DNA of 43,479 nt, taken from an uncultured Myxococcales bacterium (GTDB lineage Bacteria > Myxococcota_A > Polyangia > Polyangiales > Polyangiaceae). The notes under the pieces were generated by a model. The model did not search any database. It worked only from the letters and a program-made list of their open reading frames with translations, and was not told the DNA's origin. A program made the translations under genes and the position numbers. Positions 1 to 43,479 of the stretch are shown here, piece by piece (positions within the stretch are counted from its first letter, which is position 1; the number at the start of each line of letters is the position of its first letter). The stretch is taken from positions 1-43,479 of the forward strand of contig CALFNG010000312.1 in assembly GCA_937902985.1 (NCBI GenBank). The letters run 5' to 3'.

Positions 1-87
1 CGGAGAGACAGGGATTCGAACCCTGGGAACCCTTGCGGGTTCACATGATTTCCAATCATGCACCTTCGGCCACTCGGTCATCTCTCC
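1..87 (-). tRNA. tRNA-Ser (anticodon GGA)
   Basis: The reverse strand folds into a class II cloverleaf. A 7-bp acceptor stem (GGAGAGA with TCTCTCC) carries a G discriminator at position 1. The D-arm contains GAGTGGCC, the anticodon stem is CATGA/TCATG, and the anticodon GGA lies at 53-51. A long variable arm (GAACCC...GGGTTC) and a GGTTCGAATCC T-arm follow. The long variable arm and G discriminator are serine identity features. It reads UCC and UCU codons. Whether CCA is encoded cannot be seen because the gene ends at the window edge. A second tRNA-Ser lies 121 bp away on the other strand. Confidence 0.97.
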
Positions 88-172
88 GTAGGCTTCGAAC
101 TCGCCGTACCCGCTCAACCGGGGGACGGTCCGCTCGACCCAGCGCGCCTCTTTAGCACGGCTTGAGCGCGGC

Positions 173-201
173 TTGACAACCTCGAGAGGTTTCTGCACCT
201 T
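173..201 (+). promoter_or_regulatory. candidate promoter of the rightward tRNA-Ser gene
   Basis: A perfect TTGACA (173-178) is followed after 17 bp by CACCTT (196-201), which keeps only the conserved A2 and T6 of a sigma-70 -10 element. Transcription would start at about 208, right at the mature tRNA 5' end at 209. The -35 is convincing and the -10 is weak, so this is an inference from spacing and position. Confidence 0.4.
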
Positions 202-208
202 GCGCGGC

Positions 209-295
209 GGAGAGCTGTCCGAGTGGCCGAAGGAGCCTGATTCGAAATCAGGTGTACCCGTAAGGGTACCAAGGGTTCGAATCCCTTGCTCTCCG
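209..295 (+). tRNA. tRNA-Ser (anticodon CGA)
   Basis: Class II cloverleaf with acceptor stem GGAGAGC/GCTCTCC (209-215 with 288-294) and G discriminator at 295. The anticodon stem is CCTGA/TCAGG with anticodon CGA at 243-245. There is a long variable arm (GTACCC...GGGTAC) and a GGTTCGAATCC T-arm. It reads UCG codons, which are frequent in this GC-rich genome. CCA is not encoded (caa follows 295). It has the same length as the divergent tRNA-Ser(GGA) and shares its acceptor stem, D-arm and T-arm almost completely, so the two probably arose by duplication. Confidence 0.97.
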
Positions 296-421
296 CAAAA
301 TCCGCGGACAAAACGCGCTCCCCGCCGGCCCGCGAACAAAGCACGCCAGCCCTGGGCAACCCCTGCACGATCTCTTCGACCGTGGCCAGCCGTGCTCTAC
401 AGCGAAGCCGCTCACGTACGA

Positions 422-440
422 GGAGAAGGAGACCTTCTCC
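422..440. terminator. possible hairpin terminator between tRNA-Ser and the leuA-like gene
   Basis: An exact 8-bp inverted repeat (GGAGAAGG / CCTTCTCC) with a 3-nt loop sits in the 220-bp gap between a rightward tRNA and a leftward gene that converge here. No T-tract follows on either side, so it would be an atypical intrinsic terminator. Position is the main support. Nothing else is seen in this gap. Confidence 0.35.
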
Positions 441-515
441 CCTCTGCGCCCCTCTGCGGCTCTGCGGCCAATCTCGCCCTCTCCGAGCGCCCGAGCGGTG
501 GATCAGGGCAAGAGG

Positions 516-1805
516 TCATCGAGCGGATTCTCGGTGGCGCTCGACGACGGCCATGATCTCGTCGTCGCTCAGCAGGTGCCGCGTTCCCTTGGCGGTCTCG
601 AGGATCGACTCGACGAGCCCTGGGCGGGGCTCGAGGCCCCGCTTCTTGAGCCAGTAGGCGACGTTCGATGCTCCGCTCATGAAGCCGATCGCGATCTCTT
701 GCCGGCGCCCGAAGGTGCCCGCCGGAACCCCGCTGTAGACGCGATCGGCGAGCCACTCGTCGCCCTTCTGCATCGCCTTGATGATCGCGGCGGCGTGGAC
801 GCCGGTCGCGGTGCGGAACGAGTCGCGCCCGACCAGAGGATAGTTGAGCGGGATGTCCCAGCCCACGGCGCGCGCCACGGTCTCGCAGTACTCGACGAGC
901 GTGGTCAGATCGCGCTCAGGGGGCAGCTGGCCGAGGAGCCGCAGGTTGAGCAAGAGGAGCTCGATGGCGGGGTTGCCGACGCGCTCGCCGAGGCCGAGCG
1001 CCGTTCCGTGTACGCGATCGGCTCCGGCCTCGAGCGCCCAGAGGGCGTTGCCGAGCGCGAGCCCGCGATCGTTGTGGCCGTGCCAGTCGAGGCCGGCCTT
1101 CGCCCCCGTGCTCACGATGACGCTGGTCGCGAACTGGATCAGGTTTCGGACGCCGTCGGGCGTGGCGTGACCCACGGTGTCCGTGAGCACGAGCCGCCGC
1201 GCGCCGTGATCGATCGCCGTGCGAAAGAGCGTATTGAGCACCTCGGGGCGCGAGCGCGTGGTGTCTTCGGTGACGTACGCGACCGGGAGGCCCGCCTTGA
1301 CCGCCAGGTCGATCGCCTCGGCGCTCCGCTTCGCGATGAGCGCGACGTCCCATTGCTCCACGAACTGGCGGATCGGGCTCGAGCCGATGAACGCGCACAC
1401 TTCGATCTCGACGCCCGCCTTCTGGCTGATATCGAGGATCGGCGCGATGTCGGCGGTGACCGTGCGGCCGGCGCAGGCGACGCGGATCGCGAGCTTGCAC
1501 GAAGCGACCTCCTTGCAGAGTGTGAGCACGTCGTCGAAGGCGCGCTTGCCGCTCCCCGGGAGGCCGACGTTCGCGTGCTCGATCTTGAGCCCGTCCATCA
1601 AGTGCAGAATGCGTAGCTTATCCTCGATCGACGGGTCCTCGACGCTGGGGTTCTGCAGGCCGTCGCGGAGGGTCTCGTCGAGGAGCGAGAACGCCTGAGG
1701 TACGAGGCGGCCCTTTCGATTGAGCTCGTTCCAATCGAAGATGAAGTCGGCTGCTCGCTCGCCGTCGTTCTCCGGAGATGGTCCTTTCGTAGATACGTTG
1801 CCCAT
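516..1805 (-). CDS. DRE-TIM metallolyase: 2-isopropylmalate/homocitrate synthase-like acyltransferase
   Basis: The 429-residue protein has the N-terminal DRE signature (LLDETLRDGLQNPS, near residues 40-53), where the divalent metal and general base sit. It also has the HGHNDRG metal-binding histidines and the GLGERVGNPAIE loop typical of enzymes that condense acetyl-CoA with a 2-oxo acid. About 100 residues follow the barrel, too short for the full LeuA leucine-binding regulatory domain. It may therefore be a homocitrate/isopropylmalate-type enzyme without leucine feedback. The exact substrate cannot be read from sequence, and no leuCD or lysine genes are nearby. ATG at 1805 was chosen; ATG at 1823 would add six residues and run into the -10-like TATACT at 1817-1812. 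Divergent from the LuxR-type regulator 23 bp away, which could control it. Confidence 0.88.
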   Translation of the reverse strand: MGNVSTKGPSPENDGERAADFIFDWNELNRKGRLVPQAFSLLDETLRDGLQNPSVEDPSIEDKLRILHLMDGLKIEHANVGLPGSGKRAFDDVLTLCKEVASCKLAIRVACAGRTVTADIAPILDISQKAGVEIEVCAFIGSSPIRQFVEQWDVALIAKRSAEAIDLAVKAGLPVAYVTEDTTRSRPEVLNTLFRTAIDHGARRLVLTDTVGHATPDGVRNLIQFATSVIVSTGAKAGLDWHGHNDRGLALGNALWALEAGADRVHGTALGLGERVGNPAIELLLLNLRLLGQLPPERDLTTLVEYCETVARAVGWDIPLNYPLVGRDSFRTATGVHAAAIIKAMQKGDEWLADRVYSGVPAGTFGRRQEIAIGFMSGASNVAYWLKKRGLEPRPGLVESILETAKGTRHLLSDDEIMAVVERHRESAR

Positions 1806-1828
1806 GATTGAAGTATAGGACATCGAAC

Positions 1829-2950
1829 GTGGACAAGCTCCAATCCGCCCAGCTCCAGGTCGTTCTCCCGGGGACGCGTGCGAGCTTTCGGCGGCGAGTC
1901 ATTGACGCGATGTTCGACCTCGTGGTGGGCCCCTCGAGCGGCGCTTTCTGCTTTTTCGGCAAAGATGACGCGCGCGCTTACCAGGACGCGACGCACCTCG
2001 TCGACGGCAAGACCGCGGCGATTCACGAGGGGGGTCGAGGGGTCGCCCTGTCGGTTGCCTTCGGGTTCGACCGGAAGAGCGTCGTCGCGTCGCCGCGGCG
2101 CGCCTACGCGTCGAGCGAGCTCTGGTCCGACCGCGAGCGGCCGCTCCTGCCGTACTTTCGCGACGAGTCGATCGCCCACGGCTTCACCCAGGCGATCGTT
2201 CTATTTGTGCACGAGGGCGGGACGCTCTTCGGGATCGCTGGCCTCGAACGTCGGGAGGGCGAACCGGCCTTCAACGAGCGCGATGCCGCGCGTCTCGAGC
2301 AGCTCGCTCCCTTCGTGGTCGCGGGTGCGCGGCGCCAGATTCAGTACGACGAGCTCTCGCGCGAGGCCTCTGCGCTGCGCGCGCTCGGCAAGGTGGCCGG
2401 AGCGCTCTACGTCATCGACCGCGATCAGAAGCGCGTCATCTGGGCCGCCGACCGGGAGAACGGCATCGACTGGGAAGACGACGTCGACCCGATCGAGGGG
2501 CTGCTCGTCGACGCGGCCGAGCAGTCGCTCTCGGCGCGCGAGCACGGCGACGCTCTGCCCACGCCGCTGCGGCTGCCGAGCGGCGGGGCCATCGCGGCGG
2601 TCGCGGCGATCGAAGGCGACCCGGTCTTCCACGGCGCGCGCTGCGCCGTCGTTCGCGTCGCCACGCAAAAGGCCGCCGCGTTCGAGAGGCTGAGCAAGCG
2701 CGAGCGCGAGATCGCGCGCCTTCTCGTCAGCGGCTACAGCGGGGTCAACGTGGCCGCGCTGTCCGGGCTGAGCGAGAACACGGTGCGCACTTACGTGCGC
2801 CGCCTCTACGGAAAGCTCGGCGTGAACAACCGGGCCGACCTCGTACGCAAGCTCGTGAGCCCCGAGTCGGCCTCCGCGCCAACGCCCGCCTCCCCCGTAG
2901 ACCCGCCCCCCGACTCGTCCCTCGTCGCGGGCGACGACACGCTCGATTGA
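1829..2950 (+). CDS. GAF-like / LuxR-type helix-turn-helix transcriptional regulator
   Basis: This 373-residue protein ends in a clear GerE/LuxR DNA-binding domain: LSKREREIARLLVSG, then the recognition-helix stretch LSENTVRTYVRRLYGKLGV, near residues 285-345. The N-terminal part resembles a GAF sensor. In particular the segment GTLFGIAGLERREGEPAFNE, followed by a run ending LAPFVVAGAR, matches the usual C-terminal half of GAF domains. No receiver or autoinducer-binding motif is seen, so the signal is unknown. GTG at 1829 is preferred because AGGA lies 8-9 nt upstream; a TTG at 1808 would add seven residues. It is divergent from the DRE-TIM enzyme gene with a 23-bp gap. Local regulation of that gene is an inference. 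A strong hairpin follows the stop codon. Confidence 0.85.
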   Translation: MDKLQSAQLQVVLPGTRASFRRRVIDAMFDLVVGPSSGAFCFFGKDDARAYQDATHLVDGKTAAIHEGGRGVALSVAFGFDRKSVVASPRRAYASSELWSDRERPLLPYFRDESIAHGFTQAIVLFVHEGGTLFGIAGLERREGEPAFNERDAARLEQLAPFVVAGARRQIQYDELSREASALRALGKVAGALYVIDRDQKRVIWAADRENGIDWEDDVDPIEGLLVDAAEQSLSAREHGDALPTPLRLPSGGAIAAVAAIEGDPVFHGARCAVVRVATQKAAAFERLSKREREIARLLVSGYSGVNVAALSGLSENTVRTYVRRLYGKLGVNNRADLVRKLVSPESASAPTPASPVDPPPDSSLVAGDDTLD

Positions 2951-2988
2951 GCTAAATCAGCGCTCACGTTCGTGAGCGCCGATTTAGC
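2951..2988. terminator. bidirectional hairpin terminator
   Basis: Two 17-nt arms (2951-2967 and 2972-2988) pair at 16 of 17 positions around the loop GTTC; only A2959/C2980 mismatches. The base of the stem is AT-rich (GCTAAATC/GATTTAGC), giving T-rich runs on both strands. It starts right after the regulator stop codon and covers the stop codon of the convergent PEP-synthase-like gene (TAA at 2986-2984). It can serve both transcripts. Confidence 0.8.
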
Positions 2989-5683
2989 GAGGGGTAGCAA
3001 TGACGAGCCCTCGGTCGCCGTCGACGCGGAGGAAGTCACCGGTGCGGATGGCGCGCGTGGCTCCCGCGACGTTCACGACGCTTGGGACGCCGAACTCGCG
3101 CGCCACGATGGCCGCGTGGGACAGCGGGCCACCGAGCTCGGTCACGACGCCCGCGGCGACGAGGAAGAGGGGCGTCCAGCCCACGTCGGTGGTGTGCACG
3201 ACGAGGATCTCGCCGGGCTGAAGGGCGTCCATCTCGTCTTCGCGGACGAGGACGCGCGCCTTGCCTTCGACCACCCCTGGGCTCGCGGCCAGCCCGCGCA
3301 TCACGTTGCCGCCGGCCGGCGGCATCACGACCGGTGGGGGTACGCCGACGAACGTCGCGGGCGGGTCGGGGCGCGCGTGGTCACGCGCGAGCTCGGCGCG
3401 TCGCGACCGGACGAGCGGCGCCAGCTCGGTGCGCGCGGCGCGCAGCGACGCGACGACCTCATCGATCGTGAGGAAGAAGACGCTGCGAACGCTTGCCAGC
3501 GGCGAACCAGACTCGACGATCGCACGCCAGTCGGATGCCAGGTCCGGGTCGCGCCGCAAGAGCCTTCGATCGGCGTCGAGCGCGGCCTCGCGGAGCATGC
3601 CGAGGACCCGGGTGACCCACGCGCGCATACGCTCGCGGAGCCGCGCCGAGCGCTGGGCGCGCGCGACCAGGTGACGGATCAACGTCTGCTCGATGACGTT
3701 GAGCTTCGGGACAAGCTTGGCCATCTCGAGATCGGCCTGCGCCTTGGCGCGCGCGAGGGTCCCTTCGGCGCGCTCGGCGTCGGTCCGGAGAGCGGCGCGC
3801 AGCATGCGCAAGACCGGGCGCGGGTCTTCTTTCCATCGCGGCGTCGAGAGCTCCGCCTCGCGGATCGCGCGGTCGCCATAGAGCTCGATGAAGCTCTGGA
3901 GGGCCCGGCGGGTCGGGCCCTGGGGGATCGCGTCGAAGCCGGTCGTGGTCTCGCGCTCGATGATCGCGCGCGCGTCGGGCTCGCGCCGCGCGAGCGCCGC
4001 GACGTGCATGATCCCCATCCCCGGCCGCGCGCTCTCGAGATCGCGGATGCCGCTCGTCAGCGATTGCGCGAGGCCGTCGGCGTGGGCTGGCGCCACGCGC
4101 TCGAGCACGGTGCGGAGCGCGAGGTGCGAGCCGAGCGTGCTCGATGCCGAGGTGAGCATCACGGTGCCGGTGCGCTCGAGCAAGAGCTGGATGTCGCGCA
4201 GGCGACGGGCGACGCCCTCGTCGGGCAAGATCGCGAGATCGAGCGCGCTCTGCGCCCGCCATTGCTTCTCGGCGAACGCCTCGAACGCCTTCACGTCTTC
4301 GTCGAGGCGTAGCTGCTCGCGCAAGAGGCGCGACGCGGTCAGCGGCAGGCGGGCGTAGAAGCCGCGGCGGCTCACGTCCTGGACCTGCCCGGCGAGCTCG
4401 TCGCCGCCGCCGCCGCCGCCGAGCTCGACGAGCGTCTTCGGATCGAGGAAGGGCACCTGCGCCGCGATGCGCATGAACTGCGTCAGGTTCAGGTAGAAGC
4501 GACCGTGCACGTTCCCGACGAGGCGCGCGTGCTTGGGGACCCGGCAGCCGAGGGCGGCGAAGGCCCGGCGAAACCCTGCCTCGCTGAACGCGCCGGCGAC
4601 AGACCAGGTGAAGGGCGTCGCGACCCCCGGGAGCGCCTCGCCCACGTTGACGTTGCTCCACACGGTGGTCGCGTCGCCGCCGTCGGGGAAGCCGAGGCCC
4701 GTGGCCGGGCGAGCCTGGACGATCCAGGTCCTGTCTTCGTCGCACGCGAACTCCACGTCCCACGGCCCGCGTTCGAGCCTCTCGAGTTTCGACGCGATGC
4801 GCGCAAGGTCGGCGACGCGCGCGCCGTCGAGAGCGGGAAGGTCGGGTGACGCGACGTCGACCTCCTCGACCTTTCCGTCGCGAACGACCGTCGCTTGCGT
4901 CTTGTGGGCGACGATGGCGTCGACGACCGTTCCACTGGCGTCGATGCGGAAGACGTCGGGCGTCGTGACGCCGTTGACGACCGGCGCGCCGAGGCCGAGG
5001 CCGACGTTGACGATGCGATCGTCGCTGTCGCCGTGGACCCCGGGGGCGCGCGTGAACATCACCCCCGCGGATCTTGCCTCGACCATGCGCTGGACGACCA
5101 GGGCCATGCCGACGTCGCGGATGCCGTGGGCCGCGAGATAGGCGAGCGCTCGGCCGCTGGCGATAGAAGCCCACACGCGCCGCACCGCTTCGGCGAGCGC
5201 CTCGGGCCCGCGCACGCCGAGGACGCTCTCGGCGAGCCCAGCCATCGACACGAGCGCCCCGTCTTCGCAGGTTGCGCTCGAGCGTACGGCCAAACCCCAC
5301 GGCGAGCTGGCGCCGAGATCGAGCCACACGGCGTGGAGCTCGTCGTCGAGGCCACGAGGTAGCGCCGCCGCGAGGATCTGTTGCCGCGCCTCGGCCGCCC
5401 GCAAATAGCCGGCCCGCCCCGTTGCCGCACGCAGGAGACCGCGCGGCTCGCACCCGGCAGGCAGCTCGCGGATCGCGTGCGCGAACGCCGCGGCAGGCAG
5501 CACCGTCGCCTCGGGGACGGCGAACTCGTGGCGGACGAGCCACGCGAGGCGCGCCGCCTTGCCGCCGACGAGACGCGGGTCATCGCCACCGCGACGCTGC
5601 GCGAGCACGTCGAGCGGGACGAACCACGCATTCGCGATCTTCGGCGGCACCCGGGCCGGGGACATGCGCGCGATGTTAGCCAC
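2984..5683 (-). CDS. PEP synthase / rifampin phosphotransferase-like protein (PPDK N-domain plus swivelling His domain)
   Basis: The 899-residue protein starts with a PPDK/PEP-synthase-type ATP-binding domain (VGGKAARLAWL near residue 40; AVRSSATCEDGALVSMAGLAES near 135; WIVQARPATG near 325). It ends with a phosphohistidine swivelling domain (LGGPLSHAAIVAREFGVPS near residue 860). The His in SHAAI is the expected phospho-carrier. The 450-residue middle region is not the PEP/pyruvate TIM barrel of true PEP synthase. Domain order and length match the rifampin phosphotransferase family, which uses ATP to phosphorylate a small molecule with AMP and phosphate as products. The substrate here is unknown. 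GTG 5683 is taken as the start; ATG 5665 is possible. It is the last gene of the leftward cluster, 9 bp after a small lipoprotein gene, and its stop codon lies inside a hairpin. Confidence 0.85.
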   Translation of the reverse strand: MANIARMSPARVPPKIANAWFVPLDVLAQRRGGDDPRLVGGKAARLAWLVRHEFAVPEATVLPAAAFAHAIRELPAGCEPRGLLRAATGRAGYLRAAEARQQILAAALPRGLDDELHAVWLDLGASSPWGLAVRSSATCEDGALVSMAGLAESVLGVRGPEALAEAVRRVWASIASGRALAYLAAHGIRDVGMALVVQRMVEARSAGVMFTRAPGVHGDSDDRIVNVGLGLGAPVVNGVTTPDVFRIDASGTVVDAIVAHKTQATVVRDGKVEEVDVASPDLPALDGARVADLARIASKLERLERGPWDVEFACDEDRTWIVQARPATGLGFPDGGDATTVWSNVNVGEALPGVATPFTWSVAGAFSEAGFRRAFAALGCRVPKHARLVGNVHGRFYLNLTQFMRIAAQVPFLDPKTLVELGGGGGGDELAGQVQDVSRRGFYARLPLTASRLLREQLRLDEDVKAFEAFAEKQWRAQSALDLAILPDEGVARRLRDIQLLLERTGTVMLTSASSTLGSHLALRTVLERVAPAHADGLAQSLTSGIRDLESARPGMGIMHVAALARREPDARAIIERETTTGFDAIPQGPTRRALQSFIELYGDRAIREAELSTPRWKEDPRPVLRMLRAALRTDAERAEGTLARAKAQADLEMAKLVPKLNVIEQTLIRHLVARAQRSARLRERMRAWVTRVLGMLREAALDADRRLLRRDPDLASDWRAIVESGSPLASVRSVFFLTIDEVVASLRAARTELAPLVRSRRAELARDHARPDPPATFVGVPPPVVMPPAGGNVMRGLAASPGVVEGKARVLVREDEMDALQPGEILVVHTTDVGWTPLFLVAAGVVTELGGPLSHAAIVAREFGVPSVVNVAGATRAIRTGDFLRVDGDRGLVIATPR

Positions 5684-5692
5684 GCGGGCTGC

Positions 5693-6028
5693 TCAGTCGA
5701 CCGCCCTGTACGCACGACCCACGAGCCTGACCTTGGTCTTGTCCTGCAGAAGCATGGCCTCGCCGAGGTTCTGGTCGATCGTGACGAGCGATGCGCCGAG
5801 CGCGGCCGCTTTGTTGCGGAGATCGTTGCGCGCGGCGGTCTGCGCCGTGTCGAGGTCGTTCGCGGCCGCGACGCCCGTGACCTCGCCGATCAGCGCGAAC
5901 GTGCTCTTGCTCGGGGGCTCCATGGCGAAGTCGACGTCTTCGGCGGCCGGCTGGAGATTGACGTGTTCGGGCAACTGCTCGAAGCACGCCAGGACCACCG
6001 GCAGCAAGAGCACGAGGGCTCGTCTCAT
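5693..6028 (-). CDS. small DUF4156-like lipoprotein
   Basis: This 111-residue protein starts with a lipoprotein signal (MRRALVLLLPVVLAC) whose Cys15 lies in a good lipobox, so it is probably anchored in the envelope. The mature part has the pattern LIGEVTGVAAANDL, then NDLRNKAAALGASLV and a C-terminal GRAYR. This resembles the DUF4156 family of small lipoproteins of unknown role; the assignment is from pattern and not certain. ATG 6028 was chosen because the signal peptide starts exactly there; the frame stays open upstream as far as 6142. It lies between the esterase and the PEP-synthase-like gene on the same strand with gaps of 19 and 9 bp, so co-transcription is likely. Confidence 0.75.
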   Translation of the reverse strand: MRRALVLLLPVVLACFEQLPEHVNLQPAAEDVDFAMEPPSKSTFALIGEVTGVAAANDLDTAQTAARNDLRNKAAALGASLVTIDQNLGEAMLLQDKTKVRLVGRAYRAVD

Positions 6029-6047
6029 CGCGAACATAGTACCGAAC

Positions 6048-6980
6048 TCACGCTCGCTCATGTAAAGCGCGGTCGTTCCAAAAGAGAAGCTCGATCGAGC
6101 CGGGGCCGCGGTTGAACACGTAGTCGTGCGGGCCGACGACATCGGCGAACTCGTGTGCGATACCCGCGCCAGTCCACGCGCGGGACACGTTGGTCACCGG
6201 GTCGTGAAAGTAGTCGTCGTGGCTCGTCAGGAGCCGGAGCTTGAGGTCGGGCCTGCGGACCCGGGCGCTCATCGCGAGCGTCACCCAGTCGCCCACGGGA
6301 TTGTCCCCGAACGCTGCCTGGATGCCCCCTACGGCCCCGAACGTGTCGGGCGACGTCAGCCCGATGCGAAGGGCCAGGATCCCGCCCAGCGACACGCCGT
6401 CGATTCCCGTGGCCTCGGGCGCAGAGCTCGCCGGTGTCTCCCTGCGAACGCGCGGGAGGACGACGTCGAGCACGAAGCGAGAGCAGGCGCCGATGTCGGC
6501 GGTGGCCGCGGGGTGCACGTCTGGCAGCCACGGGCACACCACGATCAGCCCGCCGAAAGGCCGCTTTGCGAGCGCGGCGTTCGTGTCGGCCATGCGGGCA
6601 GGATCGACGAGGCCCTCGTAGTCGGCATCGCGCAACGGAGGCGCGCGAAGGCGATCGTATGCCCGGACCATCGCGTAGTCACGCGGCCAACCGAGGGCGC
6701 CTTCGGCCGGCGCCTTCACGGCCTCGCCGCGCCCATGAAGCGCCACGACCACGGGGAAGCGGTCGGCCGGGCCAGCCCACGAAGGGACGACGACGACGGC
6801 ACGCCCCGGCCCCCACGGCTGCATGCCGAGGTCCCACTGGAGCAGGCGGACGTTGGCTGAGACGGGCAGCGGGGCAGGCGGCCCCCCCGCGAACACATCT
6901 GTGCGGGAGCACGCGAACGCGGTCGCGACGCCGGTCGTGACGCCCAGCACCACCGCGCGTCGGCCGAGCAAGGTGACCAT
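6048..6980 (-). CDS. exported alpha/beta-hydrolase (esterase-like)
   Basis: The 310-residue protein has a hydrophobic N-terminus with a twin arginine (LLGRRAVVLGV), suggesting Sec or Tat export. A Cys follows in TAFACS, but this is a poor lipobox. The hydrolase core shows VVVALHGRG (oxyanion region), the nucleophile elbow GVSLGG, and a late GPHDYVFN with the probable catalytic His. This resembles the esterase-D/PHB-depolymerase-like group. The substrate is unknown. ATG 6980 starts one nucleotide after the stop of the upstream gene, which supports this start and translational coupling. Longer starts upstream would read into that gene. Confidence 0.8.
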   Translation of the reverse strand: MVTLLGRRAVVLGVTTGVATAFACSRTDVFAGGPPAPLPVSANVRLLQWDLGMQPWGPGRAVVVVPSWAGPADRFPVVVALHGRGEAVKAPAEGALGWPRDYAMVRAYDRLRAPPLRDADYEGLVDPARMADTNAALAKRPFGGLIVVCPWLPDVHPAATADIGACSRFVLDVVLPRVRRETPASSAPEATGIDGVSLGGILALRIGLTSPDTFGAVGGIQAAFGDNPVGDWVTLAMSARVRRPDLKLRLLTSHDDYFHDPVTNVSRAWTGAGIAHEFADVVGPHDYVFNRGPGSIELLFWNDRALHERA

Positions 6981-6981
6981 G

Positions 6982-7392
6982 TCAGTCGTCGCGCGGTGCG
7001 GCGGGAGCCTCGGGCGCATCCGGAGCGAGCGCCTCGCCGGTCGCCGCATGCAACAGCTCGACGAGCGACGGATCGCTGGCCATTCGCTCGCGCAGGGTGC
7101 TCCGGATGGCTTCGAGCTGGCCCGGAGGCAAGGCAGCGAGATGGGAGGTGGCCTCGTCGACCTTCAGGTCGACGTAACCGCCCACATCGATCGCCCCGGC
7201 ACGAAAGCGCTCGAGGGGGCTCGCCCCGGTTGCCTGGGCCGCCTCGACCCGCGAGGCGCTGACAGCCGCGGGCGCCGCAGGCGGCACGCGGAATGGCGCT
7301 CCCGCCGGTGTCGCATGGGTTGCCTGCGACGAACCTCCGGCTTCGGGAACCGGAATGGGTGGGCCGTCCTGGCCGATACGGTCGACTCCCAT
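6982..7392 (-). CDS. hypothetical protein, proline/alanine-rich with helical C-terminal half
   Basis: I do not recognise this 136-residue protein. The first 55 residues are Pro/Ala/Gly-rich and probably disordered. Residues 60-115 look helical (DLKVDEATSHLAALPPGQLE, then IRSTLRERMASDPSLVELL). The C-terminus is again Ala/Pro-rich. There is no signal peptide or membrane segment. A GAGG lies only 2 nt before the ATG, which is close. It sits between an unusual Gly/Ala-rich protein and the esterase, with which it is likely coupled (1-nt gap). A role as a secreted or adaptor-type protein of a secretion apparatus is possible but only a guess. Confidence 0.65.
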   Translation of the reverse strand: MGVDRIGQDGPPIPVPEAGGSSQATHATPAGAPFRVPPAAPAAVSASRVEAAQATGASPLERFRAGAIDVGGYVDLKVDEATSHLAALPPGQLEAIRSTLRERMASDPSLVELLHAATGEALAPDAPEAPAAPRDD

Positions 7393-7528
7393 GGCCTCTA
7401 ACTTACGTGCGGTTCCGGTTGCAGGCTAGACATCGGGAAAGTCTCCGTGCGGGCAGCTCGCGGCTCCGCCAAGGGCCTCTCGCTCCGGGTGGGGGGTCGA
7501 GGGAGCCTCCGACGCCCTCCAGCCCGGA

Positions 7529-8089
7529 TCAATGGATATTCCCGATCGCAGACTTTGCCGTGCTGTGCTCGACCTCGAGGACGTTAGAGAGCGCAGTGAA
7601 GTTTCGGTTCTGCGCGTTCACCTGCTCCTGAATCTGCAGGTAGTAGAGGTTCATTTGCTCGGACTGGGCCATCGAGCTCTCGATGCTCCCGTCCGACGTT
7701 CCTGATGTTCCAGTCGCGCTGGCGCCCGCGCCGCCGAGACCGACGCTCACGCCGCCGAGATTGGCGAGGCCGGTCGTGCCCGAGAGGCCGCCAGGGACGC
7801 CGCCCGGCCCCTCGGGCGAAGTACCGACCGTCACGCTCGAGGCCACCGAGCGGACCCCACCAAGCTCCGCCGTGGCTCCGAGCGCGCTGGTCCCCCCCCC
7901 GCGCAGGGCCACGGCCGCCAGGGGATTGCCCGGGAGCACGCTCACCGCCGCCTGGGCCCCGCGGACGAGCGCTTGGGCGCCGCCCGCGAGCAGGTCGGCG
8001 AATTGCACCCGGACGGGCGTCTGGGTCGGGCGAGGGGTGGTCGGAACGGTGACGACATCGGCGCGGATCGGCTGGATAGGGTTGTCCAT
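7529..8089 (-). CDS. hypothetical protein, Gly/Ala/Ser-rich with conserved-looking helical C-terminus
   Basis: This 186-residue protein has no signal peptide. Residues 30-140 are dominated by Gly, Ala, Ser, Thr and Val and have low complexity. The last 45 residues form a clear amphipathic helix (MNLYYLQIQEQVNAQNRNFT, then NVLEVEHSTAKSAIGNIH). Low-complexity bodies with such a C-terminal helix occur in rod/needle or substrate proteins of type III-like secretion systems. I cannot place it in a named family and there is no secretion ATPase in the window. A GAGAG lies a few nt before the ATG. It is followed by a 136-bp gap and then the 136-residue gene on the same strand. Confidence 0.7.
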   Translation of the reverse strand: MDNPIQPIRADVVTVPTTPRPTQTPVRVQFADLLAGGAQALVRGAQAAVSVLPGNPLAAVALRGGGTSALGATAELGGVRSVASSVTVGTSPEGPGGVPGGLSGTTGLANLGGVSVGLGGAGASATGTSGTSDGSIESSMAQSEQMNLYYLQIQEQVNAQNRNFTALSNVLEVEHSTAKSAIGNIH

Positions 8090-8141
8090 GAGGCTCTCTT
8101 TCCGTTCCCCTTCGGATCACCGCGGCAGAAGTTGCTCCGAA

Positions 8142-10922
8142 TCAGTGACGCCAAGCGACCTCTGCGCGACGGATCAGGTGCTCGCCCGGGGTCGGGCCCA
8201 CGTCGTCGAAGACGATGGCGTCGCCCGCGAAGGCCAGCGCGACCTCGAACGATGCGGGCGCTTCGAGGTCGAGCAGCGGCCACGGCTTGCTCTTGGGGAC
8301 GCCGTCGCCTCCAACGACAACGGCCTCGAAGGCGAGCGCCTCTTGACCCGATCGGACGACGACGGCGCGGACACCGTCGCGCGAGGGCGCGAGCGCGATG
8401 GACGTCGGCCGGCCGGGGCCTGCGAGCGGGAGGATCGACGGGGCGCGCCCGACGTGCCCTTCGCGGTCGAGCACCGCGAGCATCGCGGCTCCGGGTCCCT
8501 CGAGGCCCGTCGCGGCGTCTTCGATCCACGCGAGGACGGCGCCATCGCCGGTCGCCGCCAGCTGGGGCGAGCGCGAATGGGGCGCGCTCGCGAGGACGCG
8601 GATCTCGTCGCTGTCGCGCCTGGCGTCGGTGGTCCGGAGCGTCGTTGCGTAGATGTCCGCGAGCCCCTCGCGCGGGCTCTCGCGGGGATCGCTCCACGCG
8701 AGCCAGGCCACGTTGCCATGAACAGCGAGCGCGACGTCGCCGGCGTCGCCCGGGGCGTTGGTGATTCTTTCGTCGCGCGCGACGCGGGTGAGCTCGCGGT
8801 CGATCTTGGCCGCATAGACCTCGCCGTTGCCGTCGCGGGCGTCGACCCAGGCGACGAGCCAGCCGTCTCCTGCCCAGGCCATCGCGACGCCGCTCACGTC
8901 GCCCTTGGCGCGCGTCGACAGCTCGATCTCCCGGCTTCGACGGCCGGCGCGATCGAGATGGGCGACATGAACCTGACGGTCCTGGTCTTCGAGACCGTTC
9001 ACGGCCGGCGCGCCGGTCACCCACGCGACCGCGGCGCCATCTTGCACGGTGCCGCCGGCCGCCAGGGCGACCCCGCCGATCGGCACCGCGCGCGACGTCA
9101 GAGACTGCGTCGCACTGCGTGGCTGGCCGTTGTCGTCGAGCACACGGACGGTGACGATCGCCCCTCGCGCCCCTCGCGCCCCTCGCGCCCCTCGCGTCCC
9201 TCGCGCCCCTCGCGCCCCTCGCGTGCTGTCTTCGTCGATCGGAGGGCTCGCGAGGGCGGCAATGACCGTCGAGTCGCCGAGTCGGAGCGCGGCGAGGTCT
9301 TCGAAGGAGGGGCCGGTGGCGATCGTCTCGAGGCTGGTGACGCGCGGCGCCTCGGGCGGGAGAGGCACCGCGGCCGGCGTAGCGAACGGCGAGGTTCGTG
9401 GCTCGAGGTCGACGACGAAGATCGGCGTGGGCGACTCGCTCGTCGCGGCGAGCGCGAAGCACCGGTCGCCGGTGCATCGGAGGCCCCATCCGATGGCGAT
9501 CGGCGCACCGGCTTCGGTCAAGACCAGGGGCTCGGTCTGAACGGGCTGGAGGCGATCGTCGAAGCGCACGAAGGTGGGCGCGATGGGCCCCGCGCACACT
9601 CCCGACGAGGCGCCGCCCATGCAGGCGCGCGCGGGGGCCAGAAGGGCAAAGCCGTCGGCCGTCCCGACGAGCTCGGGGGCCGCGCCTTGCGCGATCTCCA
9701 GCGCGGTCACCGACTGGGCTGAGAGCCGGCCGTCGGTGGCGATCGCGGCGAGGTGAAGGGCACGCCGGAGGTGAGCGCGAGCCGACGGCTCTTCCCAGGC
9801 GAGCGCCGCCGAGCGAGGACCGGACGCGAGCGCGACGAGCGAAGCGCCGCCGACGGCGTCCATGGCGGCGCTCGGCCCCGTGACTTGACCTGCAGCGTCG
9901 ACCCGGGCGAGGACGACCTGCGCGTCTTCACCGGTTCGATCCGTCCAGGCGAGCACGACGCCTTGTGGCAGGGTGACCGCGTCGATGTCGCCGCTGACGG
10001 TAGGCCGCGTGCCTATCGCGACGGCGGGCCCCTTGGGGTGCGCCTGCGCGTCGAGCTGGAGCCACGCGAGGCGGCCAGCCGCGGCGTGGGTGTCGAGCGG
10101 GTCGTTGGTGACGAGCGCGAGGCCGACGCCGTCGTCGAAGGCGACCGCTTGCCAGCGATCGACGGCGCGCGCCACGCGCACCGGCATCCCGACGGGCTTG
10201 CCGTCTCCGTCGATCGGGGTCGCAAGGATGTTCGCGTCGCCGGAGCGCGTCTCTTCCGCCCATACGCCCACGGCGCCTTGCGTGGTGGGGACTACATCGC
10301 ACCACTTGATGTGATCGCTGGTCCTCGCGACGTCGGCGGGCGCCCCGCGCGCTGCGCCGTCTTGGCCGAGACCCAGTACGGTGAGCGACTCGCCTCGGTC
10401 GAGGACCGTGCTCCAGGCGACGAGCCAGCCGCCTCGAGGGGTGCCCGACGCGTGGACGACGAGCGCCGTCGCCTCCTGCGCCACCTTCGCCACGACGTGC
10501 GGCTCGGACAGCGGCGCTCCGTCGGGCGCGAGGGGCACGGCGATCAGCTCCTGCCCGGCTCCGTTCTCCGCGGCGGCCATCCACGCTGCGATGCCGAGCC
10601 CGCCCGATCGCGCGACGAAAGGACCGAGGGCCCGCTTGGCGACGGTTGCCACGCGATGCGACGCGGCAGGAGCCCGACTCGCGTCGAGCACCCTCTTCGC
10701 GGCGACGGCCGCCGCCGCCGGCGACTGCGTGCGCTCGACCCCGGGGATCGGCGGCGGAACGCCCGTCTTGGCTCCCCCGCACCCGACGACCGCGGTGGCT
10801 ACGAGTGCGAGAATGACCCGGAGCGCTCCGACGACGCGAACGGCGTCAGCCGCGGAGGAGCCGCGCGACGTGGCGCTTCTCCCACTGCATCGCGCGCTCG
10901 AAGTGCCGGAACTGCCTCTCAC
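8142..10922 (-). CDS. large lipoprotein, probable beta-propeller-like repeats, with collagen-like RGA tract
   Basis: The 926-residue protein has a lipobox (LALVATAVVGC, Cys48). The body consists of recurring units such as GGWLVAWSTVLD, GVVLAWTDRTGEDAQVVLARVD, DGWLVAWVDARDGNGEVYAAKID and GAVLAWIEDAATG. This W-x-D/E-aromatic pattern repeats every 45-60 residues and suggests blades of a propeller-like surface protein. Residues about 567-588 are encoded by seven 9-bp repeats and read as (R-G-A/T)n. No catalytic motif is seen. The only in-frame start is GTG 10922, which gives a long leader and a 77-nt overlap with the upstream SprT-like gene. No ATG, GTG or TTG lies between it and the signal peptide, so the start is uncertain. 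Confidence 0.8.
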   Translation of the reverse strand: MRGSSGTSSARCSGRSATSRGSSAADAVRVVGALRVILALVATAVVGCGGAKTGVPPPIPGVERTQSPAAAAVAAKRVLDASRAPAASHRVATVAKRALGPFVARSGGLGIAAWMAAAENGAGQELIAVPLAPDGAPLSEPHVVAKVAQEATALVVHASGTPRGGWLVAWSTVLDRGESLTVLGLGQDGAARGAPADVARTSDHIKWCDVVPTTQGAVGVWAEETRSGDANILATPIDGDGKPVGMPVRVARAVDRWQAVAFDDGVGLALVTNDPLDTHAAAGRLAWLQLDAQAHPKGPAVAIGTRPTVSGDIDAVTLPQGVVLAWTDRTGEDAQVVLARVDAAGQVTGPSAAMDAVGGASLVALASGPRSAALAWEEPSARAHLRRALHLAAIATDGRLSAQSVTALEIAQGAAPELVGTADGFALLAPARACMGGASSGVCAGPIAPTFVRFDDRLQPVQTEPLVLTEAGAPIAIGWGLRCTGDRCFALAATSESPTPIFVVDLEPRTSPFATPAAVPLPPEAPRVTSLETIATGPSFEDLAALRLGDSTVIAALASPPIDEDSTRGARGARGTRGARGARGARGAIVTVRVLDDNGQPRSATQSLTSRAVPIGGVALAAGGTVQDGAAVAWVTGAPAVNGLEDQDRQVHVAHLDRAGRRSREIELSTRAKGDVSGVAMAWAGDGWLVAWVDARDGNGEVYAAKIDRELTRVARDERITNAPGDAGDVALAVHGNVAWLAWSDPRESPREGLADIYATTLRTTDARRDSDEIRVLASAPHSRSPQLAATGDGAVLAWIEDAATGLEGPGAAMLAVLDREGHVGRAPSILPLAGPGRPTSIALAPSRDGVRAVVVRSGQEALAFEAVVVGGDGVPKSKPWPLLDLEAPASFEVALAFAGDAIVFDDVGPTPGEHLIRRAEVAWRH
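9161..9223. repeat. seven tandem copies of a 9-bp unit inside a lipoprotein gene
   Basis: The unit CCCCTCGCG (plus strand) occurs seven times without interruption; copy 5 (9197-9205) has T for the first C. On the coding strand it gives a tripeptide repeat of Arg, Gly and Ala/Thr. Changes in copy number keep the reading frame. Confidence 0.95.
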
Positions 10923-11709
10923 GTTCCTTGAACTCCGGCGGGTGCAGGTTCACGCGCCCGAGACCGCGACTCCCGGGGATCACGTGGTGAAGCATCTCGT
11001 GGTAGACGATGTAGGCGACGAAGTAGCGGGGGACCCATTTCTGATCGAGTCCAGGGTGGACGCGGATCAACCGGTCGACGCCGCTGTAGCTTCCGAGCTT
11101 GATCGTCTTTCGTGGCTCGCCCGGCAGGGCTTGCCGGGTCGGTCGCTTGCCCCAAGTGATGACGGCGTTGATGGAGCCGCTGAAATAGCGCTCGTTGATG
11201 GCCACGAAGAGCTTGATCAGATCGTGGTGCTTGCCCTTGGCGATCAGCGGGGCGTTGCGGTTGCGGCGGGCGAGGCGAAACCCGTTGGCGTCGATGTGGT
11301 CGCCCAGGGTCGCGCTCGCGTCGCGATCGCCCCGCGTGACGTAACGAACGAGCGCGTCGACGACCGCGGGCGACGCGTCGAGGAACATGTGGTGAACGCG
11401 CGCGTGGAGGACACCTTTTTGGACGCGGTGCGTTATAATCGAATGTCGGTTGTCGGTGATCGAGAGGATGACCGGGCCCGGAAATGCGAACCGGAGCTTG
11501 CGCTCGAGAGCCTGACGGGCCCCTTCGTGAACGAAGAGGCTCGGCGACGCCGAGGGGAAGACCAGCCGCAGCTGGGACCCCAGCCGCTCGGGGATCCGGA
11601 TGGCCGCGGCCACCTGAGGACGAGCGACGACAAGGTTCCGCCCGGGGGCCATACGGGTCGCTCCGGCGCGACTTGCGTACAGTAGGGGCACGACGCTCCG
11701 ACCGCCCAT
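10846..11709 (-). CDS. SprT-like domain protein (putative zinc metalloprotease)
   Basis: This 287-residue protein carries the SprT-type signature: INERYFSGSINAVITWG (near 175), then YIVYHEMLHH with the HExxH zinc motif at residues 237-242, and a downstream NLHPPEFKERERQF that supplies the usual His and Arg/Glu features. SprT-like proteins are small zinc-binding proteins related to the Spartan/SprT peptidases. Activity and target here are unknown. No signal peptide is seen. ATG 11709 is supported by AGAGGA seven nucleotides upstream. It is the first gene of the leftward cluster, and its end overlaps the start of the following lipoprotein frame by 77 nt. Confidence 0.85.
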   Translation of the reverse strand: MGGRSVVPLLYASRAGATRMAPGRNLVVARPQVAAAIRIPERLGSQLRLVFPSASPSLFVHEGARQALERKLRFAFPGPVILSITDNRHSIITHRVQKGVLHARVHHMFLDASPAVVDALVRYVTRGDRDASATLGDHIDANGFRLARRNRNAPLIAKGKHHDLIKLFVAINERYFSGSINAVITWGKRPTRQALPGEPRKTIKLGSYSGVDRLIRVHPGLDQKWVPRYFVAYIVYHEMLHHVIPGSRGLGRVNLHPPEFKERERQFRHFERAMQWEKRHVARLLRG

Positions 11710-11727
11710 CCGTGTTCCTCTATCCGC

Positions 11728-11756
11728 GGGTTAGAGGATGGGGGGAGGGGTGTCAA
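11728..11756 (-). promoter_or_regulatory. candidate promoter of the SprT-like gene cluster
   Basis: On the minus strand a perfect TTGACA (11756-11751) is followed after 17 bp by TAACCC (11733-11728). The start point would be near 11721, giving a short leader that contains AGAGGA before the ATG at 11709. The -35 and the geometry are good and the -10 is imperfect. Apart from this, the 200-bp gap to sixA shows nothing recognisable. Confidence 0.4.
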
Positions 11757-11909
11757 GGAAGCGAACTAAACCATGTTATTTCAATTGCTTGCGACCGAGG
11801 TCCGTCGCCCCCATTGTTCCAGGCCCGGCGGCGCCTGAGCTGTTGGTCCGGCTTCACTCCAAAGCGGCCGGCGCGCCTTGCGGAAGGCTAGGAGACGTGC
11901 ACCGGAGAT

Positions 11910-12428
11910 TCAGTCTTGGTGCCCGGAGTCACGCTTGTCGGGATCGAGTTTCAACGCTCGCGGGTCGAGCACGAAGCGCAGGCGGGAGTGGTCGCCGTTC
12001 GGTCCGACGTAGAGGCCGACCACCATGGCCTTGTCGAACGAGGAGCGCGCCGCCGCGGGCGCGAGGGCCGCGACAAGCTCGGAGAGGTCAGGCTCGTGGC
12101 CCACGAGCATAACGCGCTTGCTCCCGGCCGCCGCAAGACTCGCGACCAGCGCGCCGCCGCCGCCGCCGCCGGGCGAGAGCTCTCGGCGAACGGCGACCGT
12201 ACCCTCGCGATCGCTCAGCTTCGACGCGACCGCGACGATCTCGGCGGTTTGAACCGCCCGCACGAGGGGGCTCGTGACGATCTGAAGCGGCTCTTCCTCG
12301 ATGTCGTGGAGGAACTTCGCGACAGCGCGGACTCGCTCCCTGCCGGAGGGCGTGAGAGCCCGATCGCTATCCATTCCGCTATCCGCGTGGTCTTCGGCCG
12401 GACCGTGGCGCATCACGAAGATCTTCAA
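11910..12428 (-). CDS. sixA: phosphohistidine phosphatase SixA-like
   Basis: The 172-residue protein begins MKIFVMRHGPAEDH, the RHG motif of the histidine phosphatase superfamily with His8 as the expected phospho-acceptor. It continues with an S-P-L-V-R-A-x-Q-T motif (residues 53-61) and VMLVGHEPDLSEL, which has the second catalytic His. Size and motif order fit SixA, which in E. coli dephosphorylates phosphohistidine on carrier proteins. The start is a TTG at 12428, which gives the normal family N-terminus; GTG or ATG a few codons downstream would cut into the first strand. A run of six glycines near residue 90 is encoded by a GCC-repeat stretch. It lies 74 bp downstream of recA on the same strand. 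Confidence 0.88.
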   Translation of the reverse strand: MKIFVMRHGPAEDHADSGMDSDRALTPSGRERVRAVAKFLHDIEEEPLQIVTSPLVRAVQTAEIVAVASKLSDREGTVAVRRELSPGGGGGGALVASLAAAGSKRVMLVGHEPDLSELVAALAPAAARSSFDKAMVVGLYVGPNGDHSRLRFVLDPRALKLDPDKRDSGHQD

Positions 12429-12502
12429 GGAGCACCGACCTTACTTTTGGATCGGTTCGCGCCCCCAGGCAACAGGTCGGACCGCCCGGACGGCGAACGC
12501 CT

Positions 12503-13648
<1,146 letters not shown>

Positions 13649-13716
13649 GGCCATGGTCCTCAAACGGGATGGGGGGCACACACGCGCACGAAGCAAGCTC
13701 GCGTCCGAGAGTCATA

Positions 13717-13733
13717 CTGTCAATCCGTTCAGC
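13717..13733 (-). promoter_or_regulatory. probable SOS (LexA) box upstream of recA
   Basis: The 17-mer CTGTCAATCCGTTCAGC (written on the plus strand) matches 16 of 17 positions of the Myxococcus xanthus LexA consensus as I remember it (CTRHAMRYBYGTTCAGS). Read on the recA strand it also overlaps a TTGACA (13723-13718) that could be the -35 element, so LexA binding would block RNA polymerase. The -10 is not obvious. The consensus is quoted from memory. Confidence 0.65.
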
Positions 13734-13795
13734 TTTCAACTCCTCTCGAGGGGCCGGTCGTGGTTCGCTTCGGCAGTCGCTTCGGTCTCGACGTT

Positions 13796-13840
13796 CCAGG
13801 GTCTTTTGGGCCAGGGTCTTTCGGGCCAGGGTCCTTTGGG
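13796..13840. repeat. three tandem copies of a 15-bp unit at a lipoprotein 5' end
   Basis: Copies at 13796-13810, 13811-13825 and 13826-13840 follow CCAGGGTCTTTYGGG with one or two differences each. In the frame of the lipoprotein gene they read as the pentapeptide Q-G-(L/P)-(L/S)-G, directly before the hydrophobic core of the signal peptide. Gain or loss of a copy would shift the possible TTG starts but keep the frame. Confidence 0.9.
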
Positions 13841-15224
13841 GCTTGCTCTTTTGGCCATCGCCTTCGTGGCCTCGGCCTGCGACGGGAGCTCGGACTCGCC
13901 TGGCGACCTCGTTAGCATCCGGAGGCGCCTCGAGCCGTCACTCTCTAGCGGGGGCTCTAGCGGGGGCTCCAGTGAGCGCTCGAATGAACGCGGGACGTCG
14001 CCGGGGTCCGCGGACCCCCTCACGGCTCTCTACGCCGACGCGGGCCTCGAAGTCAGGGTGGACCCGCCGGCGCCGGCCGGCGACCTGAAAGCGGAGATCG
14101 CCCGGTTCACGACCCTCGACGCCTGCGTCAACGAGCGCGCGCGCGTCGACCCCATCGTGGGTGATGCGCTCGAGGCCATCGGCTACGACACGTTCCTGCG
14201 CGACGCGTGCCGCGTCATCGACGCGACCAAGGCGAACGATCCGGCTCGATGCGCCGCCATCGAGGCCTCTTCGCTCGAAGCGCGATGCCGGACCACGGTT
14301 GCGGAGGTCAGCGGAGCACCGGAGACGTGCCCCTGGGAGTCCACCTTGCGCCGCGCCCAGGGTCGCGACGCGAGGTGCCTCGCCGTGGCCTCTCGCGATC
14401 CCCGGCTCTGCCCCGGCGTGCGCGACGCACTCGAGCGCGCCACGTGCGACGCGACGCTCGGTCTCGGTCGGCAGGCGACCACGAGTCCGTGCGCGACGCT
14501 CCGCACCGCGGGCGAGCAGTCGCGCTGCGCGCGCGACGCCGAGCGCTGGAAGAGCGTTCTCGATCTCGGCGCCGCAGGGTCGAAGGGAGCCGCAGCAGCC
14601 GACGCGCAGCCCTTCGTTGTGGCGGGCAATCTTCACGTCGAGGCCGCGCCGGGGCCCGAGGGACCGAGCGCGGCGGGACCGAGCAGCGCGCCCATCGACG
14701 TCGACCTCGCGCCAGACGTCGCTCGAGGCCTCATCATCGTGGTGCAGCGCGACGGCGCCCGGATCACGCTCGGACCCCTCGCCGAGGGCCCACCCGACTT
14801 CGTGGCGCCCTCGCCCCACATGAGGGCGAGCCTGGCGCTCGAGCTCTTCGTGAGCGGCGTGATTGGCGCGAGCGGCCTCATGCCGTCGAAGGCGCAGGCG
14901 CACGCGCGGTCCGACGCCGGCGCGGCTTCGAGCGCCCGGATCGAGCGGGTCGAGTTGCTGCTTCCCGGGCGCCTGGCGATATCGACGCCGGGTGCGCAGT
15001 CGACGCTCGTGGCCACCGTCACCATCGGCGGCGCCGCTCCGGCGCGCGGGAGCTCGATCGAGCTCGAGATCCACGGAGACCTGGGCGCCTCCGGCGCGCG
15101 CTGGCACGTACGAGCCTCGGCGACGACGTTCGTGCGAGACATCGTCACGTCGAACGACCTCTATGGCGGGTCGCTTTCCCCTCGAAGCGGTCCCTTCCTC
15201 GGCGACGACGCGGGAATGCGCTAG
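13806..15224 (+). CDS. hypothetical lipoprotein with Cys-rich helical domain
   Basis: A signal peptide core (LGLALLAIAFVASAC) ends in a lipobox Cys, so this is an envelope lipoprotein of about 470 residues. A Ser/Gly/Pro-rich linker follows. The next domain has regularly spaced cysteines in a CxxE/CR-type pattern (for example CVNERAR, DACRVIDATKAND, ARCAAIEA, CPWESTL, ARCLAVASRDPRLCP), which resembles disulphide-linked helical repeats. The C-terminal half is beta-rich and ends SPRSGPFLGDD. I know no function. The start is unclear: no ATG lies close, TTG 13806 is inside the 15-bp repeats, and the next ATG upstream (13653) would run over the recA start. It is divergent from recA and followed 16 bp later by a small gene. 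Confidence 0.65.
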   Translation: MGQGLSGQGPLGLALLAIAFVASACDGSSDSPGDLVSIRRRLEPSLSSGGSSGGSSERSNERGTSPGSADPLTALYADAGLEVRVDPPAPAGDLKAEIARFTTLDACVNERARVDPIVGDALEAIGYDTFLRDACRVIDATKANDPARCAAIEASSLEARCRTTVAEVSGAPETCPWESTLRRAQGRDARCLAVASRDPRLCPGVRDALERATCDATLGLGRQATTSPCATLRTAGEQSRCARDAERWKSVLDLGAAGSKGAAAADAQPFVVAGNLHVEAAPGPEGPSAAGPSSAPIDVDLAPDVARGLIIVVQRDGARITLGPLAEGPPDFVAPSPHMRASLALELFVSGVIGASGLMPSKAQAHARSDAGAASSARIERVELLLPGRLAISTPGAQSTLVATVTIGGAAPARGSSIELEIHGDLGASGARWHVRASATTFVRDIVTSNDLYGGSLSPRSGPFLGDDAGMR

Positions 15225-15240
15225 CCTGTGGGGCCGGAAG

Positions 15241-15612
15241 ATGTCCTCGGACGCGGGCGACAAGAGCGAGAAGAAGAACGGCGACACCTTCGACGTCGTT
15301 CTCATCCACGGCGCCACGGGCGACGGTGAGGGTGCACGCGTGCTTCGTGCTCGACCCGGCCACGTCGAAGCGGGTGAAATACGTCCCCTCCGGCAGGGCC
15401 AGCCGCTCGCCACGGGTGGAGAGGTCGTGCGCCTCGTCGAGCGTCCCGACGCGTCGTGCGTCTACGACGTCAAGGTAGACTACAAGGTGCCGGCATCCAC
15501 GGCGCCCGCCGTGCGAGCCGCGAGCGGCCCCGCGCAGGTCGCGACCCCCGCCTACCGTGACAGCTGGGACCGAACGTTCACACCTGCCCGCAAGAACAGC
15601 GACCTGAACTGA
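15241..15612 (+). CDS. small conserved-looking hypothetical protein
   Basis: This 123-residue protein has a charged N-terminus (SSDAGDKSEKKNGD), a predicted beta-rich middle (FDVVLIHGATGDGEGARVLR, then GGEVVRLV and CVYDVKVDYKV) and a flexible tail ending DSWDRTFTPARKNSDLN. There is no signal peptide. The ATG at 15241 has GGGG seven nucleotides upstream and sits 16 bp after the lipoprotein stop, so the two may be co-transcribed. The function is not recognised. The frame is open well upstream, but that part overlaps the lipoprotein gene in another frame and is not credible. Confidence 0.7.
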   Translation: MSSDAGDKSEKKNGDTFDVVLIHGATGDGEGARVLRARPGHVEAGEIRPLRQGQPLATGGEVVRLVERPDASCVYDVKVDYKVPASTAPAVRAASGPAQVATPAYRDSWDRTFTPARKNSDLN

Positions 15613-15636
15613 CGCCGTGACCCTGGAGCCGAGCGC

Positions 15637-16374
15637 TCAGACCCCGATGAAGAGGCGATGCGCAAAATTGCGCTCGAGCCGGGCGCGGAGCACCTTGTCG
15701 GCGGCGAGCTCGATGTCGTACTCGATTCGCTTGAATTCGAAGCGCTTCTTGTCGGTGTCGTAGACGGTGTAGCTCGCCCGATTGTCGAAATCGCGAGGCT
15801 GGCCGACCGAGCCGACGCTCACGATGTATTTCTTGTCGGGCTCGAGGTTGAAGTCCGTGGCCGGCAGCTCTTCGACGCTGGTCGACGTGAGAGCGAACAC
15901 CTTGCAGAGGTGCGAGTGGCCGATGAGGGTGATGTGGCCAATCCGGTCCCAGATGGCGAGGCACTCGCGAGCCTGCTCGGGCGCGAAGATGTACTCGAAC
16001 TCCTCGAGACGAACGGGGGAGCCGTGACAGAGGAGGACGTCGCTGTCGTCGAGCTTTTCCTGGTACGGGAGGCCCTTGAGCCAGGCCATGTTCACTTCCG
16101 TCAGGGTGGCGGCATGGGCATCGAGCGCGTGCCGCGCGGCCTCGTAATAATACGAGTAGTCCATGCGGCCGCTGACGGCGGCGTCATGGTTGCCGAGGAT
16201 GGTCTTTTTGGCGGTCTCGCGCACTAGGTCCGCGCACTCGTTGGGCGAGCCGCCGTAGCCGACCGTGTCTCCGAGACAGTAGAAGACATCGATTCGCTCG
16301 GTGCGATACGCCTCCAAAACGGCGGAGAGCGCCTCGAGATTGGCGTGAATGTCGCTGAAAATCGCAAGGCGCAT
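15637..16374 (-). CDS. calcineurin-like metallophosphoesterase (YfcE/MJ0936-type)
   Basis: This 245-residue cytoplasmic protein contains the full set of metal-binding motifs: FSDIHAN (residues 6-12), LGDTVGYG, GNHDAAV, LLCHGSP and GHSHLCKVF. A late SVGSVGQPRD is typical of the YfcE/MJ0936 group. Members hydrolyse phosphodiesters or dinucleotides such as Ap4A, and the substrate here is unknown. ATG 16374 gives a compact family N-terminus (MRLAIFSDIH). It converges with the small gene on the left and is divergent from the unknown gene on the right across a 163-bp gap that carries a near-perfect palindrome. Confidence 0.92.
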   Translation of the reverse strand: MRLAIFSDIHANLEALSAVLEAYRTERIDVFYCLGDTVGYGGSPNECADLVRETAKKTILGNHDAAVSGRMDYSYYYEAARHALDAHAATLTEVNMAWLKGLPYQEKLDDSDVLLCHGSPVRLEEFEYIFAPEQARECLAIWDRIGHITLIGHSHLCKVFALTSTSVEELPATDFNLEPDKKYIVSVGSVGQPRDFDNRASYTVYDTDKKRFEFKRIEYDIELAADKVLRARLERNFAHRLFIGV

Positions 16375-16449
16375 GGCAGTACTCGAACAACCCTAGAGTG
16401 CCGCGCGCGAGCCCGCCAGTGACGGCGAGTCATCTCGCGCTTGTCGCGT

Positions 16450-16477
16450 TCGAAAGGAACGATGCCGTTCCCTTCGA
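16450..16477. promoter_or_regulatory. near-perfect palindrome in a divergent promoter region
   Basis: Two 12-nt arms (TCGAAAGGAACG and CGTTCCCTTCGA) flank ATGC and pair at 11 of 12 positions; A16455/C16472 mismatch. It lies between the metallophosphoesterase start (16374) and the start at 16538. The size and symmetry fit a dimeric repressor operator, but an RNA hairpin is also possible. No -10/-35 pair is clear on either strand. Confidence 0.4.
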
Positions 16478-16537
16478 GTCCCCCATCAGCGCGGGGCCAG
16501 TTGCACGGTAGCGCATTCGAGCATACGCGGGTAAGCG

Positions 16538-17236
16538 ATGATTTCTGGCAAGCAGACGGACGACGTATCGGGGGCCGCCCGCCCCGCGACCGGGGAAGCG
16601 AGAGAGGGCCTCTTGCCGGACGAAGACGAGCTGGAAGGCGGGTCCGCCGAGCGAGCGCTAGCGGAAGACGACGACGCCGGCCCGCAGCCACCCCCTCCTC
16701 CGCAGGTGGCGGACCTGGCCGCCGCGTGCGTGCGGTTCGTGGCCACCCGATACGGTGCGCCGCTCGACTTCGCCCCCGAGACGCTGAGCTTCGTCGACCA
16801 CTGGGTGCGCGAGGCGCGCGCCGAGATCGTCGTTCGGCCCGAGGCCGTCGAGGTGGTCCACGCCGCCGCAGGCGCATACCTCGGCGAAGTGATCCGCCGA
16901 GCGTTCGGCGGCTCGTGGCGAGCCGAAGGTCACCACGCCGACTGGCGCTTGCAGCTCGAGCGCGTTTACTGCTCGTTCAACCCCATCGGGATGGCCCGAG
17001 AGGCATTGCTCCTCGAAAGCGCCGACGGCTGGGGCGCGCATTTCGAGCTCGACCCCGCCGAGGCCGATGCCATCGAGCAGCGCCTCGCGGCGCTCCCGCC
17101 GGCACCGGACGACGAGTTCTACGCGCCGAGCACGCGCTTCGACGTCGTGGCGATCCTCGTCGAGGCACTTCGCGCGAGCCTGCGGTCCCGCGGCCTCAGC
17201 GACGTGCGCTTTGCGCCCGAAGATTATACGGCGTGA
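16538..17236 (+). CDS. hypothetical protein with acidic, disordered N-terminus
   Basis: The protein has 232 residues. Residues 1-55 are acidic and end in a Pro run. The rest is a compact alpha/beta domain (VADLAAACVRFVATRYGAPL near 57, VVHAAAGAYLGEVIRRAFGG, WRLQLERVYCSFNPIGMARE, then FELDPAEADAIEQRLAAL). I recognise no catalytic motif, signal or membrane segment. It is 30 bp upstream of the UvrD/PcrA helicase gene on the same strand, so the two may share a transcript, but the helicase has its own -10-like sequence in the gap. No good Shine-Dalgarno precedes the ATG. Confidence 0.72.
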   Translation: MISGKQTDDVSGAARPATGEAREGLLPDEDELEGGSAERALAEDDDAGPQPPPPPQVADLAAACVRFVATRYGAPLDFAPETLSFVDHWVREARAEIVVRPEAVEVVHAAAGAYLGEVIRRAFGGSWRAEGHHADWRLQLERVYCSFNPIGMAREALLLESADGWGAHFELDPAEADAIEQRLAALPPAPDDEFYAPSTRFDVVAILVEALRASLRSRGLSDVRFAPEDYTA

Positions 17237-17266
17237 CCCCGCGGGCCACGTTAGGTTCCGAGGTCG

Positions 17267-19630
17267 ATGGTCTCGTTGCTCACGGGTGAAGAGGACGACG
17301 AGCTCGAGCCGGAGCAGCCGGACCCCTCGCCGCCCCCCACCTCGCCGCCCCCCACCTCGCCGCCCCCCGAGCTCAACGAGCCCCAGGCCGGCGCGGTGGA
17401 GCACTCGGCCGGGCCGCTGCTGGTCTTCGCCGGAGCCGGGAGCGGCAAGACCCGCGTCATCACCTACCGGATCGCGAACCTCATCGCCCGCGAGCGCGTC
17501 GCGCCGTGGCGCATCCTCGCGGTCACGTTCACGAACAAGGCCGCGGGCGAGATGCGCGCGCGCCTCGAGCGGCTCTGCGGGGCCGAGCTCGCGCGCGCCC
17601 TCTGGGTGGGCACCTTCCACGCGACCTGCGCCAAGCTGCTGCGAATCCACGGGAGCGCGATCGGCGTTCAACCGAATTTCGTCATCTACGACACGGCCGA
17701 CCAGAAGGCCGTCGTCTCGCGCGCCCTCAAAGACCTCGGTCTCGACGAGAAGCGCTACCCGGCGCGGGCCGTGCTCGCGCACATCCACAAGCACAAGCAA
17801 GAGGGGCGTGGTCCCGACGAGGCGGCGTCCCACTCGTACGTCGACGACGTCGCCCTTCGCCTCTACCGAACGTACGAGGAGCGGCTCCGCGCCGCGAACG
17901 CGGTCGACTTCGAAGACCTGATCCTGCTGGTCGCACGCCTCCTCTCGGACACGCCCGAGGGCGACAAGATCCGCCGGCGCTTCGACTACGTGCTCGTCGA
18001 CGAGTTCCAGGACACCAACGCCACGCAGTACCGTTTCTTGCGCGAGCTGGTGCGCGGTCACAAGAACCTCTGCGTCGTCGGCGACGACGACCAGAGCATC
18101 TACCGGTGGCGCGGCGCCGATGTCCGCAACATCCGCTACTTTCGCCGCGACTATCCGGACGCGACGGTGGTCAAGCTCGAACAGAACTACCGCTCGAGCG
18201 GGCGCATCGTCGCCGCGGCCCTCGGCGTCATCTCTCGATCGAACGAGCGAGAGCCCAAGGAGCTCTGGACCGCCAACGAGCCGGGAGAGTTCGTTCACGT
18301 GGTGGCCGCCCGCGACGAGCGCGACGAGGCCGCGTTCGTCGTCGACGTCGTGCGCCGCGCCCGGGCCGAGGGGACCGACCTGCGCGAGATCGCGGTCTTC
18401 TACCGGATTCACGCGCAGTCGCGCGTCCTCGAAGAAGCGATGCGAGCGGCGAACCTGCCGTACCAGATCATCGGCGGGGCGAAGTTCTACGAGCGCGCGG
18501 AGGTCAAGGACGCGCTCGCGTATCTGCGGATCTTGCTGAACCCGGGCAGCGACGTCGACCTGCTCCGGGTCGTCAACGTTCCTCCGCGCGGCATCGGGCA
18601 GACGACGGTCGATCGCCTCACGGCCTGGGCCACGCTCAACGAGACGTCGGTCTTCGAGGCCCTCGCGCGCATCGACGAGATCGGCGATCTCGGGCCGCCC
18701 GCCAAGAAGAAGCTCGTGGCGTTTCGCGAGCTCTTGGAGAGGCTCCGGGCCGAGAGCGAGATCGCGCCGAGCGAGATGGTCGGCCGCGTGCTCTCGGAGA
18801 CGGGGTACGTCCAGGCCCTGAAGAAGGAAGACACCGCCGAGAGCGACGCGCGCATCGAGAACCTTCAAGAGCTCGCGAGCTCGATGCAAGACTACGAGGC
18901 CGAGGCCGAGGCGGCCGGTGAGGCGCCGAGCCTCGCGGGGTTCCTCGAGCGCGTGACGCTCGTGAGCGACGTCGACGCTCTACCGAACCCCGACGGGACC
19001 GGTCCGCGCGACGACGGGCGGGTGGTGCTCATGACCGTGCACGGCGCGAAGGGCCTCGAGTTCGAGCACGTGCTGCTGACGGGAATGGAAGAGCAGATGT
19101 TCCCTTACAAGGGCGTCGATCCCGGGCAGACCGACGAGCTCGAAGAAGAGCGGCGCCTGGCGTACGTGGCGATCACGCGCGCGAGGAGGCACCTCTTCAT
19201 GACGCATACGCAGATGCGCCAGATCTTCGGCACGACGCGGTGGAACCGGCCGAGCCGCTTCCTCGGCGAGCTTCCGAACGGGGTCGCAGAGCACCGGAAG
19301 ACCGCGGCGATGACGGGCGAGATGCAGTTCGGGCGATACGTCGATCGGGGTCCGGCGTCGGAGTCGCGCGGCCAGCCGTGGCGCCACCCGCAAACGCCGC
19401 GCGAGGCGGCGCCGGAGCCGGGCAGCCGCTACGTCGACCACGAGTTCTTCGACGACCGCACCGATCCGGTGACGGACATGCCCCTTCGTCGCGGCGCCCG
19501 GGTGACCCACGACCGCTTCGGCGACGGCGAGGTCCTCAAGGCGGTGAGCGTCGGCGAGCCGGCGGTCGTCGTGTTCTTCCCGGGCTGGGGCGAGAAGAAG
19601 ATCCTCGCTCGCTTCTTGAAGCCCGCCTAG
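17267..19630 (+). CDS. pcrA: UvrD/PcrA-type superfamily 1 DNA helicase
   Basis: The 787-residue protein has all SF1A motifs: Q-motif LNEPQ (36-40), Walker A AGAGSGKT (55-62), the FTNKAAGEMR motif, DEFQDTN Walker B (245-251), QSIYRWRGAD (motif III), the EQNYRSS motif IV, VVLMTVHGAKGLEFEHVLL (motif V) and the VAITRARRHLF motif VI. The C-terminal region GARVTHDRFGDGEVLKAV to WGEKKILARFLKPA matches the Tudor-like RNA-polymerase-binding end of PcrA/UvrD. It unwinds DNA 3'-5' in excision repair and removes obstacles. Residues 20-34 come from a 15-bp triplicate giving (SPPPT) repeats, outside the helicase fold. The ATG follows a TAGGTT by 9 nt, with no usual Shine-Dalgarno. Confidence 0.96.
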   Translation: MVSLLTGEEDDELEPEQPDPSPPPTSPPPTSPPPELNEPQAGAVEHSAGPLLVFAGAGSGKTRVITYRIANLIARERVAPWRILAVTFTNKAAGEMRARLERLCGAELARALWVGTFHATCAKLLRIHGSAIGVQPNFVIYDTADQKAVVSRALKDLGLDEKRYPARAVLAHIHKHKQEGRGPDEAASHSYVDDVALRLYRTYEERLRAANAVDFEDLILLVARLLSDTPEGDKIRRRFDYVLVDEFQDTNATQYRFLRELVRGHKNLCVVGDDDQSIYRWRGADVRNIRYFRRDYPDATVVKLEQNYRSSGRIVAAALGVISRSNEREPKELWTANEPGEFVHVVAARDERDEAAFVVDVVRRARAEGTDLREIAVFYRIHAQSRVLEEAMRAANLPYQIIGGAKFYERAEVKDALAYLRILLNPGSDVDLLRVVNVPPRGIGQTTVDRLTAWATLNETSVFEALARIDEIGDLGPPAKKKLVAFRELLERLRAESEIAPSEMVGRVLSETGYVQALKKEDTAESDARIENLQELASSMQDYEAEAEAAGEAPSLAGFLERVTLVSDVDALPNPDGTGPRDDGRVVLMTVHGAKGLEFEHVLLTGMEEQMFPYKGVDPGQTDELEEERRLAYVAITRARRHLFMTHTQMRQIFGTTRWNRPSRFLGELPNGVAEHRKTAAMTGEMQFGRYVDRGPASESRGQPWRHPQTPREAAPEPGSRYVDHEFFDDRTDPVTDMPLRRGARVTHDRFGDGEVLKAVSVGEPAVVVFFPGWGEKKILARFLKPA
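17326..17370. repeat. three tandem copies of a 15-bp unit in the helicase 5' end
   Basis: CTCGCCGCCCCCCAC occurs at 17326-17340 and 17341-17355; the third copy (17356-17370) ends GA in place of AC. It encodes a short SPPPT pentapeptide repeat before the Q-motif of the helicase. The unit length keeps the frame. Confidence 0.95.
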
Positions 19631-19663
19631 AAGGTGCACCCCGGCCCAGCGGAAAGAGGGGGA

Positions 19664-20764
19664 TCAATAAGGCGTGCGGACCCACCAGGGATCGCACGCC
19701 CATCGCGAGGCGAACGCGTCGCGCACGACGCCCTCGGCTTGCTTGCCACGCGGCGAGAAGCCCCAGGGCGCCTCTTGGGACGTGTCGTCGGGATCGGAGT
19801 ACACACGCCAGACGAAGAAGCCTGCGAAGTCTCGCTCGTCGAGCATGGGCTCGAGGAGCGCGCGGTACGCCTTCGCTTGCGCCGCCTCGTCGACCCGGAC
19901 GCCGGTCATCGAGTCGGGCCACTCCCACGGACGCACCGCGGGATCGGGCCGGGTCGTGTACCCGATCTCCGAGAAGAGCACCGGCTTCCGCCACCGGTCG
20001 GCGAGCGCGCGAACCTTGTCGCGAATCGCACGGGCGTGGTCGACCATGCTGGCCTCGGACGCCCCCGCGGCGTCGGCGAGCGGATAGAAGGCGTTGATGC
20101 CGATGACGTCGACGTCGCCCAGCGTCACGTCGTCATCGACGTCGTCCCAGTTCGACGAATACGTGACGATGCCGTGGTAGACGCGCCTAACTTCGCGCAA
20201 GAGGCGCGTGAAGCTGGGTCCGTGCGCGGTGGTGACCCAGGAGCGAAGCTCGACGCCGGCGGAGAACATCTCGACGTGCGTGGCCTCGGCGACGCGCGCC
20301 CACTCGCGAATGAAGCGCGTGTAGCTCGCCGACCATCGCGCCCAGCCGGCTTCGGTCGCGGGGTCGAGCTCTCCCCGCCAGGTTCCGGACTCGACCCACA
20401 CGTGAGGAATCAGCATCACGTGGAGCCCGCGCGAGTGAGCCATCGCGATGGCCTTGGTGACGTCGGCCCGATTCTGTTCGAACGGCGATTCGAACGTGAG
20501 GTCGACGCCCATTCCGTCGGCGCCCGCCACCCGCCCGAACGGAGTCAGCGCGACCCAGGTCGCGCCGAGCGCGCGCACTTCGGACAGCGTCCGGTCGTAG
20601 GCGACCGACCCGTAGCCGACGCCGGAGTGATAGCCGTTCTCGATCGGCCCGACCGTGATGCCTCGAACGCCGCCAAGCTCGGCCACGGACCAGGCATCCG
20701 GACCGGGCGCAGCCAGGGCCAGGCGGGCGGCGAGCGCGAAGGCGATCGGCGCCGCGCTCGTCAA
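19664..20764 (-). CDS. GH113-like TIM-barrel glycoside hydrolase, probably exported
   Basis: The 366-residue protein starts with a weak signal-like stretch (APIAFALAARLALAAPG) and then shows the pattern of GH113/GTA-type barrels. GYGSVAYDRTLSEVRALGAT is followed by WVALTPFG, HSRGLHVMLIPHVWV, EMFSAGVELRSW (acid/base Glu region), DVIGINAFYPL and VLFSEIGYTTRP (probable nucleophile Glu). A late GFFVWRVYSDPDD follows. GH113 members are beta-mannanases, and related TIM-barrel proteins act on other glycans; the substrate is not fixed by sequence. The start is a TTG that overlaps the HAD gene stop by 4 nt (TTGA), indicating translational coupling. It is the last gene of a five-gene leftward operon and converges with the helicase. 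Confidence 0.82.
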   Translation of the reverse strand: MTSAAPIAFALAARLALAAPGPDAWSVAELGGVRGITVGPIENGYHSGVGYGSVAYDRTLSEVRALGATWVALTPFGRVAGADGMGVDLTFESPFEQNRADVTKAIAMAHSRGLHVMLIPHVWVESGTWRGELDPATEAGWARWSASYTRFIREWARVAEATHVEMFSAGVELRSWVTTAHGPSFTRLLREVRRVYHGIVTYSSNWDDVDDDVTLGDVDVIGINAFYPLADAAGASEASMVDHARAIRDKVRALADRWRKPVLFSEIGYTTRPDPAVRPWEWPDSMTGVRVDEAAQAKAYRALLEPMLDERDFAGFFVWRVYSDPDDTSQEAPWGFSPRGKQAEGVVRDAFASRWACDPWWVRTPY

Positions 20765-21426
20765 AGCCCCTCCTCGAGCACGGCGTCGGTGAGCTCATCG
20801 AGGCTGGTCACCACGGCGTCGGCCCCGGCGCGCACGAGCTCGTCGCGCGGGTGGGAGTGCGTCACCGCGACGCATCGGAGCCGCGCGCGCTTGGCCGCGG
20901 TGACCCCGCCCGTCGAGTCCTCGACCACGACGGCGGGCCCGGCGTGTCCGTCGCGCCGGAGCTGGTCGAGGGCGAGCAAAAATGCGGCCGGATCGGGCTT
21001 CGACGCGGGCGTCTTCTCGGCGCTGACGATGAACGCGACGCTCGCTCGGGCGCCCATCTTCTGCAGAGCGAACTCGATCTCGGGCTCGAGCGCGCCCGAC
21101 ACGATCGCAACGGGACCTCGCGCCGCTCGCCGCGCGATGAGGTCGGCGGCGCCCGGGAACGTCCAGAACGAGTCCGCGAAGCGCGCCATGAAGCGCGGAG
21201 CCTTCGCGGCGACGGCGGCGCGCACGTCGTCTTCTCTCAGCGTCCGCCCACCGCGCGAGAGTACGGCGCGGAAGACGCCCGCATCGTCGAGGCTGATGTA
21301 ACGCTCGAGGTAGTCTTTCTCGGCGATGGTGACGCCGTGCCTCTCGAGGACGTCGTTGAACGCAGCGAGATGAACGAGCTCGCTGTCGACGAGCACTCCG
21401 TCGAAGTCGAGGAGCGTGGCGATCAC
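20761..21426 (-). CDS. HAD-superfamily phosphatase (beta-phosphoglucomutase/phosphoglycolate phosphatase-like)
   Basis: This 221-residue protein has the HAD motifs in order. Motif I is LLDFDGVLVDSE (nucleophile Asp8), a helical cap follows (AFNDVLERHGVTI...), motif II is VAIVSGALEPE, motif III is the Lys in SAEKTPASKPDP, and motif IV is VVVEDSTGGV. The DGVLVDSE and KPDP patterns are typical of subfamily IA members that act on small sugar phosphates. The substrate is unknown. The start is GTG 21426. It overlaps the glycosidase start by 4 nt, so the two products may act in one carbohydrate pathway; this is inference. Confidence 0.9.
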   Translation of the reverse strand: MIATLLDFDGVLVDSELVHLAAFNDVLERHGVTIAEKDYLERYISLDDAGVFRAVLSRGGRTLREDDVRAAVAAKAPRFMARFADSFWTFPGAADLIARRAARGPVAIVSGALEPEIEFALQKMGARASVAFIVSAEKTPASKPDPAAFLLALDQLRRDGHAGPAVVVEDSTGGVTAAKRARLRCVAVTHSHPRDELVRAGADAVVTSLDELTDAVLEEGL

Positions 21427-21477
21427 GGGGTCATCCTTTCGAGTCGGCCCGAGTTGGCTCGAATTGCCCTACTGGCT

Positions 21478-22119
21478 CTACTTGCCTCCGCGGTCGAGGT
21501 CGAGAGACACGATCACCGCGCGACCGAAGCGCGCTTCCACGGGCTCGGTCATCGGGGAATAGCCTTCGCGCCGCACGACCAGCGAGTGCGTGCCCGCGCG
21601 GACCTCGACGGAGAGCGGCGTCTGGCCGGCAATGGCTTTGCCGTCGACCGCCATCGACGCCCCGGAGGGCGAGGTGGTGACGGTCAGCATCGAAGGCCGC
21701 AAGCGAAGCCCCTGCGCCTCGCGCTCGGCGTCCGCGCGATCCCGCGGGGTCACGTCTTTCGACGCGAGGTAGTCTTCGATCGCGCCGGCCGCGCCTTCGG
21801 CGTCGTCGAGCCCTTCGCGGCAACGAACGATGTTCCAGAGCTCGCTCGAAGGGCCTCCCAGCCGGTAAGCCGCGCGAAAGTACTCGATAGCGTCGCCGTA
21901 TCGACCGGCTCGGAAGCTCCGGACGCCCTCTTGATCCAGCTCCCGCGCAGCGTCGACGCTCGGGTGGCTCTCGGACCCCGGGCGGCCTCCACCCACCGAC
22001 GCGCTTCCCTCTCGCGGAACGCACCCGCCGGCCAGGCTGCCGGCGCCGCCGATGACGGTCGCGAACGTCACGAACCTCGCGAGAGAACCGATCTCGGGGA
22101 AGGCCGAACGCTTCGTCAC
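21478..22119 (-). CDS. TPR-PEGA domain lipoprotein
   Basis: The 213-residue protein has an N-terminal signal ending in SLAGGC (lipobox Cys33). A TPR-like helical pair (LDQEGVRSFRAGRYGDAIEY, then FRAAYRLGG, near 60-90) comes next. The C-terminal PEGA domain (LTVTTSPSGASMAVDGKAIA, then TPLSVEVRAGTHSLVVRREG, near 143-190) is a beta module common in myxobacterial surface proteins. It is probably anchored in the envelope. The start is GTG. It lies between the membrane phosphoesterase and the HAD gene with gaps of 36 and 51 bp, so it belongs to the prmC operon. Its partner is unknown. Confidence 0.85.
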   Translation of the reverse strand: MTKRSAFPEIGSLARFVTFATVIGGAGSLAGGCVPREGSASVGGGRPGSESHPSVDAARELDQEGVRSFRAGRYGDAIEYFRAAYRLGGPSSELWNIVRCREGLDDAEGAAGAIEDYLASKDVTPRDRADAEREAQGLRLRPSMLTVTTSPSGASMAVDGKAIAGQTPLSVEVRAGTHSLVVRREGYSPMTEPVEARFGRAVIVSLDLDRGGK

Positions 22120-22155
22120 GGCGTCAGGTGCTCACCGAGTACAGCGTACCCCGCC

Positions 22156-23403
22156 TCAGGCCGCCACGAGGACAATGCGGGTCACTTCGGGGGGCGCTCC
22201 GACGCGACTGGGCGCGCCCACGGTCCCGAACCCGCTGTTCACGTAGAGCGTCGTTCCCTTCACGTGGTAGGCGCCGGCGACGTACCTGAGGAACAGCCCC
22301 ACGGGCGAGAACCCCGGGTTGATCTGGCCGCCGTGGGTGTGTCCGCTGAGCTGCACCGCCACCTCGCCCGCCCACTTTTCGATGGACGAAGGCTGGTGAG
22401 AAAGGAGGATCCGGGGCAGCTCCGGATTCACCGTGGAGATCGCGCGGGCGAAGCGTGGCCCCACGCGACCGTGCTTCTCCGACGAAAGGTCGTCAACGCC
22501 GAGGAGAGCGAACCCTCCGCCGTCCGCCGGGCGGATGCATCGGCCGGAGTCGCGCAAGACGTCGATTCCGGCGGCAGCGAGCGTCGCGACGACCGCGTCA
22601 GCCCCGGCGTAGTAGTCATGGTTGCCGAGCACCGCGGACACGCCGTCGCGAGCCGGAAGGTCCGCGAGCTTGCGGGCGGCGAGGGGGGCGTAGTTCGGAT
22701 CGAAGTCGACCAGGTCCCCGGTGACGACGATCAGATCGGGCCGCGCGACGCGCACGAGCGCGAGCCCCTCGTCGAGCTCGTGCTCGCCGACGAACGCGCC
22801 CGCGTGGATGTCGCTGACCTGCGCGATGACGTACCCGTCGAGAGCCCGAGGAAGACCCGGGACCCTTATCGGCACCTCGCGCAGCACGTACGCGTGGCGA
22901 CCTCGGACCATTCCCCACCCGAGCATCGACCCCGTCGCTCCGAAGAGCGCCGCGCCGCCCACTCCCTCGGCCCACTGTCTCCGGGTCATGCGTCTCAGGG
23001 TCATTTGCGCGCGCGTGATACCCGACGGTGCCTCGAGCGGCGGCAGAGGAGGCTCCAGGCTCGACGGCTCGCTCGCTCCGACGGCGCTCGGGGGCGCGCG
23101 AGACGACCCGATGCGGCCGAGACCCCACAGCGCCCCGTTCAGGATCGCGACGGGTATGGCGGCGAGGATGAAGGTCGTGAAGAGAACGACCAGCCCCGTG
23201 TGCACCAGGGCCGCGCCGTGGCTGTGCCAGTGAATGACCAACAGGTCGGTGATGCGGTCGACGACCACGAGGAGGATCAGGGCCCCGGCGAGCGCGTGCC
23301 TTCGCCGGCGGACCCGCTCCAGCCACGGGAATGCCCGGGTTGCCCAGCGGAACACGAGCCACGGCACGAGGAGCGTGGCGAGGGACCGGACAACGAAGAG
23401 CAT
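22156..23403 (-). CDS. membrane-anchored metallophosphoesterase (YkuE-like)
   Basis: In this 415-residue protein the N-terminal 100 residues hold three hydrophobic segments (for example LAGALILLVVVDRITDLLV and VLFTTFILAAIPVAILNGAL). After a Pro-rich linker, a calcineurin-like domain starts with IAQVSDIHAGAF and continues with VVTGDLVDF, VLGNHDYY, ILLSHQP and LSGHTHGGQ. YNSG-type ending NSGFGTVGAP is typical of the YkuE/YaeI group, some of which dephosphorylate lipids such as UDP-diacylglucosamine. A twin-Arg-like RRQWAEGVGG lies before the second hydrophobic stretch. The active site would face the periplasm if that stretch is a membrane helix. It follows prmC by 29 bp. Confidence 0.92.
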   Translation of the reverse strand: MLFVVRSLATLLVPWLVFRWATRAFPWLERVRRRRHALAGALILLVVVDRITDLLVIHWHSHGAALVHTGLVVLFTTFILAAIPVAILNGALWGLGRIGSSRAPPSAVGASEPSSLEPPLPPLEAPSGITRAQMTLRRMTRRQWAEGVGGAALFGATGSMLGWGMVRGRHAYVLREVPIRVPGLPRALDGYVIAQVSDIHAGAFVGEHELDEGLALVRVARPDLIVVTGDLVDFDPNYAPLAARKLADLPARDGVSAVLGNHDYYAGADAVVATLAAAGIDVLRDSGRCIRPADGGGFALLGVDDLSSEKHGRVGPRFARAISTVNPELPRILLSHQPSSIEKWAGEVAVQLSGHTHGGQINPGFSPVGLFLRYVAGAYHVKGTTLYVNSGFGTVGAPSRVGAPPEVTRIVLVAA

Positions 23404-23432
23404 CGCGTGACGCGCGCGCTCGGAAGCGCGGA

Positions 23433-24311
23433 TCAGACCCGTTCTAGCACGCCGCTCACCACCCGTTCGACACGTGCGTAGTCGCGCCGGACCTCGATCT
23501 CGGCAAACCCGGCGTCCACGAACAGCTCGACCGCAGCAGCGGCTTGCCCGTAGCCGATCTCGATGGCAAGCCGGCCGGCCAAGGCCAGGTGGGGGCGAGC
23601 GCCCGCGACGACGCGGCGAACGATCGCGAGCCCGTCACGGCCTCCCGCGAGCGCGAGTCTGGGTTCATGGTCGCGTATCTCGGGCTGAAGCTCTTCGAGC
23701 TCGCCGCCGGCGATGTACGGAGGGTTCGCTGTCACGAGGTCGAAGCGACACGCGGGGTCGAGGGCGGCGAAGAGGTCGCCTCGACGGAACGCGACGTTGT
23801 AGGCCCCGAGACGCAGAGCATTGTCGCGGGCCACGGCGAGTGCGTCGGCGCTGGCGTCGGAGGCGACCACGAGCGAGGTCGGTCGCTCGCGCGCCAGCGT
23901 GACGGCGACGCAGCCGCTGCCGGTGCAGAGGTCGAGGGCGCGAACGCACATCGAGAGGTCGCGGGTCCGTTCGAGCGCCACGTCGACGAGCGTCTCGGTG
24001 TCGGGGCGCGGGATCAGCACCCGCGGATCGACGCGAAACGGGCGCCCGTAGAACTCGCGCACCCCGAGGATGTAGGCCACCGGCTCGCGAGCCCTCCGCC
24101 GCTTGACCAGCTCCCGGAAGGGACCGAGTTCGTCGGGTTCGAGCGCTCGCTTCGCGTCAGCGATGAGCTGGATGCGCGTAAAGGAGAGCGCCTTCCCGAG
24201 GAGTAGCTCGGCGTCGAGGCGCGGGCTCTCGATTCCGCGCGCCCGGAAGTCGTCGGTCGCCCAGCGAAGGACCGTCTCGATGGTCCACTCTTGCGGGTGG
24301 GGCGCCGTCAC
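23433..24311 (-). CDS. prmC: peptide chain release factor N5-glutamine methyltransferase PrmC
   Basis: The 292-residue protein has the N-terminal helical domain (VLRWATDDFRARGIESPRLD, then AELLLGKALSFTR) and the Rossmann-type methyltransferase core. RALDLCTGSGCVAVTLA binds SAM, VVASDASADAL is the ribose-binding acid, and the diagnostic NPPY motif is near residue 194. FYGRPFRVDPRVLIPRPDTE is also a PrmC hallmark. It methylates the GGQ glutamine of release factors RF1/RF2. The start is taken as GTG 24311, which gives the family length; the longer open frame upstream has no PrmC similarity and runs into the divergent gene. No prfA gene is adjacent. It heads the operon with the membrane phosphoesterase. 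Confidence 0.93.
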   Translation of the reverse strand: MTAPHPQEWTIETVLRWATDDFRARGIESPRLDAELLLGKALSFTRIQLIADAKRALEPDELGPFRELVKRRRAREPVAYILGVREFYGRPFRVDPRVLIPRPDTETLVDVALERTRDLSMCVRALDLCTGSGCVAVTLARERPTSLVVASDASADALAVARDNALRLGAYNVAFRRGDLFAALDPACRFDLVTANPPYIAGGELEELQPEIRDHEPRLALAGGRDGLAIVRRVVAGARPHLALAGRLAIEIGYGQAAAAVELFVDAGFAEIEVRRDYARVERVVSGVLERV

Positions 24312-24440
24312 GCGGCGCGACTCGTAGCTCAGAACGCCGGCGGCCGCGAGCGTCGGTCGAGCGCTTCTTGCTCGATCCCGCACGCCGCGCCGAAGATCCA
24401 GGTACGAACTTTGGCCACGCGGTACTAGATTCTCGCCCGC

Positions 24441-25097
24441 TTGGACTCGCTTCCCCCGGATCCGCCCCCGATGGCCGCTGCCCCCGCCGCAGCGCCCGGC
24501 GACATCTATCCGCGAGACAGCCGCGAACATGACCTCTGCGCGCGGGCGAGCCACCCCGACTGGTTCTATCTCGGAGGCCTGGCTCTGCTCGACGTCGGCA
24601 CGGTCTGGGCAAGCACCACGATCACCTTGAAGTACTCGCCGAACCTGCTGCTCCGATCGACGGGGCCGCTCATGATCGGGTTCGCCTGGGGCGCGACGCT
24701 CGGCGGGGGCTGGCTCGCGCTGCCGAAGTGCTCTCTCGAGTGGGTGGGCGAATCGCCGCGCGAGGGACGCGCGCGGCCATCGTGGCCGCTGGCCGTCTCG
24801 ATCGCCATGCTCGCGGGCTTCACGGCGCCCATCGTCAGCTTCATCGCGATCGGTTACTGCAGCCTCGACCCGGACAATCCCGCGACCACCCCTTGCCAGC
24901 AGGGGTTCATCGCGAGCACGAGCACCTTCGAGCGCGAGATGCGCCTGGTGCTCGCGGGCGTGGCAGGCTTCGGCGGCGCGCTCCTGCCCTATCTGATCCC
25001 GCCCACCACCGTGAGGGCCGCCCGCGAGATCGATCGACTCCGCATCGGCGTCGACGGCCGCGGGGGGGGCTTCATCGGCTACTCGGGGACGTTCTAG
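24441..25097 (+). CDS. hypothetical integral membrane protein
   Basis: A 218-residue protein with four likely membrane segments: near 41-60 (WFYLGGLALLDVGTVWA), 75-92 (GPLMIGFAWGATLGGGWLAL), 115-140 (LAVSIAMLAGFTAPIVSFIA) and 165-190 (LVLAGVAGFGGALLPYLI). A conserved-looking CSLDPDNPATTPCQQG loop with two cysteines lies between the third and fourth, possibly a periplasmic disulphide. No family is recognised. Start: TTG 24441 lies 9 nt after TAGATT; ATG 24471 is an alternative that removes a Pro-rich tail only. It is divergent from prmC and convergent with the thioredoxin gene. Confidence 0.72.
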   Translation: MDSLPPDPPPMAAAPAAAPGDIYPRDSREHDLCARASHPDWFYLGGLALLDVGTVWASTTITLKYSPNLLLRSTGPLMIGFAWGATLGGGWLALPKCSLEWVGESPREGRARPSWPLAVSIAMLAGFTAPIVSFIAIGYCSLDPDNPATTPCQQGFIASTSTFEREMRLVLAGVAGFGGALLPYLIPPTTVRAAREIDRLRIGVDGRGGGFIGYSGTF

Positions 25098-25143
25098 CCA
25101 TTCTTAGAGCCGCGCTCTTCGTTGCGGGCGCGTCGGGCGCCGC

Positions 25144-25827
25144 TCAGGTACCGGTCATCTCGTCGCAGAGTTTGGCCGCTTTGCCGCGGAGGCTCTGTTC
25201 GTCGATCTTCACCGCGCAGTAGTCGCCGCCGCGGAGGGAATCGACGAAATTGACGACGAGGGGGTTCGTCCATTCGCGCGCCCCGTCGAATCGCGCCCGG
25301 ATGACGCCTCGCTTGTCGAGAAACCATGTCTCCGGGAAGAGGTTCGTGCCGAACTTGCCCTTGACGATCTGCGAACCCGGATCGATGAGCACGGCGAACG
25401 GCGGCTCGTCGCGCAGGACCGTCTGCAAGGTCGGCTTGATGTCCTCTGCGCTGTCGTCGACCGAGACGGTGACCACGGCCACGTCCGGCCGGTCACGCAG
25501 GATTTTCGTGAGCTCGGCCAACTCGGGCATCTCTTCGAGGCAGGGACCGCACGTCTTCGTCCAGAAGTTGAGGAGAACGACCTTTCCCCGCAGGCTCGCC
25601 AGCGTGACCGTGTTTCCCTTGAGGTCCCTGAGGGAGAAATCCGGGGCTCGCCGGTCGGCGCCCATGTAGTCCGGATGGAGAAAACAGGGCGCGCTGCAGA
25701 CGCGACGCGTCTCGCCCTCCTTCGTGACGGCCACGAAGCCATAGACGAAGAGGGCCGCCACCACGACGAACGCAAGCTGCGCGACGATCGACACGAGGCG
25801 CGCGGACGGTTCGGGCTCGGCCGGCAT
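25144..25827 (-). CDS. TlpA/ResA-like membrane-anchored thioredoxin
   Basis: This 227-residue protein has one N-terminal membrane anchor (residues 11-34) and a thioredoxin-like domain facing the periplasm. The active site is CGPC (93-96) in LLNFWTKTCGPC. APDFSLRDLKGNTVTLASL before it and FPETWFLDKRG with the cis-Pro after it are typical of TlpA/ResA/AhpC-TSA proteins that reduce apocytochrome or other envelope disulphides. An extra Cys pair, CSAPC at 44-48, sits just outside the membrane, and two more cysteines lie near the C-terminus. No ccm genes are nearby, so the client is unknown. ATG 25827 is preceded by TATAGC nine nucleotides upstream. Confidence 0.9.
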   Translation of the reverse strand: MPAEPEPSARLVSIVAQLAFVVVAALFVYGFVAVTKEGETRRVCSAPCFLHPDYMGADRRAPDFSLRDLKGNTVTLASLRGKVVLLNFWTKTCGPCLEEMPELAELTKILRDRPDVAVVTVSVDDSAEDIKPTLQTVLRDEPPFAVLIDPGSQIVKGKFGTNLFPETWFLDKRGVIRARFDGAREWTNPLVVNFVDSLRGGDYCAVKIDEQSLRGKAAKLCDEMTGT

Positions 25828-25858
25828 GGCCCAAGGCTATAACGGGCGTCACGGCGAA

Positions 25859-25875
25859 TGGCCAGCGGCTGGCCA
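25859..25875. promoter_or_regulatory. short palindrome upstream of the thioredoxin gene
   Basis: TGGCCAG and CTGGCCA flank CGG as an exact 7-bp inverted repeat. It sits 17 nt upstream of a -10-like TATAGC (25842-25837) in front of the TlpA-like gene, where a -35 would be. It could be an operator. Chance occurrence in GC-rich DNA cannot be excluded. Confidence 0.3.
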
Positions 25876-25933
25876 GCGAGGAGCGGCCGCGACCGGCGCT
25901 CTCCCTCGCTCTCGCCCTCGATGCGCGACGATC

Positions 25934-26188
25934 TCAGGGCTTCGCGAGGACACCGAGACCCACCGCCCCGACGGCACCGGTCGAGGCGATGATGTCGCGG
26001 CCCTCGGGCGGAAGCCAACCCGCGAGCGTCAGGCCGTGGAGCACGCCTGCACCGACGATGAGGCCGACCATTCCGAGCCAGGTCCGGCGGGCGGTGCGGC
26101 GCCGCGCGCGCTCGGCGTCGAGGAACGTGGTCACGGTGCGCATCGCGCCCTCGCCCCCATCGAACGTGGCTGAAGGATCTTCAACCAT
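25934..26188 (-). CDS. small single-span membrane protein
   Basis: This 84-residue protein begins with a soluble acidic start, followed by an Arg-rich stretch (DAERARRRTARR) and a hydrophobic segment (LGMVGLIVGAGVLHGLTLAG). A second weaker one (ASTGAVGAVGLGVLA) runs to the C-terminus. No family is recognised. It is supported by one of the best ribosome-binding sites in the window: AAGGAGG, six nucleotides before ATG 26188. It lies 106 bp upstream of the thioredoxin gene on the same strand and is divergent from the regulator remnant. Confidence 0.75.
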   Translation of the reverse strand: MVEDPSATFDGGEGAMRTVTTFLDAERARRRTARRTWLGMVGLIVGAGVLHGLTLAGWLPPEGRDIIASTGAVGAVGLGVLAKP

Positions 26189-26197
26189 GGCAGGCCT

Positions 26198-26204
26198 CCT
26201 TTCG
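26198..26204 (-). promoter_or_regulatory. strong Shine-Dalgarno for the 84-residue membrane protein
   Basis: Reading the minus strand, AAAGGAGGCCTGCC precedes ATG 26188; AAGGAGG is a full match to the anti-Shine-Dalgarno. Most other starts in this window have weak or no such signal, so it settles this start and supports a small gene that might otherwise be doubted. Confidence 0.8.
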
Positions 26205-26283
26205 AATCAACCGTTGCAATCATTCGTCCATTCCGACGTCCGGCGACGACCCGGCGTTGCGGGCGGTAAGATCAAAACGCCGC

Positions 26284-26500
26284 ATGCGACGCAAGTCCCG
26301 CCCTTTCGCGCTGGCCGAGTACCTTCGCGGGCGCCGCGCGGGAGTCACCCGCGGAGCACCTCGCCGAGCGATTCGGTGTCACGATCCGGACGATCTATCG
26401 GGATCTCGACGCGCTTCGCGACCGTCGATGGGACGATGGCCACCTCCCCCCGCGGGATTCGATCGCGGCGAGACGCATGGTAGACCAGCGGTGGCGATGA
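26284..26500 (+). pseudogene. frameshifted, truncated YafY/WYL-type HTH regulator remnant
   Basis: From ATG 26284 one frame reads MRRKSRPFALAEYLRGRRAG then VT. Dropping one C from the CCC at 26348-26350, the next frame continues AEHLAERFGVTIRTIYRDLD then ALRD. Joined, these give the winged HTH that begins YafY/WYL-family regulators. After that the similarity stops, the usual glycine-rich turn and WYL ligand domain are absent, and the frame ends at TGA 26498-26500, overlapping the ligA ATG as ATGA. It is therefore both frameshifted and missing about two thirds of the gene. A sequencing error could explain the frameshift but not the truncation. Confidence 0.75.
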
Positions 26501-28533
26501 ACCCGGCGCAGCGACACGCAGAGCTCGTGCGCGAAATCGACGCGCACAACTACCGCTACTACGTGCTCGACGACACGGTCGTTACCGACGCCGACTTCGA
26601 CAAACTCCTCCGTGAGCTCACCGCCCTCGAAGAGGCGCACCCTGATCTTCGCACGCCCGATTCGCCCACCCAGCGCGTCGGCGGGGAGGCCCGAAGCCAG
26701 GTCGCTCAGGTGAAGCACGGCACACGGATGATGTCGCTCGACAACGCGTACGCGCCCGACGAGCTGGCCGAGTTCCATCGCCGGGTCGTCGAAGGTCTCC
26801 CCGACGCCGAGACGCCGCGCTTCTGCGTGGAGCCGAAGCTCGACGGCGCGAGCGTCGAGGTCGTGTACGACGGCGGCCGGGTCGTTCAGGCGAGCACGCG
26901 CGGGGACGGGACCATCGGCGAAGAGATCACGGAGAACGTACGCACGATCCGGAGCGTGCCGCTCCGCATCCCTCACACGGGAAGGATCACGCTGCGAGGC
27001 GAGATCATCATCTACCGGCGCGACCACGACGCGCTCAACACCGAGCGCGAAGCGCAAGGGCTCGAGCCGTTCGCCAATCCGCGAAACGCGGCGGCGGGGG
27101 CCGTTCGAATGCTCGACCCGCGCGAAGTGGCGCGGCGACCGCTCCGCGCCGTCTTCTATCACCTGGTCGAGGGCCCACGCCTTCACGCGACGCAGCACGA
27201 GAGCCTCGAGTGGCTCGAAGCGCAGGGACTGCCAACCCACCTGCGCCAGACCGTGATCGCGTGGGACGAGGTCGCGGCGGCGATCGATGTGATCGATCGA
27301 GCGCGAGCGACGTACCCGTTCGAGACGGACGGGGCGGTGATCAAGGTCGACGCGTACCGGCAGCAAGACATGCTGGGCATGACGTCGAAATTCCCGAAGT
27401 GGGCCATCGCCTACAAGTTCAAGGCCGAGCAAGCTCGCACGCGGCTGCTCGCGATCACCGTCCAGGTGGGGCGGACCGGAACCCTCACGCCGGTCGCGTC
27501 GGTCGATCCGGTCGAGCTCGCGGGGACCACGGTATCGCGCGCCACGCTCCACAACGCGGGCATGATCGAGGCGCTCGACATTCGCGTGGGCGACATGGTG
27601 TTCATCCAGAAGGCGGGCGAGGTAATCCCGCAGGTGACCGGGGTCGACGTGACGGCGCGCACGGGCACGGAAGAGAAATTCCGGATGCCGGCGCTCTGCC
27701 CGTCATGCGGAACGCCCGTCGCGCGCGAACTGCGCGACGCCGACAAGCCGGAGCTCGGGCTCGGCGCGGCGACGCGCTGCCCGAACCGGGCCTGCCCCGA
27801 GCAGGTGAAGCAGCGCATCTTTTACTTCTCACGCCGCTTCGCGATGGACGTCGATCACCTCGGCACTGCGCTCGTCGACCAGCTGGTCGAGCAGGGCATC
27901 GTCAAAGACATGGCCGATCTCTACTCGCTGACCGCCGAGCGAATCGCCGTGCTGGCTCGCATGGGCGAAAAGAGCGCGCAGAACGTCTTCGCCTCGATCG
28001 AGCGCTCGAAGGCGAGCACCCTCGACCGGCTGCTGTGCGGTCTCGGCATTCCTCAGATCGGGCAGGTCGCCGCTCGCCAGCTCGCCGAGGAGATGCACAC
28101 GCTCGACCGCATGCTCTCGATGAGCGCAGACGAAGCACGCGAGCACGTCGGCGCGATCCACGGGTTCGGGCCGAAGATGGTCGACAGCGTCGTGGCGTTC
28201 CTCGCCGACCCCGACCAGCGCGAGCTGATGCGAAAGCTGGTGAAGCTCGGTGTCGGCCGGCCACAGCCTCGCGACGAGGTCGCCACCGACGGCCCGTTGA
28301 AGGGCATGACCTTCTGCGTGACGGGCGTCCTCTCGCGCAAGCGCGAGGAGGTGCACGCCGACATACGGGCCGCGGGCGGCGAGGTGCACGACTCCGTGAA
28401 GAAGACGACCACGGTTCTCGTGGCCGGAGACAAGACGGGCAAGTCGAAGCTCGATCAAGCCAAGAAGTACGGCACGAAGGTCGTTACCGAGCCACAGCTC
28501 TACGACATGATGGGCGCGCCTGCTGCCAGCTAG
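26497..28533 (+). CDS. ligA: NAD+-dependent DNA ligase LigA
   Basis: A 678-residue protein with complete architecture. The Ia domain has the YYVLDD and DxxFDKL motifs. The adenylation domain carries CVEPKLDGAS with the nucleotide-accepting Lys114, and the other nucleotidyltransferase motifs (TRGDGTIGE, RGEI, FANPRNAAAGAVR, KFPKWAIAYKF) follow. Then come the OB domain (VGRTGTLTPVA), a Cys4 zinc finger (CPSCGTP...CPNRACPEQ), helix-hairpin-helix repeats and a C-terminal BRCT domain (KGMTFCVTGVLSRKREE onward). It seals nicks in replication and repair using NAD+. The start is ATG 26497, which gives the normal family N-terminus and overlaps the stop of the regulator remnant by 4 nt. It converges with dnaJ, only 18 bp apart. 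Confidence 0.98.
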   Translation: MNPAQRHAELVREIDAHNYRYYVLDDTVVTDADFDKLLRELTALEEAHPDLRTPDSPTQRVGGEARSQVAQVKHGTRMMSLDNAYAPDELAEFHRRVVEGLPDAETPRFCVEPKLDGASVEVVYDGGRVVQASTRGDGTIGEEITENVRTIRSVPLRIPHTGRITLRGEIIIYRRDHDALNTEREAQGLEPFANPRNAAAGAVRMLDPREVARRPLRAVFYHLVEGPRLHATQHESLEWLEAQGLPTHLRQTVIAWDEVAAAIDVIDRARATYPFETDGAVIKVDAYRQQDMLGMTSKFPKWAIAYKFKAEQARTRLLAITVQVGRTGTLTPVASVDPVELAGTTVSRATLHNAGMIEALDIRVGDMVFIQKAGEVIPQVTGVDVTARTGTEEKFRMPALCPSCGTPVARELRDADKPELGLGAATRCPNRACPEQVKQRIFYFSRRFAMDVDHLGTALVDQLVEQGIVKDMADLYSLTAERIAVLARMGEKSAQNVFASIERSKASTLDRLLCGLGIPQIGQVAARQLAEEMHTLDRMLSMSADEAREHVGAIHGFGPKMVDSVVAFLADPDQRELMRKLVKLGVGRPQPRDEVATDGPLKGMTFCVTGVLSRKREEVHADIRAAGGEVHDSVKKTTTVLVAGDKTGKSKLDQAKKYGTKVVTEPQLYDMMGAPAAS

Positions 28534-28551
28534 CGGGCTTTCGCGCGCGGA

Positions 28552-29670
28552 TCACTCGAAGAGCTCGCGTAGCTTCTCCATGAACGACTTTTGCTGCGGT
28601 TGCACGTCTTGCCCGAGCTCTTCGGCGAGGGCCTCGAGCAGCTGCCGCTGGCGAGCGGTGAGCTGGGTTGGCACTTCGATGGTGACCTCGACCCGCTGGT
28701 CGCCCCGCCCGAGCCCTCCACGGCGCGGGATGCCCTTTCCCTTGACGCGAAGCACCGTGCCGGGCTGAGTGCCCGCAGGAACTCGCAGCTTGCCCCTCCC
28801 GTCGAGGGTGGGCACGTCGACCTCGCCGCCGAGCGCCGCGTGGGTGAAGCTGATCGGCACGGCGCAAAGGACGTCGTCTCCGGCGCGCTTGAAGAACGGG
28901 TGCTCCTGCACGCTGACCGTGATCTCGAGGTCGCCGGGCGCGCGGTCGGCGCGCGGCTTGTTGCCGGCGCCGCTGACGAGCTTCGTCGCGCCGGCCTCGA
29001 CGCCGGAAGGTAACGTGACGCGCAACGTCTCGCTCGCCGTCACCAGGCCGCTGCCCCGGCACGAGGTGCACGCGTGACGGACGGTGCGACCGCTTCCGCG
29101 ACAGCGAGAGCACGAGCGCTCGACTGCGATCGGCAAGATGCCCTGCTGGAATCGTACGCGTCCGCGCCCGTTGCAGGCGCTGCACGCCTCGGGCGACGTG
29201 CCGGCCGCGGCGCCCGACCCCCTGCAGTCGTTGCAAGCGATCACGCGCTCGTAGTGCATGACCTTCTCGCAGCCGAAGGCGGCTTCTTCGAAGGTCACCT
29301 CGAGATCGCGCTTGATGTCCCCCTTGTCGCCCTTGCCGACGCCGAACACCCCGAGCAAATCGCCGAGGATACCGTCGATCGCGATGTCGCTGATGTCGAC
29401 ATAGCCGCCTGCGAAAGGCCCGCCCGCCCCGAACGGGGAGCCGGGCTCCTCGGCGCGATGACCGAGGCGATTGTAGAGCGAGCGCCGATTTTCGTCGGAG
29501 AGCACCTGATAGGCGAGGTTGATCTCCTTGAAGCGCTCGTGTGCAGTGGGATCGCTCTGATTGCGGTCGGGGTGGTATTGCGACGCAAGTCTTTTGAAGG
29601 CGCTCTTGATCTCCTCGGGAGCTGCGTCGCGATGGACTCCGAGGACCTCGTAGTGGTCCCGCTGCGGCAT
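28552..29670 (-). CDS. dnaJ: chaperone DnaJ
   Basis: The 372-residue protein has a J-domain with HPD at residues 33-35 and a shortened Gly/Phe-type linker ([13 protein letters not shown]). The zinc-binding region has four CxxCxGxG modules ([32 protein letters not shown]). The C-terminal substrate-binding domains include [20 protein letters not shown] and [15 protein letters not shown]. It is a type I Hsp40 that delivers clients to DnaK. No dnaK or grpE is adjacent. The linker has little of the usual long G/F repeat and carries instead a [19 protein letters not shown] insert, as in some myxobacterial paralogs. It converges with ligA and is divergent from a lipoprotein gene. Confidence 0.96.
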
Positions 29671-29855
29671 GCGTCGAACGGCTTGAGTAGCACACCCGCT
29701 GCACGCATGCTGGAGCCCTCGCCCTCATGGATCGCGCTCGCCATCGCATTCGCCCTCGTATTCGCGCTCGATGCGCACGGCCCTCGCGGCCGCGTCGCGC
29801 CCTTGGCCGGCGCTCCCTTCCGCCAGGGCGTCGCGGAGGGGGTCGCACGTCGCTC

Positions 29856-31127
29856 ATGGCCGGCTGCATCTTCGCCGCCGCCTTCGCGGTCGTGTTCGTC
29901 GCGTGCAAGAGCGGCCCCGTGGATCCGCCAGGCGCGGCTCCAAGCCCTCAGGCGGCCGCCGAGCCGGCGCCCTTCGCGAACCCACCCGTCGCGTCGGCTA
30001 CCGCGAACGCTTCGCGCGACGCGGGGCCTCCGCCGGAACCACTTCGTTCGGACCAGGCGCTCGTGGGCGACGTGCCGCGCGAGCTCGCGCCGCGCGAAGG
30101 CGGGACCACACGCGACACGCGTGAGCTCGCGGGGTACGCGCTTCAGGCGGTGCTGCGGACGGGCGAGGGGCCGCCACCTCCACGTGCCACGGAGGTCAAC
30201 ATCCCGGCCATCGACGCCGCCCGCCGGCGCGCCGAGACGCGCATCGCGATCGAGATGTCGACTGCGCGTGCCCGCTTTGTCCTCAGCGGCGGGGGCCTCG
30301 TGTTGCCGGCCGGGACGGAGCTCCGCGCGCGCGTCGATCGGTACGGTCACTTGCTCCTCTGGCCGGGCGAAGACACGTACCGCGTCGCCGAGCCCGGGGC
30401 GCTTCGCGCGCTCTTCGGCGAGCGGCGACTCGACGTCGCGCCGCTCTCGCGCGGAGACGTCGCGAACGCCGGAGAAGGGGCGCGGCGGCTCAATCTGCGA
30501 ACCCGGCGCGCGGAGGTCGCGACGCGAGCGGCAAAGGCGACCTTCGAGCTCGCGACCTTGCACGACATCGACGACGGCGGCGCGCTGGTCTGCCGGCTGC
30601 TGCTCGACCTCATGAGCGCGTTGCCGTCGACCGCGGCGTGCGACGCCGACGAGGTCCCGCTTCACGTGGAGCTCCGGTGGACCACGCAGGGCTCGCTCAC
30701 GTTCGACGTGACGTCGATCACGCGCAGCCTCGATCTCGTGGCCCAGGACCTCGAGGCCCCACCCGGGTCGCTCGAGTTCTCGGCGTCGCCCCCACCGCAA
30801 GTTCCGGGCGAGACCCTCGTGCAGCGAAGCGAGCTCGCAACGTTCCGGAGCGCGCCCGTCGACTTCCCGCCGGCGCCTCCCCGCGAAGGGCAAGATCCGC
30901 TCGGCCTGACGCTCCTCAACTCGACCGACGAGCTGCGGGTCGCCTGGGTCGACGGCGTGCCCTCGGCGTGGGCGTCTCCCGGCGCCCGCGTGGTCTTGTC
31001 CTCGCTCCCCCGGGGACGCTACGTCGTGCAGTGGCGGACGTTCCTCGGCGACTCGTGGGAGCCGGGGGTCGCGGTCGTGGTCCCGGGAATGAGCGAAGCC
31101 GGCGGCCCCAGGCTCGCCGCGCCGTGA
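29856..31127 (+). CDS. hypothetical lipoprotein
   Basis: This 423-residue protein begins MAGCIFAAAFAVVFVACKSG, a signal peptide with a lipobox Cys17 that gives ATG 29856 as the start. An Ala/Pro-rich linker follows. The mature part has a segment TEVNIPAIDAARRRAETRI and a beta-rich middle (ARFVLSGGGLVLPAGTELRA, then DRYGHLLLWPG). A second beta domain ends in GRYVVQWRTFLGDSWEPGV, a PEGA-like ending. No enzyme motif is seen. It is divergent from dnaJ across 185 bp and converges with the CheW-like gene across the 15-bp minisatellite. Confidence 0.75.
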   Translation: MAGCIFAAAFAVVFVACKSGPVDPPGAAPSPQAAAEPAPFANPPVASATANASRDAGPPPEPLRSDQALVGDVPRELAPREGGTTRDTRELAGYALQAVLRTGEGPPPPRATEVNIPAIDAARRRAETRIAIEMSTARARFVLSGGGLVLPAGTELRARVDRYGHLLLWPGEDTYRVAEPGALRALFGERRLDVAPLSRGDVANAGEGARRLNLRTRRAEVATRAAKATFELATLHDIDDGGALVCRLLLDLMSALPSTAACDADEVPLHVELRWTTQGSLTFDVTSITRSLDLVAQDLEAPPGSLEFSASPPPQVPGETLVQRSELATFRSAPVDFPPAPPREGQDPLGLTLLNSTDELRVAWVDGVPSAWASPGARVVLSSLPRGRYVVQWRTFLGDSWEPGVAVVVPGMSEAGGPRLAAP

Positions 31128-31140
31128 ACGGTAGGGCAGC

Positions 31141-31215
31141 GATCAACGTGCCGACGATCAACGTGCCGCCGATCAACGTGCCGACGATCAACGTGCCGAC
31201 GATCAACGTGCCCAG
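31141..31215. repeat. five tandem copies of a 15-bp unit between convergent genes
   Basis: GATCAACGTGCCGAC is repeated at 31141, 31156, 31171, 31186 and 31201 with period exactly 15. Copy 2 has GCC for GAC, and copy 5 ends CAG. The last copy overlaps the 3' end of the CheW-like gene and supplies its TGA. There are no spacers, so this is a minisatellite and not a CRISPR array. Confidence 0.97.
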
Positions 31216-31616
31216 CGCGTCGGCCGGGCGCTCGCCTGTACGCGGGCGTAGATCGCGGGGAGATCGATGACCTGCGCTCGCTGTCCTTCGTGGTCGATGA
31301 CATCGATCCGCCCGGGCACCGCGTCGAACGTTCCGCTGCGAACGACCTCGCCTCCGACGAGGCCGAGGAGCTCGCCCGCGTGCTGGCACACGATCATCTC
31401 GCGGCGCGCGGAGCCGATCGCGATGACTGGCACGATCGTGCCCTCGTAGGGAGCGATTCCGAGCAGCTCGGGAGGAGCAGCGGGTATCGGAGTCACGCGC
31501 GGAGGCGGCGCGATGCGCAAGGCCACGGACGCCGGCACGAAGCAGAGCGCGCCGTCGACCCGCACGAGGATGCCGCCTCGACGCGCCGCCACCCGCAGCG
31601 ACGAGCCCGGCATCAC
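31203..31616 (-). CDS. minimal CheW-like coupling protein
   Basis: A 137-residue protein with a CheW/SH3-like fold signature. GGILVRVDGALCFVPASVAL is the first sheet. TPIPAAPPELLGIAPYEGTI then VPVIAIG matches the P-APP-LLG-I---G--VPV-- motif of CheW domains, and ELLGLVGGEVV follows with a late IDVIDHEGQRAQVIDLPAIY. CheW links chemoreceptors to a CheA kinase. Neither is present in the window. It is shorter than typical CheW by 15-30 residues. The start is GTG 31616, directly after the TAG of the response-regulator gene, or ATG 31613. It is the last gene of the three-gene operon. Confidence 0.82.
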   Translation of the reverse strand: MMPGSSLRVAARRGGILVRVDGALCFVPASVALRIAPPPRVTPIPAAPPELLGIAPYEGTIVPVIAIGSARREMIVCQHAGELLGLVGGEVVRSGTFDAVPGRIDVIDHEGQRAQVIDLPAIYARVQASARPTRWAR

Positions 31617-32918
31617 CTACGACGCGCGCCGGCGCACGAGCCGGGCTTCGAGCAGCTGAAAGAGCACCTTGCAGGCGTCGAAGCTCGACATGTGGCTCTG
31701 TTCGATCACCGCGCGCACCGTGCGCTTGCCGTCGATCATGTCGAGCAGTCTGCGCTCGTCTCTCGTGAGACGCTTGAGGGCCGCGCCTTCGATGGCCACC
31801 GGATCGGGCTGGAGCATCGACTCGAAGCTGCCGAGCCCGGCCTCGACGACGCGCCACTCGTCGACCCGCCGGAAGCCCTCCATGACCACCGAGGCGACGG
31901 GCAGACCGAGCTCGGCGCTCTCGGCGAGCGCGGGCAGCGCCTCGAGGCGGAACTCGAACCGGCCCGCGGGCCACCGCAGCACTTCGTAAACGAGCTCGCT
32001 CGACTGGCGCGCCAGCCCGTCGCGCAGCTGCTCGCGAGTCACGTGTCCGGAGTCGACGAGGAGATCGCCTATCAGCTTGCGCCCGCCGGTCAGGGCCTCT
32101 TCTTTCGGCATCGAGTTGCGCGCGCCGCTCTCGGGCGGCCGCGCGGGGCTGGGTGGGTGATCGCGAAGCAGGCGATCGATGTCCTCGGTGGTCACGAGGC
32201 CGTGCTCGACGAAGTAGCGGCCCAGGCGAAACTCGCGGCCCGCGCCTCGCGCTTGCACCAGATCGATGAGGCCGCGGCGCACGGACATGGTGACTTCGCT
32301 CCGGCCGTCGGTGACGACGAGGAGCCCGGTGCGGGCCTCGATCTGCAGGAGCTGGAGGACCGCGCCGATCGGGATGACCGCGATGTCGCCCTGGAGCGCG
32401 ATGGGGGGCCGCCCTTCGGCGGGCGTCGAACGGAGCGGGTCGACAACCGTCTCCGCGGGCTCGGCGATGCGGTGGCGATCGGAGCGCTCCCTCTGCCGCC
32501 ACTCGGCCGATCTCCGGATCGCGTTCTCGATGACCGCGACGAGCGCCTGCGCCTCGAACGGCTTGGTGATCGCGTCGATCGCGCCGGTCTGCTGCACGAA
32601 GTGCTCCCGAATTCGATCGGACTTCGCGCTCATCAACACGACGGGCGTGTCGCGGAGCAGCTCGTCGTGACGGATGGCGCGACAGAGCTGGAACCCGTTC
32701 ATTCGCGGCATGACGAAGTCGACGAGCACGACGTCGATCTTCTCGGTCTCGTCGGGCTCGTTGCCCTCTCGCGTGGCGCGGGCCGCGTGCAGCAGCTTCT
32801 CGAGGGCCGCTTGCCCGTCGACCGCCTCGATCGCCTCGAAGCCGTGCTTCACGAGCACCGCGCTCACGACCTTCCGGATCGTGGGGCTATCGTCGACAAC
32901 CAGGACGCGCGTGGTCAT
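31617..32918 (-). CDS. response regulator with C-terminal DUF4388 (PATAN-like) region
   Basis: The 433-residue protein has a receiver domain with an intact acidic pocket (VVDDSPTIRKVV, Asp9/Asp10), phospho-acceptor Asp67 in VLVDFVMPRMNGFQL, switch Ser in VVLMSAKSD and Lys in AITKPFEAQ. After a linker comes a DUF4388-type region: IAVIPIGAVLQLLQIEARTG then LLVVTD and ...VRRGLIDLVQA. A second helical part (KLIGDLLVDSGHVTREQLRD, ending SFDACKVLFQLLEARLV) resembles PATAN/FrzS-associated output domains. No DNA-binding domain is present, so output is probably by protein contact. The start MTTRVLVVDDS at 32918 is the usual receiver start; ATG 32948 is possible. It is 61 nt after the FrzS-like gene and immediately before the CheW-like gene. 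Confidence 0.88.
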   Translation of the reverse strand: MTTRVLVVDDSPTIRKVVSAVLVKHGFEAIEAVDGQAALEKLLHAARATREGNEPDETEKIDVVLVDFVMPRMNGFQLCRAIRHDELLRDTPVVLMSAKSDRIREHFVQQTGAIDAITKPFEAQALVAVIENAIRRSAEWRQRERSDRHRIAEPAETVVDPLRSTPAEGRPPIALQGDIAVIPIGAVLQLLQIEARTGLLVVTDGRSEVTMSVRRGLIDLVQARGAGREFRLGRYFVEHGLVTTEDIDRLLRDHPPSPARPPESGARNSMPKEEALTGGRKLIGDLLVDSGHVTREQLRDGLARQSSELVYEVLRWPAGRFEFRLEALPALAESAELGLPVASVVMEGFRRVDEWRVVEAGLGSFESMLQPDPVAIEGAALKRLTRDERRLLDMIDGKRTVRAVIEQSHMSSFDACKVLFQLLEARLVRRRAS

Positions 32919-32979
32919 ACGCGGGGTCGAGAGGCCGGATTCACCCATTGATCTGTCGGCTGCGGAGCGGTCGCGGGCG

Positions 32980-35205
32980 CTAGAGCGTTCGGCCTTCGGT
33001 ATCCTCGATCTGCGCAAGGACCACCGCCAGGGCGTCCTTCGCGCGCTCGAGCGACTGCCGGTCCGCGTCCCACTTCGCAGCGGCCTTGCTGGCCTTCGAC
33101 GACTCGATCTCGAGCTTGTCTTTGATCTGGGCCAGGGATTCGCGAGCGCTCGCGAGCTCGGCCTCGGCGGCCGTGAGTCGATCGTCGGTGATCGCGACCT
33201 TGGCGGTCAGGGCCTCGTGAGCGCTCTGGATCTCGGCGAGGCGCTTCTCGAGATCGGCGATGCTCGCGGCGGCGGTCGCGGCGGCGGCCGCCTTCGCGTC
33301 GCGCAGCAACCCCAGCTCGCCCCGCAGCGCCGAGGCGTCCATGTCGAGCTTCGCGAGCTTGTCGTTCGCCTCGCCGACCTCGCGAAGAGCCTTGGCTTCG
33401 AACGCGGCGATGCGCGCGTCGCGATCGTTCTCGAGTGTGGCGATCTTCTCGGCGTTCTCCGCGCGAAGGGCCTCGGCAGCGCGGTCCACGCGCAGCTCGC
33501 TGTCGGCGCGCACGTCGGCGAGCCGTTCTTCGGATTGCTTCGTCACCGCGGCGATGTCGGCGAAGAGTCGCTCCTCGACGTCGCGGACCTTCTGCGCCCC
33601 TTCGCCGCGAGCGCGCTCGAGCTCGTCTTGCTGGGTCTTGCGGAGCAGGGTCAGCGCGCCGTCGTGCTCGCGCCGGAGCTGCCCGCTCTGCTCGCTCAGG
33701 GCGTCACGCTTGGACTGTTCGAGCTGCTCACGCGCGACCTTGAGCGCCGCGTCGTGCTCGCGAGAGGTCTCTGCGAGATCGCTCCGGCGGCGGGACTCGG
33801 CTTCATCGAGCTCGCGGGCCTGTTCCGCGCGTTCGTTGGCGAGCACCTGGTCGAGCTCGGCGCGGGCCGATCCGAGCTTGATCTCGTTCGCGGCGCGCTC
33901 CTCGGCGGTCTTCGTACGGAGCTCGTTGAGCTGCCGATCCTTGGCCTCGTTCTCCGAGCGCATCTTCTCGACGCGCGCTCGAAAATCGTCGCTGGCCTTC
34001 TTCGCGAGATCCCGATCGGTCGCGAGCGACTCGTTCTTCTCGCGCGTCTCTGCGACCTCGCGCTCGAGGGTCAGCAGCCGCTCGTCGTGGTCGGATTTGG
34101 AGCGTTCGAGCGCGAGCCCGCGATCCTGCGACTCGACGATCTCCTTGTCTTTCTTCGAGAGCTGCTCTTTTAGGGCGAGGATCTCCTTGTCTTTCTTGTT
34201 GAGGCCCTCGCGTAGATCGAGGAACTCGCGGCTCGAGATGCCGCCCGTCTTCGCGCCCGCCGCGAGACGCGCCCTCAGCTCTTCGATCTCGCGGACGAGC
34301 CGTTCGGCCTCGCCGGCCTCGATGCGGAGCTTCTCGATCTCGCGCCGCGACTCTTCGATCTCGCGGTCGTTGGCGCCCATCCGCTCCTTGGCGCGGGCGA
34401 GCTCTTCGCGAACGCGATCGTGCTCGGCGACGTCGATGCCGGGCATGATGGCAGTCGGCCGGACCGAGCGAGGCGCGATCGAACCGCGCGACGGGGCCGG
34501 CGTGATCGAACGCGGCGGCGCGGCGGGCTCGGGTGAGGACATCGAGCCGTTGTGCAGCGCTCGCGGCGCGTCGGCGTGAGCGGTCCCCGGCGAGGGAGAT
34601 GCTTCGGGCCCGGTGAGCCGCCCGAAGGCCGACTCTGCGAACGCGTCGACGTCGGCGTCGACGGTCTCGGCCTTGCGCGGCCTGGCGTCGTCGATTGCCT
34701 CGACGACCTCGGACGCCGACACGACCATGGTCTGCGAGTCGTCGTCGTCGAGCAGGTAGTCGGTCGCGCCGACCTCGATCTCGTCGTCGATGACGATCGC
34801 GCCATCGGCGTCGACGTGCGGGGCGGCGGGCGTGAGCGCGACGAACCCGCGAATGTGCTGCAGGAGCTCGCCGAAGGCCACGGGCTTGTGCACGTAATCT
34901 TCGGCGCGAGTCCGCAGCTTCTTGTGCTGCTCGAACGTCTCGTCGCTCGACTCGCTCGACATGATGATGAGCGGAACGTCTTTGAGGTTCGGATCCTTCT
35001 TCAGCTTGTTGCAGACGGAGAAGCCGTTCATTCGCGGCAACTCGATCGAGAGCAGAATGAGATCGGGCCGTTCCGACGCGGCTTGCTGCAAGCCCACGTT
35101 GCCGTCATCCACCACGATGGTGGTGCATCCGAGGTGACCGAGCTCGTTTCTCAGCTCTCCAGCGAAGGCGACGTCGCTCTCGAATACGAGAACTTTGGTG
35201 GGCAT
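32980..35205 (-). CDS. FrzS/AglZ-like pseudo-receiver and coiled-coil protein
   Basis: The 741-residue protein starts with a receiver-like fold (1-120) in which the phospho-acceptor Asp is replaced by Ser53 (LILLSIELPRMNG). The acidic pair is altered to Glu9-Ser10-Asp11, while Ser83 and Lys107 are kept. Residues about 130-270 are disordered and acidic/Pro-rich. Residues 275-735 form a long heptad-rich coiled coil rich in Glu, Lys, Ala and Arg. This is the FrzS/AglZ architecture known from Myxococcus xanthus, where such proteins localise at poles or motility sites. The receiver also shares the QHKKL-x-AEDYVHKPV stretch that recalls FrzS. It is the first gene of the operon and has a good promoter upstream. 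An ordinary coiled-coil scaffold protein is the main alternative. Confidence 0.85.
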   Translation of the reverse strand: MPTKVLVFESDVAFAGELRNELGHLGCTTIVVDDGNVGLQQAASERPDLILLSIELPRMNGFSVCNKLKKDPNLKDVPLIIMSSESSDETFEQHKKLRTRAEDYVHKPVAFGELLQHIRGFVALTPAAPHVDADGAIVIDDEIEVGATDYLLDDDDSQTMVVSASEVVEAIDDARPRKAETVDADVDAFAESAFGRLTGPEASPSPGTAHADAPRALHNGSMSSPEPAAPPRSITPAPSRGSIAPRSVRPTAIMPGIDVAEHDRVREELARAKERMGANDREIEESRREIEKLRIEAGEAERLVREIEELRARLAAGAKTGGISSREFLDLREGLNKKDKEILALKEQLSKKDKEIVESQDRGLALERSKSDHDERLLTLEREVAETREKNESLATDRDLAKKASDDFRARVEKMRSENEAKDRQLNELRTKTAEERAANEIKLGSARAELDQVLANERAEQARELDEAESRRRSDLAETSREHDAALKVAREQLEQSKRDALSEQSGQLRREHDGALTLLRKTQQDELERARGEGAQKVRDVEERLFADIAAVTKQSEERLADVRADSELRVDRAAEALRAENAEKIATLENDRDARIAAFEAKALREVGEANDKLAKLDMDASALRGELGLLRDAKAAAAATAAASIADLEKRLAEIQSAHEALTAKVAITDDRLTAAEAELASARESLAQIKDKLEIESSKASKAAAKWDADRQSLERAKDALAVVLAQIEDTEGRTL

Positions 35206-35267
35206 GGTTCCTGACGGCGGAACGTCAACTCACAGCGCGCAAAACGCTGGAGATTCTCCGCGGTTCG

Positions 35268-35297
35268 AGGATAGGCCCGCGCAAGAAACAGTGTCAA
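35268..35297 (-). promoter_or_regulatory. candidate sigma-70-type promoter of the FrzS-like operon
   Basis: On the minus strand TTGACA (35297-35292) and TATCCT (35273-35268) are separated by 18 bp. Transcription would start near 35261, about 55 nt before the ATG at 35205. This is the best -35/-10 pair in the window. The rest of the 215-bp gap between this gene and the DHH phosphoesterase gene shows nothing recognisable. Confidence 0.6.
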
Positions 35298-35420
35298 ACC
35301 CGTCTTGGGGGGTCGGGCCCGCAAGTACCGGAGAACCTACACGTAGGCACGGCCGATGCGCGTTTCCGGATCGGGAGCTCGGCGGGGGCGCCGGCCAGGC
35401 GCCGGCTCCCCGCGAACGCA

Positions 35421-36545
35421 TCACGTGGCCGCGGCCGGCGGCACGAGCACGCCCGGGGTCGGGTCTTCGCCGGACTGGCGCAAGAGCGCGGTTCGCACGG
35501 CGTGCTCGACGAGCTGCCAGAGCTGACCACGATCGGTCACGCGACCGAGGAAGCCGATCGGGATGCGGAAGCCGCCCTTGTCGCGTCGCCCGCCGCCGTA
35601 AGGGCGACCTTTCTCGTCGGAACCGAAGGCCTGCTCGAGCCACACGGCCGGGTCGACGCTGGGTGAGTGCGTGCGGAGCGATCCTTCGATGTACTTGTCG
35701 CCCACGACGCCGAAGACGACGCAGGTGTCGATGTCTTCGCGGCGAACGAGGAAGTCAGCCGCCTGGGCGATGGTGTCACGCTCGCCCTCGGTGACGAACC
35801 CGACGCCGGCCATCGCGAAGTTGCGGCGCACGCCCAGCGCGGTCAGCGCGCGCGCGATGACGTCCATCGCCGTGGGTGCGATGAGGCGCCGCGAGAGGTC
35901 CTGCAGCAGATCGCGATCGCAGACCTCGACGATCTGCTCGGCGGCGTGGAAGTCGGCGGCGCGGGCGAGCATGAAGTCGTCGGTGTCGGTCGACAGGCCG
36001 TGCATGAGGGCCGTGGCGATGCGCCGGTCTTCTTCGACGTCGGGATCGAGGGCCGCGAGCTCCATCAAGTATTCGACGAAGATCGTCGAGGTGGCGCCCA
36101 CGTCCATCCGGAGGTCGACGAAGCGCGCCTTGGGAGGCGACGCGGGCCGGTGGTGATCGACGATCGTGAGCACCTCGTAGTCGTTCCCGTCGGGCAGCTC
36201 GGTGTCGACCTCGTGCGCGTCGACGAGGCCGAGAAAGTCGACGTTGCCGACCTCGCGCACGCTCTTGATCTTTCGAAGCTCGAGCCCGAGCAGCTTCACG
36301 AGCGCGCGGTTCTCGCGGTGGCTGACCTCGTGGCAGTAGCCGATGGTCGTCTGCGCGACGCCCATGCGCTGCCCGAGGTGCGCCTGCGCCAGCGCGCAGG
36401 CGATGCCGTCGGGATCGGGGTTCCCGCGCAGGGCGATGAGGAGGTGCTTGCCCCGCGCCGCCGCGAGCGCGTCGCCGAAACCACGGGCGCGGAGCTCGTT
36501 GGCCGGCTGGTTCGGCAGGGCCAAACGTCGTACCGGTTCCGTCAT
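35421..36545 (-). CDS. DHH/DHHA1-family phosphoesterase (NrnA/RecJ-like)
   Basis: The 374-residue protein has the DHH motifs in order: ALRGNPDPDGIACALAQ (motif I, residues about 38-54), FLGLVDAHEVD (motif II), IVDHHRP (motif III, the DHH signature) and ALMHGLSTDTDDF (motif IV). The C-terminal DHHA1 part includes YGGGRRDKGGFRIP, the GGGxx substrate-binding loop. Such enzymes degrade nano-RNA, pAp or cyclic dinucleotides; which of these applies cannot be decided here. ATG 36545 gives the compact family N-terminus; the frame stays open far upstream but without similarity. It is divergent from the membrane glycosyltransferase gene. Confidence 0.9.
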   Translation of the reverse strand: MTEPVRRLALPNQPANELRARGFGDALAAARGKHLLIALRGNPDPDGIACALAQAHLGQRMGVAQTTIGYCHEVSHRENRALVKLLGLELRKIKSVREVGNVDFLGLVDAHEVDTELPDGNDYEVLTIVDHHRPASPPKARFVDLRMDVGATSTIFVEYLMELAALDPDVEEDRRIATALMHGLSTDTDDFMLARAADFHAAEQIVEVCDRDLLQDLSRRLIAPTAMDVIARALTALGVRRNFAMAGVGFVTEGERDTIAQAADFLVRREDIDTCVVFGVVGDKYIEGSLRTHSPSVDPAVWLEQAFGSDEKGRPYGGGRRDKGGFRIPIGFLGRVTDRGQLWQLVEHAVRTALLRQSGEDPTPGVLVPPAAAT

Positions 36546-36795
36546 CTTGCTTCGGATTGTGGACACGTTTGCTGCGACAAATCCAGGCTGGAAGGGTAGC
36601 GCCGGGGTAGGGGCCCGGCGAGACGCCGCCTTAGCGTCCCGGTCGGCGAGGCGAGCCGGGCCACGAACGTGCCAAGGAGGTTGCCGTCGAGCTCGCGTCG
36701 CGCCATATCCGCGAAAGCGCGAACGAAAAGGCGCGCGCCGGCGACGGCTGACCGCGACTCGAGCTCGACTGTCGACGCTGATAACGTCGCCCTCG
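36546..36795. other. 250-bp divergent intergenic region without a recognisable gene
   Basis: It lies between the DHH phosphoesterase and the GT-C-type membrane protein. An AAGGAGG at 36675-36681 looks like a Shine-Dalgarno but no credible start or long frame follows. GATAAC at 36780-36785 is a possible -10 for the rightward gene, 10 nt before its ATG, without a -35. Nothing else is seen. Confidence 0.5.
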
Positions 36796-38643
36796 ATGAC
36801 GCCGCTCGCACGCTGGCCAAGGCGACCGCTCGGGGCAGCGCGCCGATTTGCGGCCGGGCGCCTCCTGCGGGCCCTGACGGTTCCGGTCGGGATCGCATTG
36901 ACGCCCCTGTTCTGGGTGGTGAGCGCCACGTCGAGGGCGTCGCTGACCCCCCTGGGTCGCGATCAAGGGATCTTCCAGTACGTGGCCTGGGCGCTCCACA
37001 AAGGGCAGGTCGACTACCGGGACGTGCGCGACGTCAACGGTCCCTTGACGCACCTCGTGCATCTCGCCTTTCTCGCGCTCGGGGGCGCCGACGACCATCG
37101 GTTCCGCGTGCTCGACCTCGCGGTGACTGGCGCGTCGTTCGCTTTCGTCGGCGCGTGCCTTCCCGGCCTCCGCGCGAAGCACGAGCCGCGAACGACGGAC
37201 TGGCTCGAACGCCTGGCCTGGGCGCTGGCCGCGTGGGTGGTGCTGAGCGGACAGTACTTGCTCTTCGGCTACTGGGACCTCGCGCAGCGCGAGAGTTTCT
37301 TCGACTGGTTCATGCTGCCGAGCGTCGCCCTGCAACTCATGGCGCAGACGCCGGTGCGGCCTTCCGAGCGAGAGGCCAGCGTGCGCCGGCAGACTCGAAG
37401 GCTGGCGGTCGCCGGGGCACTGAGCGTGGTGCCGTGGTTCGGGAAGCCGACCTTCGCGCTCTTCACCGCGGCCCAGGTCCTGGCCTTGCTCGCCGACGGC
37501 GAGTTCGCGCCGACTCGCCGCGATCGATCGCGTGCGCGGGTCGCGTTTGCGATCGGCGGCGCCCTGGGCGCGGCGTGCGTCGTCGCGCTGCTCTGCGTCT
37601 ACGGCGACCCGATCGCGTTCATCCGAGTCCAGCTCTCCGACGTACCGGCCTTCTATCGCTTCATCTGGCCGCGGACGGCCGCCGACATCTTTTCGAACGC
37701 CTGGTGCGCGACGCAGGCGATCTTCGCGCTCGCGGGCGCCGTCGTCTTGCTATCGCTCGTGGCGCTCCGGGAAATGCCGCCGCGGGTGCTCGCCGTGGCG
37801 CTCGTGCCGCTCTGCGCTCTGGCGAGCGTCGTCGTTCAGGCGAAGGGCTTCCCGTACCACTTTCACCCGGTGACGGCGGGCGCGCACCTCCAGTGGCTGG
37901 TGCTCGCGGCCTGGATGACGGAGCGAGCGCGGGTCGCTCAGCGCCGCTGGGCCTTCGCGCGGCTTGCGCCGATCGCCGTGGGCCTCGTGGTCTCGCTGCG
38001 CGTGGCCACCGCGCTCGAAGACTCGCCGCACATCCGCGGGGCGTGGCTGCTCTGGGGCGCGTCGACGCCCGAGCAACGCTCGACGCGCGAGTACTTCGCC
38101 CGCTTCCCGGAGACCGATTACTTCCCGTTCGAGATGCGGCAGGCCGCCGCGTACCTGCGCGCCCACACCCGCGAAGACGACCGGGTGCAGGTCTACGGAA
38201 TGGACCCGTACGTCCTCTTTCTCGCCGGGCGGCTAAGCGCGACACCGTACATCTACGCCTACGACCTCGACGTCGAGGCGGGGCTCGCAGGCGGTACCGG
38301 GGGGGTCCCCGACGACACGCAATCCAAACGAATTCGTCACATAGGCGACGCGCACGAAGCGGACCTCGTGGCCAGGATCGAGGCCCAGCCGCCGGCCGCG
38401 TTCGTCTTCTTCGATGGGTCGCCGCTCATCTCGGAGTTCGACGCGTGGGCCGATTTCGAGGCTCATTGCAAGACGGCTGCGCCCTGGGTTCGCGACCACT
38501 ATCGAGAGACCGCCCGATTCGGGCACGATCACCTGTGGCTGAGGAAGGATATCGTGCCGCTCGGAGCGCCTTCGACCGGGGCGAACGATACGGACGCGAG
38601 CCCGGGTGGAGCGGACGAACCGTCTTCTCCGGAGGGTCCGTGA
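36796..38643 (+). CDS. polytopic membrane protein, GT-C glycosyltransferase-like
   Basis: A 615-residue protein with about ten membrane segments between residues 25 and 410. The first loop has GRDQGIFQYVAWALHKGQVD then YRDVRDVNGPL, with an acidic residue where lipid-linked-sugar (ArnT/PMT-type, GT-C fold) transferases carry their catalytic Asp. The soluble C-terminal part (420-600) contains a conserved-looking VQVYGMDPYVLFLAGRLSAT and an AFVFFDGSPL segment, resembling the periplasmic part of such enzymes. It probably transfers a sugar from a polyprenyl-phosphate donor onto an envelope polymer; donor and acceptor are unknown. It ends in an acidic, low-complexity tail. The neighbours ppk1 and DHH give no pathway hint. 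Confidence 0.8.
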   Translation: MTPLARWPRRPLGAARRFAAGRLLRALTVPVGIALTPLFWVVSATSRASLTPLGRDQGIFQYVAWALHKGQVDYRDVRDVNGPLTHLVHLAFLALGGADDHRFRVLDLAVTGASFAFVGACLPGLRAKHEPRTTDWLERLAWALAAWVVLSGQYLLFGYWDLAQRESFFDWFMLPSVALQLMAQTPVRPSEREASVRRQTRRLAVAGALSVVPWFGKPTFALFTAAQVLALLADGEFAPTRRDRSRARVAFAIGGALGAACVVALLCVYGDPIAFIRVQLSDVPAFYRFIWPRTAADIFSNAWCATQAIFALAGAVVLLSLVALREMPPRVLAVALVPLCALASVVVQAKGFPYHFHPVTAGAHLQWLVLAAWMTERARVAQRRWAFARLAPIAVGLVVSLRVATALEDSPHIRGAWLLWGASTPEQRSTREYFARFPETDYFPFEMRQAAAYLRAHTREDDRVQVYGMDPYVLFLAGRLSATPYIYAYDLDVEAGLAGGTGGVPDDTQSKRIRHIGDAHEADLVARIEAQPPAAFVFFDGSPLISEFDAWADFEAHCKTAAPWVRDHYRETARFGHDHLWLRKDIVPLGAPSTGANDTDASPGGADEPSSPEGP

Positions 38644-38682
38644 CCGCCGCCATGAGGTAGAGTGCGCGCGCGAGGCCAGAAC

Positions 38683-41115
38683 ATGGACGAACCCACATCC
38701 GCCTCGATGTCTCTGCCGACCGTCCAGGCTGGCGGCCACGCGGGCTCTCGCGCGCCGAGTCCGTCGAACACGCCCGCGCCAGCGACCGCGACCGTGGTGG
38801 TCCCGGCCGCGCTGGCGTCGACCGCGCCAGCTTCGGCGTCCGCGGTTCCCCCGCCCCCTGCGTCGAGCTCGCAGCTCAACGGTCTGGAGCCGCCCGACGT
38901 TCGAGCGAGTTCGCTCTACCTCAATCGCGAGCTCTCCTGGCTCGAGTTCAACGCCCGTGTCCTCGCCGAGGCCGAGAGCGAGAGCGTCCCGCTCTTCGAG
39001 CGGCTGAAGTTCCACGCCATCGTCTCCGGGAACCTCGACGAGTTCTTCATGGTCCGCGTCGCCGGGCTGAAGCAACAGCTGACCGGCGAGGTCGACGAGG
39101 TGGGGCCCGACGGCATGACCGTGGGCGAGCAGCTCGCAGCCATCGCGGCCCGCGTGCACGAGCTCGTCGCGACCCAATCGCACAGTCTCGCTGCGCTGCT
39201 CCCCAAGCTGGCCGAAGCGGGGGTCGTCTTCGTCAAGCCCAGCGAGCTCTCGGCCGAAGCGCTCGCCGAGCTCGACGCGCGCTTCCACAACGAAGTCTTC
39301 CCGATCCTGACGCCGATCGCGATCGACCCGGGGCACCCGTTCCCGCAGGTGAAGAACAAGAGCCTCAACCTCGGAGTCATGTTCACGCGCGAGGGCACGC
39401 TCGAGCACGGGTTCGGCGTCGTGCAGGTGCCCTCGGTGCTGCCGCGCCTCTTGACGGTCGCGGGCATCAAGACGCCGAGCGGCAACCCGGCAACGCGCGC
39501 GTTCGTCCTCCTCGAGGACCTCGTCGCGCGGCACGCCTCGACCATCTTCCCGGGCGTTCGCATCAAGGGTCTCTACGTCTTCCGCGTCACGCGCAACTTC
39601 GACATCGAGGTCGACGAAGAAGAGGCCGACGATCTCCTCCAGTCGATCCAGCAAGAGCTCCGGCGTCGCGAGCGCGGCAACGCCGTTCGGCTGGAGGTCG
39701 CGGGCGACCCGCCGCCCGGCTCCCTCGCCAAGCTCGTCAAGGCGCTCAAGCTCGACCCAGACAAAGACGTGTACCCCGCGGGCGGAATGCTCAACGTCGC
39801 GGATCTCATGGGGATCGCGACGCGCGACTCGCGCGACGACCTCCGCGCCCTCCGCGACGAGCCCTTCATGCCCCACGCGGTGCCGCCGCTGCGCGAGGCC
39901 GAAGACGTGTTCGCCGTGCTTCGCGAGCAAGACGTGCTGCTCCAGCACCCCTACGAGTCGTTCGACAGCATCGTCGACCTCATCGCGCGCGCCGCGGACG
40001 ACCCCGACGTGCTCGCGATCAAGCAGACCCTCTACCGCGCCGGCGGCGACTCACCGATCGTCAAGGCGCTCGTGCGCGCGGCCGAAGCGGGCAAGCAGGT
40101 GACGGCGATCGTCGAGCTCAAAGCGCGCTTCGACGAAGAGTCGAACATCGTCTGGGCCCGCATGCTCGAGCAGGCGGGGGCGCACGTGGTTTACGGCCTG
40201 CTCGGCCTGAAGACCCACGCGAAGTGCCTGCTCATCGTGCGACGCGAGAAGGGGAACAAGCTGCGCCGCTACGCGCACCTGTCGACCGGCAACTACAATC
40301 CGACTACGGCGCGCCTCTACACCGACCTCTCGCTCCTCACGGCCCGCCCCGACATCTGCGAAGACGTCTCGAGCCTCTTCAACCTGCTCACCGGGTACAG
40401 CGCGCCCCCGCGATGGAACAGGCTCACGGTCGCGCCGCTCGGCCTCCACGAGGTCGTCCTCGGTCTCATCGCTCGCGAGGTCGAGCATGCGCGCGCCGGC
40501 CGGCCCGCGCGCATCGTCGCCAAGATGAACTCGCTCGTCGAGGGCGACGTCTGCGAGGCCCTCTACCGCGCGTCGCAGGCGCGCGTGCCCATCACGCTGC
40601 TCGTGCGCGGCATCTGCTGCCTGCGCCCGGGCGTGCCCGGCGTCAGCGAGACCATCGAGGTGCGCGCGCTCATCGATCGTTTCCTCGAGCACTCGCGCGC
40701 GTTTCACTTCGCGAACGGCGGCAAAGACGAGGTCTACATCTCGAGCGCCGACTGGATGCCCCGCAACTTCCATCGCCGCGTCGAGACGCTCATCCCCATC
40801 GACGACCCGACCCTCCGCACCCGGCTCATCGAGATCTTGCAGATCCAGTGCGCCGACACCGCCAAGACCTGGCTCCTTACGGCAGCCGGCAAGTACGAGC
40901 GCGTGCAGGTGAAGCCGGGGCAGGCGCCGTTCCGTGCGCAGGCGCGCTTCATCGAGATGACGCGCGATCGCATCAAGACCGCCGAGGCGAGCCCGACGAA
41001 CGGCCGCTTTTCGCTCAGCCGCCTGGCGAGCACGCGCAAGCTCGACGAGAAGTCGGTCGAGGGTCGGCGCGCCCGGCGCGACGCGCGTGAGGCGGCGAAG
41101 AAGCCGCATTCATGA
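38683..41115 (+). CDS. ppk1: polyphosphate kinase 1
   Basis: The protein is 810 residues, longer than typical because of an N-terminal Ala/Pro/Ser-rich extension of about 70 residues. After that it has the full PPK1 fold: LYLNRELSWLEFNARVLAEA, FFMVRVAGLKQQ, TPIAIDPGHPFP, and DVLAIKQTLYRAGG. GLKTHAKCLL carries the autophosphorylated His512, which corresponds to E. coli His435. LSTGNYNPTTARLYTDLSLL and the second His in FHFANGG before YISSADWMPRNFHRRVE are also present. It makes polyphosphate reversibly from ATP. ATG 38683 is chosen because GAGG lies 7 nt upstream; a GTG seven codons earlier is less likely. It is translationally coupled to the next gene by an ATGA overlap. Confidence 0.97.
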   Translation: MDEPTSASMSLPTVQAGGHAGSRAPSPSNTPAPATATVVVPAALASTAPASASAVPPPPASSSQLNGLEPPDVRASSLYLNRELSWLEFNARVLAEAESESVPLFERLKFHAIVSGNLDEFFMVRVAGLKQQLTGEVDEVGPDGMTVGEQLAAIAARVHELVATQSHSLAALLPKLAEAGVVFVKPSELSAEALAELDARFHNEVFPILTPIAIDPGHPFPQVKNKSLNLGVMFTREGTLEHGFGVVQVPSVLPRLLTVAGIKTPSGNPATRAFVLLEDLVARHASTIFPGVRIKGLYVFRVTRNFDIEVDEEEADDLLQSIQQELRRRERGNAVRLEVAGDPPPGSLAKLVKALKLDPDKDVYPAGGMLNVADLMGIATRDSRDDLRALRDEPFMPHAVPPLREAEDVFAVLREQDVLLQHPYESFDSIVDLIARAADDPDVLAIKQTLYRAGGDSPIVKALVRAAEAGKQVTAIVELKARFDEESNIVWARMLEQAGAHVVYGLLGLKTHAKCLLIVRREKGNKLRRYAHLSTGNYNPTTARLYTDLSLLTARPDICEDVSSLFNLLTGYSAPPRWNRLTVAPLGLHEVVLGLIAREVEHARAGRPARIVAKMNSLVEGDVCEALYRASQARVPITLLVRGICCLRPGVPGVSETIEVRALIDRFLEHSRAFHFANGGKDEVYISSADWMPRNFHRRVETLIPIDDPTLRTRLIEILQIQCADTAKTWLLTAAGKYERVQVKPGQAPFRAQARFIEMTRDRIKTAEASPTNGRFSLSRLASTRKLDEKSVEGRRARRDAREAAKKPHS

Positions 41116-42056
41116 GCGCGGGCTACTACCCGCCCATCGAGCCGTACAGCACCGGCCGGCTGCGCGTCTCCGACGTTCACGAGCTGTACTTCGAAGAGAG
41201 CGGCAACCCGGCGGGGCGACCGGTCGTGTTCCTCCACGGCGGGCCCGGGTTCGGTACCGAGCCGAACCATCGACGCTTCTTCGATCCCGCCGCGTACCGG
41301 ATCATCTTGTTCGACCAGCGCGGGTGCGGCAAGAGCACGCCGCACGCGTCGCTCGTCGACAACACCACCTGGCACCTCGTAGCCGACATCGAGGCGCTGC
41401 GCGTTCGGCTGAACGTCGACAGATGGCACGTCTTCGGCGGCTCGTGGGGCAGCACCCTCGCCCTCGCGTACGCCGAGACGCATCCGGACCGCGTCTCGGC
41501 GCTGATCCTCCGCGGGATCTTCCTCATTCGGCCCCAGGAGATCGCGTGGTTCTACCAGCGCGGCACCGACGCACTCTTCCCCGACGCGTGGGAGAAATAC
41601 GTCGAGCCGATCCCGGTCGAAGAGCGAGGCAATCTGGTGGGCGCGTTCTACCGACGACTCACGAGCGACGACCGCGACGTGCGCTTGCAGGCGGCCAAGG
41701 CGTGGAGCATCTGGGAGGGCTCGACGAGCTGCCTCCTCCCGAACCCCGCGCTGGTCGAGAAGACCGCGGGCGACGACTTCGCCGTGGCCTTCGCGCGTAT
41801 CGAGTGCCACTACTTCGTGAACCGCGCGTGGCTCGACCCGCCGCGGGACCTGCTCGGGAACGTGGCGACGATACGGCACGTGCCGGCGGTGATCGTGCAA
41901 GGCCGCTACGATGTCGTCTGCCCCATGGAGTCGGCGTGGGCGCTCCACAGGGCCTGGCCCGAGGCCGACTTCCGCGTGACGCCGGACGCGGGCCATGCCG
42001 CGAGCGAGCCAGGCAATCTGAGCGCGCTCGTCGGGGCGACCGATCGGCTGCGCTGA
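41112..42056 (+). CDS. pip: proline iminopeptidase (alpha/beta hydrolase, S33)
   Basis: This 314-residue protein begins YYPPIEPYSTGRLRVSDVHE then LYFEESGNP, the classic start of bacterial proline iminopeptidases. Motifs follow in order: VVFLHGGPGFG (oxyanion hole), FDQRGCGKSTP, FGGSWGSTLALAYAETHPDR (nucleophile Ser in GxSWGS), LILRGIFL, then GRYDVVCP (Asp) and DAGHAASEP (His). It releases N-terminal proline from peptides. No signal peptide is present, so it is cytoplasmic. It overlaps ppk1 by 4 nt (ATGA). The functional link with polyphosphate synthesis is unknown, but the coupling implies common expression. Confidence 0.95.
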   Translation: MSAGYYPPIEPYSTGRLRVSDVHELYFEESGNPAGRPVVFLHGGPGFGTEPNHRRFFDPAAYRIILFDQRGCGKSTPHASLVDNTTWHLVADIEALRVRLNVDRWHVFGGSWGSTLALAYAETHPDRVSALILRGIFLIRPQEIAWFYQRGTDALFPDAWEKYVEPIPVEERGNLVGAFYRRLTSDDRDVRLQAAKAWSIWEGSTSCLLPNPALVEKTAGDDFAVAFARIECHYFVNRAWLDPPRDLLGNVATIRHVPAVIVQGRYDVVCPMESAWALHRAWPEADFRVTPDAGHAASEPGNLSALVGATDRLR

Positions 42057-42096
42057 GGCCGCGCGCCGCGCGGGTGCTAGAGTGCGCCCGCCATCG

Positions 42097-43479
42097 ATGT
42101 CGAGTCCCCGGGTCGTCGTCATCCCGTTCGGCGTCCCGAGCGAGAGTCGTGGTCTGGGGCTCGGGCTGGCGGCGCTCGTGCACGCCTCCGCGCACGTCGG
42201 GGGCAGCGGGGTCGCGCTCGCGCAGTTCCAGGCGCGCCGGAACGAACGCGGCGACGACTCGCGCCCGCCGCCGTCGGGCCCCGTCGAGGCCTTTGTGCCG
42301 CCGTCCGCGTGGCGAGACATGGCGCGGCACGACACGAGCGGCGACGCGGGCACACAGGTGAGCCTCGTGCTCACGGGCGCGTTCGAACCGCCGACCGATG
42401 GACAGGGAACGATCCGGTTGCTCGCGTTCGACTCGCGCGACGGTCGGACACGAGCGCGGGTCGATGTCCCGCTCGACGAAGAGCGCGCGGGCGCTACGGT
42501 CGTCGGCGCGTTCGAGAAGCTCTGGTCGGGGCTGGGTGGCGAGATCGGCGCGCTCCAGGGCCTGCGCGAGCTCGCGTGGGAGCCGCTCGAGAGCGTCCTG
42601 CGCGCGGAGCGGTGCGCCCTGCATGATCCCGCGCGCGGCGGCCCCCACGATCCCGTCGCGGCGATGCTGCACCTCGGGCGCGCGATCGAAGACGCGCCCT
42701 CCGCGCGGTACCCCGTCGAGCGACTGTCGGTCATGGCCCTCGAAGCCGCGATGGGCTCGCGGCTGGATCCGAAGGTCGCCGCGTCGGCCGTGCGGGCCCT
42801 CGAGCGCGCCGTGGACGATGCGCCGTTGCACATAGAGCTCGTCGAAGCGCTCGCCGTGCTCCTGCTGCGGCTCGGGCGACCGCGAGAGGCCGAGCGCCGG
42901 ATCAACGTCGCCGTCGCGACCCCGTACACGTTCCGCGCGGGCCGGGGACGGGCCTACACGCTGCTCTCGCAGGCGCTCCGGGCGCAGGGCAAGTTCGATG
43001 GCGCGCTGGCCGTATTGCAAGAAGCGGCGTCCGAGTCGGGGAGCGATCCCGCCGTGCACGCCGAGCGAGGGGCGGTCCTCGCCGAACGGGGCGACTTCGA
43101 CGCGGCGGCCTCGTCGTGGCGCGAGGCGCTGGCGCGCGATCCAGTGCACCACGCGGCGTTCGGTCAGCTCGCGTCGCACGCCCTGCGCGCCCGCGACGCC
43201 GCCCTCGGACAGACGCTCGTCGACTCGGCGCTCGCCGCGCCACGGGCTCACCCGGACGTCTTTCGTCGCGCGGTCCAGCTGGCGCTGTTCAGCGAGGGCG
43301 ACGGGCTGGCGCGCGCGGCACGGGTCGCGCGTCTCTGCGAGCGTGTCCTGGCCGCTCTGCCGGAGGATCCGCCGTCGCTGGTGGCGCTCGCCCGGGCGCT
43401 CGTCGTGCTGGGCGATCGCCCGGCGGCTCGCTCTCGGCTCGCCCAGGTCGTTCGTGTCGCGCCCGAGTCGAGCGCCGCC
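42097..43479 (+). CDS. TPR-repeat protein (3' end beyond the window)
   Basis: An open frame of 461 codons from ATG 42097 runs to the window edge without a stop, so it is partial at the C-terminus. The N-terminal 180 residues form an alpha/beta-like region of unknown type (VVVIPFGVPSESRGLGLGLA, IRLLAFDSRDGRTRARVDVP). From about residue 195 helical repeats follow with the TPR pattern: LALAVLLLRLGRPREAERR-like, LLSQALRAQGKFDGALAVLQ, GAVLAERGDFDAAASSWREA and ALARALVVLGDRPAARSRLA. It is probably a scaffold or assembly protein. It starts 40 bp after pip, with TAGAGT 13 nt upstream of the ATG. Confidence 0.85.
   Translation, partial: MSSPRVVVIPFGVPSESRGLGLGLAALVHASAHVGGSGVALAQFQARRNERGDDSRPPPSGPVEAFVPPSAWRDMARHDTSGDAGTQVSLVLTGAFEPPTDGQGTIRLLAFDSRDGRTRARVDVPLDEERAGATVVGAFEKLWSGLGGEIGALQGLRELAWEPLESVLRAERCALHDPARGGPHDPVAAMLHLGRAIEDAPSARYPVERLSVMALEAAMGSRLDPKVAASAVRALERAVDDAPLHIELVEALAVLLLRLGRPREAERRINVAVATPYTFRAGRGRAYTLLSQALRAQGKFDGALAVLQEAASESGSDPAVHAERGAVLAERGDFDAAASSWREALARDPVHHAAFGQLASHALRARDAALGQTLVDSALAAPRAHPDVFRRAVQLALFSEGDGLARAARVARLCERVLAALPEDPPSLVALARALVVLGDRPAARSRLAQVVRVAPESSAA

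Follow-up and report, generated by a model that had tools for sequence, protein, structure and literature searches.

The locus described here belongs to a PATAN-type family of chemosensory units and has been split; a FrzS-like gene is its neighbour, and it is not a new three-part system. It lies in a 43,479 nt stretch of DNA (the window; contig C312) from an uncultured Myxococcales bacterium of the Polyangiaceae, and comprises genes for a FrzS-like protein, a response regulator with a DUF4388 (PATAN) domain and a CheW adaptor. The regulator and CheW are almost certainly the front half of a chemosensory unit, the other half of which is found on a second contig (C551) of the same genome. The most likely reading of the locus, in our analysis, is a PATAN-type chemosensory pathway that would control type IV pili at the pole and have the FrzS-like protein as its polar scaffold.

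All three genes are carried on the minus strand and are arranged in the order FrzS-like gene, regulator, cheW, with intergenic gaps of 61 nt and 0–3 nt. A promoter-like site of the sigma-70-like type (TTGACA-18-TATCCT, minus strand, nt 35297–35268) stands 62 nt upstream of the FrzS-like start codon, and shows 10/12 matches; one such site was found, compared with 0.2 expected in shuffled sequences. Both this site and the single co-directional run of genes had been reported in the preliminary description, and both were recovered. At the opposite end of the locus, a tandem repeat of 4.9 copies of a 15-bp unit (CGATCAACGTGCCGA; nt 31140–31212; TRF score 139) occupies the 3' end of cheW, contains the cheW stop codon, and lies between two convergent genes, on the side of cheW where relatives carry genes for a methyl-accepting chemotaxis protein (MCP) and CheA. 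It is the sole array of that unit in the 8.3-Mb assembly, which rules out a genome-wide element, and the nearest relative (L108) lacks it.

The regulator gene (nt 31617–32918, minus strand) starts at ATG 32918, or at an in-frame ATG at 32948, and ends at 31617, giving a protein of 433 aa. Pfam searches returned Response_reg (6.5e-22) and DUF4388 (85 bits, 5e-24), with no DNA-binding domain found. The receiver carries D9/D10/D67/S97/K119, so that the phospho-acceptor Asp67 is intact, and D9, D10, D67 and K119 are invariant among 16 orthologues. The earlier view of this protein as an intact receiver with no DNA-binding output agrees with both the Pfam results and the residues. DUF4388 is presumably the PATAN domain of PatA-like regulators (those of the cyanobacterial Pix/Tax systems), as given by InterPro. 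The Pfam DUF4388 profile has matches in Synechococcus elongatus. A look-up of PATAN in a Lyngbya locus (L185) gave a lone CheY only. An AlphaFold model of the regulator was obtained (pLDDT 85.5), and a structure search aimed at DUF4388 gave, among the matches listed, receiver domains only. Literature searches found no paper combining DUF4388 with CheW, and for DUF4388 alone they returned a single, unrelated paper. SopA was considered as a DUF4388 partner and rejected, as the SopA paper makes no mention of DUF4388 and reports two domains without similarity to characterised domains.

The cheW gene (nt 31203–31616, minus strand) starts at GTG 31616 or ATG 31613, ends at 31203, and specifies a protein of 136–137 aa. 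It was previously described as very short, or minimal, and the protein is indeed small, but it is not truncated. The Pfam CheW match (35.9 bits, cut-off 23.5) spans only the first half, while the AlphaFold model (mean pLDDT 92) shows a complete CheW fold, and the best 18 Foldseek matches to this model are all CheW proteins or the P5 domain of CheA (E 5e-7 to 3e-4). Orthologues occupy the same position in relatives, and together with the model they rule out a decayed gene. The conserved NLRG motif is absent from the window CheW, which has APYEG instead (alignment A2). In the same alignment, the motif is replaced throughout the Polyangia CheW family, and NLRG or NVRG is seen only in the distant relatives L124 and L056, which suggests altered contacts with MCP or CheA.

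The FrzS-like gene (nt 32980–35205, minus strand; ATG 35205, stop 32980) encodes a protein of 741 aa, with an N-terminal pseudo-receiver (residues 1–122), a Pro/Ala-rich linker (about 180–260) and a long predicted coiled coil (about 260–741). The last of these is indicated by composition and periodicity: there is no proline past residue 300, the hydrophobic period is 3.5 residues, and about 35–50% of residues are charged or polar. The receiver matches Pfam Response_reg (residues 5–119, 63 bits, 3.3e-17) and has Ser53 in the phospho-Asp position, confirming the loss of the phospho-acceptor noted earlier, as well as Ser10 within the acidic pair. Its best match in the PDB is the receiver of FrzS (2gkg, E 2e-21), the next, non-FrzS family following at 9e-13; FrzS is thereby the closest characterised relative among PDB families. 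In the reciprocal direction, the FrzS receiver retrieved the window gene from its own genome and the counterparts in relatives, mostly as one copy per genome and in most of the Polyangia genomes searched. Ser10, Ser53, His94 and Tyr104 of the window protein correspond to Ser10, Ala53, His92 and Tyr102 of FrzS. Across 26 orthologues, position 53 is always S, A, T or C, so the phospho-Asp is replaced throughout, no Asp occurs at the second acidic position, and His94 and Tyr104 are invariant (26/26). The output-face residues His92 and Tyr102 of FrzS are required for S-motility (PMC1974792). Because the match is reciprocal and the functional His and Tyr are conserved, the protein is, on sequence evidence, a FrzS-type protein and the single-copy Polyangia orthologue of FrzS, and the affinity to FrzS proposed in the preliminary description is upheld.

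Neighbours of the regulator were searched in 189 genomes of the phylum. It adjoins CheW in five of them (G007, G052, G072, G103 and G116), and a weak CheW stands beside it in a sixth (G160). Directly downstream of the pair, all six carry a gene for a short protein with an MCP signalling domain, followed by one for CheA with Hpt and HATPase domains. A scan of named genomes returned the identical order, regulator–CheW–MCP–CheA, at twelve loci from Labilithrix, Polyangiaceae and other myxobacteria; in one of these (L120) a few kilobases separate CheW from the MCP. The Polyangia MCPs are about 254–309 aa long (an example of such a short soluble protein is L080:8111-8905) and have neither a membrane segment nor a sensor domain; their highest 19-residue hydropathy window is 1.5, compared with 2.8 for the MCP of a Nitrospirae locus (L149). 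No CheR or CheB gene is present within the Polyangia MCP–CheA cluster. In more distant bacteria, REC-DUF4388 proteins head full che operons, as in L149, where the order is REC-DUF4388, CheY, PBP-like protein, CheW, HAMP-MCP, CheA-REC, two CheW and REC. Comparison of gene order places the window regulator and CheW as the opening pair of a predicted ancestral unit consisting of REC-DUF4388, CheW, a short soluble MCP and CheA. This unit may already be listed, without a name, in the study of myxobacterial chemosensory systems by Sharma (2018). A different setting of the regulator was seen in other families of the order (L053, L055, L062, L065), where a REC-DUF4388 gene is found directly behind a giant gene (1632–1844 aa) and not beside CheW; the giant gene of L053, the one scanned, is rich in TPR repeats.

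The four genes, intact as a group in relatives, are not in one operon in the lineage of the window, where they are divided between CheW and MCP. Orthologous MCP (264 aa) and CheA (688 aa) genes are found on C551, overlapping by 4 bases, and this CheA shares 53% identity with that of G007. They are followed by GNAT and TPR-peptidase genes, as is cheA in L109 and others. C312 therefore carries the left half (FrzS-like, regulator, CheW) and C551 the right half (MCP, CheA, GNAT, TPR), with the break point exactly between CheW and MCP, and each of the Pix/Tax-type components, CheW in the window and MCP and CheA on C551, has its orthologue in the operon of relatives. An assembly of 563 contigs and a tandem repeat at the junction would fit an intact operon with mis-joined contigs, but on neither contig does the break fall at an end, and the junctions recur in an independently assembled relative. 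In this nearest relative (L108/G189, MAG BP9.bin63), the regulator of which is 66–70% identical to that of the window, the regulator–CheW contig lacks MCP and CheA and continues into the same genes as the window, while contig C367 of G189 is colinear with C551 and has no regulator or CheW in the part fetched. An assembly artefact, for which the probability is very small, was rejected on the basis of these matching junctions, and since two independent assemblies show them the split is taken to be a rearrangement of the lineage.

These results bear directly on the system of exactly three parts, with neither CheA nor receptor, that was originally envisaged as a self-standing polarity module with an orphan CheW plugging into an unrelated chemosensory array. 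The co-directional, tightly spaced genes with their promoter are compatible with such a module, as are the adjacency of the FrzS-like gene and the regulator in G037, without CheW, and the presence of further CheW/CheA clusters in the genome (on C307, C282 and C301). Against this, the regulator–CheW pair of relatives is followed by a dedicated MCP and CheA, and the orthologues of these two stand together, intact, on C551. The nearest relative, L108, also retains an amidohydrolase gene between the FrzS-like gene and the regulator, so that the tight three-gene layout is recent and has so far been seen only in the window. The three-part module is accordingly improbable. Of the idea that CheW serves a distant array, one part survives, in that the kinase is encoded elsewhere, but the array is not an unrelated one, since the MCP and CheA of C551 are the dedicated partners. 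A CheW gene without a nearby cheA can thus signal a split operon instead of an orphan adaptor.

The association of the FrzS-like gene with the split chemosensory unit is a separate matter. Conservation of the neighbourhood in relatives holds for the regulator–CheW pair but, for adjacency to the FrzS-like gene, only within one clade. When 44 regulators were placed in a tree, the loci that have a FrzS-like gene as neighbour fell in a single supported clade, made up of 8 linked loci, 1 unlinked locus and 3 of unknown state, and the history of linkage requires two changes in all, with one inferred gain and no second origin. The tree indicates that the linkage is old and has been kept, yet goes back to one event. 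In most genomes of the family the FrzS-like gene is conserved but far from the regulator, and in most linked relatives an opposite-strand amidohydrolase gene lies between the two, so they do not form one operon there; L108 still has this gene, and the window has lost it. In G037 the FrzS-like gene adjoins the regulator, but the retrieved stretch around them holds no CheW gene and the genome has no closely orthologous CheA, and at the G033 locus (L082, G033:C259) the FrzS-like gene, a CheW-like gene, MCP and CheA are present while the regulator is missing. With one inferred gain and absence from most of the family, the linkage is possibly neutral: a functionally unrelated FrzS-like gene would have landed beside the che genes once, and loss of the amidohydrolase would mimic one operon. 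That reading competes only with the FrzS part of the interpretation, and not with the split che operon. We regard it as a real though somewhat doubtful possibility, as the linkage has been retained across several genera despite gene loss and rearrangement (G037, G033, L108 and the window), and both halves of the locus point to pili or polarity by independent literature.

In the proposed pathway, the cytosolic MCP and CheW would hold CheA, which would autophosphorylate on its Hpt histidine and then phosphorylate the regulator at Asp67. This modification would alter the binding partner of the DUF4388/PATAN domain, which is probably a component of the machinery for type IV pili or polarity. The FrzS-like protein, which would not be switchable by phosphorylation, may use its coiled coil to stay at the pole and recruit pilus-activating machinery (SgmX-type) there, and both halves of the locus would thus act on one polar machine. 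Homology makes such a role, in polarity or in pili, plausible. PATAN-CheY regulators are present in all three tax operons of Synechocystis, and PixE is reported to bind PilB1 (PMC7690835, PMC5812497); STRING shows co-occurrence of PATAN proteins with SgmX (PMC11580455), and PATAN proteins are encoded near mglA/mglB (PMC4316618); and FrzS recruits SgmX to the pole, activating pili (PMC11580455, PMC12632262). The genome of the window itself encodes PilB (794 bits, cut-off 676) and an MglA-like GTPase of 197 aa (G000:C510; L200:1291-1884).

The soluble MCP and the lack of CheR and CheB in the cluster could also suit a chemosensory system with a non-pilus output, for example exopolysaccharide or development as an alternative cellular function; systems of the ACF class exist (PMC3447774), and FrzS of M. 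xanthus has been reported to affect exopolysaccharide (PMC3158785). Such an output is judged rather unlikely, given that cyanobacterial PATAN regulators are tied to type IV pili (PMC7690835) and that context and co-occurrence link PATAN regulators to SgmX and MglA (PMC11580455, PMC4316618). The probable output is type IV pili or polarity, and the joint claim of a split che unit with that output carries a similar, reasonably good likelihood. That the FrzS-like protein shares the che pathway has a slightly better than even chance. Direct contact, in which it would keep at the leading pole either the CheW/CheA array or the PATAN regulator in its phosphorylated form, is a speculative and rather improbable extension; if true, the kinase would act on FrzS–SgmX pilus activation without the MglA/RomR switch.

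The locus joins two separate stories, that of PATAN regulators acting on the cyanobacterial pilus motor and that of FrzS as a polar pilus beacon in Myxococcus. The clade in which a FrzS-like gene stands beside a complete small che operon with a PATAN output offers a test ground for the path from chemosensory kinase to polar pili.

Among known systems, the cyanobacterial Pix/Tax1 and Tax3 (Pil) systems comprise PATAN-CheY, CheY, CheW, MCP and CheA. The unit described here is similar in that a PATAN/DUF4388 response regulator, a receiver without a DNA-binding domain, is encoded with CheW, MCP and CheA. It differs in that REC precedes DUF4388, the MCP is short, soluble and without a sensor domain, the unit has no second CheY, CheA has no trailing REC, and the unit is split in the genome of the window. 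The Pil-Chp system of Pseudomonas is a chemosensory operon acting on polar type IV pili via response regulators (PMC10519157). The present unit shares the chemosensory operon with response regulators, its pilus output being proposed only. PilG and PilH of Pil-Chp are single receivers without PATAN and the MCP PilJ is membrane-bound, whereas here the regulator carries PATAN and the MCP is soluble. AglZ of Myxococcus xanthus, described in the literature as a motility protein of the response-regulator type with MglA as an interaction partner (PMC4316618), is likened to the FrzS-like protein from that description. The resemblance to FrzS of M. xanthus extends to a pseudo-receiver without phospho-Asp, in which Ser10 is retained and Ala53 is exchanged for Ser, to the functional His and Tyr, and to a long C-terminal coiled coil (predicted here). 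The receivers share 37–40% identity, Ser83 of the window protein is a Gly in FrzS, and, unlike FrzS, the window gene adjoins a che operon with a PATAN regulator.
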